Positions 1 through 64,000 of a stretch of 64,000 bases of DNA are shown one piece after another. Source of the DNA: an uncultured Saprospiraceae bacterium (GTDB lineage Bacteria > Bacteroidota > Bacteroidia > Chitinophagales > Saprospiraceae); NCBI GenBank assembly GCA_937967615.1, contig CALCMJ010000042.1, forward strand, positions 1-64,000. The letters run 5' to 3'. The translations under genes and the position numbers were made by a program. Below the pieces are notes generated by a model. That model ran no database searches, was not told the origin of the DNA, and saw only the letters and a program-made list of their open reading frames with translations. How positions within the stretch are numbered: position 1 is the stretch's first letter; the number at the start of each line of letters is the position of its first letter.

Positions 1-132
1 TGTTCCTGGATAAACGTCCCAGTTTTCTTGACTGCTCCAATGCGGAACACTGCCTCCGTTGTAGTTATAATTTGTTGAAAATAGCGATGTGCTGCATAAT
101 AGCAGAAAAATTAGGTGGTTAATACCTTTCAT
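1..132 (-). CDS. exported protein, N-terminal fragment
   Basis: The first 132 bases, read on the minus strand from an ATG at 132-130, give 44 in-frame codons that run off the window edge. The peptide starts with a short basic N-terminus followed by a hydrophobic run (roughly residues 5-19, rich in Leu and Ile) and then a polar Asn/Tyr/Gly-rich mature start. This is a typical Sec signal peptide. The rest lies outside the window, so no family can be assigned. The next gene on the same strand is a T9SS cargo protein, so this may be another surface protein; that is inference. Confidence 0.6.
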   Translation of the reverse strand, partial: MKGINHLIFLLLCSTSLFSTNYNYNGGSVPHWSSQENWDVYPGT

Positions 133-362
133 TTTGTTGCATTTTAAGAGTTAATAAATATGTCTAAAGGTTCCAACGGTTAGTAATTGAATTGTCACCT
201 TCTATACATATGACACTGTTTTTAATACATTCCCCTATCATTAAAACATTACTCTTCGTCTTCGTGACACACAAAAGAGTTTATAGTTTTTAAAATTATA
301 TCGTTGCTGTATCCTTTAAAAAAGCCCTTTTTCTGTACTCTAATCTAAATCTACTTGTCCAC

Positions 363-1343
363 TTATTCCTTAATAATTCTTTCTATTGTATTCCCGGTTT
401 TTATAAGATAAAGGCCACTATGTAATTTACTTAAATCAATTTTTCCATCTCTACTTTTTCCACTCAGCACTTTTTCACCTACTAGATTAAATAGAACAAT
501 TTCAGTATTCTCTTCCACATAAATAAAATCATGTGTGGGGTTGGGGCCAACTTTCTTTTTTCTTGTTTTGAAGTTTACAACAATTTGATCACTAAAGTCC
601 CTTACTCCATTAAAATCTACTTGCTCCAATTTATAGTAGTTATTTCCACTTTGTGGGCTTTTGTCAGTAAATAAGTAATTGTTTACTTCGTTGCTCGTCC
701 CTGCCCCATCTAGGTATGCGATTTTTTCCCACGTATTTCCATTTGTGGATCTTAATACATGAAATCCATCATTATTTATTTCGCTAATTGTTCTCCATAT
801 CAATGCGATGAAATCATCTTTTTGTTTTCCTGAAAATTCAGATATTTCTACTGGTATAATTGCTTGTGCCCAACCTATACAAATATCTATATTTCCGGAT
901 GTTGCTCCGTCCAAATACCAAATTCTAAGAAAGTATTCCTGTTCTGATATAATGCCAGAAATTGTTAGGTCGTTTGTACCTGGAGCCATTCCTCCGCAAA
1001 AAAGAATATTCCCATTACATGCATCAAACAATTCCATTCTAAACAATGACTGATCTATTCCAAATGCAAGTATTGTAATCTCATCGTCCCCTGGCAAAAG
1101 AATGGGAAAGATGCGTGTCCACATATCATTTACAGTCAATGCACACCCTTGTTCACAACTAGGACATGGTGCTGCGCCTGCAGCTGCTTCGTCGTTTGCA
1201 GTATCTAATCCTGGGTCTAAAAAGAAATCACAGAAGCCCCAGGGTGAATTTATCTGTGCGTCTGCTTCAGCGCAAGTGTCATAAAAAGGACCTTGCCCAA
1301 TAACCGCAGAAGAGAAGATCAAAAGGATTAAAAGTGTTTTCAT
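363..1343 (-). CDS. T9SS type A sorting-domain exported protein
   Basis: The protein has 326 residues and a signal peptide (MKTLLILLIFSSAVIGQ). A Cys-containing, acidic region follows at about 20-160, resembling bacterial pre-peptidase C-terminal-like beta-sandwich modules. The segment at about 165-255 contains ISEFSGKQ and VLRSTNGNTWEKI, the pattern of the beta domain that precedes sorting signals in Bacteroidota secreted proteins. The last 60 residues contain GPNPTHDFIYVEE, VLFNLVGEKVL and GLYLIKTGN, which is a type A T9SS C-terminal domain (TIGR04183-like). It is therefore predicted to cross the outer membrane through T9SS and be anchored or released at the surface. Its enzymatic or binding role is not visible. 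It reads away from the M1 peptidase gene with a gap of about 100 bp. Confidence 0.85.
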   Translation of the reverse strand: MKTLLILLIFSSAVIGQGPFYDTCAEADAQINSPWGFCDFFLDPGLDTANDEAAAGAAPCPSCEQGCALTVNDMWTRIFPILLPGDDEITILAFGIDQSLFRMELFDACNGNILFCGGMAPGTNDLTISGIISEQEYFLRIWYLDGATSGNIDICIGWAQAIIPVEISEFSGKQKDDFIALIWRTISEINNDGFHVLRSTNGNTWEKIAYLDGAGTSNEVNNYLFTDKSPQSGNNYYKLEQVDFNGVRDFSDQIVVNFKTRKKKVGPNPTHDFIYVEENTEIVLFNLVGEKVLSGKSRDGKIDLSKLHSGLYLIKTGNTIERIIKE

Positions 1344-1447
1344 GTCTGCTATTTATTATTAATGTACACAGGTTGAAAATGGTTACAACATGTATGGTTT
1401 AGTATAGCTGACCTGCTTCATATTGGTTTCTTATAATCTATTGATTA

Positions 1448-3769
1448 TCAAGGTTTTATAACTTTTTCTTTCGCCCTTTTTGCTCTTTGCATGCCATTTT
1501 CTCCTCCCCCTCTTCTACTCGATTTAAACAGCTCAAACCTATCTACTTCTGGTCTAGGTGGATAATGATTATTAGATCTATCTACGTCAGCTGTTTCAAG
1601 AAATGGATCCAGAGTTATTGACTTTATTTCTTTCTCCTTAATAAACACCTTTGTCACCTTGTCGTTCGTAAGCTTCCATATTTCCGCAGGAATTTTTTCT
1701 ACTTCAGTTGTTCCGTCTTCATATGTAAACTCCAAGATGATTGGCATAACCAAACCACCCTTATTCTCAAAACTTATTTCATAATAATTCAAGTCGTCTT
1801 CAATCATCGCTTTCTCATCGTCAGAAAGTGATTTGTAATAATTCTGATAGTTATCTCTATCAATTGCATCCGCTTGTAATTTATCGTGCTTGCTATAAAA
1901 ATCTAAAATGCTTGGATCCTTATCCGCTAATACCGTTTTGATTTCCTTCTTATTGCGCATTGCAGAAATTCCTTCTGACCTGTCGTCTTTCGCTTCTCTC
2001 TTTATCGCATTCTCTTTGTCCGGATCCTTTGTGTTCATCTTCTTGTGCTTAACATCTAACATGGATATGTCTACAGCCTCGTTTGTATAAAACCAGCCTC
2101 TCCAAAACCAGTCCAAGTCTACCCCTGACGCATCTTCCATTGTTCTAAAAAAGTCTGCAGGTGAGGGATGCTTAAATGCCCATCGTTTTGAGTATTCTGC
2201 AAAAGCCATATCAAATAACTCTCGACCCATAATAGTCTCGCGTAAAATATTCAAGGCAGTAGCTGGTTTACCATATGCATTATTACCAAACTGCCAGATA
2301 GATTCTGAGTTTGTCATAATGGGAGAGATCTTATCTCTGTCCCCACCCATATAACTAGTGATTTTATGTGCTGGTCCTCTCCTTGAAGGATAGTTTCTTT
2401 CCCAGTGCTGCTCTGTTAAAAACTGGACAAAAGTATTCAGTCCTTCATCCATCCAAGTCCATTGTCGCTCATCTGAATTGATTATCATTGGAAACCAATT
2501 GTGTCCCACCTCGTGTATAATTACTCCTATATGCCCATATTTAGTTCTTTCAGCGTAGGTCCCATCGTCTGCACATCTTCCATAATTAAAACATATCATT
2601 GGGTATTCCATTCCCATACTACCATCTATAGACCAAGCCGTAGGATAAGGATAGTCCACGGTATAATGCGAATACCACTTAATTGTATGTGCTACTGCCT
2701 TTGTAGAATATTGCTTCCACAGACAGTCCCCTTCTTCTACCCACATTGACTGTGCCATTACCGTTCTACCGTCTTTCATAGGAACTCCCATTGCATCCCA
2801 GATAAATCGTCTAGAACTTGCGAATGCAAAGTCTCTAACGTTCTTAGCAGAAAACTTCCAAGTCTTCTTTCCTTTTGCTTTCGATTTTGATCTATCTAGA
2901 GCTTCATCCAAAGTTGCTATTGTAACTGGTTGTATTTCTTCTTTCTCCGCCTTTTGTAATCTCTTTTTTTGCTCTCCAGATAATACGTCATCAGGGTTTT
3001 GCAATACTCCAGTAGAAGCCACCAGGTGGTCTGATGGCACCGTGATCTCTACGTCATAATCACCAAACACTAAAGCAAACTCTCCCCTTCCTAAAAACTG
3101 TTTGTTCTGCCAGCCATTAATATCGTCATACACACACATCCTTGGAAACCACTGTGCTATACAATACACATTGTTTCCGTCATCAAACGGCTCGTATCCT
3201 GAGCGTCCTCCTATTTCTCTAGTATTATTAATATTATACCACCATTTTATTTTAAAACTAAAACTTCCTCCTGAGGCTAATGAGCTTGGCATATTTACCC
3301 GCATCATGGTTTTATTAATCACATACTTTAGGTCTTGACCCGTAGAGGTCTTTACATAATCAATCTTAAAGCCTCCGTCAAACTCATTAGACATCCTTGC
3401 TATTTGTCTTGATGATGCCTTTTCTCCTAAACTACTTGTTCTGATCTTATAAGTATCTGAGTCTTTGGCTCGCATGTTCTGATCTAGCTGAACCCAGAGG
3501 TAGTCTAATACATCCGGCGAGTTGTTTGTGTAGGTAATTGTTTCTTCACCATAAATTCTGGTCTTATCATCATCTAACTCCACTTTTATAATGTAATCAG
3601 CTTTTTGTTGCCAATATTCGTGTCCTGGTGCACCTGCAGCTGTTCTGTAGGTATTAGGATCAGGAAGTTCTTGATTTAATTGTTTGAATTTGTTTTGGTT
3701 TGTACTTTCTTGTGCAATAGCTAGGCAGCTAATTAATAAGCACACTATTGAGAAAACAGCTTTTTTCAT
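1448..3769 (-). CDS. M1-family zinc metallopeptidase (aminopeptidase-like)
   Basis: This is a 773-residue protein with a signal peptide (about 1-19), so it acts in the periplasm or at the surface. The gluzincin site is intact: HEVGH at 419-423 and the third zinc ligand Glu442 in the motif WMDEG, exactly 18 residues on. Upstream, GMEYP at 386-390 takes the place of the GxMEN exopeptidase motif of classical M1 aminopeptidases. The N-terminal 50-300 fits the M1 beta-saddle domain. The C-terminal 560-773 is Lys/Glu-rich and ends in a basic tail. The family hydrolyses N-terminal residues of peptides; the exact substrate is unknown. It lies downstream of the parS locus and no co-transcribed partner is evident. 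Confidence 0.88.
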   Translation of the reverse strand: MKKAVFSIVCLLISCLAIAQESTNQNKFKQLNQELPDPNTYRTAAGAPGHEYWQQKADYIIKVELDDDKTRIYGEETITYTNNSPDVLDYLWVQLDQNMRAKDSDTYKIRTSSLGEKASSRQIARMSNEFDGGFKIDYVKTSTGQDLKYVINKTMMRVNMPSSLASGGSFSFKIKWWYNINNTREIGGRSGYEPFDDGNNVYCIAQWFPRMCVYDDINGWQNKQFLGRGEFALVFGDYDVEITVPSDHLVASTGVLQNPDDVLSGEQKKRLQKAEKEEIQPVTIATLDEALDRSKSKAKGKKTWKFSAKNVRDFAFASSRRFIWDAMGVPMKDGRTVMAQSMWVEEGDCLWKQYSTKAVAHTIKWYSHYTVDYPYPTAWSIDGSMGMEYPMICFNYGRCADDGTYAERTKYGHIGVIIHEVGHNWFPMIINSDERQWTWMDEGLNTFVQFLTEQHWERNYPSRRGPAHKITSYMGGDRDKISPIMTNSESIWQFGNNAYGKPATALNILRETIMGRELFDMAFAEYSKRWAFKHPSPADFFRTMEDASGVDLDWFWRGWFYTNEAVDISMLDVKHKKMNTKDPDKENAIKREAKDDRSEGISAMRNKKEIKTVLADKDPSILDFYSKHDKLQADAIDRDNYQNYYKSLSDDEKAMIEDDLNYYEISFENKGGLVMPIILEFTYEDGTTEVEKIPAEIWKLTNDKVTKVFIKEKEIKSITLDPFLETADVDRSNNHYPPRPEVDRFELFKSSRRGGGENGMQRAKRAKEKVIKP

Positions 3770-3818
3770 AATACTTTATTGCTTTAAAGTAAAGATAGTT
3801 ATTGCTTTCAGAATTCTA

Positions 3819-3834
3819 TGTTTCACGTGAAACA
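3819..3834. other. parS: parS centromere-like site 1
   Basis: The 16 bp TGTTTCACGTGAAACA form a perfect palindrome and match the conserved ParB-binding parS consensus. The site lies between the M1 peptidase start and the alpha/beta hydrolase stop, 195 bp (centre to centre) from a second site. ParB proteins load on such sites and, with ParA and SMC, organise and segregate the origin region. No parA or parB gene is in the window. Confidence 0.85.
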
Positions 3835-3854
3835 TCACAATAATTTTGTCGTGA

Positions 3855-3952
3855 AGGATTAGGGCATCTCCTGCTGCGCAGGACCGGGCTATTCCAGGGG
3901 TTCCGTCCAGACTAAAGTCTAGACCACACAAAGTGTGCCCTTCCTATCCTTA
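3855..3952. repeat. palindromic intergenic repeat (Bacteroidota mosaic type)
   Basis: This GC-richer block of about 98 bp sits between the two parS sites. Its ends are imperfect inverted copies (AGGATTAGGG... and ...CCCTTCCTATCCT). Inside are short hairpins: TCCTGC/GCAGGA, AGACT/AGTCT and CACAC/GTGTG. The style matches the dispersed mosaic intergenic repeats common in Bacteroidota genomes and resembles the block at 50064-50210. It contains no open reading frame. Confidence 0.55.
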
Positions 3953-4013
3953 TGCAAACACATCGAAGCACATACATTCAGATTATACCTTGGATACACT
4001 TTAAGAGCTTCAA

Positions 4014-4029
4014 TGTTTCACGTGGAACA
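4014..4029. other. parS: parS centromere-like site 2
   Basis: TGTTTCACGTGGAACA is the reverse complement of TGTTCCACGTGAAACA, the parS form known from Bacillus subtilis. It differs from site 1 by one base. It ends 11 bp before the stop codon of the hydrolase gene. The two copies make a double parS locus. Confidence 0.85.
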
Positions 4030-4040
4030 ATGTGCCTCTC

Positions 4041-4793
4041 TTATAATTGCTTATCTAAAAACATCTTAAGAATAGCATTAAACTCCTTTGGTCTTTCCAT
4101 CATTGGCGCATGCCCGCACTTATCTATAAAGTGTAGTTCTGAATTAACTATAAGCTCATTAAATTTTTCTGCAACAAAAGGAGGTGTGATTGTATCTTGT
4201 TTTCCCCAGACTAATAGGGTAGGGCAGCTAATACCATCAAGTTTGTCTTCAAGGTTTTCTCTAATTGCAGATTTAGCTGTGCTTAACAAACGCAATGCTT
4301 TTGATCGGTCGTTTACACTTTCATACACTTCATCCACCATTTCTTTTGTTGCAACCGCAGGATCATAGAATGTAGACGCTGTTCTTGTTTTAATATATTC
4401 GTAACTATTCCTTTTAACAAAACCACTTCCAAAGGTATGCTCAAATAATCCTGAACTTCCAGTTAACGTCATTGAGCGCACTTTCTCCGAATTATTCAGT
4501 GTATATATCTGAGCAATGTGTCCGCCTAATGAATTTCCTAAAAGATGAAAACGATCGTAAGCCTTGAACTTTACAAATGATTCAATGTACTCTACCAAGC
4601 CTCTTACTGTTACCTTTCTTAGTGGCATTTCAAAAATAGGTAGCTTAGGGAGTAAAACATTATAACTATCTGAAAATGAGTCTATTATACTCGTAAAATT
4701 ACTCAAGTTTCCAAACAATCCGTGTAGTAATAAGATGGGTTCTTTACTAGGGTCTGTCTCTATATACTGGTGAGAATTCTCTTCAATTATCAT
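4041..4793 (-). CDS. alpha/beta hydrolase
   Basis: The protein has 250 residues, no signal peptide and the length of a single alpha/beta-hydrolase domain. The oxyanion-hole motif LLLHGLFG is at 21-28, the nucleophile elbow GNSLGG is at 86-91 with Ser88, the acid is Asp200 in GKQD, and the base is His228 in CGHAP, so the triad is complete. The small cap region (about 115-165) would set specificity, which cannot be read from sequence; esterases, C-C hydrolases and haloperoxidase-like proteins share this layout. It lies 18 bp downstream of the heme A synthase gene on the same strand and is probably co-transcribed. The stop codon is 11 bp from a parS site. Confidence 0.85.
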   Translation of the reverse strand: MIIEENSHQYIETDPSKEPILLLHGLFGNLSNFTSIIDSFSDSYNVLLPKLPIFEMPLRKVTVRGLVEYIESFVKFKAYDRFHLLGNSLGGHIAQIYTLNNSEKVRSMTLTGSSGLFEHTFGSGFVKRNSYEYIKTRTASTFYDPAVATKEMVDEVYESVNDRSKALRLLSTAKSAIRENLEDKLDGISCPTLLVWGKQDTITPPFVAEKFNELIVNSELHFIDKCGHAPMMERPKEFNAILKMFLDKQL

Positions 4794-4811
4794 TTACTAA
4801 TATGTATTATC

Positions 4812-5876
4812 TCAATTCGATTTCGCAGATATTAAATACACAAGATACAGCACAATACTTAATAATAGTAAAGCAAAGGCTTGATGCATAACACCTAGAA
4901 AAAGTGGAATTGTTCCTATACAGTTTATAACAGTTAAAATACCTAGTACAACTTGAGTACATAAAAGAAGTAGAAAACAATTAAGAGGTACTCTAAACCT
5001 ATCTTGGTTTTCTTTCTTACCCTTTATAAAAATAATTATCCCATAGAAGAACAATAGATATGCAAGACCCCTATGGATAAAATGCATTAGCGCAGGTACA
5101 AAACTACCTTGATCATAATTATTAAATGACTCTGTATTCCAGTTAGTAGAATTAAATATTTCTGCTGGCACATAGCTACCCAGCATGTCTGGCCAAGTAG
5201 GAAATACCAATCCCGCTTTCATACCGGACATGACGCCTCCAAAAAATAATTGTATTAATAATAGACTAAAAAAGACAGTAATACTTTTCTTAAATCCATT
5301 ACCAAGAGATCTATCCTTTACTAATTTAGGCCAAAAAGAAACAAACGTTGTCCATAATAAAAGACCATAGGTCAAAAAAGCCACTGATAAATGTAAGGCC
5401 AATTTATACGCATTCACCCAAGGTCTATCCACTAAGCCACTTGCTACCATAATCCATCCCATACTCGCTGCTAATATTGCTGCGACAATAACTAAGCCTA
5501 ATAATCGCATTAAGCGCTTATCTATTCGCTTTTTAAAAAGAAAAAATATGAAAGGAAATAAAAAAGCAAAACCCATAAATCTTGCCCAAAGCCTATGAAA
5601 ATACTCCCAGAAATAAATGAATTTAAAATCTGAGAGAGACATACCGTCATTTATTTTTTTGTACTGCGGTGTTTCCTTGTAGAGATCAAATTCCACATTC
5701 CAATCTGTTTCGTTAGTGGGCGGTAGAGTACCGGTGACTATTTCCCACTTTGTTATTGACAAGCCTGAACCACTGATGCGAGTTATTCCCCCTATGATCA
5801 CTTGAAAAAATACCAGAACACACCCCAGTATCAACCAAGCTCTAACCCATTTATCATATCTTTCTAGCATCGTCAC
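4812..5876 (-). CDS. ctaA: heme A synthase (COX15/CtaA family)
   Basis: This 354-residue polytopic membrane protein has about eight hydrophobic helices. The first helix is followed by GGITRISGSGLSITKW, the signature of the COX15/CtaA family. WEYFHRLWARFMGF (about 90-103) and FIHRGLAY (about 263-270) carry His residues that fit the conserved heme ligands, as does MHQAFALL near the C-terminus. The enzyme oxidises the methyl group at C8 of heme O to make heme A for aa3-type oxidases. It implies aerobic respiration with a heme-copper terminal oxidase, although no oxidase genes are in the window. It heads a short minus-strand unit with the hydrolase. Confidence 0.92.
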   Translation of the reverse strand: MTMLERYDKWVRAWLILGCVLVFFQVIIGGITRISGSGLSITKWEIVTGTLPPTNETDWNVEFDLYKETPQYKKINDGMSLSDFKFIYFWEYFHRLWARFMGFAFLFPFIFFLFKKRIDKRLMRLLGLVIVAAILAASMGWIMVASGLVDRPWVNAYKLALHLSVAFLTYGLLLWTTFVSFWPKLVKDRSLGNGFKKSITVFFSLLLIQLFFGGVMSGMKAGLVFPTWPDMLGSYVPAEIFNSTNWNTESFNNYDQGSFVPALMHFIHRGLAYLLFFYGIIIFIKGKKENQDRFRVPLNCFLLLLCTQVVLGILTVINCIGTIPLFLGVMHQAFALLLLSIVLYLVYLISAKSN

Positions 5877-6275
5877 AAAATTACAAATGATTTCCTTTTC
5901 TCATTCTTTAGATATCCACGTTCCTTATTAATAATTAATTATTTTATTTATATAAAAGAAGTAATCATTTATAATAAGGGCTGTTAGGAAGTGTAAAAGA
6001 AAGAATGATTATATAATTGTTTTCTTTACAAAACATTTTAATGCTATGAATTAAGAATAGTATATATTATAACATTCTGAAATTCAAATTATTAACATTC
6101 TATTTGTGAATTGTGTTTAAATTCATTGTGATTAATTAAAATGAAATTTTTACTTCCTGTTAGTGTATTCAATGGGGGAGATTATATTAGGAAAACACAT
6201 ATATTATAAATGTAAATATATCTGTGTTAGTTCATGTGAGTAATTAGCATCATTACAAGTATATATTAACAAGTT
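5877..6275. other. divergent intergenic region
   Basis: This 400-bp, very AT-rich gap separates the minus-strand ctaA unit from the plus-strand dtd directon, so it should carry both promoters. I could not place a promoter with confidence. It holds an inverted pair, AGGAAGTGTAAAA at 5986-5998 and TTTTACTTCCT at 6148-6158, enclosing about 150 bp without coding potential. Confidence 0.4.
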
Positions 6276-6728
6276 ATGCGCATCATTATACAAAGAGTAT
6301 CATCGGCTTCGGTAACAATAGATAATAAGCTAGAAGGAAAAATAGATCTTGGCCTTCTTGTACTATTGGGAATAGAATCTGAAGACAGTAGTTCAGACAT
6401 TGAATGGTTAGTAAATAAGTTGATCAACTTGAGAATATTCTCCGATAATGAAAATAAAATGAATTTGTCAATTGAGGATGTAAAGGGAGATTTTCTAGTT
6501 ATATCACAATTTACCTTGTTTGCAAGCACTAAGAAAGGCAATAGACCCTCATATCTAAGATCAGCAAAACCGGATATATCTATTCCTTTATATAATATGT
6601 TTATAGAAATGCTCAAAAACAAAACACAGCAAAAAGTAGAAGAGGGGATTTTTGGTGCAGATATGAAAGTTGCATTAACAAACGATGGACCAGTAACTAT
6701 AATAATAGATTCAAAGAATAGAGAATGA
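6276..6728 (+). CDS. dtd: D-aminoacyl-tRNA deacylase
   Basis: The protein has 150 residues, the normal size for DTD. It begins MRIIIQRVSSASV, carries SQFTLFA near 80 and ends with NDGPVT near 138. The SQxT and GPVT motifs form the active site at the dimer interface. The enzyme hydrolyses D-aminoacyl-tRNAs (and glycyl-tRNA-Ala) in the cytoplasm as a translation quality check. It is the first gene of a nine-gene directon; its stop codon overlaps the next start by four bases (ATGA), which indicates translational coupling. Confidence 0.95.
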   Translation: MRIIIQRVSSASVTIDNKLEGKIDLGLLVLLGIESEDSSSDIEWLVNKLINLRIFSDNENKMNLSIEDVKGDFLVISQFTLFASTKKGNRPSYLRSAKPDISIPLYNMFIEMLKNKTQQKVEEGIFGADMKVALTNDGPVTIIIDSKNRE

Positions 6729-7066
6729 TGACAATACCAGAAGCACAAGCAAAAGTGGATACATGGATCAAAAGCTATGGTGTACGCTATTTTGATGAAA
6801 TGACAAATTTAGCCCTACTCATGGAAGAAGTGGGTGAGTTAGCAAGAGTCTTTGCTAGAAGCTTTGGAGAGCAATCTTATAAAATTGATATACCAAAAGA
6901 AGAGATAAAAGAACGCATTGAAGAAGAAATGGCGGATGTATTTTTTGTAATGTTATGTTTATGTAATCAGACAGATATAGATCTTGAGTCAGCATTAAAA
7001 AAGTCTCTGGAAAAAAAGACCTTAAGAGACAAGGACAGACATAAGAACAACCCAAAACTTAAATAG
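6725..7066 (+). CDS. MazG-like nucleotide pyrophosphohydrolase
   Basis: This 113-residue, all-alpha protein contains EEVGELARVFAR (about 31-42) and EEMADVFFVMLCL (about 67-79). These are the paired acidic helices (EExxE and ExxD) that bind magnesium in MazG/dUTPase-like hydrolases. The family cleaves NTPs or dNTPs to monophosphate and pyrophosphate, often as a house-cleaning activity. The single short domain is the usual Bacteroidota form that sits beside dtd. It starts inside the dtd stop codon. Confidence 0.9.
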   Translation: MMTIPEAQAKVDTWIKSYGVRYFDEMTNLALLMEEVGELARVFARSFGEQSYKIDIPKEEIKERIEEEMADVFFVMLCLCNQTDIDLESALKKSLEKKTLRDKDRHKNNPKLK

Positions 7067-7068
7067 TC

Positions 7069-8235
7069 TTGGAAGCAAGAGAGGTAATAAAAAAGCTATT
7101 CAAAAAGAAATCAGCCATCCTAGGTGTGGGTACAATTCTTGTTGCCAGCTTTCTAGCATTATTTGCAAGTATTATAATTCCTGATAAAACGAAAGACGCA
7201 AATGAACAGATAGCAAGTCTTGCACTAAAAGATCCAGGCTATAAGGTGCAAACATTAAAAATTAGGAGAAATATTGATTTTCCTAAAAGAGGATTTGTAA
7301 AAAAACTTATAAGCGGGACACACTCAAAATTTGAATTCCTTCCTTATAGTACAATTGAATTAAATAAAGACCAAATCTTATTAGAAGACCTAGAGGGAAA
7401 AACTAAATACTTAAAACCATGGAACATCGTTTTTCCTGTTTCCAAAATCCTAAACGAAGGAGTTAATGATATAGAATTAGAACTCTCTAACAAAGAGAAA
7501 ATAAAAATTAGCAAAGAAGAAATTCTTGCAAGTTTAGAAAAGGACAACATTGTGAGCAAGCGGTTTTTCTTTGGAACAGATAGGTATGGACGAGATATAT
7601 TTAGTAGAATAATATTAGGCTTACGTGTCTAATTATTTGTAGGACTACTTGCCGTTTTAATATCGTTATTTATTGGTTTAATACTGGGACTCTTATCTGG
7701 CTATAAAGGAGGAAGAGTTGATGATTTCGTTATGTGGATTATAAATACAGTATGGTCCATACCTACAGTGCTTTTAGTGTTCGCAATAGTAATTGCACTA
7801 GGAAGAAGTATTAATGTCATATATCTTGCAGTAGGTTTAACCCTTTGGGTGGAAGTAGCAAGACTTGTGCGAGGCCAAGTTATAGAAATAAGAAACAAAG
7901 ATTTTGTAAAGGCAGCAAGTGCACTAGGTTATGGTGTTAATAGAATATTGTATCAACATATTCTAAGAAACCTTATAGGCCCTTTAACAGTAGTGTGTGC
8001 TGCTAATTTTGCCATTGCAATATTAATTGAGGCCGGCCTTAGCTATCTTGGTTTTGGAGTGCAACCACCAACCCCGTCATTAGGAAACATGTTAAACGAA
8101 AACTATGCATATGTTTTAGGAGGTAAAGTCTTTCTTGCAGTAATTCCCGCAATTGTAATTATGTTATTAGTTTTAGCGTTCAATTTGGCGGGAAATAGCC
8201 TTAGAGACGTATTTGATATAAAGAAAAGCCATTGA
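7069..8235 (+). pseudogene. OppC/DppC-type ABC permease interrupted by in-frame TAA
   Basis: From a TTG start two bases after the MazG stop, the frame encodes an N-terminal membrane helix (about 15-37), a soluble insert of about 130 residues and the family motif FFGTDRYGRDIFSRIILGLRV. A TAA at 7630-7632 then ends the frame. Without a frameshift the same frame continues as LFVGLLAVLISLFIG and runs to 8235 with the rest of the permease, including the coupling-loop-like stretch AASALGYG and SYLGFGVQPPTPSLG. Homologues normally have Ser at this place, so one base change (TCA to TAA) explains it. The two halves are 187 and 200 residues. The downstream half has internal ATGs (for example at 7732) but would lack its first helix. 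Either the peptide or nickel importer permease is dead, or the base is a read error. No cognate ATPase or binding protein is adjacent. Confidence 0.8.
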
Positions 8236-9455
8236 GTAGAGAATTAGCATTGTTGGAAAAGTTAGAAAAGGAACTTAATCTGAAAGAATTGCAGATTAAG
8301 AGCCTTCTTACTATTACGCAAGCTATAAACGATAATGTTTCTCATGTAGGTTTATATAATATGTATAGATCCTTTTTGAGTTGGGAAATGGGAATAACAA
8401 GCATGGCTTTATTTATAAAGCAAGAAGAAGAATGGAACTGTGTCAGTGATATCAAATATGATATTAAAAAATCAAAGCAATTAATTCCTTTTATATTAGA
8501 ATACAATCGATTACATACAATTAAAAAGGGAGAGATAAAGGAACTAGATGAATTTGATATTATTATCCCCGTGTTCCACAAAAAAAATCCAATTGCATAT
8601 TCGTTAATAGGTGGGATAAAGGATAAAGACGACCTCTACAATAAAATTCAGTTTATAACTACGATTACAAACATTATTGCTGTTGCGATAGAAAACAAGA
8701 GATTGTTTAAAAGACAAATTCAACAAGAGAGACTTAACAGGGAAATGGAATTAGCAGAGGAGGTACAGAAGAAATTAATTCCTGAAGTTCTGCCCTCAGG
8801 AGAAAAATACACACTGGATAGTATTTATAAGCCACACTCAAATATTGGGGGAGACTATTTAGATTATATAGAATTTAGCGAGAGTCGTTTTGCAATGTGC
8901 ATTGCTGATATTTCTGGTAAAGGAGTTGCAGCAGCTTTATTAATGGCAAATTTCCAAGCGATGTTACAAAGTTTGATTTATCAGTACAGAGATTTAGAAA
9001 CTTTTGTTTTTGCACTTAACCAGGCGGTATTCAGAATAACCAAAGGAGATAAATTTATTACTTTCTTTATCGCTGAGATTGATACAAATAAAATGTCTTT
9101 AAAGTATATCAACGCAGGCCATTATCCACCAGTTTTAAGAAACGGGGAAGAACAAATACGTCTTGATAAAGGTTGTACTGTTATAGGAGCGTTTGAAAAA
9201 CTCCCAGAGATCACTGAAGACAAAATGGAACTCAAAGAAAACGCATTGATTATGTCCTTTACGGATGGACTAGCTGATCTAAAAAACGAAAAAGGTGATT
9301 ATTTTGATGATGAAAAAATAGAAAAATTTGTAGCGACGAATTTTGAAAAAGGTGCTAAAGAATTTAATGAAGAATTAATTAAAAAGATAGATAAATTTAG
9401 GGGGCCAATGGGATTTGTAGACGATATTGCTGTCTTAACTTGTAAACTACATTAG
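8232..9455 (+). CDS. SpoIIE/RsbU-type PP2C serine phosphatase with GAF-like domain
   Basis: The protein has 407 residues. It starts with a coiled coil (about 3-30), continues with a GAF-like sensory region (about 30-165) and a second linker helix (about 170-185), and ends in a PP2C SpoIIE domain. The metal-binding acids are in NIGGDYLDY, CIADISGKGVAAALLM and SFTDGLADL. Such phosphatases dephosphorylate anti-sigma-factor antagonists or other phosphoproteins in partner-switching circuits. No antagonist or anti-sigma gene is next to it, so its target is unknown. The TTG start (8232) overlaps the permease stop as TTGA, which suggests coupled translation. Confidence 0.88.
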   Translation: MSRELALLEKLEKELNLKELQIKSLLTITQAINDNVSHVGLYNMYRSFLSWEMGITSMALFIKQEEEWNCVSDIKYDIKKSKQLIPFILEYNRLHTIKKGEIKELDEFDIIIPVFHKKNPIAYSLIGGIKDKDDLYNKIQFITTITNIIAVAIENKRLFKRQIQQERLNREMELAEEVQKKLIPEVLPSGEKYTLDSIYKPHSNIGGDYLDYIEFSESRFAMCIADISGKGVAAALLMANFQAMLQSLIYQYRDLETFVFALNQAVFRITKGDKFITFFIAEIDTNKMSLKYINAGHYPPVLRNGEEQIRLDKGCTVIGAFEKLPEITEDKMELKENALIMSFTDGLADLKNEKGDYFDDEKIEKFVATNFEKGAKEFNEELIKKIDKFRGPMGFVDDIAVLTCKLH

Positions 9456-9456
9456 G

Positions 9457-10221
9457 GTGAGAAAAAAAAGCAAATTAATAGCGGCATTATTTGCCTTATT
9501 TGGAGGGAGTTTTGGTCTCCATCGCTGGTATCTTGGAGATATAGGGGGAGGAATATTTTATTTAGTTATGCTGTTTATGACAAGCCGTTTATCATTTCCA
9601 TTAACAGGTATATTAGGTGTGTTTGAGGCAATTCGCTTTTTTAGCATGTCAAATAATGAATTTGAACAAAAGTACAATGGGGGCGCTAAAAGGGAAGTGG
9701 TAAATAAACAAAGAGGTACAAGAAGAACTAATCGCAAACAAGAACAAAGACGACCACAACCAAAGAGAAAAGCAAATCCATTTAAATCCAGCGGGATTAA
9801 AAAGTATAAAAACTATGAATTGGATGGGGCAGAGAAGGACCTCCTAGAGGCGATGAAAATAAATGATATGGATGTGGACACACACTACACCTTAGCCTCT
9901 ATTTATTCGCTAAGTGAGAAAAAAGATAAAGCATATTTTCATTTACAACAAGCAGTACAATTAGGAATGAAGGATTTGGAGAAGGTGAATACTGATGATG
10001 CATTAGCCTACTTAAGGATTCAGGATGATTTTGATGAATTTAGAAAAAGAGGGTTTGTCTTAAAAAGAGCAGCACGCTTAAACAGTGGAGACGCAGTTGA
10101 TAATTTATTAGATGACGATGTCCTTCTTTCACAGCTGAATAAACTAGCAGAACTTAGAAAACGAGGCTTACTATCAGAAGCGGAATTTACCCTTGAACGC
10201 AAAAAATTGCTAAGAAAATAA
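9457..10221 (+). CDS. TM2 domain / SHOCT protein
   Basis: The protein has 254 residues and a GTG start two bases after the phosphatase stop. Residues 1-65 form a TM2 domain: two hydrophobic segments around FGLHRWYLGD and GGGIFYLVMLF. A basic, low-complexity linker follows (about 85-115). Residues 120-180 look like one or two TPR-like helical pairs (HYTLASIYSLSEKKDKAYFH). The C-terminal 30 residues, LAELRKRGLLSEAEFTLERK, are a SHOCT domain. TM2 and SHOCT modules are found in small membrane proteins of unclear function. The chain is membrane-anchored with a cytoplasmic helical tail. Confidence 0.82.
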   Translation: MRKKSKLIAALFALFGGSFGLHRWYLGDIGGGIFYLVMLFMTSRLSFPLTGILGVFEAIRFFSMSNNEFEQKYNGGAKREVVNKQRGTRRTNRKQEQRRPQPKRKANPFKSSGIKKYKNYELDGAEKDLLEAMKINDMDVDTHYTLASIYSLSEKKDKAYFHLQQAVQLGMKDLEKVNTDDALAYLRIQDDFDEFRKRGFVLKRAARLNSGDAVDNLLDDDVLLSQLNKLAELRKRGLLSEAEFTLERKKLLRK

Positions 10222-10244
10222 TTATTAACCAACAAAGCTAAAAA

Positions 10245-10904
10245 GTGATTGCACAGAAGTTAATCTCCAACAATTTTGCTCCCTTAAAAACTTCAGATAC
10301 AGGGGAAGAGGCGCTTACAATGATGCACGTGTATCACTTAAAGCATTTACCAATCGTTAATAACACACAGCTCCTTGGGACCATTGCAGAAGATAATATT
10401 ATGCAGCATAATCTGGAAGAAGCGATAGGCAGTTATTCATTAAGTCTTTCTCACGCATATGTCAAAGACACAGACCATGTGTTTGAAATTATGTCAAAAC
10501 TGTCTGAAAATAAATTAAGCATTATCCCAGTAATAGATGAAAAAGAAAACTATCTGGGACTAATCACCTTAGATGACCTAATACAGTTTTATGCTAATAG
10601 CTTTTCTTTCAAAGAGCGCGGAAGTATCGTTGTATTGGAAATTGAAAAGAACCAGTATAGCTTATCAGAAATTAGCAATATTGTTGAAAGCGAAAACGCC
10701 GTAATTCTTACTAGCTTTTTGACTCAAGAAGAAAATACAAATTTAGTTTCAGTCACTATCAAAGTAAACCTACAAGAAATAAGTGGAATACTAAAGGCAC
10801 TAGAGAGATACGAATATCGGATTAAAGCATCCTTTACAGAATCAGAATACTTTGACGACTTAAGGGAACGATATGACCTTCTCATGACCTACCTCAATGT
10901 ATAA
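10245..10904 (+). CDS. CBS-domain protein with C-terminal ACT-like region
   Basis: The protein has 219 residues and starts at GTG. Residues 1-125 form a CBS pair: two copies of the beta-alpha pattern, including HLKHLPIVNNTQLLGTI and IIPVIDEKENYLGLITLDDL. CBS pairs bind adenosine nucleotides as regulatory sites. Residues 130-219 read as an ACT-like fold (SIVVLEIEKNQYSLSEISNI and VSVTIKVN). No catalytic domain is present, so it may be a stand-alone sensor. CBS genes next to nadK are a recurrent arrangement in Bacteroidota, and here nadK lies two genes downstream. Confidence 0.85.
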   Translation: MIAQKLISNNFAPLKTSDTGEEALTMMHVYHLKHLPIVNNTQLLGTIAEDNIMQHNLEEAIGSYSLSLSHAYVKDTDHVFEIMSKLSENKLSIIPVIDEKENYLGLITLDDLIQFYANSFSFKERGSIVVLEIEKNQYSLSEISNIVESENAVILTSFLTQEENTNLVSVTIKVNLQEISGILKALERYEYRIKASFTESEYFDDLRERYDLLMTYLNV

Positions 10905-10907
10905 GGA

Positions 10908-12311
10908 GTGAAAACCGCAGGACAGATTATTTTTATATGGACCTTATGTTGCTTTAGGCTTCTGGGACAAACAGATAGCGTTGAAATAAAATCAATAAAC
11001 TTTATTGGAAATGAAAAAACAAAAGAAGTTGTTCTCTTAAGAGAAATGGCTTTTAAGGTAGGAGAGAAAATTCCATATACGAAGCTTCCGGAGTTAATAT
11101 TGCTCAGTGAGAATAAACTGATCAGTACGGGGCTTTTTAATTTAGTAAAGCTGAATGTAAGCGATTTAAATAGTGCAGAAGGTCTTGCAAACATAGATGT
11201 AAACCTTGAAGAAAATTGGTATTTATACCCAAGCTATATTTTTGAATTGGCAGACAGAAACTTTAATGTATGGTGGCAAGAACAAAACCGTAGCTTGGAC
11301 AGAGTTAATTATGGCGTGAAACTTTCTCATTATAACTTAAATGGGTACAGAGACAGATTAAAAGTAAAATTTCAACTAGGATATACTAGGAAATATGAAT
11401 TGGATTATATCTATCCATATCTAAATAAAGAACGTACGATAGGTTTGGGCTTTCATATCTTTTATTCAGACAACAAAGAGATTGGTTATATCACAGAAGG
11501 GAACAAAACACTGTTTCGTAAAGCGGATGATGAACGGGTCTTACTTAAGAGATTCAGAACAGGAACAAGAATAACATATAGGCCTGGCAACAATTTGTTT
11601 TCAGAATTTAGGATGGAATTTCATAGAAATGCTGTCAATGAATTTGTAATAAATGAACTAAACCCTAACTACTTTTTGGATGGGAAAGAGAAAATCAGAT
11701 TTTTCTTCTTAGAGTTAGATGTACAATATGATAGACGTATTTATACACTTTATCCTCAGGGTGGATTTATATTATTTGGTAACATCAAAAAAGAAGGCTT
11801 AGGTTTATTTAATGAATATAATAACTTAAGCATCTCTGCTGGATGGGAGCTGTATAAAAAATTAAACCCTCGGCTAGTTATTGGTAATAGGACCAAGGCA
11901 AAAACAAATCTTTTAAGAAGAGATGTTTCCTTTGCAAACAATACAGGATTAGGCTGGAACTCTGATTTAGTGAGTGGATTTGAACTCTACGTTATGGATG
12001 GTACAGACTATGCTATAAGTATGAATAACCTAAAGTTTTTAGTTCTAAATAGGGATACAAAAACCAGTAAATTTCTACCCAGACAATTTGAAAAAGTAAA
12101 TATAAAACTTGCATTAAGAGCTAATTTTGATTTTGCATATGTAAACGAACGTACATATAAAGAAACAAATATGATTAATAACAGATGGTTTTATGGTTAT
12201 GGAGCAGCATTGGATATTATTCTATTTAACAATTTTCTGTTTAGCTTTGAATATAGTTTTAATGACTTAGGTGAATCGGGGTATTTTCTCCATAGTTCCA
12301 GTTCGTTTTAG
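10908..12311 (+). CDS. POTRA-containing outer-membrane beta-barrel protein (Omp85-related)
   Basis: The 467-residue protein starts at GTG, three bases after the CBS stop codon, and opens with a signal peptide (about 1-21). Residues 25-100 match a POTRA domain: VEIKSINFIGNEKTKEVVLLREM, then the helix pair ending STGLFNLVKLNV. From about 105 to the end, alternating aromatic/polar strands predict an outer-membrane barrel. It is shorter than BamA and has a single POTRA, so it resembles the TamA/ShlB-like end of the superfamily. It may insert or translocate outer-membrane or surface proteins; the substrate is unknown. Confidence 0.75.
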   Translation: MKTAGQIIFIWTLCCFRLLGQTDSVEIKSINFIGNEKTKEVVLLREMAFKVGEKIPYTKLPELILLSENKLISTGLFNLVKLNVSDLNSAEGLANIDVNLEENWYLYPSYIFELADRNFNVWWQEQNRSLDRVNYGVKLSHYNLNGYRDRLKVKFQLGYTRKYELDYIYPYLNKERTIGLGFHIFYSDNKEIGYITEGNKTLFRKADDERVLLKRFRTGTRITYRPGNNLFSEFRMEFHRNAVNEFVINELNPNYFLDGKEKIRFFFLELDVQYDRRIYTLYPQGGFILFGNIKKEGLGLFNEYNNLSISAGWELYKKLNPRLVIGNRTKAKTNLLRRDVSFANNTGLGWNSDLVSGFELYVMDGTDYAISMNNLKFLVLNRDTKTSKFLPRQFEKVNIKLALRANFDFAYVNERTYKETNMINNRWFYGYGAALDIILFNNFLFSFEYSFNDLGESGYFLHSSSSF

Positions 12312-12323
12312 AAAAGAAAATAT

Positions 12324-13199
12324 ATGCACGTATTTATATATGGAAAGCAACTTAAGGAGCAAGACATCCCCTTTATTGCACAAACAATTAATTCCTTAAA
12401 GGATAAAGGAATTCCATTCAAAATATATGAACCATTTTACAAACAGTATGCGCAATACATAAAGGAAGATTATGATTGCTTTAATGCTTATGAAGACTTT
12501 GTCAGAGACAAGCCAGACGCTTGCATAACGTTAGGCGGAGACGGAACGATTCTAGCAGTCATGACTCTCATACGTGAGAACGAGACTCCTATTTTAGGTA
12601 TAAACCTGGGAAGACTCGGGTTTTTAGCCTCAATAGAAAAAACCAAAATAGATGAAACAATAAACGCCTTACTTGAATCTAGGTTTAAATTGGAAAAAAG
12701 AAGTATGATTTCCTTAAGCCAACCGGAGGGACTTTTTTCAGAAATTCCATTTGCTTTAAACGATTTTACAATAAACAAAAGAGACACATCCTCTATGGTG
12801 ACCATTCATAGTTATTTAGATGGAGAGTTTCTTAATTCTTATTGGGCAGACGGAATAATTGTAACAACCCCTACAGGATCTACAGGATATTCTTTGTCTT
12901 GTGGTGGTCCCATAATATTTCCTGGTTCTGGCAACTTTGGCGTTATTCCTGTTGCACCACACAACTTAAACGTAAGACCAATTGTTATACCTGATAGCAC
13001 AGAACTTAGTTTTAAGGTTGAAGGTAGGGCTGAAAACTTCCTCTGTACATTGGATTCTAGACATGAAACCATAGAGGCCAACCAAGAAATTAGAATAAGC
13101 AGATGCAACTTTAACACAAATTTACTAGTTAGTGAAGACGATAGCTATATGAATACAATCCGAAACAAGCTATATTGGGGTTACGACAAGAGGAATTAG
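12324..13199 (+). CDS. nadK: NAD kinase
   Basis: The protein has 291 residues. The ATP/NAD-kinase signature GGDGT is at 71-75, with the catalytic Asp73. PTGSTGYSLSCGGP is the second conserved motif (about 179-192). The enzyme phosphorylates NAD at the 2' position of the adenosine ribose to make NADP in the cytoplasm. The length and the ATG start are normal. It follows the Omp85-related gene by 12 bp and abuts the next gene directly (stop TAG then ATG). Confidence 0.95.
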   Translation: MHVFIYGKQLKEQDIPFIAQTINSLKDKGIPFKIYEPFYKQYAQYIKEDYDCFNAYEDFVRDKPDACITLGGDGTILAVMTLIRENETPILGINLGRLGFLASIEKTKIDETINALLESRFKLEKRSMISLSQPEGLFSEIPFALNDFTINKRDTSSMVTIHSYLDGEFLNSYWADGIIVTTPTGSTGYSLSCGGPIIFPGSGNFGVIPVAPHNLNVRPIVIPDSTELSFKVEGRAENFLCTLDSRHETIEANQEIRISRCNFNTNLLVSEDDSYMNTIRNKLYWGYDKRN

Positions 13200-13832
13200 A
13201 TGGAAAAAGAAATTTTAAAGGCATATCGTACTTATGAGGGCTTCTTTGCCATAGATCGCACGTCGTTCCAGGAAAAGATCAGGTACTATAAGGGACATAT
13301 GCAAGAAATTTCTTTTTTACCTTTTCAAAACCGCATTACCATTGATTATTACTTCTTAAGTTCTTATTTCGAAGTAGGTGATTATGCTGAGTATTTAAAA
13401 AGAGTTGATTTATTAATAGAAACTGTAATTGAACACAACATTTACACAATAGAAGAAGAGATAGATCCCTACAAAGAATTGCTCTTTAAAAAGTGTGCAT
13501 GTCTTTTTAACCAAGGAGAATACGACAAATCAATTTTTATATTGAAACAACTGCGTAGAATGTATCCAGCAGAAAAAAAGATCAATCATTTATTGCATTA
13601 CTCATTGAGAAAGAAGTTCAGCAAAGAAAAAATTAATTTTAAAGCGTGTTGTGTTTTGCTCTATTTTACGGCAGGAATTGTAATAGGATTAAAAATATTT
13701 TATGTTGAAAATTTTCACCCCGAATACAGCAAGTTAATGGATGGTATATGGTTAAGTTTATTTCTTATTGCAACGAGCTTTATTCTCGCAAATGAAGTCT
13801 ACATTTATATGAAGGCAAAAAGATACAAATAG
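13200..13832 (+). CDS. conserved membrane protein of unknown function
   Basis: The protein has 210 residues. The N-terminal 150 are soluble, helical and Tyr/Leu-rich, with a helix-turn-helix spacing reminiscent of TPR folds (about 55-130). Two transmembrane helices lie at the C-terminus (about 147-167 and 178-200), separated by a short loop, and the end is basic. I do not recognise a named family. It follows nadK without a gap and is the last gene of the 6.3-13.8 kb directon, so it is probably co-expressed. Its stop is two bases from the convergent next gene. Confidence 0.78.
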   Translation: MEKEILKAYRTYEGFFAIDRTSFQEKIRYYKGHMQEISFLPFQNRITIDYYFLSSYFEVGDYAEYLKRVDLLIETVIEHNIYTIEEEIDPYKELLFKKCACLFNQGEYDKSIFILKQLRRMYPAEKKINHLLHYSLRKKFSKEKINFKACCVLLYFTAGIVIGLKIFYVENFHPEYSKLMDGIWLSLFLIATSFILANEVYIYMKAKRYK

Positions 13833-13834
13833 GC

Positions 13835-14497
13835 CTAGATCCAACCTTCTTCATCTAAGTATATAAATAAAGGAATCGCATCACTCAGTTTCTTAAGCTT
13901 ATTCTTATTCTTTTTGAGAAAACCTTTGATTTCATTTTTATGTCCGAATTCAGAATAGATGTCTTTATCCTTGAGCTTAAAGCTAGTGAGCTCACCATCT
14001 TTCAAAATATAGAAAACTGACTTAGGAACAAACTTTTTAATCTTTACAGTTCCTCCCGGGGGATTAAAGTCAAGCTCTTTTTTCACAACGCGATGTTGCT
14101 CAATAATCCAAAAGTTATCCCCTTGATAATGTACAGAGACATATTCGTTCTTAAATTTAGTATGAACAGAATATATTAGCGCAACCTTGTCACCATCCTT
14201 TGTGGTGTACTCTACTTTTGGATACCGTCTTTGTGGTAAATAAATGTGTTTGTTTTCGTACCGTACTTCAACTAAATTTTCATATGCGTTGTAATTCCCC
14301 GTTATCTCTGAAAGAGATTCTTCGCCAACAGGAAACAGTGTCATTTTTGTCCAATCTTTAAATATCATGGGCGTGCCCTTAAAGCCATTGTATTGGTTTT
14401 CGTCTACCTCTTTGGCATTTATTAACAATAAAGACGTTTGACTTGGAAGAACAGAAACGGACAAAAAGATGACGAACAAACAATTAAACCACTTCAT
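13835..14497 (-). CDS. exported protein of unknown function
   Basis: The protein has 220 residues with a signal peptide at 1-19 (WFNCLFVIFLSVSVLPSQ). The mature part is beta-rich and Lys/Tyr-rich, with a Lys-rich helix near 195-208. The spacing of ENLVEVRYENKHIYLPQRRYP and KFVPKSVFYILKDGEL matches a group of uncharacterised periplasmic proteins common in Bacteroidota, but I cannot name the family. It is transcribed alone, convergent with the directon to its left. Confidence 0.75.
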   Translation of the reverse strand: MKWFNCLFVIFLSVSVLPSQTSLLLINAKEVDENQYNGFKGTPMIFKDWTKMTLFPVGEESLSEITGNYNAYENLVEVRYENKHIYLPQRRYPKVEYTTKDGDKVALIYSVHTKFKNEYVSVHYQGDNFWIIEQHRVVKKELDFNPPGGTVKIKKFVPKSVFYILKDGELTSFKLKDKDIYSEFGHKNEIKGFLKKNKNKLKKLSDAIPLFIYLDEEGWI

Positions 14498-14651
14498 TGA
14501 TTAGACATTTTAGTTTATTAACTAGAATACAAAATAAGATAAAAGTATTAGAACATCAATGCTTAACATTCCTTTAGGCGCACGTTAACAGTAATTAAGA
14601 ATTGAGTTTTATAGATTTAGATAGATCAACCGACTAACAAAACCAATATAT

Positions 14652-14969
14652 ATGAAAATTTTTACATTTCTGTTTCTAGCAATTATTATGATGTCATGCT
14701 CACCTAGAATGCATTATTTAGGAGATGTATACAGCCCCAGCAATAACGTTGATGTTTATTACGATGAGTTAGACATAAAAAAAGATTTTAGAGTAATGGG
14801 ACAGTTATCTTCAGATAACCAAGATAACCCTACAATAGGACTTGAGAAAATAAAAGAAGCAATGATAAAAGAAGCAGGAGAAAAAGGAGCAGATGGGATT
14901 TTATTTTTATTTCATGAAGCTTACGCAAACAATAAAACAGTACAGTCAAAACTGTTGAAGTATAAGTAG
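14652..14969 (+). CDS. small lipoprotein
   Basis: The protein has 105 residues. The signal sequence MKIFTFLFLAIIMMSC ends in a lipobox with the acylated Cys at 16, so it is predicted to be anchored in a membrane. The mature part is short and mixed alpha/beta (for example GLEKIKEAMIKEAGEKGADG near 60-80, resembling the YbjQ/metal-binding-like helix of small Bacteroidota lipoproteins). The function is unknown. Confidence 0.75.
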   Translation: MKIFTFLFLAIIMMSCSPRMHYLGDVYSPSNNVDVYYDELDIKKDFRVMGQLSSDNQDNPTIGLEKIKEAMIKEAGEKGADGILFLFHEAYANNKTVQSKLLKYK

Positions 14970-15064
14970 ACAAAGTCCTTTTTTATCTCAAAACCATGGC
15001 ACGATGATTTGGCGTCGTTTTTGCTCATTATTAATGGATTATGATAATGTAAAAAAGACAGGAA

Positions 15065-15406
15065 ATGAATTATCATGTTTATGTCGTAGAACTGGATAAA
15101 AAAGTATGGACTGATCGGAAAAAATTTCGAGATGCAAATCCACAATTTAGAGGAATTAAAGAATGTCTATATGTAGGCATGACAAGTAATACACCTCAGG
15201 AGAGATTTTTAAAACATAAGAAAGGACACAGGAACAGAAAGGGCTATAAGATATCCTCGTCTTACGTAGAACGTTATGGCAAATTTTTGAGACCCAGTTT
15301 ATATATGCAATTTAACCCTTTGACAAAAAAAGAAGATGCACTGAGTACAGAGGAAAAACTTGCACTTCTTTTGAAAAAACAAGGATATGCCGTGTGGTGG
15401 AACTAA
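15065..15406 (+). CDS. GIY-YIG superfamily nuclease-like protein
   Basis: The protein has 113 residues. The motif HVYVVEL near residue 4 and CLYVGMTSNTPQERFLKHKKG near 35-55 correspond to the GIY and YIG strands, followed by the conserved Arg (in ERF). A Glu-rich helix near 95 (STEEKLALLL) supplies a candidate for the catalytic acid. Family members cut DNA, as in UvrC, Slx1 and homing nucleases, but small stand-alone bacterial versions are mostly uncharacterised. It sits between a lipoprotein gene and a convergent hydrolase with a one-base gap. Confidence 0.75.
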   Translation: MNYHVYVVELDKKVWTDRKKFRDANPQFRGIKECLYVGMTSNTPQERFLKHKKGHRNRKGYKISSSYVERYGKFLRPSLYMQFNPLTKKEDALSTEEKLALLLKKQGYAVWWN

Positions 15407-15407
15407 A

Positions 15408-16037
15408 CTACTGTAGAAAAGGATTAAACTGTTTTTCTTTCCCAATATTTGTCTCTGGTCCATGCCCGCAATACACAATTGTATCATCAGGCAAAACGAA
15501 CAACTTTTCTTTTATACTTTTAATTAATGTTGCGTGGTCACCACCCGGGAGGTCTGTGCGCCCAATACTATTATCAAAAAGCACATCACCACCTATTAAT
15601 ATACCCTTAGTATATAGAGAAATGCTTGCCGGAGAGTGCCCAGGAGTAAATAAAACTTTTAATTGTGTGTTTCCAAATTCCAATAAATCGTTTTCTTCAT
15701 AAAACATGGTCATATCTGGTGAAGCTTTATATTGAATACCATACATATTGCTAACCATTTCTCCAGCCTCTAATACGGGAATTTCACCCTTATGGGAGGA
15801 TAATGGAACGTTATAAGTTTCCGCCACGAAAGCATTTCCAAGAATATGGTCAATATGGCAGTGGGTATTGAATAAGATTTTTACAACCAGCTTGTTTTTC
15901 TCTATGAAGCCAGATAACAAGTCTTCTTCTTTTTTGGTATTACAACCAGGGTCAACTACTACACATTCAAGGGTTTCGTCGTATAAAACATAGGTGTTTT
16001 CCATAAAATCATTAAATGTGAACTTCTGAATCTTCAT
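15408..16037 (-). CDS. metallo-beta-lactamase-fold hydrolase (glyoxalase II-like)
   Basis: The protein has 209 residues with no signal peptide. The two-metal site is complete: THCHIDH at 58-64 (His59, His61, Asp63, His64), His134 in PGHS, Asp151 in GGDVLF and His192 in CGHG. This short form without the glyoxalase II C-terminal helix domain resembles the YcbL/GloC type, which hydrolyses S-lactoylglutathione or related thioesters. The exact substrate cannot be read from sequence. Confidence 0.9.
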   Translation of the reverse strand: MKIQKFTFNDFMENTYVLYDETLECVVVDPGCNTKKEEDLLSGFIEKNKLVVKILFNTHCHIDHILGNAFVAETYNVPLSSHKGEIPVLEAGEMVSNMYGIQYKASPDMTMFYEENDLLEFGNTQLKVLFTPGHSPASISLYTKGILIGGDVLFDNSIGRTDLPGGDHATLIKSIKEKLFVLPDDTIVYCGHGPETNIGKEKQFNPFLQ

Positions 16038-16107
16038 TATATCTTAGATTAGCGATTGGCAAAGAACGAATTTTTCCATTATCTTACTGTACTTCCTGAT
16101 AAAAGAG

Positions 16108-19100
16108 ATGAAAGAAAATAGGAAAACTATATTAAATATCATTGTTCTGCTTTTGTTTTCAACGCAGGTGATTACACAAAGCATTAATACGAATTTTGGT
16201 AAAAACCGAGTTCAATACCATGATGATTTTAACCAATGGTATGAATATGAAACGGAAAACTTTAATGTCTATTGGTATGGCAAAGGCAGAAATGTCGCCC
16301 ATACAGTAATCCAACTAGCAGAATTAGACCACGATAATATCCAACAGCTACTTGAGCATAGGATAAATGATAAAATAGAAATTGTAGTTTATCTTGACCA
16401 AACAGACCTAAAGCAGAGTAACATTGGTTATGAAGAAACGTTTTTAAATAGCACGGGAAAAACAAAAATTGTTGGTAACAAGATGTTCGTTTTTTTTGAC
16501 GGTGACCACCAAAACTTAAGAAAGCAAATTAAAGAAGGAATAGCCTCAGTTTACATTAACTCAATTCTTATAGGGTCTAATTTACAAGAGATAGTGCAAA
16601 ATGCCATTCTCCTGGATCTTCCAGATTGGTTCAGAGAGGGTTTGATTTCATATATAGGAAGCCAATGGGATTATGAATTAGATGATGAACTAAGAGACGT
16701 TTTTTTTCAAAACGAAAAGTTCAGGAAGTTTAAAGAATGCAGTAAACGATTTCCTAAAATCACAGGACACTCTCTGTTCTACTATTTGGATGAGCACTAT
16801 GGCAAATCTTCGATTGCAAACATACTCTACCTAACTAGAATTAACAGGAATCTAGAAAGTAGTTTTCTATATGTGCTAAATGAAGATTTTAAATCTATTC
16901 TAGAAGATTGGCAAGAGCACTATGAAACGCATTTCGAAAAAGAAGAAGGCTTTGACTCCTTAGGTGATCTTAAAGAACTTGATCTAGATAAAAAGGAGCA
17001 TGTTCCTGTTGCAGAATTGTTCATAAGCCCTGATCAAAGTAAATTGCTCTACACAACAAATGAAATAGGCAAAATAAAAGTGTATGTACGAGACCTTAGT
17101 TCAGGAAAAGAAAAAAAGATTTTCCAACAAGGTTATAAAAACAACTTTCAATCTACTGATTACAATTATCCTGTTTTGTGTTGGCACCCAAATAGTAATT
17201 TCATCTCCTTGATTTATGAGAAAAGAGATTTGATGTTCGTGCGCAAAATCAATATTAACACAGAAGAGTATATTGAACAAGTTTTACCAGAAAATTTTCA
17301 AAGGATCTATACCCTAAATGTTTTTGATGATCTTAACTATATCATGTCAGCAAACGTGGATGGGTTTTCTGATATCATTATATATAATACAAAAGGCAGG
17401 GTCCTGAATAAGATCACAGATGATTATTATGACGACTTATCTGCACGGTTTATTTCAGATGACCAAAGAAAGGGTCTATTGTTTTCTAGCAATAGACAAT
17501 CCGAAGAATTAGTAAGACTAGAGCTGGATACCATTTTACCTATAAATAATTTTGATATTTATTTTCTAGATATGCAGACTGAGCCCTATACGTTAAAAAG
17601 GCTGAGTACCACTGAAGACATTAGTGAACGTGAGCCAAGTTATATTTATCCTGACAAGTTTAGTTTTTTAAGTGACAAAAGCGGCATGCTCAATCAGTAC
17701 ATAGGAAAATTCGCTGACCAAGCATATTATTCATGTGTATCAAACTATGACAGAAATATTATAAAGTATACTCAGAACGAAGACGAGCATTATTTTATGA
17801 GTTATTATGATGGAGCATATCGGGTTTTCAAAAGTGAAGAAAACTGGAAAGAGGAAAAGAAGCCAAGCAGAACGCCATACTATAAACAAAGTAAAAGAAC
17901 TGGAATAGCAATACCTTTTTTACCTAAAGAAGAAACTGGTGTGTCAAAGGCACCTAAGTCCTGGAATTTCCAATCTCCATATGCAGACCCAGAGGACATA
18001 GATGAGATTAAAGAACGCATAGAGACAACGCTTACACCAAACAATCAACTGGTACCAGAGACATCAGAGATCAAAGGAAAATATGTTTTAGATTTTGTTT
18101 CAGCGCGAGCGAAAGCAACACGCACAAAATTTAAAATGGATAACATTACAATCAAACTTGACAACAATGTTTTATTTGAGGGCCTTGAAAGCTATGTGGG
18201 TGACGGAAGAGATTTGCAGTTTACGCCTATGGGTATACTTGTAAAAACGCGAACTAAAGATTTATTTGAAAACTATATTTTTGAAGGTGGCATACGAGTG
18301 CCAATGGAGTTTAATGGAACAGAATTCTTTTTAACTCTAGACAACAACAAACGCCTCATTGACAGAAGGTACGCACTGTATAGAAAATCTGAAACCATAG
18401 AAGCAAATGCGAACGTTTTAGACGGAAATAAACTCAGGAAAAGAGTACTGTTAGGACAATATAGACTTAAATACCCGTTTGATATTTACAGAAGCTTAAG
18501 AGCGACAGGGACGCTCAGACAGGATAGACAATTTTTACTGTCGTCAGATTTAGCAAGTCTAAACTCATCTGAATTTGATGAAAAACGCATTGGTATAAAA
18601 TTAGAATATGTCTATGACAATACAATAGACAGAGGAATAAACTTTAAAGAGGGGACGCGATACAAGTTTTTCACAGAAGCAATAAATCGCTTTGACTTGC
18701 AGCTTGTAAATGGATTTAGCTTTGACGCTTCTTTAGGGTTTACTACAATATTTGGTTTTGATGCCAGACACTACTTGAACCTTAAAAACATTGCAGTTCT
18801 TGCACTTCGTGCTAGCGGAGGAACATCATTTGGATCAGAACGTATATTGTATCACATAGGAGGAATAGAGAGCGATATATTAAACAAGTATAATTCAGAT
18901 ATTCCTATTCCGCAAAAAACATTTGCCTTCCAAACACCAGTCGCAAACTTAAGAGGTTTTGACACAAACATCAGAAACGGAACAACATACACATTAGGAA
19001 ATGCTGAATTAAGACTTTCGCTCGCAAAAGTTTTAGGATTTGAAAACAGTAGATGGTCTATGATTAAAAACCTTCAGGCCATAGGATTTTATGATGTAGG

Positions 19101-19344
19101 TTTGGCTTGGCATGGAAACAGCCCATACAGCAGCGAGAATCCGCTTAATATAGTAACATTGACTACGCCACCTATTGTTGAGGTGACAGTAGAGTACTTT
19201 AGGGACCCTATAGTGATGGGCTATGGTGCGGGAGCAAGAACAACACTGTTTGGCTACTTTGTAAGAGTTGATTATGGCTGGGGAATAGAAACAAGAGCCT
19301 TGCAAAAAGGACGCCTACACATAGGTTTAGGAAAAGATTTCTAG
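16108..19344 (+). CDS. secreted beta-propeller protein with C-terminal Omp85-like barrel
   Basis: The protein has 1078 residues with a signal peptide at about 1-23. Residues 40-290 resemble a gluzincin-type peptidase region that keeps the PDWFREGLISY segment (172-182) but shows no HEXXH upstream, so it is probably inactive. Residues 300-600 contain repeated strands of the TolB/PD40 beta-propeller kind (AELFISPDQSKLLYT, DDLNYIMSANVDG). Residues 690-1078 read as an outer-membrane barrel, with the Omp85-like NLRGFDTNIRNG motif and the closing strands WGIETRALQKGRLHIGLGKDF. It is therefore a large outer-membrane protein with an extensive periplasmic part. It lies upstream of pcrB-rsgA. Confidence 0.78.
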   Translation: MKENRKTILNIIVLLLFSTQVITQSINTNFGKNRVQYHDDFNQWYEYETENFNVYWYGKGRNVAHTVIQLAELDHDNIQQLLEHRINDKIEIVVYLDQTDLKQSNIGYEETFLNSTGKTKIVGNKMFVFFDGDHQNLRKQIKEGIASVYINSILIGSNLQEIVQNAILLDLPDWFREGLISYIGSQWDYELDDELRDVFFQNEKFRKFKECSKRFPKITGHSLFYYLDEHYGKSSIANILYLTRINRNLESSFLYVLNEDFKSILEDWQEHYETHFEKEEGFDSLGDLKELDLDKKEHVPVAELFISPDQSKLLYTTNEIGKIKVYVRDLSSGKEKKIFQQGYKNNFQSTDYNYPVLCWHPNSNFISLIYEKRDLMFVRKININTEEYIEQVLPENFQRIYTLNVFDDLNYIMSANVDGFSDIIIYNTKGRVLNKITDDYYDDLSARFISDDQRKGLLFSSNRQSEELVRLELDTILPINNFDIYFLDMQTEPYTLKRLSTTEDISEREPSYIYPDKFSFLSDKSGMLNQYIGKFADQAYYSCVSNYDRNIIKYTQNEDEHYFMSYYDGAYRVFKSEENWKEEKKPSRTPYYKQSKRTGIAIPFLPKEETGVSKAPKSWNFQSPYADPEDIDEIKERIETTLTPNNQLVPETSEIKGKYVLDFVSARAKATRTKFKMDNITIKLDNNVLFEGLESYVGDGRDLQFTPMGILVKTRTKDLFENYIFEGGIRVPMEFNGTEFFLTLDNNKRLIDRRYALYRKSETIEANANVLDGNKLRKRVLLGQYRLKYPFDIYRSLRATGTLRQDRQFLLSSDLASLNSSEFDEKRIGIKLEYVYDNTIDRGINFKEGTRYKFFTEAINRFDLQLVNGFSFDASLGFTTIFGFDARHYLNLKNIAVLALRASGGTSFGSERILYHIGGIESDILNKYNSDIPIPQKTFAFQTPVANLRGFDTNIRNGTTYTLGNAELRLSLAKVLGFENSRWSMIKNLQAIGFYDVGLAWHGNSPYSSENPLNIVTLTTPPIVEVTVEYFRDPIVMGYGAGARTTLFGYFVRVDYGWGIETRALQKGRLHIGLGKDF

Positions 19345-19365
19345 CTAGAGCCTATTTTTTCTCAT

Positions 19366-19373
19366 TATATTTG
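19366..19373 (+). promoter_or_regulatory. candidate -7 promoter element for pcrB
   Basis: TATATTTG matches the Bacteroidota -7 consensus TAnnTTTG. It ends four bases before the pcrB ATG, and no TTG lies at the expected 19-bp spacing upstream. If used, it would give a leaderless message; read-through from the preceding gene is also possible. Confidence 0.35.
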
Positions 19374-19377
19374 TGGT

Positions 19378-20130
19378 ATGGACCTACATAAGGACATTCT
19401 AAATGCTAAAAAGAAAGGGGAGAAGAAATTTGTCGTTCTTCTTGACCCAGACAAGGTTCGCCTTGGCAAACTAGATCGTGTACTTGATCTGGCAATTGAC
19501 GCTAACGTTGATTATTTTTTTATTGGAGGTAGTTTGATTGTGAATGATATGCTCGACGAACTATTAAAGGCCATAAAACAAAAGTGTAAGATTCCCATGA
19601 TTTTATTTCCTGGGAATTCATTTCAATTAAGCTGGAAAGCAGATGCCTTGCTTTTTTTATCATTAATTTCAGGAAGGAACGCAGAACTACTTATAGGTAA
19701 TCATGTTATTGCCGCACCATACCTAAAAATGAGTCCGCTTGAAATCCTCTCCACAGGATACATGCTCATTGATGGAGGTATAGATACTACAGTCACATAT
19801 ATGAGTAACACAAAACCTATTCCAAACAACAAAGAAGACATTGCGGTTTGTACAGCAGTTGCTGGAGAGTTACTAGGAATGAAATTGATTTATATGGACG
19901 CCGGAAGTGGAGCCAAAAACCCAGTTCCAGAAAAAATGATTCAGTCGGTAAGCGATGTTGTTTCAGTCCCATTAATTGTAGGAGGTGGGATATCTACACC
20001 AGAAAAAGCTGCAGCGAACTGTAGAGCAGGAGCTGATATTATTGTAGTGGGAAATGCAATAGAAAAGGACCCTGAAATTATTATGGATATGTCTGCTGCA
20101 ATTCATTCAGTTACTAGCAAAGTAAATTAA
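19378..20130 (+). CDS. pcrB: geranylgeranylglyceryl phosphate synthase-type prenyltransferase
   Basis: The protein has 250 residues and a single TIM-barrel domain. LLDPDKV near 21-27, FFIGGS near 47-52, YMDAGSGAK near 178-186, VGGGIST near 201-207 and GADIIVVGNAIE near 218-229 are the phosphate- and substrate-binding motifs of the GGGPS/PcrB family. The enzyme forms an ether bond between a polyprenyl diphosphate and sn-glycerol-1-phosphate, or another prenyl transfer in Bacillus-type PcrB. Homologues from Bacteroidota have been shown to be GGGP synthases. It overlaps the rsgA start by one base. Confidence 0.88.
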   Translation: MDLHKDILNAKKKGEKKFVVLLDPDKVRLGKLDRVLDLAIDANVDYFFIGGSLIVNDMLDELLKAIKQKCKIPMILFPGNSFQLSWKADALLFLSLISGRNAELLIGNHVIAAPYLKMSPLEILSTGYMLIDGGIDTTVTYMSNTKPIPNNKEDIAVCTAVAGELLGMKLIYMDAGSGAKNPVPEKMIQSVSDVVSVPLIVGGGISTPEKAAANCRAGADIIVVGNAIEKDPEIIMDMSAAIHSVTSKVN

Positions 20131-21068
20131 TGCCAGAAGGCCGCGTATTTAGATCTACAGGAAGCTGGTACGAAGTCCTAACAGAGGAGAACATATTTCT
20201 TCCATGCCGCACTGCGGGAAAAATGCGTCTTAACGACACCAAGGCAACAAATCCAATAGCGGTAGGAGATTATGTTATCTATGAAAAAACAGATAAGGAA
20301 GAGACAGGAATCATTTCTGAGGTAAAAAACAGAGAAAACTATGTTATCCGCCAGTCACCAAGAAAAAAGCATTTAGTTCATATTATTGCTAGCAATATAG
20401 ACCAGGCTTTACTCATTGTCACTATGCGTAATCCGGGATTAAAACAAGGGTTTATTGATAGATTTTTATTGATGACGGAACCCTTCAATATTCCAGTTTA
20501 CATTGTCTTTAACAAAGGAGACATTTATACGGATGACGACTTAGAATACTTTGAACACTTGAAGGAGATTTACCAAAAGATAGGCTATACAGTTTTTATA
20601 AGTTCTGCCTTAGAAAACAAAGGCATAAAACAAATAGAAAAAATACTTACAAACAAAACGACCTTACTAAGTGGACAAAGTGGAGTAGGAAAATCAAGTA
20701 TTCTTAACGCAATAGATCCCGACCTTGATCAACGCATAGGAATATTGTCTGAATATACAGGCAAAGGACAGCATACAACTACTTTTGCAGAAATGTTTAC
20801 ATTGGCTTTAGGTGGATATATTATTGATACTCCGGGTTTAAAAACACTCTCCTATAATTTTCTTGAAGTAAAAGATGTTGCGCATAATTTTAAAGAATTT
20901 TTTGAAGCATCTAGCGGATGTAAGTTTGCAGACTGCTTACACAGGAACGAACCTAAATGCGCTGTAAAGAAAGCTGTGGAAAACGGAGAAATAAGTGAGT
21001 TGCGTTACCAAAACTATAAATTTATTCTAGAAGAAATAGAGGAACAAAATTATTGGGAACGGCATTGA
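20130..21068 (+). CDS. rsgA: ribosome small-subunit-dependent GTPase A
   Basis: The protein has 312 residues. The circularly permuted GTPase order is clear: the G4 motif NKGD at 128-131 comes before the P-loop GQSGVGKS at 182-189 and G3 DTPG at 233-236. An N-terminal OB fold (about 1-75) precedes it. The C-terminal zinc finger has Cys264, Cys269, His271 and Cys277. RsgA helps in late 30S maturation and releases RbfA. It overlaps the preceding prenyltransferase gene. Confidence 0.95.
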   Translation: MPEGRVFRSTGSWYEVLTEENIFLPCRTAGKMRLNDTKATNPIAVGDYVIYEKTDKEETGIISEVKNRENYVIRQSPRKKHLVHIIASNIDQALLIVTMRNPGLKQGFIDRFLLMTEPFNIPVYIVFNKGDIYTDDDLEYFEHLKEIYQKIGYTVFISSALENKGIKQIEKILTNKTTLLSGQSGVGKSSILNAIDPDLDQRIGILSEYTGKGQHTTTFAEMFTLALGGYIIDTPGLKTLSYNFLEVKDVAHNFKEFFEASSGCKFADCLHRNEPKCAVKKAVENGEISELRYQNYKFILEEIEEQNYWERH

Positions 21069-21122
21069 GTTTGAAATGCGATTACCAAAAATAGTCTTAC
21101 TTTTAAATTATAATTCAAAAAA

Positions 21123-21503
21123 ATGAAGACGAGTAAAACCATAGAGGTGCAGTGGGGAGACATTGATGCTGCAATGCATGTGAACAATGTTATCTACCTA
21201 AAATGGGTAGAAAGCGCAAGAGTAGATTTCTTAATCAAGATGAATAACGGCATGTTAGTTAATGAGGAACAAATAGGTGCGGTTATAGCTTGGCTAGATT
21301 GCAAGTATATTCGTCCAGTTATGTTTCCTGACACCGTAAGACTTGAAACAGTTAAAAGTGAAGTGCTTACTGAAAAAATAATTTTAGAAACAAAGATTTA
21401 CAGTATCGTTCAAGATCGACTTGTGGCGATTTCTAAGCAAGAAATCGTTTCGTATGATTTTTTAAGAAAATGCAAAGTTCCATTACCTATTAATTGGACA
21501 TAA
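21123..21503 (+). CDS. acyl-CoA thioesterase, hot-dog fold
   Basis: The protein has 126 residues. VQWGDIDAAMHVNNVIYLKW near 9-28 is the 4-hydroxybenzoyl-CoA thioesterase (YbgC/FadM-like) motif, with Asp15 as the catalytic candidate. Such enzymes hydrolyse acyl-CoA thioesters in the cytoplasm; the chain-length preference is unknown. It lies 54 bp after rsgA on the same strand. Confidence 0.88.
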   Translation: MKTSKTIEVQWGDIDAAMHVNNVIYLKWVESARVDFLIKMNNGMLVNEEQIGAVIAWLDCKYIRPVMFPDTVRLETVKSEVLTEKIILETKIYSIVQDRLVAISKQEIVSYDFLRKCKVPLPINWT

Positions 21504-21575
21504 TATGTTTTTAATTGTAAGGCCATAAGGAAACTACAATTCAGCGCAAACAATTATTTAAGCTTTAGAATATTT

Positions 21576-21583
21576 TAGCTTTG
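21576..21583 (+). promoter_or_regulatory. candidate -7 promoter element for pckA
   Basis: TAGCTTTG fits TAnnTTTG and lies 23 bp upstream of the pckA ATG. A TTA (two of three bases of the -33 TTG) is found at the right 19-bp spacing. Confidence 0.45.
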
Positions 21584-21606
21584 CATTACCAAATAACAAA
21601 TTAAAT

Positions 21607-23175
21607 ATGTTAAATCATTCAAAGATCCATTCGAATCTTGTGCCGGCGGCATTGGTACAACACACCATAGAAAGAAAAGAAGGCAAGTTAAGCAGTAACG
21701 GTGCCTTAGTTGTAAATACAGGAAAGTTTACTGGCAGATCTCCCAAAGACCGCTTCATAGTAGAAGACGATATTACTAGGGACCAAATAGACTGGGGAGA
21801 TATTAATATCAAGGTGAGCACTCAGGCTTTTGATCAGCTAGAAAAGAAAATGGAAGAGTATGCGGGTGGACTTGATGAAATTTATTCTAGAGATGTTTAT
21901 GCTTGTGCAAGTAATAAATATAGACTGTATATAAAAGTATATTCTGAACACCCATGGCAAAGCCTATTTGCACACAATATGTTTTTAAGACTTAGTGAAG
22001 ACGAAAAAAGAATCTTTAAAGAGGATTGGAAAATTTACGCATTTCCGGGAGTAAAGGCAGAACCAAAGATACATGGAACAAGACAGGATAATTTTTCAAT
22101 TATAAATTTTACGAAGAAAACAATCCTGATAGGAGGGACTGCATATACTGGAGAAATAAAGAAGGGAATATTTTCTGTGTTGAATTTTATTCTCCCTGTT
22201 GTTAGAAATGTTCTTTCTATGCATTGCTCTGCGAATGTGGGTAAGGACAGTGATACGGCATTATTTTTTGGCCTTTCAGGCACGGGAAAAACAACGCTGT
22301 CTAATGACCCAGATAGAAGGCTTATAGGAGATGATGAACATGGATGGTCTACAGCGAATATATATAATCTAGAAGGGGGTTGTTATGCAAAAACCATCGA
22401 TTTGTCTGAGTCCAAAGAACCACAAATTTATAAGGCCATTCGTTTTGGTGCACTATTAGAAAACATAGGGTATGCGGAAGACGGTGTTACTCCAGATTAT
22501 TCTAACACAGATATTACGCAGAACACGCGAGTAAGTTACCCTATCCACCATATTGATAACATCATGTATAATTCCAGAGGAGATATTCCACGTAATATTT
22601 TCTTTTTAACCTGTGATGCCTTTGGAGTACTTCCCCCTATTTCCCGATTAAACAGGGAACAGGCAATGTATCATTTTATAAGTGGCTATACAGCAAAAAT
22701 AGCAGGAACCGAGGATGGAATAAACGAACCACAAGCAACGTTTTCAGCTTGTTTTGGATCACCCTTTTTGCCATTACATCCCATTAAATATGCAGATTTA
22801 TTAGGAAAGAAACTTGACCAAGGCTCCGGCGTTGGTGATGGAAAAATAAACGTGTGGTTAGTAAACACAGGATGGACGGGAGGACCGTATGGCATAGGAA
22901 GCAGAATTGAATTAAGTTATACTAGAGCAATAATTAAGGCAGCACTAAACGGAGAATTAAACCATGTAGATTATACCGAAGACAAAATATTTAAACTCGC
23001 AATTCCTACAAGTTGTCCGGATGTTCCAAACGCAATTCTTAATCCAAGACAAACATGGAGGAACGAAGAGGAATATGATAAGACTGCGTTAAAATTAGCT
23101 CAACTTTTTAAAGACAACTTTGAGAAGTTTAAGGATAAAGCAGATAGTAGTTTAATAAGCGCAGGACCCAAATAG
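21607..23175 (+). CDS. pckA: phosphoenolpyruvate carboxykinase (ATP)
   Basis: The protein has 522 residues, normal for the ATP-dependent enzyme. TGRSPKDRFIVE near 39-50 is the substrate-binding Arg region, GLSGTGKTT at 222-230 is the kinase-1a (P-loop) motif, and IGDDEHGW follows at about 240-247 as the metal-binding motif. The enzyme converts oxaloacetate and ATP to PEP, CO2 and ADP, the first step of gluconeogenesis. It has its own candidate promoter and appears to be monocistronic. Confidence 0.96.
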   Translation: MLNHSKIHSNLVPAALVQHTIERKEGKLSSNGALVVNTGKFTGRSPKDRFIVEDDITRDQIDWGDINIKVSTQAFDQLEKKMEEYAGGLDEIYSRDVYACASNKYRLYIKVYSEHPWQSLFAHNMFLRLSEDEKRIFKEDWKIYAFPGVKAEPKIHGTRQDNFSIINFTKKTILIGGTAYTGEIKKGIFSVLNFILPVVRNVLSMHCSANVGKDSDTALFFGLSGTGKTTLSNDPDRRLIGDDEHGWSTANIYNLEGGCYAKTIDLSESKEPQIYKAIRFGALLENIGYAEDGVTPDYSNTDITQNTRVSYPIHHIDNIMYNSRGDIPRNIFFLTCDAFGVLPPISRLNREQAMYHFISGYTAKIAGTEDGINEPQATFSACFGSPFLPLHPIKYADLLGKKLDQGSGVGDGKINVWLVNTGWTGGPYGIGSRIELSYTRAIIKAALNGELNHVDYTEDKIFKLAIPTSCPDVPNAILNPRQTWRNEEEYDKTALKLAQLFKDNFEKFKDKADSSLISAGPK

Positions 23176-23380
23176 GTAGTGTCTTTCTTGTAAGTAGATG
23201 AGATTCTTACTTATGACCTTTTGTTTGAGACCAAAAGTTTGAGCTAACTTTTAGTGTGTTAAGACAAAGTTGAAACTAGCTTATCTTTCTATCTGATACG
23301 TGATTAAAAACAACAGTCTAAAAAACGACAGAGGCTTAAAAAGATAACGTATTATTATCTCCAAGCTTAAAATAGAGGCT

Positions 23381-24694
23381 ATGAATAGAATTATTTTATT
23401 ATTCTCCATCTCAATTTTATTTATAAATTGCAAGACTAAAGAGCCCCAAAACCAAACAGTTATAACTTCAGACATTCATTCGTTTTGGAAAGCTTACGAT
23501 CAAATCATATTAAGTCAAGACACAAGTATACAATATCAACTTCTTGATAGCCTGTTTTTTCGTAAAGGAACAGCAGGCTTGAAGGCAATACGGCAAGCGA
23601 GAAATTATACACCCCAAGATTATTTAAACAGTATAAACGACTATCCAAAATTTTGGTCCTCGATTCGTGAGAATACACTAAAAGCTGATCAAATAAGCTT
23701 GGAAATAGAAAGTGGAATTGATAAGTTAAGAGAACTATATCCGGAACTGAAGCTAGCAAAAATTTATTTTACTATTGGAGCATTTAGAACACCAGGCACT
23801 ACAATCGATAGCTTAGTGTTGATAGGGTCAGAAATATCAATGGCAGATAGTAAAACGATTACTGATGAATTTCCAGAGGAATTATCTCATTTAAAAACTC
23901 ATTATGCAAGCAACCCTAAGAACCACTTAGTGTTCTTAAATGTGCATGAGTACATTCATACACAACAGAACCCAAGAGAATTTAATATTCTTTCATTAAC
24001 GATCTATGAAGGTATAGCAGAATTTATATCTACAATAGCTCTTAATATAGATTCTCCAAATCCCCAAATAGAGCATGGAAAAAATAACGCTAAAAGAATT
24101 AGAGAGGTTTTTGAAAAGGAAATGTTTTATCCGAACAATCGATATAAATGGTTGGACGGAAATGCTCCCAATGAATTTGGGATGAGAGACCTTGGTTACT
24201 ATGTTGGTTTTCAAATTTCAGAGAATTTCTATAATCAAGCTAAGAACAAAGAAGTAGCAATTAAGCAAATGATAGAACTTGATTATACGAACGAATCAGA
24301 AATTGAAAGTTTTGTAAAGAAAGCGAATTATTTTTCAGCGCCACTTGACACGCTATATGCAACTTTTGAAAACAGCCGCCCAAGAGTAGTTGGAATTAGG
24401 CAGTTTAAGAATGGAAGCCAAAACGTCAACCCTAATATTAAAGAAATTACTGTTGATTTTTCTGAACCATTAAATGGCCATAATACAGGAGTAGATTTTG
24501 GTGATTTAGGCCAAGGTTCTTTTCCTAAAAATTCTATTAATGGTAGATATTGGTCAAAGGATAATACATCATGGACAATATCTGTAGAGTTGGAGCCAGA
24601 TAAAAGATATCAATTATTAATTTCCAATAATTTCAGAACGACAGAAAGTGTACCATTGAAGCCATTGTTAATTGATTTTAAAACTAAAGAATAG
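23381..24694 (+). CDS. zinc-metallopeptidase-like lipoprotein (DUF2268-like) with Ig-like C-terminal domain
   Basis: The protein has 437 residues. The signal sequence MNRIILLFSISILFINC ends in a Cys17 that fits a lipobox. HEYIH at 189-193 plus Glu210 in YEGIAEF form a gluzincin-type zinc site as in DUF2268/peptidase-MA-like proteins. Residues about 330-437 (RPRVVGIRQF, EITVDFSEPLNG, YQLLISNNFR) fit a SbsA-type Ig-like domain. It is predicted to be a membrane-anchored peptidase of unknown substrate. It is transcribed alone. Confidence 0.78.
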   Translation: MNRIILLFSISILFINCKTKEPQNQTVITSDIHSFWKAYDQIILSQDTSIQYQLLDSLFFRKGTAGLKAIRQARNYTPQDYLNSINDYPKFWSSIRENTLKADQISLEIESGIDKLRELYPELKLAKIYFTIGAFRTPGTTIDSLVLIGSEISMADSKTITDEFPEELSHLKTHYASNPKNHLVFLNVHEYIHTQQNPREFNILSLTIYEGIAEFISTIALNIDSPNPQIEHGKNNAKRIREVFEKEMFYPNNRYKWLDGNAPNEFGMRDLGYYVGFQISENFYNQAKNKEVAIKQMIELDYTNESEIESFVKKANYFSAPLDTLYATFENSRPRVVGIRQFKNGSQNVNPNIKEITVDFSEPLNGHNTGVDFGDLGQGSFPKNSINGRYWSKDNTSWTISVELEPDKRYQLLISNNFRTTESVPLKPLLIDFKTKE

Positions 24695-25223
24695 GCAGGA
24701 AGTAACTAGCTTATAACAAGCGTAGAGATTGTATCAAGGAGGAAAAAGTTAAGAACTAGAATTGCGAAGAAAGTGGTATACGAAAATAGAAGATAAATAG
24801 GCTTTTATATTATTTTAAGTTGAGTCGTGTAAATACAGATTTTCAAGTTTTGCAGAACAGTATTTATGATTTTGATTTTCCGCATAAAGGATAGTAAGGG
24901 AGCAAGTGATCTTGATCACGCCGCTGTCATCTTGCAGGCAAGATGACGGAACCCCTTCATAGCCTGACCCATAATGAAGGACTTGTACTGAATTATGTCC
25001 TGAGCAAAGCGAAGGACTTGGGATATGCCCACACTCAGAGAAAGAACAAAACAAAAAATAAAAAGTGGAGATTCTTATAATCCAAACAAAATAATATATT
25101 CTATTTGTTGAAATCTGGCTAATAATATATGCAAGACAGGCTTTTTTCTTAAATTACCTATCACAATAGTCGGTTTTTGCAAATTTATATTTATGTTAAT
25201 AGCCTAAATGAAATTTAGATTCA
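24695..25223. other. intergenic region with palindromic repeats
   Basis: This 530-bp gap separates the lipoprotein gene from the 2-oxoacid oxidoreductase operon. The middle (24900-25035) is GC-richer and palindromic (see the separate repeat entry). No convincing gene is seen on either strand; the overlapping frames have no recognisable protein features. Confidence 0.5.
24905..25035. repeat. palindromic intergenic repeat (Bacteroidota mosaic type)
   Basis: The block holds GTGATCTTGATCAC (24906-24919), a perfect 10-bp inverted repeat GTCATCTTGC/GCAAGATGAC with a two-base loop (24926-24947), two direct copies of GAAGGACTTG (24976-24985 and 25011-25020), and a GTCCTGAGCAAAGCGAAGGAC-like hairpin region. 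This last sequence resembles widespread dispersed repeats of Bacteroidota. It may act as a transcription terminator or be a miniature mobile element remnant. Confidence 0.55.
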
Positions 25224-26999
25224 ATGAAGGAAACGAATATAGAGGATCCAGAATACTTTCATAAGGTAGTTGATTGCCAATATGCCTGTCCTGCGCACAC
25301 CCCTGTTCCAGAATATATACGCTTAATTGCAGCACAAAAATATACGGAAGCGTACATGATTAACTGGGAATCAAATGTATTTCCAGGAGTTCTGGGTAGG
25401 ACATGTGATAGACCATGCGAACCTGCTTGTAGAAGAGGAAGGGTGGAAGATGAACCTGTTGCAATCTGCAGATTGAAGCGAGTAGCAGCGGATAACAAAG
25501 GAGAGGTAAAACATTTAATGCCTCAGGGTCCATTTAAAAGTAACGGAAAACGGATTGCTTTGATAGGAGGAGGACCGGCTTCACTAACGGTGGCTAGAGA
25601 TTTAGCACCCTTGGGTTATGAACTACACTTATATGATGAGTGGGGAAAAGGAGGCGGAATGATGCGCACACAGATACCTGCATTTAGATTACCTGAATCT
25701 GTTTTGGATGAAGAGGTAAACTATATTCTTGACATGGGTGTCGTGACACATTTTAACACCTTTGTGGAAAGCATGAAAGAAATTTTAGACAAAGACTATG
25801 ACGCAGTTTTTGTAGGCACTGGCGCACCAAAAGGAAGGGCACTAGAACTGCCTGGTTTTAAAGAAGCAGGAGAGAACATTCATGTAGGAATAGAATATTT
25901 AGCAGCGGTTGCTTTTGAGCACAAAGACAAAATAGGGAAAAACGTTATCGTACTAGGAGGAGGAAATACGGCAATGGATTGTTGCCGGACGTCTAAAAGA
26001 ATAGGGGGAGAAGAAGTGACTGTGGTTGTGCGTAGTCCCAGAAAAGATATGAAGGCATCTCCTTGGGAAATTGAAGATGCAGAAAGAGAGGACATAACGA
26101 TATTAAACAATATGCCACCAAAAGAATTTATAGTAGAAGATGGTGTGCTTAAAGGAATGCTTTTTGGTAAAGTGAGAGCAGAGTACGATGAAAACGGAAA
26201 ACGTAAATTGATACCTACGGGTGAGCCAGATGTATTTATTCCTGCGGACGATGTGATTATTGCAATAGGTCAAGACAATTCATTTCCATGGATAGAAAGA
26301 GACTTGGGGATAGAGTTTGGTAAATGGGATTTGCCAAAAGTAGATGAGCTAACATTTCAGTCTACAAGAGAAAATGTATTTTTTGGAGGAGACGCAGCCT
26401 TTGGTCCAGAAAATGTGATCACAGCAGTGGCCCATGGTCACCATGCCGCAGTATCCATAGATCTATTTTGTAATGGAGAGAATATTCACGACAGACCTTC
26501 TCCTATTACAAACCTAGTAAGTCAAAAAATGGGTATCCACGAATGGACCTATGACAATGCCATTGCGCACGATTTAAGATTTAAGGTACCACATGAGGAT
26601 AAAGCGATTTCTCTTAAAGACAGAAAGGTAGAGGTAGAGTTGGGCTTTGACGAACAACTGGGCTTTAAGGAGGCACAGAGATGTCTCAATTGTGATGTTC
26701 AGACAATTTTTACTTCTAACCTATGTATTGAATGTGATGCCTGTGTAGATGTATGTCCTACAGACTGTATCACATTTACACACAATGGCGAAGAGGAAGA
26801 TTTACGTACACGCTTAAGTGCTCCGGCTGAAAACAAGACGCAAGATTTATATGTGTCAGGTGTGCTTCCTGCAACACCAAGAATAATGATAAAAGACGAA
26901 GATGTGTGTCTGCATTGTGGCTTGTGCGCGGAAAGGTGTCCTACAGCAGCCTGGGACATGAAAAAATATTTATACAATACGGCTAAAACATATTTGTAA
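25224..26999 (+). CDS. GltD-like FAD/NAD(P) oxidoreductase with ferredoxin domain, partner of KorAB
   Basis: The protein has 591 residues. The N-terminal [4Fe-4S] region is that of the glutamate synthase small subunit (Cys18, Cys22, Cys61, Cys65, Cys69). An FAD-binding Rossmann motif ALIGGGPAS is at 112-120 and an NAD(P)H-binding motif IVLGGGNTAMD lies near 240. The C-terminal ferredoxin domain has two clusters (CIECDACVDVCPTDC near 500 and CLHCGLCAERCP near 562). It lacks the GltB amidotransferase partner. It is followed by the alpha and beta subunits of a 2-oxoacid:ferredoxin oxidoreductase, with gaps of 3 and 16 bp. This suggests that it passes electrons between the Fe-S clusters and NAD(P)H; that part is inference. 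Confidence 0.88.
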   Translation: MKETNIEDPEYFHKVVDCQYACPAHTPVPEYIRLIAAQKYTEAYMINWESNVFPGVLGRTCDRPCEPACRRGRVEDEPVAICRLKRVAADNKGEVKHLMPQGPFKSNGKRIALIGGGPASLTVARDLAPLGYELHLYDEWGKGGGMMRTQIPAFRLPESVLDEEVNYILDMGVVTHFNTFVESMKEILDKDYDAVFVGTGAPKGRALELPGFKEAGENIHVGIEYLAAVAFEHKDKIGKNVIVLGGGNTAMDCCRTSKRIGGEEVTVVVRSPRKDMKASPWEIEDAEREDITILNNMPPKEFIVEDGVLKGMLFGKVRAEYDENGKRKLIPTGEPDVFIPADDVIIAIGQDNSFPWIERDLGIEFGKWDLPKVDELTFQSTRENVFFGGDAAFGPENVITAVAHGHHAAVSIDLFCNGENIHDRPSPITNLVSQKMGIHEWTYDNAIAHDLRFKVPHEDKAISLKDRKVEVELGFDEQLGFKEAQRCLNCDVQTIFTSNLCIECDACVDVCPTDCITFTHNGEEEDLRTRLSAPAENKTQDLYVSGVLPATPRIMIKDEDVCLHCGLCAERCPTAAWDMKKYLYNTAKTYL

Positions 27000-27002
27000 A
27001 AA

Positions 27003-28823
27003 ATGGATGAAGAGATAGTTGTAAATGACCTAGTGGTCAGGTTTGCAAATGTGAATGGAACAGGATCAGCCTCAGCAAATGAAATGTTTGCAAAATCTAT
27101 TTTTAGGATGGGGATTCCTGTGTCGCCGAAAAATATTTTCCCATCAAATATCCAAGGGCTACCTACTTGGTATGAGGTTAGAATAAGCGGGAAGGGATAT
27201 TTAGGTAGACGAGCAGGCATTGACCTTCTTGTGGGCATTAATCCACAGAGTTTAGCAAGAGATGTGAAGAGTGTAAAACCTGGAGGCTATTTTGTGTATG
27301 ACAGCAGCAAGAAACTTTATGACGAGTATATCAGAGAAGATGTAAATTATATTGGAATTCCAATGATCGCATTAGCGATGGAACATTATCCAAACCCTAG
27401 ATTACAACAACTCTTTAAGAATATTATTTATGTGGGCGCTGTCGCTACTTTATTGAATGTGGACCTAGACGTAATCAAGGAAGTAATTGCTGAACAGTTT
27501 GAGAAAAAACCAAAACTAATTCCACCTAACTATAATGCACTGCAACTGGGGGTTGATTATGTAAAGGAACATTATACTTACCCACTTCCCATTCGAGTAG
27601 AAAAAATGGATGCCGTAGGAGATGCAATAATTGTTGATGGAAACACAGCATGTGCGTTAGGTGCAATTTATGCAGGTGCTACTGTTATGGCATGGTACCC
27701 CATAACTCCGTCCACCTCTATTGCAAAAGCATTTGAAACCTATTGTAAAAAACTAAGGATTGACGAAGAAACCGGTAAAAAGAAATATGCATTTGTGCAA
27801 GCAGAGGACGAGCTTGCGGCAATAGGAATGGTGATAGGAGCAACATGGAATGGAGCAAGAGCTTTTACTGCAACGAGTGGTCCAGGGGTTTCCTTAATGA
27901 ATGAATTTATAGGCCTGTCTTATTTTGCAGAAATTCCGGTTGTATTGATCAACGTAGAACGAGGAGGACCCTCAACAGGGATGCCTACACGCACCCAACA
28001 AGCAGATATAATTTCTTCTGCTTATGCTTCGCACGGTGATACAAAACATGTTTTAGTTTTTCCTAGTACACCAGCAGAATGTTTTGACCTTACTGTCGTA
28101 GCGTTTGACTTAGCAGATAGACTACAAACCACGGTGATGTTGATCTCTGATTTAGATTTAGGAATGAATAATCACATGTCTGCACCGTTCGCCTGGGATG
28201 AGAATAGAAAATATGATTTAGGTAAAGTTTTAAGTGCAGAAGATCTAGATAATTTAAAGACAGAGTTTGGAAGATATAATGATGTAGATGGCGATGCAAT
28301 TCCATACAGAACAATTCCAGGAACCCATCCTACTAAGGGCTCATTTTTTACTAGAGGAACTTCACACGATGAGTTCGCAAAGTATAGTGAGTTAGGAGAG
28401 GTATATCTTAGGAATGTTGATCGTTTAGCGGCAAAGTGGGAGACAGCAAAGAGTCTGGTACCGAAGCCAGAAGTTTACCAGGAAAAAAATACAAGTGAGT
28501 ACGGAATGTTGTTTTTTGGGACTACAGCATATGCTGCGATAGAGGCGATGGATCTTTTAAAAGAAAACGGAATTGATATTGATAGTATCCGTGTAAGATC
28601 TTTTCCATTTCACAAAGATGTAGAAGACTTCATAGCAGCTCACGCTAAAATAATTGTAGTAGAGCAAAATAGAGATGCACAGTTCAGGAGTTTACTTATC
28701 AATGAGCTAAACTTAGACCCTAAACGGTTTCTCTCTGTTTTAAATTATGACGGAACACCCATAACAGCACACACGATCCATGCTAAGATAAACCAGGTAT
28801 TGAATTTAGTACCAGTAAATTAA
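27003..28823 (+). CDS. korA: 2-oxoacid:ferredoxin oxidoreductase, fused gamma-alpha subunit
   Basis: The protein has 606 residues. Residues 1-190 form the gamma (PFOR type) domain (VNDLVVRFANVNGTGSASAN), and residues 205-606 the alpha pyrimidine-binding domain (WYPITPSTSIAKAFE and FVQAEDELAAIGMVIGA, then GGPSTGMPTRTQQ). This gamma-alpha fusion is typical of bacterial KorA-type enzymes, which decarboxylate 2-oxoglutarate (or another 2-oxoacid) to the CoA thioester with electrons going to ferredoxin. The substrate is assigned by family resemblance only. Confidence 0.9.
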   Translation: MDEEIVVNDLVVRFANVNGTGSASANEMFAKSIFRMGIPVSPKNIFPSNIQGLPTWYEVRISGKGYLGRRAGIDLLVGINPQSLARDVKSVKPGGYFVYDSSKKLYDEYIREDVNYIGIPMIALAMEHYPNPRLQQLFKNIIYVGAVATLLNVDLDVIKEVIAEQFEKKPKLIPPNYNALQLGVDYVKEHYTYPLPIRVEKMDAVGDAIIVDGNTACALGAIYAGATVMAWYPITPSTSIAKAFETYCKKLRIDEETGKKKYAFVQAEDELAAIGMVIGATWNGARAFTATSGPGVSLMNEFIGLSYFAEIPVVLINVERGGPSTGMPTRTQQADIISSAYASHGDTKHVLVFPSTPAECFDLTVVAFDLADRLQTTVMLISDLDLGMNNHMSAPFAWDENRKYDLGKVLSAEDLDNLKTEFGRYNDVDGDAIPYRTIPGTHPTKGSFFTRGTSHDEFAKYSELGEVYLRNVDRLAAKWETAKSLVPKPEVYQEKNTSEYGMLFFGTTAYAAIEAMDLLKENGIDIDSIRVRSFPFHKDVEDFIAAHAKIIVVEQNRDAQFRSLLINELNLDPKRFLSVLNYDGTPITAHTIHAKINQVLNLVPVN

Positions 28824-28839
28824 AACACAGAAACTTGTT

Positions 28840-29892
28840 ATGTCATATGTAAAACCAAAATTTCACCACCCGTCTTTAAAGCCTAACAAGGTAGGATATA
28901 ATAAAGCGGATTATGAAGGAGTGATATCTACGCTCTGCGCGGGATGTGGACACGATTCTATAAGCGGTGCAATTGTACAGGCGTGTTATGAAATATCATT
29001 GGAACCTCATCGCCTTGCTAAACTTTCTGGTATTGGATGTTCTTCAAAAACGCCTACCTATTTCTTAAGTAATTCGCACGGATTTAATTCAGTGCACGGA
29101 AGAATGCCTTCCATTACGACGGGAGCGAATATGGCAAACAGAGATTTAATATACTTAGGTGTTTCTGGCGACGGAGATACAGCATCTATAGGGATGGGGC
29201 AATTTGTGCATGCGATAAGAAGAAATCTGAATATGGTGTATATCGTTATGAACAATGGCTGCTATGGACTCACTAAGGGACAGGATTCTGCAACAGCAGA
29301 TTTTGGATCAATAAGTAAAGCAGGAGAAAGCAACCCATACCAAGGAATTGATTTGGCAGGTTTAGCGCTGGAATTAAATGCAACGTTTGTAGGCAGAAGT
29401 TTTTCTGGAGATAAAAACCAGCTAGTGCCAATGATAAAGGCGGCAATGGCACATCCAGGTTTTGCATTTCTTGATGTTATTTCTCCTTGTGTTACATTTA
29501 ACAATAACAAAACATCAACAAGATCGTATTCGCACGTAAGAGCACATATTGAATCAACTTCTATTTTTGATTTTGTTCCAGAACAAGACGAGATAAGGGT
29601 AGATTATCCAGAAGGCAAGTCAGCAGAGGTTGAGCTTTTTGATGGATCTAAAATACATTTAAGCAAATTAGCCCCTGACTGGAACCCAACAGATAGGTTT
29701 TCTGCTGTAAATAGATTGCATGAGGCAAAGTCAAGAGGTCAGATTTTAACTGGTTTGTACTATATCAATACGGAAAGTAAGGACTTGCATGAAATGATGA
29801 ATACAGTTGACACACCTTTAAATACATTGCAGCAAAAAGATTTGTGTCCTGGTAATAGTAAACTGCAAAGTATAAATAAGACGTTTAGGTAA
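28840..29892 (+). CDS. korB: 2-oxoacid:ferredoxin oxidoreductase, beta subunit (TPP-binding)
   Basis: The protein has 350 residues. CAGCGHDSISGAI near 33-45 and the thiamin-diphosphate motif GDGDTASIG (110-118) with MNNGCYGLTKG near 137 identify the beta subunit. It carries TPP. It is the last gene of the three-gene operon and ends 13 bp before a strong terminator. Confidence 0.92.
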   Translation: MSYVKPKFHHPSLKPNKVGYNKADYEGVISTLCAGCGHDSISGAIVQACYEISLEPHRLAKLSGIGCSSKTPTYFLSNSHGFNSVHGRMPSITTGANMANRDLIYLGVSGDGDTASIGMGQFVHAIRRNLNMVYIVMNNGCYGLTKGQDSATADFGSISKAGESNPYQGIDLAGLALELNATFVGRSFSGDKNQLVPMIKAAMAHPGFAFLDVISPCVTFNNNKTSTRSYSHVRAHIESTSIFDFVPEQDEIRVDYPEGKSAEVELFDGSKIHLSKLAPDWNPTDRFSAVNRLHEAKSRGQILTGLYYINTESKDLHEMMNTVDTPLNTLQQKDLCPGNSKLQSINKTFR

Positions 29893-29905
29893 TTGTAGGT
29901 AAAAA

Positions 29906-29936
29906 AAACAGACACCTATCACAAAGATGTCTGTTT
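29906..29936 (+). terminator. bidirectional terminator between korB and T9SS gene
   Basis: AAACAGACA and TGTCTGTTT form a nine-base-pair stem with a 13-base loop. A run of A before it and of T after it allows use on both strands. It lies between the convergent korB and T9SS cargo genes. Confidence 0.8.
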
Positions 29937-29960
29937 CTTAATACTCAAGGGATCAACTAT

Positions 29961-31334
29961 TTATATTTTCAATACTCGATGTGTTTCTGAGATGCCTTCA
30001 CCTATAATATGAATAAAGTATAAACCACTTTTCAAATTCTTGTTGAACAAGATCTCATGGTTTTCATTATTGAGATGATTGTCTATCACTTGGACTATTT
30101 TACCGCTACTATTTAAAACCCTTACAGTATGAATTGTGTTGTCAGCCAATGTAAGTACAAAAGAATCCTGAAAAGGATTAGGATAAATTTGTATTTCCTT
30201 TGGCGATGAATATGGGTTAGTAATATTTATTACAGCGGAATAATTAAATTCTCCGTTATGATCATAGATAGCCAACCTATAATATTGAGAAGCGTATAAT
30301 TTTTCATCTTCATATGCACCTTGAACAAGAGTTCCCTCAGGCACAAATGAATAAATTGCTTCAAATTCCTTACCGTTAGTTGAACGTTGTAATTCAACCA
30401 AGGCCGAACCGTAATTATTCAATGACCAAGAAACAAGATTCATTTTTTCCATTCCTCTCCCATTAAACGCTATGACCTCTACAGGCAAACTTTGCTCTAT
30501 TGTGATGATTACAATGGTCGTATCCGCAGTGGCGACAGTAAGCAAATCGCCCATCAAGTTTCTATTTTCCACCAGAGCTTCTTCGGATTTTAAATTATTA
30601 CCAACACCTGCGCAGGATAAGCTTTGGCTAGTGGGAGCGATACAACCACTAATGGGTCTCAAGAACCCAAACGTTACACCAAATACTTCTTGAGAACAAG
30701 AAACATGAACTAATTCAACTTGGTCAGCAACATGAGTAGTATCACCATCTAAAAATAATTGGTATTCATAATTTGTTGTGGAAGGCAATAAAGAAGATCC
30801 ATCTGCAAAAAACTCATCCCCAAAGCTTAGATTTTCGTGTGTGGAAAATGTGACACCATTTTTATCTTTTACTAAGACAGTGGGGTCGTAAGAAGAATTA
30901 TTGGAAAAATCTTCTCCAAGATACAAAGCATCAATAGTCCAAATTCTTCCATCTAAACATCCTGGATCAGAAGAACAATAACACTGTGTAACACAGACGT
31001 CAAGATAATTTAAGATATAGAAAAACGTATCCTTTCCAGTAAAACCTGAGTTAGGAACATAGAACCAATTACAATCAGGTAGTTGTGTTAGTACTCCATT
31101 GGAGGTACCACTAAGAGTGTCAGATTCGCAGGGATCAAAAATGCCTAAATCGTCGTTTAGGAAAATCTCTAATAGAATACCTTCGTCCACACCAGTTGTG
31201 TAGTTATCAAGGCATAAATCAAATTCAGTTCCGCAGTCACTTACTATTTGAATTGTAGGGTCTGCGCATTGCGTGTAAATTTGTGAATAAAAAAAGCTAC
31301 AGAATAAGAACGAAATTAGTTGAATTGTTTTCAT
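29961..31334 (-). CDS. T9SS type A sorting-domain exported protein
   Basis: The ATG at 31334 is preferred because it places MKTIQLISFLFCSFFYSQ at the front as a signal peptide; the frame is open for 15 further residues upstream. The protein has 457 residues. The N-terminal 20-270 contains many Cys and acidic residues and fits Bacteroidota surface beta-sandwich repeats. The pre-sorting domain (VEVIAFNGRGMEKMNLVSW, then LQRSTNGKEFEAI) is at about 305-340. The C-terminal sorting domain has IYPNPFQDSFVLTL and SGLYFIHIIG at its end. The function of the mature region is unknown. Confidence 0.82.
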   Translation of the reverse strand: MKTIQLISFLFCSFFYSQIYTQCADPTIQIVSDCGTEFDLCLDNYTTGVDEGILLEIFLNDDLGIFDPCESDTLSGTSNGVLTQLPDCNWFYVPNSGFTGKDTFFYILNYLDVCVTQCYCSSDPGCLDGRIWTIDALYLGEDFSNNSSYDPTVLVKDKNGVTFSTHENLSFGDEFFADGSSLLPSTTNYEYQLFLDGDTTHVADQVELVHVSCSQEVFGVTFGFLRPISGCIAPTSQSLSCAGVGNNLKSEEALVENRNLMGDLLTVATADTTIVIITIEQSLPVEVIAFNGRGMEKMNLVSWSLNNYGSALVELQRSTNGKEFEAIYSFVPEGTLVQGAYEDEKLYASQYYRLAIYDHNGEFNYSAVINITNPYSSPKEIQIYPNPFQDSFVLTLADNTIHTVRVLNSSGKIVQVIDNHLNNENHEILFNKNLKSGLYFIHIIGEGISETHRVLKI

Positions 31335-31875
31335 TACATATTGATTTTGGATTAAAAAAAGGGTAAAAAAGTCATCCATTTTTCTCAGAATGTAAAGTGT
31401 TTTTTAGTTCAAATCAGGGTATAGCCTCAAGTTTTCTAATTGTGATTATAAAATATCTGCTACTGATAAGTTATAACTGTTCAAAACGAAATAATACGTG
31501 TATGTTTTAATTAATGGAAGTAGGTTTGTTGGAAATTAGTTCTTTTGTTTACAATGATTAAATAATGATTTTAATTAAGGGTGAAGTTCTTAAGAGTTAA
31601 GATATGTAAAAGAATAGTACAAGACAAGAACATAGAGAGTAAAGGTAGAGTTGGTGCGATTAATGGTTAAAATGTAAAGTAGTTTACAAATTAGGTTTGC
31701 AAAAGCAAACCCAAGGAACAATTTATGAATTTTAATTGGTGTAGTGTAAGGGTTTAGTGGGGAGATAATTGAGATCTTAAACATGATAAGAAATGCCAAT
31801 GAGAAAACAGTACGCGAAAAGCCGAATGAAAGTGAGCCTAAAGAATACGGATGATAATGCAAGCCAAATATGAGA
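31335..31875. other. intergenic region
   Basis: This 540-bp AT-rich gap lies between two minus-strand genes. The only structure I see is a perfect seven-base-pair hairpin with a four-base loop at 31694-31711 (GGTTTGC/GCAAACC), which could end the LysE transcript. The open frame at 31590-31901 has no recognisable features (see rejected items). Confidence 0.4.
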
Positions 31876-32499
31876 TCAGTTTTTAGATAACAATAGCCCA
31901 AGACCCAAAACGGACAACACTAGAAACTTTGTTCGTTTAGTGATTTCCCAAAATTTTTCTTGCCGTAAGAACTTAGTCATCTTGGATGCACTAATAGCAA
32001 TAAGAGAGAAAAGAACTAGAGCTTGAAGCATAAAAATAAAACCAAGAATGCACATTTGAATTGTTATATGATAACCATCAGGACTTATAAACTGAGGTAA
32101 AAAAGCTATGAAGAACAAAGACACCTTAGGGTTAAGCACATTCATTAAAAAACCTTGTTTATATAATTTCCAAAACTTAAAAGTTTTTTTTTCTGAATTA
32201 AAACTTAAGGGCTCTCTTTTTTCTACTAGAGCCATGTAAGCCAAATAGAATAGATAGAGAGCACCTAGATACTTAATGACTGTAAAAGCAATAGCAGAAT
32301 TTTGAATAAGAACGGATAAGCCGGTTGCTGCAGCGAGCGTGTGAATTAAAACCCCAGAAGACAAACCGCAAGATAGGGCGACACCATATTTACGTCCCTT
32401 TGATATACTTTCTGTTAATACAAAGATGTTGTCAGGACCAGGCATAATTGTAAGTAAGAAAGAAGCACCAATAAAGGCAAAGAGTAAGTATAATTCCAC
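31876..32499 (-). CDS. LysE/RhtB family amino-acid exporter
   Basis: The protein has 207 residues and about six transmembrane helices. The motif TIMPGPDNIFVLTESISKG near 17-35 is the LysE signature (PGPxxxxV). Family members export amino acids such as homoserine or threonine. The substrate is not predictable here, and no regulator is adjacent. Confidence 0.9.
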   Translation of the reverse strand: MELYLLFAFIGASFLLTIMPGPDNIFVLTESISKGRKYGVALSCGLSSGVLIHTLAAATGLSVLIQNSAIAFTVIKYLGALYLFYLAYMALVEKREPLSFNSEKKTFKFWKLYKQGFLMNVLNPKVSLFFIAFLPQFISPDGYHITIQMCILGFIFMLQALVLFSLIAISASKMTKFLRQEKFWEITKRTKFLVLSVLGLGLLLSKN

Positions 32500-32692
32500 G
32501 CTAAAAGGTTTAAGTAAAGAAACTGAAAAGTTAGCGATTCCAAAGTGTGTAACGAAAATACTAAGCCATTGTGGATAAAGAGAGACAATTTGGCAGTCTT
32601 TTCCACATCTATTCTGTCAATTTATCTATTAATTACCCGTAATTTGTCTTGGCGAAAAAATTGATACTATATATAAAATCGAAATAAGATAA

Positions 32693-35431
32693 ATGACGTA
32701 CGATAATTTTACAATCAAAGCGCAAGAGGCAATCTTAAAATCTCAGCAGATAGCCGGAAGTTATGACCAACAACAAGTAGACACAGTGCATCTCATTCGT
32801 GGGATTATGGAAACAGACGATAAATTGGCAGATTTTATTCTTCAGAAAATGGGAATCAATTTAGTTGCGTTAAGACAAAAATTGGAAGAGTCTATAAAGA
32901 CATATCCCAAAGTAGAAGGAGTAGAAAAACAATACTTGACGAACGATGCGAACCAAGCATTAAGCAGAGCAAAAAAGAAGTTAAAGGAATTTGGTGACGA
33001 ATATATTTCATTAGAGTTGATACTTCTTGGAATCTTAAGCGGGAAAGATAAAGCAGCTCAAATATTGAAAGACCTAGGTGCAACAGAAGATGGTGCAATA
33101 GCAGCAATCAATGAATTGCGGAAAGGCAGGAAAGTAACTGACCAACATACGGACGACCAATACAACTCATTGCAGAAGTTTGCAATAAACTTAAACGAGA
33201 GAGCGGAGAGCGGAAAACTTGATCCAATTGTAGGGAGGGATGAAGAAATCAGGAGGATACTGCATATACTTTCTAGGCGTAAGAAAAACAATCCTCTTCT
33301 TATAGGAGAAGCCGGAGTGGGGAAGACAGCTATAATTGAGGGAATAGCATGGAGGATAGTAAAACAAGATGTGCCAGAGCAACTACGAAGCAAAAAAATA
33401 TTTGTCTTGGACCTGGCCGCATTGATAGCAGGGGCAAAATACAAAGGAGAGTTTGAAGAACGATTGAAAGCAGTTATTAAAGAGGTTAAAAAATCAGATG
33501 GTGAGGTTATACTATTTGTAGATGAAATACACACGCTGATAGGAGCGGGAGGAGGAAATGGAGCAATGGATGCAGCAAACATTTTAAAGCCAGCGCTTGC
33601 GCGAGGAGAGTTAAAAACAATAGGAGCAACAACGCTTGATGAATATCAAAAATATTTTGAATCAGACAAAGCACTTGTCAGAAGGTTTCAACCTATATTT
33701 ATTGATGAGCCAAGCGTAGAAGATACAGTGTCTATATTGAGAGGAGTACAGGAGCGATATGAGGTGTTTCATAAAATGGATATTCTGGACGAAGCATTGG
33801 TTGCTGCGGCAGAACTTTCGCATAGATACATTACAGAAAGAAAATTGCCAGACAAGGCGATTGATCTTATTGACGAAGCATCAGCAAAGCTTAGGTTGGA
33901 GTTAGATTCTGTGCCAGAAGAAATTGACGAACTGGACAGAAAGGTGAGACAGCTAGAGGTAGAGCGTGAGTTTATCAAAAGAGAAAAAGACGAAAAGAAA
34001 TTAAAACTTATAAGTGAAACGATAGCAAACACAAAACAAAAGCTAGACTCTTTGACGGCGGCGTGGAAAAGTGAAAAAGAGATTGTAGATAAGATTCAGA
34101 ATATAAAGAGAGAAATAGAGGAGCTTGAACACGAGGCAGAGATGGCAGAACGCGATAGCGAATTTGAAAAAGTGGCTAAAATCCGTTATGGTGACATCAA
34201 AGCCAAAGAAGAAGAATTAAAAGTAGAAGAGTCGGCTCTAGACAAATTACCAGACGACAAAAGATTTACAAACGAAGAAGTAACAGCAAATGACATTGCG
34301 GAGGTTGTAGCCAAGTGGACTGGTATTCCAGTAACGAAAATGTTGAAAAAGGAGAAGGAACGTCTTCTCAATTTGGAAGACGAGATAGGACAAAGACTCA
34401 TTGGGCAAAAAGAGGCGGTTATAGCAGTGGCAGACGCAGTGCGAAGATCACGCGCAGGATTAGGAGATCCAAAAAAACCAATAGGATCATTTATATTTTT
34501 GGGCCCTACAGGAGTAGGAAAAACTGAATTGGCAAAAACGCTAGCAGAGGTACTATTTGATGACGAAAAGGCAATAACAAGAATTGACATGAGTGAGTTC
34601 CAAGAGAAACATTCAGTCAGTAGATTAGTAGGAGCACCTCCAGGATACATTGGTTACGACGAAGGAGGCCAACTTACAGAAGCTGTGCGAAGAAGACCCT
34701 ATTCCATAGTTCTTTTAGATGAAATTGAAAAAGCACATCCGGATACCTTCAATATTTTGTTGCAAGTGTTAGACGACGGAAGACTTACAGACAATAAGGG
34801 TAGAGAGGCGAATTTTAAGAATACTATAATTATCATGACCTCAAATATGGGAGCAGAAATTATTTTAGAGAATTTTGAAGACCTTGATGCGGTAGGTGAG
34901 GACCATAGAGCAGATATTCTTGAAACGACAAAGCAAGAAGTTTTTGAATTATTGAAAGACAAATTAAGACCAGAATTTCTAAATAGAATTGATGAAAAAA
35001 TAATGTTCCTTCCTTTAACGAAAGAAGAGATCAAAAAGATTGCATCCATATTATTAAAGAAGGCAAAGAAGAACCTTAAGCGGCAAGACATCACACTAGA
35101 AATTTCAGATTCAGGAATGGATTTACTTGCAGACCTAGGATACGAACCTCAATTTGGGGCAAGGCCATTAAAGCGTGTTATTCAGAAAGAACTTATTAAC
35201 AAACTATCTAAGGAGGTCTTGTCTGGTAATTTTAGCGCAGGAGACACTATCTATGTAGGTACGGATAATAAGGGGTTTACATTTACAAATGAGGATAAAA
35301 AATCAACGGAAAAACCAGCTGCAAAGAAGAAAGAAGAGATTAAGCCAAAAAAAGAAAAACAAATAGATGAGCTTAAAAAGGCTACGAAAGACTTAGAGAA
35401 TGAGGTTAAAAAGCAAAAAGGAAAGGATTAA
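32693..35431 (+). CDS. clpB: ATP-dependent disaggregase ClpB
   Basis: The protein has 912 residues. The N domain is at about 1-145, the first AAA+ domain has Walker A GEAGVGKT at 205-212, a ClpB-type coiled-coil middle domain spans about 400-530, and the second AAA+ domain has GPTGVGKT at 604-611 followed by the GAPPGYIGYDEGG pore loop. A Lys/Glu-rich tail of about 45 residues at the end is longer than in E. coli ClpB. ClpB with DnaK/DnaJ/GrpE rescues aggregated proteins; grpE and dnaJ are about 9 kb downstream on the other strand. I saw no clear CIRCE element upstream. Confidence 0.95.
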   Translation: MTYDNFTIKAQEAILKSQQIAGSYDQQQVDTVHLIRGIMETDDKLADFILQKMGINLVALRQKLEESIKTYPKVEGVEKQYLTNDANQALSRAKKKLKEFGDEYISLELILLGILSGKDKAAQILKDLGATEDGAIAAINELRKGRKVTDQHTDDQYNSLQKFAINLNERAESGKLDPIVGRDEEIRRILHILSRRKKNNPLLIGEAGVGKTAIIEGIAWRIVKQDVPEQLRSKKIFVLDLAALIAGAKYKGEFEERLKAVIKEVKKSDGEVILFVDEIHTLIGAGGGNGAMDAANILKPALARGELKTIGATTLDEYQKYFESDKALVRRFQPIFIDEPSVEDTVSILRGVQERYEVFHKMDILDEALVAAAELSHRYITERKLPDKAIDLIDEASAKLRLELDSVPEEIDELDRKVRQLEVEREFIKREKDEKKLKLISETIANTKQKLDSLTAAWKSEKEIVDKIQNIKREIEELEHEAEMAERDSEFEKVAKIRYGDIKAKEEELKVEESALDKLPDDKRFTNEEVTANDIAEVVAKWTGIPVTKMLKKEKERLLNLEDEIGQRLIGQKEAVIAVADAVRRSRAGLGDPKKPIGSFIFLGPTGVGKTELAKTLAEVLFDDEKAITRIDMSEFQEKHSVSRLVGAPPGYIGYDEGGQLTEAVRRRPYSIVLLDEIEKAHPDTFNILLQVLDDGRLTDNKGREANFKNTIIIMTSNMGAEIILENFEDLDAVGEDHRADILETTKQEVFELLKDKLRPEFLNRIDEKIMFLPLTKEEIKKIASILLKKAKKNLKRQDITLEISDSGMDLLADLGYEPQFGARPLKRVIQKELINKLSKEVLSGNFSAGDTIYVGTDNKGFTFTNEDKKSTEKPAAKKKEEIKPKKEKQIDELKKATKDLENEVKKQKGKD

Positions 35432-35435
35432 AACA

Positions 35436-35470
35436 GAAAAGAGGCATCTTCTGTTAAAAAGCCCCTTTTC
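35436..35470 (+). terminator. terminator after clpB
   Basis: GAAAAGAGGC and GCCCCTTTTC form a ten-position stem with one mismatch around a 15-base loop, and further T-rich sequence follows. Confidence 0.6.
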
Positions 35471-35593
35471 TTCGTCACTCTATAATGACAGCTATCTTAC
35501 TCTGCCATAAATCTATATTTTAAAACATCTAGACTTTTAGAAAAACCACAACAAAAACCACAACATTTTTTACTTTTAATGTAAAGCGTAATA

Positions 35594-36583
35594 TTGGATT
35601 ACAAAGAATTAAGAGAAAACTTGCTTGAAGACTTAAATTTCTTGCAAAAGAATAAAGTTTCCTACCAATCCATTTGTGATTTTGTAAATAGTAAACAGAT
35701 TGAATTTACACTGTTTAAAGATTTCTTCACACGATTTAGATCCAAGGATAATTTTTATAGAGGAAAGAGTAAAATAGAAAAGCTACGACTTATCTGTACT
35801 CATACGCATGAGTTTAGATATATGAATCAAAGTAGAGAGGAACACTTAAAAGATCAATTAATTAAACTTGTTGAAGAAGCGAGTGCAGAAGAATACTTGG
35901 CATACACTAAGATTAACACAAAGAAAGACTATGACTTCAGTAGACTAAAGAAATATTTTGGAACTACCCACCCAGCGGGTTTAGTAGTGCGAAAGAATTT
36001 AAAACACAAGCAACATTACAACTGGCTTTTAAACATAAAGGACTATGGGAGTGATTTTAGAATTCTTGGAATTGAACTTACTGCAAAATTTAGAGAGTAT
36101 GCTATTGTGCAAACAAACGAGTATTGGAAACTATGTTGGGTAGACAAGAATACGCACATTCTTCAATTTGTTTATGAGTCAATAAATAAGCAAACGTACT
36201 TGATTGCTCGCAACAAAGAAAGACAGTGGTTTATTAAGGACAATATATATGTATCAGACCACTACAAAAGAAGACCAATTTTAGTTGATTCTAAGACATT
36301 ACAAGAACTTACTCAAGATGACAATAGGATCAATTCAAAAACACTAAAAAACTTAATAAAGAAAAATGAAGTGGGTTTGTCAATTTCCTTTATGAAAAAA
36401 CTAATTCAAAACAGCAGCAATAAGAAGGAAAAAGAATTGATTGAAAGTATATCAAGAGATTATCATGAAAGCCTTAGGATGTTAAATACGAATAATATTA
36501 ACATGAGTGCTTTTAAGGCAGCAACAGAAAATTTCAAAAAGCAAATCTTAGCGGCAGGAAAATTGATTTTAGAAAAAAAATAG
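35594..36583 (+). CDS. uncharacterised protein with effector-associated-domain-like C-terminus
   Basis: The protein has 329 residues and a TTG start, with no signal peptide or membrane helix. Residues 1-125 are helical and Lys/Glu-rich. Residues 130-240 are beta-rich with many aromatics (FRILGIELTAKFREYAIVQT, then FVYESINKQTYLIARN). The last 75 residues (LKNLIKKNEVGLSISFMKKL through RDYHESLRMLNTNNINMS) have the spacing of EAD11-like effector-associated domains: a Leu-Ile-basic start, paired helices, a Ser-Arg-x-Tyr/His segment and a closing helix with FKAATENFKKQIL. EADs act as adaptors that link effector modules in bacterial conflict systems. The match is by eye only; no partner gene with an EAD is visible nearby. 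Confidence 0.6.
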   Translation: MDYKELRENLLEDLNFLQKNKVSYQSICDFVNSKQIEFTLFKDFFTRFRSKDNFYRGKSKIEKLRLICTHTHEFRYMNQSREEHLKDQLIKLVEEASAEEYLAYTKINTKKDYDFSRLKKYFGTTHPAGLVVRKNLKHKQHYNWLLNIKDYGSDFRILGIELTAKFREYAIVQTNEYWKLCWVDKNTHILQFVYESINKQTYLIARNKERQWFIKDNIYVSDHYKRRPILVDSKTLQELTQDDNRINSKTLKNLIKKNEVGLSISFMKKLIQNSSNKKEKELIESISRDYHESLRMLNTNNINMSAFKAATENFKKQILAAGKLILEKK

Positions 36584-36625
36584 AAGACTAAATTGAAAGG
36601 AGCGCATATCTCGTATCTTTATTCC

Positions 36626-37219
36626 ATGAAAGAATTTTTTTTATTGTGTATGGTTCTTGTTTTCATTCTTGCCTGTAAAGAAGAGCAAGCCTTAATGCCA
36701 AAACCAAGGATGTATCCAAGGATAGAATTCCCAGAAAAAGTTTACAAAGAATTCGTAAATACAGATTGTGATTTTAGTTTTCAAATCCCTGCCTATAGTC
36801 AGATTGAAAAAGAAACGAAATTTTTTGAAGAGGAACCATTACATCCATGTTGGTTTGATATTAACATTCCTCAGCTGAACGGTAAAATCCACTGTTCCTA
36901 TTTCCCAATTAATAGTAAGAAAGAATTTGAGGGACTGGTTGAAGATGCTTATGAGTTCATCAGTAAGCACAACCAAAAGGCCAATTATAGAGATGAGGTC
37001 GTTATCCAAAAACCCAATAACGTAAGTGGACTTATTTTTGAGATGTCTGGAGACGTGGCGACACCAGTCCAGTTTTTTTTAACAGACAGTACGAGCCATT
37101 ACTTAAGGGGTTCTGTTTATTTTTATAGCCAAGTAGACCCTGACTCTATGGCTGTCGTTTATGATTTTGTAAAAGAAGATGTTGCAAAACTCATTGAAAC
37201 GTTTGAATGGAATGACTAG
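36626..37219 (+). CDS. gldD: gliding-motility lipoprotein GldD
   Basis: I prefer the ATG at 36626, which gives MKEFFLLCMVLVFILAC as a lipoprotein signal and a 197-residue protein; an upstream TTG would add 11 residues. PKPRMYPRI, then CWFDINIPQLNGKIHCSY and FFLTDSTSHYLRGSVYF, are the hallmarks of the GldD family. GldD is a membrane-anchored component needed for gliding and T9SS function in Flavobacterium. Together with gldH at 43.7 kb it supports a working T9SS/gliding apparatus. Confidence 0.88.
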   Translation: MKEFFLLCMVLVFILACKEEQALMPKPRMYPRIEFPEKVYKEFVNTDCDFSFQIPAYSQIEKETKFFEEEPLHPCWFDINIPQLNGKIHCSYFPINSKKEFEGLVEDAYEFISKHNQKANYRDEVVIQKPNNVSGLIFEMSGDVATPVQFFLTDSTSHYLRGSVYFYSQVDPDSMAVVYDFVKEDVAKLIETFEWND

Positions 37220-37222
37220 GCC

Positions 37223-39634
37223 TTATTTGACAAGCAGTGTTTCTGGGTATGCGTTAAGCCAGGCAAACCAAAAAATATTATGAGCGGAAACACGTTTTAG
37301 CATAAGATTTTCACCGCTCTTAATTCCATCTTCACCCACACTCCATTGTAGTCCATTTTCATCAAATAGTTTCATCTTTTTTAAAGAAACAAAAACATGG
37401 TCCTTAGTATCGTAAGCCCTAGATGCACCAGAGTCATCAGTTAATATTGTAATTGATGTATTTGCTACAACAGCCCGATGTAGTCTATGTTTTTTTAGAA
37501 AGGATTGAGAAAAGGCTTTTGGATATTGTTCGTAGCCAGGAACACGGACAATAAAGACCTCATCTTTGTTAGCAAGCCTATCGTCTATGATGGGAACAGG
37601 AAACATCAGCTCATCCGTTGCAAAATATTTTTGGTAAGCAACACCCTCATCATAATCCCTACTATGGCCAGTCTTTAATGAAAGGACTTCCGTTTCAGGA
37701 TGTAATTTTTTCCAAGCACCCCAAGTGCTAGTTACAATAGGATAGGTTTCTAAAACAATATCCTTTTTTGCAAGAGGCCCCAACACGGGCTTCCCTTCAA
37801 TCGTGTTCCATAGAGACTGGGTTGCTTTGTCATACATAAGTTTGTTTGACCTGTACAAGAAACCACTCGTTCCCAAATCGTGCCGTATTCCCTCATATGT
37901 CATATCATAGGCAATGATGGTACCACATAGAGTGCAATAGACTCCTGCTATATCAAGATTAGCAAAGGAGTCAACGAAAAACTCATGCCAAGCAATTATA
38001 CGTTTTGGGTAGGCCCTAATAAACCCATTCACATGAATTCCAAAAACAACATCGTTGTCATCTAAATAGTCTGCCTGGTCAGCAGAGATCATCTTTGGAA
38101 AACGGAGAGGAGGAATACCATCTTGAAGAACACCTCCCCATAAAATTTCATCTAAACGTATGCGGGAGCTATTTTGGCGGTCTTTAAAATATGTTTGAAA
38201 CAAAGGATCCACATGTCGATAGATTTCTGCTTTAAAATTGCCATAGTAAGACCCATAGTTTTGAGGAGATTTCCAGATGTGCTCTAGTGCAGAGTAATAA
38301 TTTCCAACATGTTCCCGACCTATTTTGTTGTTTAGTAGATTTTGGATAGCATTCGTGAGTTGATTGTCAGCACTTAAACGTAGAATTTCAAGTAATGGCG
38401 GGAGAAAAGAGTTATCCCAATTATCGCTCAAAGTTTTTATCGCAGCAGTCTTCACATTAAGGTCTCCGTATATTAGAGATTGGAAAAACTCTAGGTCCAC
38501 ACTGGGCGAAGTTTGTATAGAAAATTCTACCCCATAATCCCATGGCAGTAAATTAGCAACGCGCTGACTTGCCCAATAGCCATACTCCTTTACATCTTTC
38601 TCATTTAGGATATGACCATATTTATCCAGTTTTAGGAAATTAGAGATCTTATATAATTGCGATTGGGCATATTGTTTTTGCCCTCTGCCCACGGATGGAA
38701 GTCCATCTACAAATTGATTTCTAAACACATTACCGCCTTCCTTTTGAATATTAGAACTATATAATTTTAAATTTTTGTTTTTTACGTTTAGAAATTCAGT
38801 AAACGCGAAGGCAAAGCTTTGATCACTTTCATTATAGATAATTAGAGTGTCTGGATCAGGATTTGACAACAAGCTAAAAACACCATTGGAATAATTCAAG
38901 AAATTTATTTCATACCCTTGCTCTTTAGTTGAGTTCTGTATCAGACTAAGAAGAAAATGCCTTCTACTGTTTTTGAATACCTGCATTCTTCTCTTCAAGT
39001 GGTTTTTAGTTTCTTTCGCAGAACTCGAGTCTGTGAATTTTGCAAAGCCATGGTAATAGCTTGAGCCATCTTCTTCAATTACGAGTTCTTTAAGTAAAAA
39101 ATCTAGGTCATAGCCGAGGTATTTATTTGAGATTTTTATGAGATCAATTGCAGTTACCTTAAGTGTCTCATCTGTATTATGAAATCTCAAGACCTCTGGA
39201 TTTAGAATTTGAGTTTTCCCTGCCGCCTTATCTTCTCCCAGAAATGCTTTTTTAAAACGATTATAATTGCGTTTCCAATTTTTATCACGAGACGCAACAA
39301 TGGTTATTTCTTCAAGAGAGAGTCCATTTGATTCTAGGTGCACTATTGCTGGAGTAGAAAGGTTTTGATATTCAAGCCAAGGAATAAAGAGGTTTTTAAA
39401 GCCAAGATGACTTATTACTAGGCTTTCTTTTAATTCTACAGGAACATCTAAAGTAAGTTCACCACTAGAATTACTAATGGAGCCAAAACTAGTATTAAGA
39501 ATAAAAGCATGTGCTCCATCTACAGGTTCGTTTGTAGTCTTGTCTTTAAGAATCAGTTGCAGATTTTGACTCTGTGCATTTAGCGAAAGTGCTAAAAGTG
39601 AGAAATATAATATGAATAGACTATAATGACGCAC
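37223..39634 (-). CDS. DUF3179 protein fused to a carboxypeptidase-regulatory-like domain
   Basis: The protein has 803 residues. A signal peptide (about 1-20) is followed by a CarboxypepD_reg-like beta-sandwich at about 22-110 (LQLILKDKTTNEPVDGAHAF, SLEEITIVASR), as in TonB-dependent receptors. Residues 110-350 are unassigned. Residues 380-440 look like HEAT-type helices (VKTAAIKTLSDNWDNSFLPP). Residues 500-790 match DUF3179: GVYCTLCGTIIAYD, GTSGFLYRSNKLMYD and LSLKTGHSRDYDEG. DUF3179 proteins are exported and of unknown activity. The fusion is unusual. It converges with gldD, separated by three bases. Confidence 0.82.
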   Translation of the reverse strand: MRHYSLFILYFSLLALSLNAQSQNLQLILKDKTTNEPVDGAHAFILNTSFGSISNSSGELTLDVPVELKESLVISHLGFKNLFIPWLEYQNLSTPAIVHLESNGLSLEEITIVASRDKNWKRNYNRFKKAFLGEDKAAGKTQILNPEVLRFHNTDETLKVTAIDLIKISNKYLGYDLDFLLKELVIEEDGSSYYHGFAKFTDSSSAKETKNHLKRRMQVFKNSRRHFLLSLIQNSTKEQGYEINFLNYSNGVFSLLSNPDPDTLIIYNESDQSFAFAFTEFLNVKNKNLKLYSSNIQKEGGNVFRNQFVDGLPSVGRGQKQYAQSQLYKISNFLKLDKYGHILNEKDVKEYGYWASQRVANLLPWDYGVEFSIQTSPSVDLEFFQSLIYGDLNVKTAAIKTLSDNWDNSFLPPLLEILRLSADNQLTNAIQNLLNNKIGREHVGNYYSALEHIWKSPQNYGSYYGNFKAEIYRHVDPLFQTYFKDRQNSSRIRLDEILWGGVLQDGIPPLRFPKMISADQADYLDDNDVVFGIHVNGFIRAYPKRIIAWHEFFVDSFANLDIAGVYCTLCGTIIAYDMTYEGIRHDLGTSGFLYRSNKLMYDKATQSLWNTIEGKPVLGPLAKKDIVLETYPIVTSTWGAWKKLHPETEVLSLKTGHSRDYDEGVAYQKYFATDELMFPVPIIDDRLANKDEVFIVRVPGYEQYPKAFSQSFLKKHRLHRAVVANTSITILTDDSGASRAYDTKDHVFVSLKKMKLFDENGLQWSVGEDGIKSGENLMLKRVSAHNIFWFAWLNAYPETLLVK

Positions 39635-39719
39635 GGAATAAATATATCTATAATATTAGAATGAATACGTTTTGGTAAAGACAAAATTATACAACGAATG
39701 ACTTTGGATTGCTATTTCA

Positions 39720-40529
39720 TTATACCGCGACACTATGATCTCTTAGCGCATCGTTGAGTGAAGTCTTTTTATCCGTACTTTCTTTCCGCTTCCCGATTAT
39801 AAGAGCACAAGAAACATTAAACTTTCCCGCAGGAAAATCTTTTTCGTAGGTGCCAGGAATGACCACAGAACGCTCAGGAACTTCGCCTTTATATGTGACA
39901 GGAGAACTGCCGCTGACATCTATAATATGTGTAGATTTCGTTAACACAACATTCGCCCCCAAAACAGCTTCTTTCCTTACACGAACACCCTCTACTACAA
40001 TGGATCGCGAACCTATAAAGCAGTTGTCTTCAATAATTGTAGGAGTTGCCTGAAGAGGCTCTAAGACACCACCTATTCCTACCCCACCTGAAAGATGTAC
40101 ATTTTTACCTATCTGACCACAAGAACCTACTGTTGCCCAGGTGTCTATCATTGTTCCGGAACCTACCCAAGCCCCAATGTTGACATAACTAGGCATCATG
40201 ATTACACCAGGTTCTAAAAATGCACCATAGCGCGCAATGGCGTGAGGAACTACACGCACACCCTGCTCAGCATAATTCTTTTTCAATGCCATCTTGTCGT
40301 GGAATTCAAAAGGGCCGACTTCTATTGTCTGCATTTTCTGTATTGGAAAATACAAGACAACAGCTTTTTTCACCCACTGATTCACCTTCCAAATATCTCC
40401 TTCAGGTTCTGCAACTCTAATTTTTCCCTTATCTAACAATTCAATTACTGAACGAATTGCAGTTTGATACTCTGCGGATTCGAGCAAGTTTCTGTCATTC
40501 CAACAGGCTTCTATTTTTTCTTCTAACAT
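39720..40529 (-). CDS. dapD: 2,3,4,5-tetrahydropyridine-2,6-dicarboxylate N-succinyltransferase
   Basis: The ATG at 40529 gives 269 residues, the usual length, with MLEEKIEACWNDRNLLESA at the start; an upstream ATG at 40574 would overlap the next gene by 23 bp. The N-terminal helical domain ends near 90, and the left-handed beta-helix of hexapeptide repeats follows (VNIGAWVGSGTMIDTWATVG, then GIGGVLEPLQATPTIIEDNC). It is the DapD step of lysine and diaminopimelate biosynthesis (succinylase branch). Confidence 0.93.
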   Translation of the reverse strand: MLEEKIEACWNDRNLLESAEYQTAIRSVIELLDKGKIRVAEPEGDIWKVNQWVKKAVVLYFPIQKMQTIEVGPFEFHDKMALKKNYAEQGVRVVPHAIARYGAFLEPGVIMMPSYVNIGAWVGSGTMIDTWATVGSCGQIGKNVHLSGGVGIGGVLEPLQATPTIIEDNCFIGSRSIVVEGVRVRKEAVLGANVVLTKSTHIIDVSGSSPVTYKGEVPERSVVIPGTYEKDFPAGKFNVSCALIIGKRKESTDKKTSLNDALRDHSVAV

Positions 40530-40551
40530 CTGTGTAATTGGAGATTTAGTT

Positions 40552-41208
40552 TTAGTAAATAATATTGTACGCAAATAATTGACCTAAAAACCCAACAAGG
40601 TAACCCATATATAGTTGTTCCTTATTGTGTACATTTAGAAACATTCTGCTTGCACCAATACAACCGGCGATTAAAACAACAATAATAACAAGGAGAAATG
40701 TTGAAACGGATAAAACAGAAGAGCCAAGCTTAAATTCAATCTCTCCATAACTGTATTGGTGTAAAAGTATGAATGCAATAACGAGCCCGCCAGCTCCTAC
40801 GGTGTGCAAACTTATCTTTGTAAAGTTGTTTATGAAAAAAGCAAGAAAAAGTGAAATGGTGCTTCCAAGAACGAAGACCTGAAAGAGCGTAGGCAAGTAA
40901 GTACTTGATCGAATATTTACATATAACCAGAGGTAAAAAATACCTGTCGCGATCAATGGTCCTACACGCTCCATTTTATCATCCATTGCCAAACTGGTCA
41001 AAAGACCTAAAAAACGCATCATAAGAATAGAAACCAGTGGAAGTACCACTGTTATCATGAAAACACTTATAAGAAGGATATTTCTAGATTTTGGATCTTG
41101 AACACTGAAAAGGTAAGGATTAACGATAAATGTTGCTATAAGTAAATAGAACAACACAAAAAGTGGATGAAAAACGAGTGATATGGCCTTACTTAAGTTT
41201 TTTAGCAT
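40552..41208 (-). CDS. PAP2-like membrane protein
   Basis: The protein has 218 residues and about six transmembrane segments. Degenerate phosphatidic-acid-phosphatase motifs are seen in order: a Lys-Met-Glu-Arg stretch, SLHTVGAGG, and GASRMFLNVHNKEQ, where SRx5H is kept but the last Asp is Gln. It could be a lipid phosphatase of the divergent kind seen in Bacteroidota or an inactive relative. It abuts dapD. Confidence 0.7.
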   Translation of the reverse strand: MLKNLSKAISLVFHPLFVLFYLLIATFIVNPYLFSVQDPKSRNILLISVFMITVVLPLVSILMMRFLGLLTSLAMDDKMERVGPLIATGIFYLWLYVNIRSSTYLPTLFQVFVLGSTISLFLAFFINNFTKISLHTVGAGGLVIAFILLHQYSYGEIEFKLGSSVLSVSTFLLVIIVVLIAGCIGASRMFLNVHNKEQLYMGYLVGFLGQLFAYNIIY

Positions 41209-41215
41209 GCATTGC

Positions 41216-41223
41216 TATCTTTG
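41216..41223 (+). promoter_or_regulatory. candidate -7 promoter element upstream of the DUF4294 gene
   Basis: TATCTTTG fits TAnnTTTG about 97 bp before the ATG at 41320. Two of three bases of the -33 TTG (TTA) are found at the 19-bp spacing. The element lies just beyond the start of the divergent PAP2-like gene. Confidence 0.4.
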
Positions 41224-41319
41224 TGGTTTAAAAGTACTCTTTCATCTTAAGAAAACATAAACAAAATTAAACGTAACATTAACAGTATCATATCGTTATC
41301 AAAGCAAGACAGGTACATT

Positions 41320-42069
41320 ATGTATAAAATAACACACATAGCAATCGCAGGTTTACTCTTTAGTACAACGAGTTTTGGGCAAGTGAGGGTGGATACTATT
41401 GAGATGGACACCATTACACAGGACACAATCCATCAGGATTCAATTCCGCAAGACACAATAGTTGAAGGAACGGAATTTGATACTATTCAATATAAAGACG
41501 AATCAGGAGAATTGGAATTATTTGAAACCAAAGTAGAAGGAAGGGTAATGACAGCAATGATTACTCCAGAAGGCGATACCCTAATCATGGAAACCTTAGA
41601 AGATATTTCTATTACATCTTTGAGAACATTTAAGTCAGATGCGGATTACAGAAAATACATGAAGTTTAAGCGTTATGCAGCTAAAGTGTATCCGTATGCT
41701 AGAGAAGCAATAAAGATCTTCAGAGAGATGGAATATGCCACTAAGACAATGAAGAAAAAAGAGAAGAAGAAGTATATAAAAAAATTGGAACAAGACTTAA
41801 AAGTAGAATTTGAAGAGCCATTAAAAAAACTCACAAAGCTGCAAGGAAAGATATTGATAAAGATGATAGAGAGAGAATTAGATAGGACAATGTATGATCT
41901 TTTAAAAGAACTCAAAGGACGCTTTAAAGCACTTACATGGCATAGTTTTTCAAAGCTCTACAGTTACGACTTAAAAGAAGGGTACCAGGAAGGTAAATAT
42001 GAAATACTTGATGCAGTTCTTCAAGATTTTAATATATCCTACAGAATAGAACAGGAAGAAAAACGGTAG
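41320..42069 (+). CDS. DUF4294 family exported protein
   Basis: The protein has 249 residues with a signal peptide at about 1-20. Residues 27-55 form a short repeat of Asp-Thr-Ile with Gln-Asp/His-Gln. Residues 100-249 match DUF4294 (YMKFKRYAAKVYPYAREAIK, LYSYDLKEGYQEGKYEILDA), a helical periplasmic domain found almost only in Bacteroidota. The function is unknown. It lies 14 bp upstream of mvaD on the same strand. Confidence 0.88.
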   Translation: MYKITHIAIAGLLFSTTSFGQVRVDTIEMDTITQDTIHQDSIPQDTIVEGTEFDTIQYKDESGELELFETKVEGRVMTAMITPEGDTLIMETLEDISITSLRTFKSDADYRKYMKFKRYAAKVYPYAREAIKIFREMEYATKTMKKKEKKKYIKKLEQDLKVEFEEPLKKLTKLQGKILIKMIERELDRTMYDLLKELKGRFKALTWHSFSKLYSYDLKEGYQEGKYEILDAVLQDFNISYRIEQEEKR

Positions 42070-42083
42070 CACCAGATATAGAA

Positions 42084-43151
42084 TTGGAAACACAACAAAC
42101 GACAGGCGATACATCGACGACCAAAAGAATTAGCTGGAAGAGTCCTAGCAACTTGGCTATAATTAAGTATTGGGGTAAATATGGAACACAGTACCCAAGA
42201 AACCCGTCTATAAGTATCACCTTAAATAATGCGCATACGATTAGTAAAATTGCGTACAGAAAAAAAGAGAAACCAACACAAGACGTAGAGATAGATTTCA
42301 AGTTTGAAGGCAAAGAAAATCTCCTTTTCAAAACAAAACTTTTAAAATTCCTTGAAAGTATAAAAGAGCACTTTCCCTTTTTAACGGACTATGAATTAGA
42401 AATAGAAAGTGAAAATTCATTTCCCCATTCATCAGGAATAGCAAGTTCTGCTTCAAGCATGTCGGCCATTGCTCTTTGCTTGTGTAGTATGGAACGCGAG
42501 ATTGCAAATACCTTGGAATCAGACGAAGAATTTTATAAAAAAGCATCCTACATTGCAAGATTAGGAAGTGGTTCTGCATGCAGATCTGTCTATCCTTCGT
42601 TCGCGTTTTGGGGTGAGAGTAAAGAAACAGAAAACGGAAGCAATGATTATGCAATTCCATTTACAGAAGGAATTGACCCTGTGTTTATGGGATTTCACGA
42701 CGACATCCTGATAGTAAGCAAAAAGGAAAAATCAGTTTCATCTACTGCTGGACATAAACTTATGGAAGGCAATGTGTTTGCTAGTGCAAGGTACCAGCAA
42801 GCCAATGATAGAATGCATCTTTTATTGGAAGCGATGCGGAAAGGAGACTTAGAAACATTTGGTAAAATTTGTGAAGACGAGGCTCTTACATTGCATGCCC
42901 TCATGATGTGCAGTAATCCTTCTTATGTTTTAATAGAGCCACAGACACTGAGTCTTATAAAAGAAATACGCAACTATAGGGAAGAAACAGGACATTCAGT
43001 GTATTTTAGCTTAGACGCAGGACCCAACATCCACCTTCTTTATCCTGACAATATATCTAAGGAGATAGAAAATTGGAAAAATAATGTACTTAGTGGCTTT
43101 TGTTTGGAGATACTTTCAGACCACGTGGGGACAGGACCAGAAAAACTATAG
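42084..43151 (+). CDS. mvaD: diphosphomevalonate decarboxylase
   Basis: The protein has 355 residues and starts at TTG 14 bp after the DUF4294 gene. SWKSPSNLAIIKYWGKYG near 15-32 and PHSSGIASSASSMSAIAL near 114-131 are the GHMP-kinase-type substrate and ATP-loop motifs; SLDAGPNIHLLYP near the C-terminus is also conserved. The enzyme decarboxylates mevalonate diphosphate to isopentenyl diphosphate. It shows that isoprenoids are made through mevalonate, consistent with many Bacteroidota. Other pathway genes are not in the window. Confidence 0.92.
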   Translation: METQQTTGDTSTTKRISWKSPSNLAIIKYWGKYGTQYPRNPSISITLNNAHTISKIAYRKKEKPTQDVEIDFKFEGKENLLFKTKLLKFLESIKEHFPFLTDYELEIESENSFPHSSGIASSASSMSAIALCLCSMEREIANTLESDEEFYKKASYIARLGSGSACRSVYPSFAFWGESKETENGSNDYAIPFTEGIDPVFMGFHDDILIVSKKEKSVSSTAGHKLMEGNVFASARYQQANDRMHLLLEAMRKGDLETFGKICEDEALTLHALMMCSNPSYVLIEPQTLSLIKEIRNYREETGHSVYFSLDAGPNIHLLYPDNISKEIENWKNNVLSGFCLEILSDHVGTGPEKL

Positions 43152-43152
43152 C

Positions 43153-43668
43153 ATGAAGAATCTAATAATAATCATATGCTTTTTGCAAATTCCACTTTCC
43201 GGAGCTTCACAAGCACAAAGTGCTGCGAGTCAGAAAGACTTCAGCAGCATGGTAGATTCCTACTTAAGCTATACTGTACCCTTAATCTCTGTAGAAGATT
43301 TAAATGAAATCAAAACAAACGTTATTCTTCTAGACACTAGAGAGAAGGAAGAATTTGAAGTTTCCCACATACCCGGGGCACTGCATCTGGGCTATGATAC
43401 ACCCAATACTGCATTAATAGACAAACTAGACAAAAGTAAAACCGTTGTCGTGTACTGCTCTATTGGATATAGAAGTGAAAAGATTGGAGAGCTTTTACAG
43501 GAAAAGGGCTTTAGGAATGTATTGAATTTGTACGGATCTATTTTTGAATGGGTGAATCAGGGTAATACGATAGTAGACACAAATGACAAGGAGACGAATA
43601 AAATTCACACGTACGATAAAAAATGGGGAAAGTGGATGATCAATGAAAGGTATACGAAAGTGTACTAA
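43153..43668 (+). CDS. exported rhodanese-domain protein
   Basis: The preferred start is the ATG at 43153, one base past the mvaD stop, because the product then opens with a signal peptide (MKNLIIIICFLQIPLSGAS). It has 171 residues. LLDTREKEEFEVSHIPGA near 66-83 and the active-site loop VVYCSIGYRSE near 105-115 (catalytic Cys108) show a complete rhodanese domain. Rhodaneses transfer sulfur; the partner is unknown. Its stop codon overlaps that of convergent gldH. Confidence 0.85.
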   Translation: MKNLIIIICFLQIPLSGASQAQSAASQKDFSSMVDSYLSYTVPLISVEDLNEIKTNVILLDTREKEEFEVSHIPGALHLGYDTPNTALIDKLDKSKTVVVYCSIGYRSEKIGELLQEKGFRNVLNLYGSIFEWVNQGNTIVDTNDKETNKIHTYDKKWGKWMINERYTKVY

Positions 43669-44120
43669 TACTGGTAAAGCGCAAAGCCTAATTCTTGAAT
43701 TCCTTCTAAATACCCTGTTCTAGAATATTGTTCTAAATGTACATTATGCATTCCGGCTTCTATAAAGTTGAAGCTATCTTTTAGTACTACGCGATAAGCA
43801 CATTTCCCAGAGGAACATTTCCCAAACCACCGACCATATTTGTCAGAGAGTTGTATAGATACAGTATCCGTTGCAGTATTCCCATTAGGGAATTCGGTTT
43901 TTATGCGTGTGTATAGATTTTGAAAGTCATATTCGTTAGAATGTTGAACAAACATCTCCAATCTGTATTTTGCGTCTTTGTTTTCAATGTCAATTGGAAA
44001 GTCAAAGCTGTTATCATAACTCCAACCTTCGAAGGGAAGTTCAAAAGATTTTTCCATAATGGGATGCTCTCCACAACCAAAGAGAAAAAGCATACAAAAG
44101 AAAAATGCAGTTAATTTCAT
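43665..44120 (-). CDS. gldH: gliding-motility lipoprotein GldH
   Basis: The protein has 151 residues. The signal MKLTAFFFCMLFLFGC ends in a lipobox Cys16. EGWSYDNSFDFPIDIENKDA near 31-50, NLYTRIKTEFPNG near 68-80 and the C-terminal FIEAGMHNVHLEQYSRTGYL fit the GldH family. GldH is a lipoprotein required for gliding and T9SS-dependent functions in Flavobacterium. It starts one base after the dnaJ stop and is the third gene of grpE-dnaJ-gldH. Confidence 0.86.
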   Translation of the reverse strand: MKLTAFFFCMLFLFGCGEHPIMEKSFELPFEGWSYDNSFDFPIDIENKDAKYRLEMFVQHSNEYDFQNLYTRIKTEFPNGNTATDTVSIQLSDKYGRWFGKCSSGKCAYRVVLKDSFNFIEAGMHNVHLEQYSRTGYLEGIQELGFALYQY

Positions 44121-45275
44121 TTATTCAAAATAGTCCTTCATGCGTTCAAAAAACCCTTTTTCAGATTTGCCTGGATTAGGTTTAAAGTTTTCCAAACCTC
44201 TGAGCTCTTCCATCAGTTTAGTTTCTGTAGGAGTTAATTTTTTAGGCGTCCAAATATTTACATTAATCAGTTGATCTCCTTTTCCATAACTCTGGACAGA
44301 GGGAAGACCCTTTCCTCTTAGTCTAAATATTTTACCTGCCTGTGTACCAGCAGGAATTTTTATTTTTACTTTTCCATTGAGCGTTGGCACTTCAACAGAG
44401 GTTCCTAGTGCAGCGTCTGCAAAATTTAAAAAGAGGTCATGAATAATGTTCTTCCCCTCTCTGGCAAAATGATCGTGCGCCTTCTCTTCAATGTTAATGA
44501 GAAGATCTCCAGCAGGACCGCCATGTTTACCCGCATTCCCTTTTCCACGCATAGACAACTGCATGCCTTCTTCTACACCAGCAGGTATTTCAATTTCTAG
44601 TTTCTCGTCTTCATACACACGCCCTTCTCCTTTACAAGAAGTACACTTTGCAGTTATTTGATTTCCAGAACCTGTACAAGTAGGACATACTGCAGTTGTT
44701 TGCATTTGCCCTAAGAATGTGCTTTTAATTTGACGTACATAACCAGAACCGCCACAAGTACCACATGTCTTGACTGAACTAGAATCTTTAGCACCGCTAC
44801 CGCTGCAAGACTTACAAGAAGCTTGTTTTTTTACTTTAATTTTTTTCGTTACTCCATTTTCAATTTCTTCTAGGCTAAGGGCAACTTTGATTCTTAGGTT
44901 ACTACCTTTCTGAACACGCCTTCCTCCTCTCGTGCCACCTGAGCCTCCAAAAAAGGTTTCGAAAGGACTCCCTGAATCACCAAAAATATCTCCAAACTGT
45001 GAAAAGATATCTTCCATGGTCATGCCGTTTCCGGAAAAGCCTCCACCCTGGCCCATACCTGCATGACCAAAACGATCATAACGTGCCTTTTTATCAGCGT
45101 CACTCAAGACCTCATATGCTTCTGCGGCTTCCTTAAACTTTTCTTCCGCTTCTTTATTATCAGGATTTTTATCTGGATGAAACTTCATAGCAATCTTGCG
45201 ATATGCTTTTTTAATTTCTTTTTCATCAGCAGATTTACTGACACCGAGAATTTCGTAGTAATCTCTTTTAGCCAT
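44121..45275 (-). CDS. dnaJ: co-chaperone DnaJ
   Basis: The protein has 384 residues. The J domain has HPD at 33-35. It is followed by a Gly/Phe-rich linker (about 70-115), four CxxCxGxG zinc motifs ([32 protein letters not shown]) and the C-terminal substrate-binding region. It stimulates DnaK ATPase. It follows grpE by one base and gldH follows it directly. Confidence 0.95.
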
Positions 45276-45276
45276 C

Positions 45277-45831
45277 TTATTTTCCTACGACCACTTTCGC
45301 GTGTCGTATAATTTTATCGTTTAGGTAATATCCATTTTCAACAGTATCAATTATTTTACCCTTCATCTCTTCTGAGCTTGCGGGAATCTCACTGATAGCG
45401 GCATGGAGTTCTGGATCAAAATCGTGTCCATTTGTTTCCATGACGATAAGGCCTTGTGCCTTGAGTGTGGAATGTAACTTGTCGTACACAAGAAGAACAC
45501 CATCGCTGAACTGTTCGTTTGTGCTTTCATCTTCCGCACTTTGCTTTGCTCTATCAAAATCGTCAAGCACAGGAAGGATTTTTTTTATTGTTTCTTGCCC
45601 AGCGGTTTTGATTAAATCAAGACGCTCTTTCATCGTTCTCTTCTTATAGTTTTCAAACTCAGCATATAGGCGCAGAAACTTATCTTTTTGCTCTGCCACT
45701 TGAGCCTGCAATTCTATAATTTCTTCTTTAGCACTAGGCTTTTTGGATTTCTTTTTACCAGACTTTTTTTCTGCCTCTTCGGTTGTTTTCTTAGCAGTCA
45801 TTTTTTCCTTAAGTTTTTCTAACATAGACAT
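45277..45831 (-). CDS. grpE: nucleotide exchange factor GrpE
   Basis: The protein has 184 residues. A Lys/Glu-rich N-terminal segment leads into a long coiled coil (about 40-90, including [13 protein letters not shown]) and a beta-rich head with [19 protein letters not shown] near 138-156. It releases ADP from DnaK. It is the first gene of grpE-dnaJ-gldH. I found no heat-shock operator upstream. Confidence 0.94.
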
Positions 45832-45874
45832 ATCTCATCAATAGTCGAGCCATACGGCATTTTGCGCCAAGTTG

Positions 45875-46402
45875 TCATGTTTTCAAGCGCTCTGCAAGGT
45901 AAGCATCTATTTCCTTAAATGACATATTCCTACCTATCAATATCCCTTCAGGGTCAATAAGGAATTTTGTCGGTAAATCTGTCACACCATAACTGAGAGC
46001 TAATGGTGAAGAAAGTACCAGTTTACTAGTTTCAATGATGTGGTAGGGCCAACGTAGACCGTCTTTTTCTATGGCAGCAAGTACCCGTTTTTCATTCTTT
46101 TCTATTGCAACATTTACGATTTCAAAACTTGAATCACCTTTAAACGTTTTACCCGCGTATTTATCATACATGGCAACAAGCTTAGGATTGTCTTTTCTAC
46201 AGGGAGGGCACCACGAGCCCCAGAAATCCACAAGGACATAATTTCCCTCCAGATCACTCAATTTAAACGCAGTATTGTCAGGAAGGATACCAGATATTTC
46301 TGCGACTTTCTTACCCTGAGAAACATTTGAATTTAGGTAAAACTTATAGCCCACATAGCAGGCAAAGAGCATGAGAATAACAAAGCTGAATGTTTTGTTC
46401 AA
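45875..46402 (-). CDS. TlpA-like membrane-anchored thioredoxin
   Basis: The protein has 175 residues. An uncleaved signal anchor (about 6-22) is followed by a thioredoxin fold with the redox motif WCPPC near 57-61 and the cis-Pro region DLPTKFLIDP near 144-153. The Trp-Cys-Pro-Pro-Cys motif is that of the TlpA/ResA group, which reduces periplasmic disulfides, for example in cytochrome c maturation. Confidence 0.88.
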   Translation of the reverse strand: MNKTFSFVILMLFACYVGYKFYLNSNVSQGKKVAEISGILPDNTAFKLSDLEGNYVLVDFWGSWCPPCRKDNPKLVAMYDKYAGKTFKGDSSFEIVNVAIEKNEKRVLAAIEKDGLRWPYHIIETSKLVLSSPLALSYGVTDLPTKFLIDPEGILIGRNMSFKEIDAYLAERLKT

Positions 46403-46588
46403 AATTTGTTGTTTGGGTATCTAACGCAGAAACTCAGCTTCTAGTTCTTCTAGAAATGATGAATATGTCCTCTAATGACATTTTATATGCATGTATCAAA
46501 TACTTATCAACGTATTAAGCGAATAATGCTTCCAAATATTAAAAAAACACATATGTATTTTTTACTTTCAAGTATAGAATTACCAACC

Positions 46589-48571
46589 ATGATAATTAAG
46601 AAGATTGTAGTATTTGCAATATTCTCTTGCATAAGCCTAGGGATATATTCACAAGAAATTTGCAACAACGGAATTGATGATGATAATGACGGTCTCGTGG
46701 ACCTGAATGATGAAGATTGTATTTGTGAATCGTTTATGCCCAGTTCTCTAATTCCAAACCCCTCTTTTGAAGAAATGAGTTGTTGTCCAGAAGCAGAAGC
46801 GCAGTTAAATTGTGCAGACGAATGGATACAAGCCTCAGCAGCAACTACAGATTATGTGCACGAGTGTGGAATATTAGGCCTTCCATTTATAATGGCAGAA
46901 GCCCCCTTACCTTTCCCAGATGGAGAAGGAGCCATTGGGTTTAGAGATGGCAAACCAACGTCATTTAATTTTAAAGAATACACAGGAGCATGCCTCATGC
47001 AACCCCTTCAAGCAAATCAAAATTATAAGTTGGATTTCTTCATTGGATTCCAAGACAATGTGGAGGGAAGCATGAATTTAAAGATGGCAGTTTTTGCATC
47101 TATGGATTGTGGAAACCTACCCTTTGGGAGTGGAGATCCAGATTTTGGATGCCCTACGAATGGACCAGGCTTTGTTCTCTTAGGCGAGATGGAATACGCA
47201 GGAAATAATGAATGGGTAAATGCAACATTTGAATTTGTGCCAGACCAAGATTATAATGTCATTGTACTTGGTCCCTCATGCTTGATAAACGAAAACTTAG
47301 AACTTGATCCGTATTTCTTTTTTGATAATATAGTTCTTGCAGAGTCAGACGAATTTGGTTTACCCATAGTTGATATCACAGGAACACCATGTGGAGATGA
47401 AATCATTATTCAAAGTTCAGAGAAAATTGAAGGTGAGTTCCAATGGTATAAAGATGGAGTAGCAATCATTGGTGAAAATGGGTCAAGCATTACAATTGAT
47501 GACCCATCAAATCCATTGGACCCACAAGATGGAGTGTATCAAGTAACAGTGACAACAGATGACGGATGTTTTTTAGGGGATGAATATGAACTAAGTTTTA
47601 CTACGACAGAAACGATGGCAGAAGCAGAAATTTGTTTAGGCGATACAATAATAATAGGAAATGAGATAATCACTGAACCTGAATTTTATAGCATCGTTTT
47701 ACAGTCTGTTATCACACAATGTGATAGTATAGTACAGCTAGAAGTAACTCCCGGAGATATGCCAGAAGAAACAATCACTGCGAATATATGTACAGGACAA
47801 TTTTATGAGTTGAATGGTGTTGAATATGGAGAGGCAGGGGAATTTACACAGACCATAGAAAGAGATGATGCTTGTGATAGTCTTTTAACGCTTCAATTAA
47901 GTCTCTTGTCAACAGACTCCACATTTCAATCAGCAAGTTTCTGTGAAGGAAGTTCAATTATCATAGGAGGTGAGGAATACACGGAAGCGGGAATGTATAC
48001 ACAGAGTTTTTCTAACCAAGCGGGTTGCGACAGTATACTACGCATTGACCTAAATATTCTTGACGCAGACACAACAAGCCTTGAGACAAGCATCTGCCCT
48101 GGTGAGTCTGTTTTTATATCCGGAATAGAATACACAGACACAGGTAGTTTCATGCAGAACTATACAAACCAAGCAGGCTGCGACAGCACGGTAATGATTT
48201 TAATTGGAAACGAACCAGCTTGTGTAGATTGTGATTTGACGGAAGATGGAAATTTTAAAACAGAGGTGAATATAACAAGGTTAATGTCAGGAGGCATTCA
48301 ATTTATAGTCAATGATCTCCAAAGTATAGAACTAGAGGAAACGGAGTTTGAAGAATTAATTCAAGTGTTTTCTGTGGAAGAAGAAAGTCAGGAAAAGAAT
48401 GGACTCCTGAAAGCTCTCTATAAGAAAGAGAGTTTAAGCAAAGACCTTATTCGCAAACACCAAAGACCCAATGTGATAACTAAGAGCATATTGTCAAGAA
48501 CATTGGAAACTGTAAATACTGTTAAGAATCTTAAAAAAGGAAGATCATTTACTTATTGGATATCTATTTGA
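46589..48571 (+). CDS. exported repeat protein without clear sorting domain
   Basis: I prefer the ATG at 46589, giving 660 residues and a signal peptide (MIIKKIVVFAIFSCISLGIYS); the open frame upstream lacks features. EICNNGIDDDNDGLVDLNDE near 22-41 is the calcium-binding-like motif typical of Bacteroidota surface proteins. Residues 60-260 resemble a carbohydrate-binding-like beta-sandwich. Four tandem repeats of about 45 residues lie at about 345-540, each starting with Ile/Phe-Cys-x-Gly and ending with a Cys-Asp-Ser motif. The C-terminal 110 residues are basic and lack the usual T9SS type A signature. Confidence 0.72.
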   Translation: MIIKKIVVFAIFSCISLGIYSQEICNNGIDDDNDGLVDLNDEDCICESFMPSSLIPNPSFEEMSCCPEAEAQLNCADEWIQASAATTDYVHECGILGLPFIMAEAPLPFPDGEGAIGFRDGKPTSFNFKEYTGACLMQPLQANQNYKLDFFIGFQDNVEGSMNLKMAVFASMDCGNLPFGSGDPDFGCPTNGPGFVLLGEMEYAGNNEWVNATFEFVPDQDYNVIVLGPSCLINENLELDPYFFFDNIVLAESDEFGLPIVDITGTPCGDEIIIQSSEKIEGEFQWYKDGVAIIGENGSSITIDDPSNPLDPQDGVYQVTVTTDDGCFLGDEYELSFTTTETMAEAEICLGDTIIIGNEIITEPEFYSIVLQSVITQCDSIVQLEVTPGDMPEETITANICTGQFYELNGVEYGEAGEFTQTIERDDACDSLLTLQLSLLSTDSTFQSASFCEGSSIIIGGEEYTEAGMYTQSFSNQAGCDSILRIDLNILDADTTSLETSICPGESVFISGIEYTDTGSFMQNYTNQAGCDSTVMILIGNEPACVDCDLTEDGNFKTEVNITRLMSGGIQFIVNDLQSIELEETEFEELIQVFSVEEESQEKNGLLKALYKKESLSKDLIRKHQRPNVITKSILSRTLETVNTVKNLKKGRSFTYWISI

Positions 48572-48604
48572 CAAGTATCAACCTTTGCAACATTCTATTA
48601 AGTC

Positions 48605-48634
48605 TTGACAATTTTATATTTTTCCGTAAATATA
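48605..48634 (+). promoter_or_regulatory. candidate promoter for the glycosyltransferase gene
   Basis: TTG at 48605-48607 is followed after exactly 19 bp by TAAATATA, close to the Bacteroidota -7 element (TAnnTTTG). The same segment also reads as TTGACA with a 17-bp spacer and AAATAT. It ends eight bases before the GTG start, so the message would have almost no leader. Confidence 0.45.
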
Positions 48635-48641
48635 GAATCAA

Positions 48642-49382
48642 GTGTATAAGGGTAAAAAGATTGTTGCAGTACTGCCAGCCTATAATGCTGAGAAAACTTT
48701 AGAAAAAACATACGCTGAAGTTCCTAAGGACCTTGTGGACGAAGTGATTCTATGCGACGACGCAAGCACAGACAATACTGTAAAGCTAGCTGGCGAATTA
48801 GGCATAGATCATATAATAGCACATGAGAAAAATAAGGGTTATGGAGGGAACCAAAAATCGCTATATAATAAGGCACTCGCTTTAGACGCAGACATTGTGA
48901 TCATGTTGCACCCTGATTACCAATACACCCCTAAACTTATTCCTTCGATGGTTAATATAATAGGAGAAGAACTCTATCCTGTTGTGTTGGGCTCACGGAT
49001 ATTGGGGAAAGGAGCACTGAAGGGAGGCATGCCTATTTATAAATATATAGCAAACAGGTTTCTTACTCTAACGCAGAATTTTTTAATCAGATACAAATTA
49101 TCAGAGTACCATACAGGATACAGAGCGTTTTCCAAAGAAGTATTGTTAGCAATCAATTTTAATGAAAACTCAGATGATTTTATTTTTGACAACCAGATGT
49201 TATCACAGATCATTTATAAAGGATTTGATATAGGAGAAGTTACGTGTCCTACTAAATATTTTGAAGAAGCATCTTCCATAAACTTTAGAAGAAGCGCAAA
49301 ATATGGAATGGGTGTGTTAGGAGTTTCCTTCCTACACTTTTTTAATAAACTTGGCTTACTAAAATCCAATCTTTACAAATAG
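48642..49382 (+). CDS. family 2 glycosyltransferase (polyprenyl-phosphate type)
   Basis: The protein has 246 residues and a GTG start. IVAVLPAYNAEKTLEKTY near 5-22 and VILCDDASTDNTV near 34-46 form the GT-A nucleotide-sugar fold, and the acidic motif HPDYQY is near 89. There is no membrane anchor. It resembles dolichyl/undecaprenyl-phosphate sugar transferases. The donor and acceptor are unknown; the polysaccharide export genes downstream suggest envelope glycan synthesis. Confidence 0.85.
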   Translation: MYKGKKIVAVLPAYNAEKTLEKTYAEVPKDLVDEVILCDDASTDNTVKLAGELGIDHIIAHEKNKGYGGNQKSLYNKALALDADIVIMLHPDYQYTPKLIPSMVNIIGEELYPVVLGSRILGKGALKGGMPIYKYIANRFLTLTQNFLIRYKLSEYHTGYRAFSKEVLLAINFNENSDDFIFDNQMLSQIIYKGFDIGEVTCPTKYFEEASSINFRRSAKYGMGVLGVSFLHFFNKLGLLKSNLYK

Positions 49383-49388
49383 AAATTA

Positions 49389-49829
49389 CTAAGGATTTGT
49401 TCTCTTGTATTTTTTCCAAAGAGCTCTAAAGTGCTTAGCCATTCCTTTCGCAGTTTTTGTCTCATACTTGATAACAAGATTATTATCCTCATGTGCAGGC
49501 GCAGCTACAGCAACACAATCTTTTCCACCACCATTGTAGATCGCAGTCTCAGTAATAAACGGATTAAAATCATTAGCAGGAAGGATTAAGAAGTTAGTGC
49601 GAATTTCTTCAGCAGATAGATTATACTTCTTTTGATAGATCGCGATGTTTTTCTCAACTCGGCTTGTACCAGGAACTATGTATCTGTACTTAGTTTTCTC
49701 GCCAAGATTCACACTTACGATTTCTGTAAAATCTTTGTTTTCAGTGTCAAAATGAAGTTCTGGGCTTATTACCCATACTTGTTTTGCTTTGTCTTCTAGC
49801 TTAATTAGTTGTTTGATCGTCATGCGCAT
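49389..49829 (-). CDS. conserved protein of unknown function
   Basis: The protein has 146 residues with no signal peptide or membrane helix. It is mixed alpha/beta and contains KQLIKLEDKAKQVWVISPEL and KTKYRYIVPGTSRVEKNIAI. This pattern is familiar from C-terminal sensor parts of some bacterial regulatory proteins, but I cannot name a family. It is convergent with the glycosyltransferase and lies downstream of the tRNA-Val terminator. Confidence 0.65.
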   Translation of the reverse strand: MRMTIKQLIKLEDKAKQVWVISPELHFDTENKDFTEIVSVNLGEKTKYRYIVPGTSRVEKNIAIYQKKYNLSAEEIRTNFLILPANDFNPFITETAIYNGGGKDCVAVAAPAHEDNNLVIKYETKTAKGMAKHFRALWKKYKRTNP

Positions 49830-49855
49830 ATACTTTTCGTTGCCGTTAAATTAAG

Positions 49856-49890
49856 AAAAACCCTGATTCCGTCATAGGAAGCAGGGTTTT
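49856..49890 (-). terminator. terminator after tRNA-Val
   Basis: On the minus strand AAAACCCTG, a 16-base loop and CAGGGTTTT form a nine-base-pair stem followed by T residues. It lies three bases beyond the tRNA 3' end. Confidence 0.75.
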
Positions 49891-49893
49891 CTC

Positions 49894-49971
49894 TGGTGGG
49901 CGATGAGAGACTCGAACTCCCGACCCCCTGGGTGTAAACCAGGTGCTCTGAACCAACTGAGCTAATCGCCC
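49894..49971 (-). tRNA. tRNA-Val (anticodon TAC)
   Basis: The minus strand gives a full cloverleaf: acceptor GGGCGAT pairing with ATCGCCC, D arm GCTC/GAGC, anticodon stem CCTGG/CCAGG around loop TTTACAC (anticodon TAC), and T arm with TTCGAGT. The 3' CCA is encoded in the DNA. Length is 78 bases including CCA. Confidence 0.96.
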
Positions 49972-49985
49972 TCTTAAAAGGAATG

Positions 49986-50016
49986 CAAATATACTGTTTG
50001 CATAGATTATACCAAA
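49986..50016 (-). promoter_or_regulatory. Bacteroidota-type promoter of tRNA-Val
   Basis: On the minus strand TTTG (50016-50013), exactly 19 bases and TATATTTG (49993-49986) match the full Bacteroidota consensus for -33 and -7 elements. The tRNA 5' end follows 14 bases downstream. Confidence 0.8.
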
Positions 50017-50063
50017 TAATGCTTTTGTTTTTGTCAATTGATGATTTCTTTACATATGATAGG

Positions 50064-50210
50064 TTTTTAGGGCGTGCCCCTACGGGTCGTTCCATTCCAG
50101 GCTCCTTATTCAGTCGGTCACAGCTGTGCTGCGACTCCTCAGGCGATGCCCTCGGCCCCTCCATGCAACTCACGCGGATTCTTCCGCAGCACCTGTCTAG
50201 ACCCTAAAAA
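50064..50210. repeat. palindromic intergenic repeat (Bacteroidota mosaic type)
   Basis: The 147-bp block is bounded by a perfect nine-base terminal inverted repeat (TTTTTAGGG at 50064-50072 and CCCTAAAAA at 50202-50210). Its inside is GC-rich compared with its surroundings and begins GGGCGTGCCCCTACGGGTCG, the typical start of dispersed intergenic repeats in Bacteroidota. It lies just beyond the stop codon of the polymerase gene and may act as its terminator. It shares style, not detailed sequence, with 3855-3952. Confidence 0.65.
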
Positions 50211-50215
50211 TTAAA

Positions 50216-51646
50216 TTATTTTCTTACAGAAGAATGTAATACAGCAATAATAGATAAGGAAAGGAAAAACAGAGGACCTACTTTATCAGCCTCCAATAAA
50301 TCATTAATAAGTAAAACACAGACAGTAACTATGATACTTACTGTTGCTGCCATTACAATGTTTTTTTGCCAGGGCACAACCAGCTTATGATAAGTGCGCT
50401 CACCTATCATAATGGGTACAAAGCAAAGTAATAGCATTAGTATAAATCCTACGACTCCCTGTTCTACGAATACCATCAGAAAATTATTATGGATACCAGA
50501 TTTCTCAGGATTATCACTTACATAGGTTTTAAAACTACTTACTGTATGATTTTTATAAAATGGATAAAAGCATCCAGGGCCAAAACCTACTAAGGGTTTT
50601 TCAGAGACCATTGTAAAACCAGCAACCCACCGGTGCACACGCTCCATTGTGGAAATATCTTCTAGCTTATAAGTGGCTTCTATTAAATTATCAAATTTGT
50701 AATGGGCTACTGTACTTTCGTAATTAGGTGCGTAATCTAAATATTTGTTTTCATGCACTAAATATAGAACAAGACTTACCATGAACATAGAAGCGAGCAA
50801 GAGAGCATAAATAGACAATCGGAAACGGATTACAAAATAAGAGCCCGCTGCGATAAGGATAGAGAGCTGAGCAGCCCTCGTGTAACTAAAATATATAGCT
50901 ACCATGAGAAATAGAATAAAAGTGAAGTATATAAACTTGTGTTTACTACCAGTTCTCAGAAAGACGAGGTAGGGAAGAAATACAACAAGCATGCTTGCGT
51001 AATTCACATGGTTTCTAAAAATAGGACGGACAGCTTCGTTTATATCTTTGAAAGAAAATCCTGTTTCCGCATGGCGTAACATGACATAAGTTATCGCAAC
51101 ACACATCCCTAACCAGAGTACAAAAAAAATGTTTCTAAAGCTACTTTCTTTTTTAACATCCAGAGTGAAAAAACTTAGAAAATAAAATGGAATGAGATAC
51201 CAAGTTTTTGCAAGAGCATATTTAAAAGAAACGAGCAGGTCTGATGAAAAAAGAGATATAAAATATATCCATACGAGATGCGATAGAACGAGAATACTCA
51301 GCGGGTGAACAAGCATAAGCTTTGAAACAAGCAGTTTTTTTTGGATTAAGAGCATGATAAAAATTCCACAAAGAACAAGCATGAGCGGTTCTGAAGGAAG
51401 ATCAGTACCAAAACCACCAGCTAGATAGACCTCAACAGAGAAGGGGAGAAGGAAAAAGAACATTAGGTAAATCCAGCGATAAGCAGAAACGGCTACATAT
51501 AAAAAAATGATTCCAAAAGGAACAAGAGCAAGGGCATATTGTTCTGTCAACATAGCAGAGAGAAAGGAAAGAATGCACAGAGAAACAAAAGTGAAAAATA
51601 TTGTTTTCTCAGACAGACTTGCTAGTCTCGGAATACTTCTCTCCAT
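50216..51646 (-). CDS. O-antigen ligase/polymerase-like (Wzy) membrane protein
   Basis: The ATG at 51646 gives 476 residues; an earlier ATG at 51682 adds 12 and increases the overlap with the upstream gene. The protein has about ten to twelve transmembrane helices and a large periplasmic loop (about 310-400) with the segment MERVHRWVAGFTMVSEKP and GFGPGCFYPFYKNH. This is the Wzy_C/O-antigen ligase (WaaL/RfaL) pattern. It polymerises or transfers surface glycan on a lipid carrier. It overlaps the Wzz-like gene. Confidence 0.85.
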   Translation of the reverse strand: MERSIPRLASLSEKTIFFTFVSLCILSFLSAMLTEQYALALVPFGIIFLYVAVSAYRWIYLMFFFLLPFSVEVYLAGGFGTDLPSEPLMLVLCGIFIMLLIQKKLLVSKLMLVHPLSILVLSHLVWIYFISLFSSDLLVSFKYALAKTWYLIPFYFLSFFTLDVKKESSFRNIFFVLWLGMCVAITYVMLRHAETGFSFKDINEAVRPIFRNHVNYASMLVVFLPYLVFLRTGSKHKFIYFTFILFLMVAIYFSYTRAAQLSILIAAGSYFVIRFRLSIYALLLASMFMVSLVLYLVHENKYLDYAPNYESTVAHYKFDNLIEATYKLEDISTMERVHRWVAGFTMVSEKPLVGFGPGCFYPFYKNHTVSSFKTYVSDNPEKSGIHNNFLMVFVEQGVVGFILMLLLCFVPIMIGERTYHKLVVPWQKNIVMAATVSIIVTVCVLLINDLLEADKVGPLFFLSLSIIAVLHSSVRK

Positions 51647-52716
51647 CCTGTATTTTTGAATTGGTGAGATAGTAAGACCCATAAGATGCTAAGGATACCA
51701 GTTAACAAAGCTATACCGACTACATAAAGAGAACGCTTAGGCCTCGACTTTAGATTTGGCACTTCTGCTTTTTGCACTAGGTGAATGGCGGCAAAGGGAG
51801 AATCATAAGTAAGCTTAAGCTGCTTATATCTTTCTTTGTCTGTTGCTAGCTGGTCAGCAAATTTTAATTGTTCTAACTCAAGGGAAAGAACTGTAGAATA
51901 CCCTTCATTAAAAAGAGCAACACTTTCTTCTAACGAATTGAACTGATTATTCAAACCGCTTAAAAGGATCTTTAGTTTCCTAATGGAATCTTGAGGCCCA
52001 AAGGCATCCTGATATGCCTTTAAACGTGCAGCAACATTGTTAATACTTGATTGGGTGAGGGTAAGGTTTTCACCATAGACTTCGCCCTGGGATTCCACAC
52101 TATATATTTTATATTTAGCGCGCATTCTTGCAAGAGAGTCAGAAAGCGACTTAATTCCTATTTCTTTTTTAAAGAGAGTCTCATCATAAGCTTTCACCAT
52201 TTTATACTGACTGCCCTTAATAAGACCCTGTGCAATATCATTGACTTTTGCTCTTGCGGCATTCGCCATTTTTGCAGAGATCTCTGGATCTTTATCTTCT
52301 ACTGAAAGTTCAATAGCATCAAATCTGGATTTTTCTGTTGTGTATAACTTTTTCAGTTTTTTGCGCAAATTGCTAGGACCTCTTTTGCTTGTAGAATCTA
52401 TATCATAATGAGAGTACAGATTAAATGTGTTTACTAAATATTCTGCCACCTCATCACTATTCGCAATTGTGAGTAATCTGTCTAGATCAAAGTCGTTCCC
52501 ATAAAAGTTTCTGTTGTCTTCAACCCCACCCACTGGAACAGGCTTTGCTAAATCCGTACTTGCTGGATAGAATATTGTTGTTGCTTTATAATAGTTCTTC
52601 ATGAACAAACTAAAAACAGCAGTTAGTACAGCAGCGATGATGCTGCTGTAAATAATACGCTTTCTGTTCCTGTAGATTACAGAAACTAGGTCAATCAGAT
52701 TTTCGTTTTCACTCAT
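51622..52716 (-). CDS. Wzz-like polysaccharide chain-length determinant
   Basis: The protein has 364 residues. Two transmembrane helices (about 18-35 and 328-346) flank a periplasmic coiled-coil region (about 115-290). The N-terminal part has the Wzz signature region (LVSVIYRNRKRIIYSSIIAA), and Pro residues near the second helix (KAEVPNLKSRPKRSLYVVGI) are the expected PxxP-like motif. It has no cytoplasmic tyrosine-kinase domain. It is predicted to set the length of the polysaccharide made by the neighbouring polymerase. Confidence 0.85.
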   Translation of the reverse strand: MSENENLIDLVSVIYRNRKRIIYSSIIAAVLTAVFSLFMKNYYKATTIFYPASTDLAKPVPVGGVEDNRNFYGNDFDLDRLLTIANSDEVAEYLVNTFNLYSHYDIDSTSKRGPSNLRKKLKKLYTTEKSRFDAIELSVEDKDPEISAKMANAARAKVNDIAQGLIKGSQYKMVKAYDETLFKKEIGIKSLSDSLARMRAKYKIYSVESQGEVYGENLTLTQSSINNVAARLKAYQDAFGPQDSIRKLKILLSGLNNQFNSLEESVALFNEGYSTVLSLELEQLKFADQLATDKERYKQLKLTYDSPFAAIHLVQKAEVPNLKSRPKRSLYVVGIALLTGILSILWVLLSHQFKNTGWREVFRD

Positions 52717-54158
52717 GAATCAAGTTCTATACTTTCCTTCGCTATTTCTAAACGCAATAAACCTACCAAAAATGATAAACCAAGGGAGATTATTCCCGAA
52801 ACAACTAGCTTAACGAGCCAATGAACTGTCATTGAGTGCATTAGATAGTAACTAAAAAATGCCGTTAAACAGAGAACAAATACAATTTTTAACAATATGT
52901 GCACTGGGATGTTGATTTTAGTCAATTGAAAAGCCAGTATGATTTGGCCCACTATCACGAATGCTTGGGTTGCTAAAGTAGTGTATGCTGCCCCAAGCGC
53001 CTTGTATTCAGGTATAAGCATCAAGTTAAGAATCCAGTTCAATCCAATACCTAATAAGAAAAGCATGTTCATTTTTCGCAGCTGCCCAGTTGATGTTACA
53101 AGAGTCCCAAAAATGTAGGAGAGCGCAACACAAAAGAAGGCTAGAATAAGTACGCGCATAACTGCAGCATAGTAAGATGTTGCATCGTGAAATAAAAAGG
53201 GCATTATATCATCAGCATACAGGAATACTAAGCATACAAGAGGAATAACAATCGCCATAAGAATTTGCAAAGCCTGTGTTGTAAGTTCGCTTAATTCAAA
53301 TCTCTTTTTACCCATTGAAGAAAACATAGGTAAAAGCAGAGTGGCAAAAAGAAATCCAATCATATTTGCCGCGTCATACATTTTAAATGCTGCCGCATAA
53401 ATACCAGCCTCAAGGCCACCATCATCTAAGAGACGTTCAAGCATGACCCCATCCATGCGCGTATAAAGAGTCATAAGTAGAAAGACTAGACCAAAGGGAA
53501 GCGCCTTTTTCAATAAGCCTTTAGTACCAGAAAAGGAGAAACGAAAGTCTAGTCGCGCTGTTTTTTGATATAAGATAGATGCGGCAATAAGAATTGTAAA
53601 TAAGACAGAAAGTATTTGCGCCTGTATAAAGTGAGCAATGGTAAGTGCATCTTTAAACGGAGAAAACCAAATGATATACCCAAGCCCTACGACAAGAAGA
53701 ACCTTATCAAGGGCAGAGAGATAGACATCTTTTCTAAACATTCCCAGGGAAGAAATATTGCTACGTAAAAAGAGTAAAAAGGAAATGAGGACCTGCAAAA
53801 CGATAATAAGAATAATGTAGTAATAGTATTCTTTTGGATATCCTATGAGGAAGGCGAAAAGAAGAATCAATAGAAAGAAACCAATAGCAAGGATAGTTTT
53901 TGTAAAAAGTATCTGAGGAAATTGTTTTTGGAAAAGCGTCTTATCTCCAGAGAGAGACTGGGTATTTAAATTTTGTAAACCAGGATCCAAAAGTATTTGG
54001 AATAGGTAACAAAAATTAAAGAGGGCAAAGTAAATTCCATAGCTTTCAGGACCAACAATATTTTGTACCTGCACATCAATTCCAAAAACGTAGAGAGGTT
54101 TTGCAATCAGATTAAGAGCAAGGATTAAAAAAATATTAGATAAAAACAGTTTTTTCAT
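52713..54158 (-). CDS. polysaccharide flippase (Wzx/MOP superfamily)
   Basis: The protein has 481 residues and about 12-14 transmembrane helices spread along its whole length, as in the PST group of MOP flippases. It has no large soluble domain. It would move lipid-linked oligosaccharide across the inner membrane. It overlaps the Wzz-like gene by four bases (ATGA), and the three genes form one transcription unit in order flippase, Wzz-like, polymerase. Confidence 0.85.
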   Translation of the reverse strand: MKKLFLSNIFLILALNLIAKPLYVFGIDVQVQNIVGPESYGIYFALFNFCYLFQILLDPGLQNLNTQSLSGDKTLFQKQFPQILFTKTILAIGFFLLILLFAFLIGYPKEYYYYIILIIVLQVLISFLLFLRSNISSLGMFRKDVYLSALDKVLLVVGLGYIIWFSPFKDALTIAHFIQAQILSVLFTILIAASILYQKTARLDFRFSFSGTKGLLKKALPFGLVFLLMTLYTRMDGVMLERLLDDGGLEAGIYAAAFKMYDAANMIGFLFATLLLPMFSSMGKKRFELSELTTQALQILMAIVIPLVCLVFLYADDIMPFLFHDATSYYAAVMRVLILAFFCVALSYIFGTLVTSTGQLRKMNMLFLLGIGLNWILNLMLIPEYKALGAAYTTLATQAFVIVGQIILAFQLTKINIPVHILLKIVFVLCLTAFFSYYLMHSMTVHWLVKLVVSGIISLGLSFLVGLLRLEIAKESIELDS

Positions 54159-54279
54159 ATGTGGTCAGCCTTAGCTGAATCTACTGTGAAATAAGGCAAT
54201 TTCTTAGATATAAAAAATTAAATATTTAAACAAGAAGAAAAACATATTACGATTTTCTTTAATATGTAAAACATTGTCC

Positions 54280-54287
54280 TATATTTG
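54280..54287 (+). promoter_or_regulatory. candidate -7 element for the HYR protein gene
   Basis: TATATTTG matches TAnnTTTG 59 bp upstream of the ATG at 54347. Two of three bases of the -33 TTG are present at the 19-bp spacing. Confidence 0.45.
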
Positions 54288-54346
54288 TTTCCAGTTTTAG
54301 ATACTGTCCCATCCCAAAGACTTTTTTTCCTAAAACCCGATTTACT

Positions 54347-57300
54347 ATGTGCACTAAGTTAATTAATGCAGTAGTTGTTTTGATGTTAGCCCAACTGACA
54401 TTATTTGCAGAAAATGCGAATGCAAACAACTCATTCAAAAACAGCAATTTTTTAGCGAACACTATTACTTGTCCGTTACTGGCAGTGTCATTTGACAACG
54501 ACCCTGGTGAATGCGGAGCGGTAGTAGTCGTTCCTAATCCCCTTTCAGATGATCCTATTAATTGCCCATTAGATTCTGTCTTTAATGACTTCACCGGAGC
54601 TGTTGCTACAGACGCCAATGGTTTCTATCCTGTGGGCACAACAACAGTAGAATTCATAGGATTTTTTGCTAACGGCATAACAGATACCTGTTCGGTTGAC
54701 GTTGTTGTCGTTGACGTAGAACCTCCAATAGCAGTCTGTAATGATGTCACAGTTTATCTTGACGAAACAGGCTCGGCAACAGTAGACATTGATGAAGTGT
54801 CTGCAGGAAGTACAGACAATTGCGATAGCCTTGCATTTTCATTGAATATCAGTGATGCCTTTTGTAATGATAAAACTGCACCAAAGACAATAACACTTAC
54901 TGTTATTGATTCTTCTGGTAACATGGCAACATGTATGGCGATATGTACAGCATTGGATACTCTTGCCCCTGTTCTTGATTGTAAAATAGAACTAGCCGCA
55001 CAGTGTGATATTTCTGAGCAGCCACCGTATGCAGATCTTTTGGCATTTATTGCTGATGGAAATTGTGTAACGGATAATTGTTTCATTGATAGTTCCAGCT
55101 TTATGCTTCTTTCTGAATTAAGTTCAGGCACGACTTGCCCTGATACAATTTTTAGATTGTATCAGATAGCAGATAGTTGTGGAAACCTAGATAGCTGTAC
55201 ACAATTAATAATTATAGACGATACTATAGCTCCTTTATTAGTTCTTCCCGCAGATCTTACTCTAGATTGTACACTGGATCCAACAGATACCGCACTAACT
55301 GGAATAGCAACAGCAACAGATAACTGTTCATTACCGCTTCCTGCATTTACAGATAATTATATTGCTGGCGGAGTATGTCCACAAATGGGCACGATTCTTA
55401 GAACTTGGGAAGCAACAGATGACTGTGGAAACACGACGAGTCTCATTCAAGAAATAATGGTGATTGATACAACGGGCCCAGTCTTTGACGTGCTCCCTGT
55501 AATTTCGCCAGATATGATCGCATGTAATGAAGCCCTGCCAGTTCATCCAGAAGCTTCGGCATTAGATGACTGCGGTTTTGTGACTCTTATTACGATGGAT
55601 ACAATGCCATTTATTGAAAATATATGTGCAGGTTACGTTGTGACTTACACTTGGACAGCGGTAGACGAATGTAACAATCAGACTATTGCTTCTACAGATA
55701 TAACAGTGTTACCAGATACAAGTCCGCCCGTGATAACAGATGTACCACCAGTATTTCCTGATATAAATTGTGATGACGCTTTTCCACCATTTGGGGATTT
55801 AGCGACAATGGATGATTGTTCTGCAGTGACATTAGATACTACAATGATGTTTACTGCTGATATCTGCTCAGGGTACTTAGTTACATATACTTGGACACCT
55901 ACGGACGCATGTGGTAACATAGGTGTAGCAGTGACATCTACCTTTATGGTCCTTCCAGATACGGAAGTTCCAATAGCAGTCTGTACTGATCAAACGTTCC
56001 CTACAGACATGGGAGTCTGCGAAGCTACAGTTACTATTACGCCACCAAGCGTTACAGATAATTGCACTTCATGGACTATGGTTAACGATGTTACAGATGC
56101 GACGAACACCGCATTATTTCCAATAGGGCAAACCCTAGTAACATGGACAGTTACGGATTCATGTGGAAATGTAGGAACATGTGAACAATTGATTACAATT
56201 GAAGATCAAGAAAGTCCAGAGATTGCATGTAACGACGACTTATGTATTAATTTAAATAATATTGGTTTTGGTCAAGCGTTTGATTATCACATTATATTGG
56301 GCTCGTCAGATAACTGTCACTTAGGTGATGTTGTATTGCGAAAGATGGTAGACCTTTGTGGCGATCCAGCGAATACAGATATGGTAGGAAATTCTCTAAC
56401 GTTTTGTTGTGAGGAAGTAAAACTTTCGCCAGTCATGGTTATAGCGAGTGTGTATGATACATCTGGGAATGTTACAGAGTGCATGGTCCCAGTCCAGATA
56501 AAAGATAAGTTACCACCTATGGTAGCACAGGTTTTGCCGGACATAACAATTTCTTGCGAGTACCCATACGACTTAACCGATCTGAGTGACTTTGGAACTT
56601 ATGTTGCCGATGCTGCTTTAGCAAATGATATTATCATCAATGATGTGTTTTACACGGCACCAGATTATATAGCAGGACAAGATGGAGTGGTAGCAGAGAA
56701 CTGTCCAAACAGTTTGGTTATAACAGAGATAGCGTCAGAAGATTTATATTGCGGACAGGGAGAAATAACACGTACGTTCACCTTTACAGATTGTTCAGGG
56801 AATGTAGGTTCAGCGACCCAAACTATTTTTATTCAAGACGTAGACCCATTTGAACTTGCAGATATAACATGGCCACCAGATTATAATTTTAATTCCTGTA
56901 TTGGAGTTGATCTTGATCCAATGACAACAGGGGCTCCATCCTTTATAACAGACAACTGCAATTTAGTTATGTTCAGTTACTCAGACCTAGTATATGATGA
57001 TCCAAATTCAGGATGTCCTGCTGTAGAAAGAAGCTGGACAGTAATAGATTGGTGTACATATATTCCAAACTCTGGGAACACAGATGGTATATGGCACTAT
57101 CTTCAAAATATTAAAATTACAAACAGCGTTGCACCTACATTTACAACAAGTATTAACGACACCTTAGTGTGTGCTAACGAGGTGGATTGTTTAGGAGATT
57201 TTAATTTTAGTGTTAGTGCTATAGATGATTGCACAGACGTTGAAGACTTACAGTATAAATATGAGTTGGATCTCAATGCTGATGGTACTATAGAGATTAC

Positions 57301-58909
57301 AAATTACAGTGATAATTTTGTTTACAATAATGTGGACCAAGGTTTCCATATCCTTCACTGGTACGTAGAGGACAGATGCGGAAATGTTGCACATGCCATA
57401 GTAGAGATAGAAGTAAGGGATTGTACAGCACCAAGTCCGGTGTGTTTAAATGGATTATCAGCAGCACTTGTTCCGGGAATGGGTATGGTAGACGTTTGGG
57501 CAATAGATTTTGAGGCGAGTAGTTATGACAATTGTACAGACTTTTCAGATCTCGTATGGTCATTGTCAGCAGACACGACAATTACCTCTTTAACATTTAC
57601 TTGTGATGATTTAGGAGTACAAGTAGTACAAATGTGGTTAACAGATTCAAATGGAAATCAAGCCTATTGCGAGACCTTTGTAGATATACAAGACAATAGC
57701 GATGAGTGTCCAAGTCAAAGAGAATCAGTTACACTTGCAGGACAGATACAAACTGAAGACGATGGTGCAATTCCTGACGCAGAAGTCTATTTAGATCTAG
57801 GTGAAGAAGAGATGATGTTAATGACGAATGATCAGGGTTCATATATTTTTGAAGATGTGAACGCAGAACAAGATTATATGATCTCACCGGATATGGCAGG
57901 CGAAGCTTTGGATGGCGTATCTACCTTAGACCTTGTAAAGATTCAGAGGCACATTTTGGGATTAGAAGAGTTAGACTCTCCATATAAGATAATTGCTGGG
58001 GACATAAACAACTCAGGAAATGTTACGGGAATAGATATTGTAGAATTGAGGAAATTAATCTTAGGAGTATATACAGATTTTCCTTCTAACGATATTTGGA
58101 ATTTTGTAAGAGCAGAACAGATTTTCCCTGACCCAACAAGTCCATTTCCATATGAAGAACAGATCATGTATTATGATATTGAAGAAGATGTGACAAATGG
58201 AGATTTTGTAGCAGTCAAAACGGGAGATGTAACTGGTGATAATGCATATAATTTTATGAATATAGAGACAGAAAACAGATCTTCTATAGAAATGGAAATT
58301 AGCTTTGCTGCATATGAAAATGGAAATTATGTGTATACAATCAGTTCTGATCAGAATGTAGAAATATATGGATTGCAACTTAGTATGGACTTGCAGGGGG
58401 TTCCTGTTCAGATTCAGGAAGGAATATTGGACTTAAGAGGAGATAATTTTATTCTAGACGATACTGGATTGCATATGTCTTGGAACAGTGAAGAAGCGAT
58501 TGCATTAAACGGAGGTATTTTATTTTATATCACTTCAGCGCATGCTTTAGAAAAGATAGAGATTCATTCTGAGCGTTTCGCTGCTGAATTATACGATGAG
58601 AACATTCGCACATATAATATAGTGGGAGAGTATAGAAAAGGGAAGAGTGCTGTAATGCGAAATGTACCTAATCCATTCTCCGAAACAACACAGATTCATT
58701 TTTCTGTTGGGACGGATCAGAGCGTAGAGTTTAGCTTTTATGGTTTAGATGGGAGAGTGATTAATACTATGGTCGTAGTTGCAAATAGGGGAGAGAATAC
58801 ATTTTATCTGTCTAGAGCAGATTTAGGAGAACTTAGAAACACTACTGTCTTGTATACGATGACGAGTAAAGAAGGGAAGAGTACAGGAAAGATGTTATTA
58901 ATGAGATAA
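54347..58909 (+). CDS. giant HYR/dockerin-like T9SS surface protein
   Basis: The protein has 1520 residues. A signal peptide is followed by many HYR-like beta-sandwich modules (about 35-1110), each carrying CGN or TDNC motifs such as ATDDCGNTTSLIQEI and TDACGNIGVAVTS. Residues about 1126-1185 are a Cna-B/SdrD-like module (VTLAGQIQTEDDGAIPDAEV). A dockerin-like pair (about 1188-1245) follows, with STLDLVKIQRHILGLEELD and GDINNSGNVTGIDIVELRKL; its acidic residues fit calcium binding. The C-terminal sorting domain starts near 1435 (NVPNPFSETTQIHFS). The protein is predicted to be a large T9SS-exported adhesin or scaffold. A strong terminator follows. Confidence 0.85.
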   Translation: MCTKLINAVVVLMLAQLTLFAENANANNSFKNSNFLANTITCPLLAVSFDNDPGECGAVVVVPNPLSDDPINCPLDSVFNDFTGAVATDANGFYPVGTTTVEFIGFFANGITDTCSVDVVVVDVEPPIAVCNDVTVYLDETGSATVDIDEVSAGSTDNCDSLAFSLNISDAFCNDKTAPKTITLTVIDSSGNMATCMAICTALDTLAPVLDCKIELAAQCDISEQPPYADLLAFIADGNCVTDNCFIDSSSFMLLSELSSGTTCPDTIFRLYQIADSCGNLDSCTQLIIIDDTIAPLLVLPADLTLDCTLDPTDTALTGIATATDNCSLPLPAFTDNYIAGGVCPQMGTILRTWEATDDCGNTTSLIQEIMVIDTTGPVFDVLPVISPDMIACNEALPVHPEASALDDCGFVTLITMDTMPFIENICAGYVVTYTWTAVDECNNQTIASTDITVLPDTSPPVITDVPPVFPDINCDDAFPPFGDLATMDDCSAVTLDTTMMFTADICSGYLVTYTWTPTDACGNIGVAVTSTFMVLPDTEVPIAVCTDQTFPTDMGVCEATVTITPPSVTDNCTSWTMVNDVTDATNTALFPIGQTLVTWTVTDSCGNVGTCEQLITIEDQESPEIACNDDLCINLNNIGFGQAFDYHIILGSSDNCHLGDVVLRKMVDLCGDPANTDMVGNSLTFCCEEVKLSPVMVIASVYDTSGNVTECMVPVQIKDKLPPMVAQVLPDITISCEYPYDLTDLSDFGTYVADAALANDIIINDVFYTAPDYIAGQDGVVAENCPNSLVITEIASEDLYCGQGEITRTFTFTDCSGNVGSATQTIFIQDVDPFELADITWPPDYNFNSCIGVDLDPMTTGAPSFITDNCNLVMFSYSDLVYDDPNSGCPAVERSWTVIDWCTYIPNSGNTDGIWHYLQNIKITNSVAPTFTTSINDTLVCANEVDCLGDFNFSVSAIDDCTDVEDLQYKYELDLNADGTIEITNYSDNFVYNNVDQGFHILHWYVEDRCGNVAHAIVEIEVRDCTAPSPVCLNGLSAALVPGMGMVDVWAIDFEASSYDNCTDFSDLVWSLSADTTITSLTFTCDDLGVQVVQMWLTDSNGNQAYCETFVDIQDNSDECPSQRESVTLAGQIQTEDDGAIPDAEVYLDLGEEEMMLMTNDQGSYIFEDVNAEQDYMISPDMAGEALDGVSTLDLVKIQRHILGLEELDSPYKIIAGDINNSGNVTGIDIVELRKLILGVYTDFPSNDIWNFVRAEQIFPDPTSPFPYEEQIMYYDIEEDVTNGDFVAVKTGDVTGDNAYNFMNIETENRSSIEMEISFAAYENGNYVYTISSDQNVEIYGLQLSMDLQGVPVQIQEGILDLRGDNFILDDTGLHMSWNSEEAIALNGGILFYITSAHALEKIEIHSERFAAELYDENIRTYNIVGEYRKGKSAVMRNVPNPFSETTQIHFSVGTDQSVEFSFYGLDGRVINTMVVVANRGENTFYLSRADLGELRNTTVLYTMTSKEGKSTGKMLLMR

Positions 58910-58937
58910 ATAATTAATACTAGATAATTTAGAATTA

Positions 58938-58969
58938 GGGAGACTTTACATGCAGGTCTCCCTTTTTTT
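58938..58969 (+). terminator. terminator after the HYR protein gene
   Basis: GGGAGAC and GTCTCCC form a seven-base-pair stem around an 11-base loop, followed by a run of seven T. Confidence 0.85.
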
Positions 58970-59345
58970 ATTACAAAAACACTACAACGCTTAACACCAA
59001 ATAATTGCCGCTTATACCCTTGGGGGTTGAAAATTGTACTTAAAGTTCACTAAAACGCATCATTCTAAATGATTTTGAGTTAAAAAATTGTGACTTAGGA
59101 AAAATTTAGCGTCTTTTATATCGGAAGTTGTTCTATAATGATTGAGTCTCCCACCTGGGAGGCTTTTTTTTTGCCCATATGTGAAGTTATTTTAGATTTT
59201 ACCAGGCAATCCTATCCAATTTTCAATTCAGCAATTGCCCAAGGATATCAAATTAAGTGCAGACAATAGAAACTAGAAGCTAGACTAGTTTGGTAACAAA
59301 AGCATAGAGAGGAATTGATCATTTATAGCCAATACACAAGCTCAA
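58970..59345. other. intergenic region with a second terminator
   Basis: The gap between the HYR gene and recA has no protein-coding frame with recognisable features. It contains an orphan plus-strand terminator (59147-59173). No full TTG-N19-TAnnTTTG promoter is seen between 58970 and 59147; a TATAAT lies at 59135. Confidence 0.4.
59147..59173 (+). terminator. orphan plus-strand terminator
   Basis: GTCTCCCA and TGGGAGGC form a short, GC-rich hairpin followed by nine T. It lies 180 bp after the strong terminator of the HYR gene, with no gene in between. Confidence 0.7.
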
Positions 59346-59380
59346 TAAAAAAGAGCCGATATCGCTTAGGATATCAGCTC
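59346..59380 (-). terminator. terminator after recA
   Basis: On the minus strand GAGCTGATATC and GATATCGGCTC form an 11-position stem with one mismatch around a six-base loop, followed by T residues. It lies 25 bp beyond the recA stop. Confidence 0.8.
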
Positions 59381-59405
59381 TAGGTCTGTGGGTGTTAAAT
59401 ATTAT

Positions 59406-60461
59406 TTAGTCTACATCTACAACTTCTGCCTCTTTCGTTTCTTGTATAGAGTCATTCAGATGTGGATTGTAGATGTCCATGATCTTCTTTTCTATTTCTA
59501 ATGCAACTTCAGGATTGTCTTTTAAGAACTGTTTAGCGCCCTCTCTTCCTTGTGCAATCTTAGTTTCGTTATAGCTGTACCATGATCCGCTTTTTCCAAC
59601 AACATTTGCTTCAACACCAAGGTCGATAATTTCACCTGTTTTGGAAACACCTTCTCCAAACATGATGTCAAACATTGCAAGTCTAAAAGGAGGAGCGAGT
59701 TTGTTTTTCACGACCTTTACTTTTGTAGGATTCCCCATGACATTTCCTTCTTTGTCTTTGATTGCAGAGCCAGACCTACGGATGTCTAAACGTATAGAAG
59801 CATAGAACTTAAGTGCGTTTCCACCAGTAGTTGTTTCTGGGTTACCGAACATAACTCCAATTTTCTCACGTAGCTGATTAATAAAGATACAACAGCAACC
59901 TGTCCTTCCAATTGTACCCGTGAGCTTACGCAGCGCCTGTGACATAAGCCTTGCTTGAAGACCCATTTTTGAGTCACCCATTTCTCCTTCAATCTCGCTT
60001 CTAGGAACAAGGGCAGCAACTGAATCAATAACAATGATATCTATTGCACCTGAGCGTATGAGATGCTCTGTTATTTCCAAAGCCTGTTCGCCGTTATCTG
60101 GTTGTGAGATAAGTAAATTTTCTGTGTCTACGCCTAAAGCTTCTGCGTAAGATCTATCAAAGGCATGCTCTGCATCTATAAATGCGGCGATGCCTCCTTT
60201 CTTTTGGCATTCAGCAATTGCGTGAATTGCAAGTGTTGTTTTACCGGAGGATTCTGGTCCGTATATTTCTACTACTCTTCCGCGGGGAAGCCCGCCTACG
60301 CCAAGAGCAATATCAAGACCAAGGCTACCTGTAGAAATAGAATCTACATTGACAACCTTTTTGTCTCCTAGTTTCATAACTGAGCCCTTACCGTATGTTT
60401 TTTCAAGCTTATCAACTGCTAAGCCTAAGGCTTTCAATTTTGCTTCTTTTTCTGACGCCAT
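59406..60461 (-). CDS. recA: recombinase RecA
   Basis: The protein has 351 residues. Walker A GPESSGKT is at 68-75, the L2-type DNA-binding region includes [17 protein letters not shown], and the Walker B strand [20 protein letters not shown] is complete. The C-terminal tail is acidic. The protein forms filaments on single-stranded DNA for homologous recombination and SOS induction. It is transcribed alone with its own terminator. Confidence 0.97.
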
Positions 60462-60725
60462 AATATTTGTGTTGTGGTTAAAAATTAATGTTTGTACTTC
60501 TTAATGTTCTCTTTTTATAAAAGTAAACATAAGAGCTTTCGTGCATTGGTGTTGCACGTTAAATATATATATTACAAGATATGATAATGTGAATGATATT
60601 GGCTTACAAAAATGGGATTTTTGTGAGGAGGTGGCAGATTGTTAGATATTAGACCTTGGGTGTACTTTATGACAAGGTGGGCGTTTTAAGAAAACTGTCA
60701 ATGTGGTGCATGATATCGTACGGCT

Positions 60726-61100
60726 TTAGTCAATTACAATAGACAGGGCATTGCCTTCTATTTCTTCCATAGCATCAAAGATTTCTTGAGGGCTGTTTAA
60801 TGCAATGGTTTTAGTATTGCTTGTTATAAGAAGTTTCTGATAGGGAATATTTTCCGTGGTAATGCTTTGATTGATAGATAAAATAATGCTTTCAGTGGTT
60901 TGAGGATTCATCTCGTAGACAAAGCTATTATTTTGCTCTTGAATTAATTTAAAATTTGGTGAGTTTGGGAAAGCTTTACCAGAAACAGAAATTGTAATTA
61001 TGTTATCTGTGTTGTTTTGAATGAATGCCTCGTGAACGGTGTCGCAGCTTGTAAGTAAAACTATTGAAAAACAGACTAGGGAAGAATAGATGAATTTCAT
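60726..61100 (-). CDS. small lipoprotein of unknown function
   Basis: The protein has 124 residues. The signal MKFIYSSLVCFSIVLLTSC ends in a lipobox Cys19. The mature part (NNTDNIITISVSGKAF, ESIILSINQSIT) is Ser/Thr/Asn-rich and beta-like. I do not recognise a family. It is transcribed alone. Confidence 0.7.
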   Translation of the reverse strand: MKFIYSSLVCFSIVLLTSCDTVHEAFIQNNTDNIITISVSGKAFPNSPNFKLIQEQNNSFVYEMNPQTTESIILSINQSITTENIPYQKLLITSNTKTIALNSPQEIFDAMEEIEGNALSIVID

Positions 61101-61220
61101 TTTAGTGGATTTAGTTAGTGCATTATAAACGAAGAATAAAGTCGGTAAGTTGCCTTTATAGATATCAGCTTATAGCTTCTTAGAAATTATATCTTCTATA
61201 AAACAAATGAGAAAATTTAC

Positions 61221-61850
61221 TCAAAACTTAGGAAATTCACCTAAGCTTGCATAAGGAAATTGAGCTATTTTCTTCAATTGATAATAGGTATTTAGGCCGG
61301 AAATTCCAATATTATCAATCAATTCAAGATCAATTATGCCCTGATCATCTATAGCATTTAAGGGAACAACAAGATGCTCTACTTCACCGACGAGCATTAG
61401 GGTATTCGTTGATTTAATGGGGACAGATTCTATATATTTCATACCAATTTTTAAAATACTCTCTTTTACAAAGGGCGCTTTAAAATCATATATAAATTCT
61501 TCTGTTAAGTTACATTGTTCAAATTCTGAGACATCAGCTGCAAATTTTGCAGAGGTAAAGTGAGCTTGTTTTACAAAAGAGGAATGTATATGGTTTATAG
61601 TGAACACCTTAGTCTCAAGTATATTATTATATGTGTCTCGACGAATTTCATTTGATGGACGTACGATAAAACCAAAAAAGCCTGGCTTACTCCCTAGGTG
61701 CACTATAGAAGAAAAAATTGCTAAGTTCGTGTCACCAGAACTAGATAGAGTACCTATCAGGTTTCCAGGTTTTATTCCTGAAACAGAGTTTAATATGTTA
61801 ATACGCTTTATGCGCTCAAGTGCAGTGATGTCTTCTTTTGAAAAATACAT
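61221..61850 (-). CDS. flavin reductase-like (FMN-binding split-barrel) protein
   Basis: The protein has 209 residues. GNLIGTLSSSGDTNLAIFSS near 29-48 and FGFIVRPSNEIRRDTYNNI near 60-78 fit the flavoredoxin/flavin reductase family, which binds FMN. It lies 12 bp downstream of the TIGR03643 gene and forms an operon with it and the SDR gene. In Bacteroidota this trio is often found next to cryptochrome/photolyase genes; none is in the window. Confidence 0.82.
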   Translation of the reverse strand: MYFSKEDITALERIKRINILNSVSGIKPGNLIGTLSSSGDTNLAIFSSIVHLGSKPGFFGFIVRPSNEIRRDTYNNILETKVFTINHIHSSFVKQAHFTSAKFAADVSEFEQCNLTEEFIYDFKAPFVKESILKIGMKYIESVPIKSTNTLMLVGEVEHLVVPLNAIDDQGIIDLELIDNIGISGLNTYYQLKKIAQFPYASLGEFPKF

Positions 61851-61862
61851 GTTCTGTAAGTT

Positions 61863-62138
61863 TTAGCGTTTTGATATTTTATTATTAGAAATGTGACGCT
61901 GTCTATTGCATTTAAAACGCAGAATTCCAGGCATTCTTTTTTTGAGATGCTTTTGGCTGACGCCACTATTGACCCTTTTTCGCCATCGCTTAAAACTAGA
62001 TTCTTTTAAAGTTCTTCGCATATGGCTTATCACTTGTTTTTCAGACAAAGCAAACTGAAATTTGATTGATTCAAAAGGAGTCCTGTCTTCCCAAGCCATT
62101 TCTATTATACGATCACTGTCTTTTTCGGATACCTTCAT
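61863..62138 (-). CDS. TIGR03643/DUF2805 family protein
   Basis: The protein has 91 residues. RIIEMAWEDRTPFESIKFQF near 10-29 and the basic RRTLKESSFKRWRKRV near 41-56 are diagnostic of this small family, which has a helix-turn-helix-like appearance and a basic C-terminal half. Its function is unknown, but it often accompanies photolyase genes. It lies five bases after the SDR stop. Confidence 0.88.
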   Translation of the reverse strand: MKVSEKDSDRIIEMAWEDRTPFESIKFQFALSEKQVISHMRRTLKESSFKRWRKRVNSGVSQKHLKKRMPGILRFKCNRQRHISNNKISKR

Positions 62139-62143
62139 CTACT

Positions 62144-62836
62144 TTACATATTTATTGACGACATACCACCGTCAACAGAAAGGATTTGTCCAGTGATCCA
62201 AGATGATTTTTCCGATAGTAAAAACAAAGTACTGTGTGCAATATCAGCCGCTGTTCCTATTCGCTTTAACGGATGCCTTTGGGCATTTGCTTCTCGTTTT
62301 TGTTCATTGCTTAAGAGTTTAGCAGCTAAGGGCGTATCTGTTAGAGAAAGTGCTATTGCATTAACGCGAATATTTGGAGCAAATTCAGAGGCGAGAGATT
62401 TCGTTAAGCCTTCAATGGCTCCTTTAGATACTGACACTTGGCTGTGAAAGTTGTAGCCATATTGAGCTGCCACAGACGAAAACAAAACAATAGATGCATG
62501 ATTAGATGCGCGAAGGGCAGGTAAGCCTAGCTGAATAGTTTTTATTGCACCTAATACTTGAAGTTTGAAGTCATCAAGAAAGGCATCCCCCTTAAATCGT
62601 GTGAAGGGTTTGAGGTTAATGGAGCCAGGACAATAGACAATTCCATCAAGTCTTTCAGGAAGAAAGTGTAATACAAAATCTGTTGTTACATCAAGATGGT
62701 GATATGTGACCTGACTAGAATTAGGAAGTTTATTTTTATTGTAAGTAGCATAGACACGATTGCCCTCACTGCCTAATTGTTCAGTTATAGCATTACCAAT
62801 ACCTGAGGATGCGCCAATAACGAGGTAGTTTTTCAT
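62144..62836 (-). CDS. short-chain dehydrogenase-like protein lacking the catalytic tyrosine
   Basis: The protein has 230 residues. The NAD(P)-binding GASSGIG motif is at 8-14 and the C-terminal substrate region ends in SSWITGQILSVDGGMSS. The catalytic site should be YxxxK; here the Lys is present in VSVSKGAIEG but the Tyr place is Val. It may be an inactive or atypical SDR, as in the photolyase-linked subgroup. It is the first gene of the three-gene operon. Confidence 0.82.
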   Translation of the reverse strand: MKNYLVIGASSGIGNAITEQLGSEGNRVYATYNKNKLPNSSQVTYHHLDVTTDFVLHFLPERLDGIVYCPGSINLKPFTRFKGDAFLDDFKLQVLGAIKTIQLGLPALRASNHASIVLFSSVAAQYGYNFHSQVSVSKGAIEGLTKSLASEFAPNIRVNAIALSLTDTPLAAKLLSNEQKREANAQRHPLKRIGTAADIAHSTLFLLSEKSSWITGQILSVDGGMSSINM

Positions 62837-63087
62837 TTATGTGAAACAATATTAGTATCTAATTTGTTTTCAGTAAGTATAGGAAACAGGCTTGATGTTT
62901 CAAAAGGCGCGATATAGGAATAGTAATTTCCTGAGTTTCACTATATTCTAAATTGATAGGACTTACCTTCGCCTTTTAATTTTAGAACAAGGGTACACTT
63001 AGTTTTGTCTATAACGTTTTGTAGGGAAAAACCTTCGTTGTTAGGCTAGAATCTAGGGTCTGGTGACTAAGGCCCACCATAAGAACT

Positions 63088-63948
63088 CTAACGCTTCCAA
63101 ATAATTTCGCAATCTTCTCTATCCTTTTCTATGATACCGGCTAACTCAAGATGGTAGCTTGCGCTCTCAATGATTTTGTTACTTACCCAGCCGTGGATTG
63201 CCCACTCTGTGGAGTGATACCAACGAGAGACATCTGCCAGTTTTTGTTTATAACGTTCGCTTACTTCTGTAATCGCCTCTGGGCTCTGCATAAATTTATC
63301 TGAACTGTCGTGAATAGTTCTCAGCATGCGGATGATCTCGTTAGGACTTTCTTCAAGAACCTTGTCAGTGGCAGCAACGACAAAACATGGCCAGGGTGTA
63401 ACGTACTCCCCAATGCGTTTTAGTTGTCCACTATCCACATGCGGTTTAGTAGTGAATTTTTCCCAGTAGAAAACATCTGTCTCTAGGTTCATTAAACTTT
63501 CTAGTGCGCCGTCTAAATTTTTTATGACTTGGAATTGGTCCTTGTTTAATGTGTAGCCCTCGTTGTTAGCATTCACGATTGCCATGAGATGAGAACCGGA
63601 ACCAAAGCGACTAATCGCATATTTTTTGTTAAAGATATCCATGTAGGCAGAGAGAGGATTGTTTGCTCCTGAATGAATTCCCCAAGTGAGAGCAGTATTG
63701 ACATAAATACTTATAATCTTACTGGGATTACCTTTTATGATATCAGCAATGATGCCCTCTGTGAGCAATATGCAGGCATCTACTTTGCCTTCACGCAGAG
63801 CTTTTGTCATCTGTCCTGTTCCACCGGCGAACGTGGTCCACTCTAGATCTATGCCTCGTTCTTCAAACTCTCCATTTTCTATTGCCAGATGTATGGGTAA
63901 ATTAAAGTGTTCCGGAACACCACCTAATCGTATTTTTTTTAAGCTCAT
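63088..63948 (-). CDS. cytoplasmic substrate-binding protein (NMT1/THI5-like fold)
   Basis: The protein has 286 residues and no signal peptide. LGGVPEHFNLPIHLAIENGE near 8-27 and ALREGKVDACILLTEG near 50-65 resemble the N-terminal lobe of the periplasmic-binding-protein type II fold of NMT1/THI5 proteins; the second lobe follows from about 100. As it lacks an export signal it is unlikely to serve an importer directly. The ligand is unknown. Confidence 0.8.
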   Translation of the reverse strand: MSLKKIRLGGVPEHFNLPIHLAIENGEFEERGIDLEWTTFAGGTGQMTKALREGKVDACILLTEGIIADIIKGNPSKIISIYVNTALTWGIHSGANNPLSAYMDIFNKKYAISRFGSGSHLMAIVNANNEGYTLNKDQFQVIKNLDGALESLMNLETDVFYWEKFTTKPHVDSGQLKRIGEYVTPWPCFVVAATDKVLEESPNEIIRMLRTIHDSSDKFMQSPEAITEVSERYKQKLADVSRWYHSTEWAIHGWVSNKIIESASYHLELAGIIEKDREDCEIIWKR

Positions 63949-64000
63949 CTTTCTTTACTATGGTTGCATATGAAAGGGACTTCAAGGTACAACCATTTCT

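Follow-up and report, generated by a model that had tools for sequence, protein, structure and literature searches.

A predicted chromosomal parS pair near the putative replication origin of a Saprospiraceae bacterium, with a dispersed multi-hairpin repeat in its spacer

The DNA analysed here, a stretch of 64,000 nucleotides from an uncultured Saprospiraceae bacterium (the window), contains two palindromes within a single intergenic gap of 271 bp (3770-4040) that is flanked by two minus-strand genes. One neighbour encodes an M1-family peptidase (1448-3769, minus strand), whose start codon lies 50 bp from site 1; the other encodes an alpha/beta hydrolase (4041-4793, minus strand), whose stop codon borders the gap. 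Site 1 (TGTTTCACGTGAAACA, 3819-3834) is a perfect 16-bp palindrome and conforms to the parS consensus TGTTYCACGTGRAACA. Site 2 (TGTTTCACGTGGAACA, 4014-4029) is one base off a perfect palindrome, and its reverse complement, TGTTCCACGTGAAACA, matches the Bacillus subtilis parS consensus, TGTTNCACGTGAAACA. The distance from start to start is 195 bp, with a spacer of 179 bp between the sites. Both the coordinates and a mismatch scan bear out the sequence-only reading, which had proposed two parS sites 195 bp apart in one intergenic gap.

Sites of this kind are rare in the genome, and the two that were found are clustered. Within the window, three sites were detected at ≤3 mismatches (0.38 expected in 64 kb), the third of which, at 60550, has three mismatches and is regarded as background. 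The genome is a draft (3.79 Mb in 190 contigs, 82.6% complete) in which further parS sites could be missing; at ≤1 mismatch it contains the two window sites only, site 1 being its sole parS with no mismatch, and the reversed-pattern control gave no match at ≤1 mismatch in the whole draft. Three further sites with two mismatches are at background level (two for the reversed-pattern control at ≤2 mismatches). The earlier proposal would have been refuted by parS-like sites occurring equally often throughout the genome, and it stands, as the draft has no other such pair.

Between the sites, at 3862-3955 on the plus strand, lies a 94-nt copy of a dispersed multi-hairpin repeat (model R1, 60.9 bits, E = 3e-15). 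The repeat had been described as placed exactly between the sites; it does lie between them, but it is off-centre, beginning 28 bp past site 1 and stopping 58 bp short of site 2. A second copy in the window, at 24882-25000 on the minus strand (59.8 bits, E = 7e-15), is away from parS. Copies measure 86-131 nt and follow one layout, in which GGGC and a variable hairpin precede a conserved core (GGGC..CAGGGGTTCCGTC), and two more variable hairpins lead up to CCCTT..GC. The hairpins differ in sequence from copy to copy, and the stem that joins the ends occurs in several variants (GCGTG/CACGC, GCATC/GATGC, GCATG/CATGC, and GCGAT/ATCGC). This end stem covaries: 118 of 120 possible pairs form, whereas random reassignment of the 3' ends between copies gave a mean of 91 and did not reach the observed total in any of 10,000 shuffles. 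Because hairpin length differs between copies, RNAalifold applied to their MAFFT alignment gave seven pairs only; the pairs of the end stem were tallied on their own. Folded as a single strand, the 179-bp spacer was not better than its shuffles (z = -0.89).

The element is intergenic, as 26 of 28 checked copies overlap no open reading frame of ≥110 residues. The model, built from the window's genome alone, matched at least 68 copies in that genome and at least 52 in a member of the same genus (G001), these counts being lower bounds, with at most 150 candidates scored per genome; when it was run on ten other genomes, no copy was found (2 of 12 genomes positive). No Rfam family matched the elements at E values up to 1, Rfam gave no gathering-level match across the window besides a tRNA, and a literature search for the element's sequence returned nothing relevant. 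A reading as a REP/RAYT element was tried and rejected, since it calls for a repeat-flanked Y1 tyrosine transposase: one weak Y1_Tnp match was found in the window's genome and two in G001, with no element in the ∼3 kb around them. In the congener, a hairpin-rich stretch (locus L046, 1548-1700) that starts with GGGCGTGACC and ends with TCACGC follows directly after the second parS; it resembles the repeat and is unmatched by the model.

The locus was also described as origin proximal, and GC skew supports this for the window, for G001, and for a relative (G056) with its chromosome in one contig of 2.85 Mb. Skew was taken from stretches of sequence, namely, the window, a 255-kb contig of G001, samples along G056, and 20-kb samples around the parS sites of relatives. 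In the window, which holds only 3.8 kb to the left of the parS pair, the cumulative minimum is at 5924, 1.9 to 2.1 kb from the parS sites. This position falls within a divergent gap (5877-6275), where gene strand also switches, between the genes for CtaA/COX15 (4812-5876, minus strand) and D-Tyr-tRNA deacylase (6276-6728, plus strand). The minimum of the G001 contig, at 199259, is inside the matching gap (199034-199439) and 2.3 to 2.4 kb from a parS pair at 196894 and 196941.

The single-contig chromosome of G056 allows the position of parS to be compared with those of other origin-associated genes. Samples through 1.26 Mb have negative skew and those from 1.34 Mb onward have positive skew, and parS is located by this sign change at 1.347 Mb, while dnaA is at 0.92 Mb (0.43 Mb from parS) and parB is at 2.08 Mb (0.73 Mb from parS). 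Because the skew changes sign at parS and both genes are far off, the origin in G056 is marked by parS rather than by dnaA or parAB. As a point against origin proximity, the 20 kb sampled around the parS sites of several members of the family (e.g., G003 and G017) gave no simple skew pattern of minus on the left and plus on the right.

The gap between the CtaA and D-Tyr-tRNA deacylase genes is a candidate oriC for the window's genus. It is AT rich (79% in the window and 76% in G001), and a block of 34 bp is identical between the two. In G018 and G026 the matching gap is enriched for DnaA-box-like 9-mers (five and four, respectively), with 0 of 300 simulated sequences as high; enrichment was sought in the gaps of the window and G001 and was found in neither, and it is for this reason that the assignment stays at candidate level.

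The partners that a chromosomal centromere calls for are encoded in the genome. A chromosomal-type ParA-ParB operon is located on contig C36, and its ParB, the one chromosomal-type ParB of the genome, is 303 residues long and has the CTP-binding-pocket motif GERRWRA and, as expected, a helix-turn-helix; among proteins of solved structure, its best matches are ParB proteins (E = 1e-55). For Smc-ScpAB the search covered the kleisin, ScpA, the gene for which is on contig C85 and was found in all 10 genomes tested (that of the window and nine relatives). The presence of genes for ParA, ParB, and ScpA makes it plausible that the parS pair serves as a ParB/Smc loading site, as was suggested from the sequence.

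We consider it very probable that the palindromes are chromosomal parS sites (a centromere) ∼2 kb from the origin and that the repeat is an unrelated element, which probably lengthened the spacer. For the most part the locus belongs to a familiar class, that of ordinary chromosomal centromeres close to a predicted origin, and it is well supported, with a clear pattern of conservation. By analogy with ParABS biology, ParB dimers would be loaded at both parS sites, as clamps that depend on CTP, and from there slide onto adjoining DNA, ParA would move the ParB-parS complex and thereby separate sister origins, and Smc-ScpAB would be recruited at the pair. The dispersed element would have lengthened the spacer in the window's lineage, from the usual 35 to 47 bp to 195 bp, with no demonstrable effect.

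The spacing was compared with that of relatives. Five tight pairs in the same family, including that of the congener, span 35 to 47 bp (G003, 46; G001, 47; G017, 46; G018, 47; G005, 35 bp), and because of this the 195-bp spacing of the window is probably derived from a close pair. Other family members have longer spacings (81, 170, and 596 bp), and spacing is not fixed. The element accounts for 94 bp of the difference and leaves ∼54 bp over (the spacer minus the element is ∼85 bp, versus a spacer of 31 bp in G001), so that a single clean insertion does not explain the whole difference.

It could be argued that the repeat is instead a functional part of the centromere kept by selection, e.g., one that spaces or blocks ParB clamps as they slide. 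The chance that any of 68 copies would land in the 179-bp spacer is ∼3%, a rough figure that assumes random intergenic insertion and 12% intergenic DNA and that is suggestive at most of a nonrandom location; the hairpin-rich sequence just outside the congener's pair points the same way. Nevertheless, the other copies, at least 67 in number, are not near parS, matches occur in only 2 of 12 genomes, the congener's pair has no copy detectable by the model, and conserved pairs elsewhere have a plain spacer of 30 to 60 bp, all of which make selection for such a function very unlikely. Chance insertion is the simpler reading of the repeat's place, and we take the element between the parS sites to be a passenger. 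Equally doubtful is the compound proposal that the repeat represents an undescribed genus-level family of structured three-hairpin elements and that its copy here alters the spreading of ParB clamps between the parS sites.

Conservation across the order addresses the identity of the palindromes themselves. The exact sequence TGTTYCACGTGRAACA is present in 186 of 299 genomes of the order versus 3 of 299 for the reversed control, at one to five (usually one to four) exact matches per genome; some of the 113 genomes lacking an exact match carry degenerate sites. At least two sites, with degenerate outer bases allowed, were present within the ∼3 kb read at 49 of 56 inspected loci, mostly 27 to 130 bp apart (range, about 30 to 700 bp). 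A tight pair or cluster of predicted parS sites is the usual layout in the order. In the window's family the sites are mostly between the genes for threonine synthase and the M1 peptidase or adjoining either, and in Neolewinella, Lewinella, and Phaeodactylibacter they are upstream of the same M1 peptidase gene. No parS was found around this gene in loci labelled Flavobacteriales or carrying Cytophagales names. A literature search for parS in Saprospiraceae gave nothing relevant. Two individual loci have pairs that apparently lie within coding sequence, that of threonine synthase in L049 and possibly that of mnmG in L060.

The position of site 1, 50 bp ahead of the start codon of the M1 peptidase gene, and the presence of parS immediately upstream of that gene in many members of the family are what would be expected if the palindromes were CACGTG-centred operators through which a transcription factor controls the peptidase gene. 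This is highly improbable, as the same sites occur at ybeY-mnmG (in several other families of the order), at nadD, or within coding sequence, and relatives were found in which the sites are off the M1 gene yet still at the origin. The occurrence of an exact parS 16-mer in a genome that encodes ParB, and a position at the skew minimum, would also be unexpected for a gene operator. That the neighbouring genes vary while the clustering is kept argues for a chromosomal rather than a gene-regulatory role. Degenerate sites with two mismatches do exist elsewhere in the genome, but chance as the source of the two palindromes is a negligible prospect given the low expectation at ≤3 mismatches, the lack of any control match at ≤1 mismatch, and above all the conservation of parS pairs across the order, which refutes it.

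Identification of the palindromes as probable parS sites gives a poorly studied family an origin and a centromere predicted from sequence. In G056, the single relative that allowed the measurement, the parS cluster lies apart from dnaA and parAB. The difference in spacer length (35 to 47 versus 195 bp) is a natural variant that could be used to test the cooperation of neighbouring ParB loading sites, and the dispersed element may merit separate study.

The window's parS sites resemble those of the Bacillus subtilis Spo0J/ParB type in their 16-bp consensus and in being few and near the origin, and the window's genome likewise encodes a ParB with the GERRxxA CTP-binding motif and a helix-turn-helix, together with ScpA. 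Unlike the B. subtilis type, parAB is not beside parS (0.73 Mb away in G056, where dnaA is 0.43 Mb away), and the sites of the order form a tight pair or cluster, with one to five exact sites per genome. A Hi-C study of gut Bacteroidota found that parS clusters mark the origin and that the origin is not reliably at dnaA (PMC10197239), in agreement with G056. The two Bacteroidota of that study, Bacteroides caecimuris and Muribaculum intestinale, were reported to be without known condensins (PMC10197239), whereas all 10 genomes tested here encode ScpA. In Caulobacter crescentus, the strong parS sites 3 and 4 are on one 260-bp segment (PMC5815017), and the window similarly has a pair of parS sites no more than a few hundred base pairs apart near the origin; C. 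crescentus has at least five clustered sites, versus the two found in the draft genome. The element shares with REP and CGTC-tagged repeats (PMC3733652) a dispersed, intergenic, palindromic nature and, as in the CGTC-tagged repeats, has CCGTC ahead of its second hairpin and no dedicated transposase found adjoining. Unlike REP, with its single hairpin of 20 to 40 bp, the element spans 86 to 131 nt and combines three variable hairpins with a covarying end stem.
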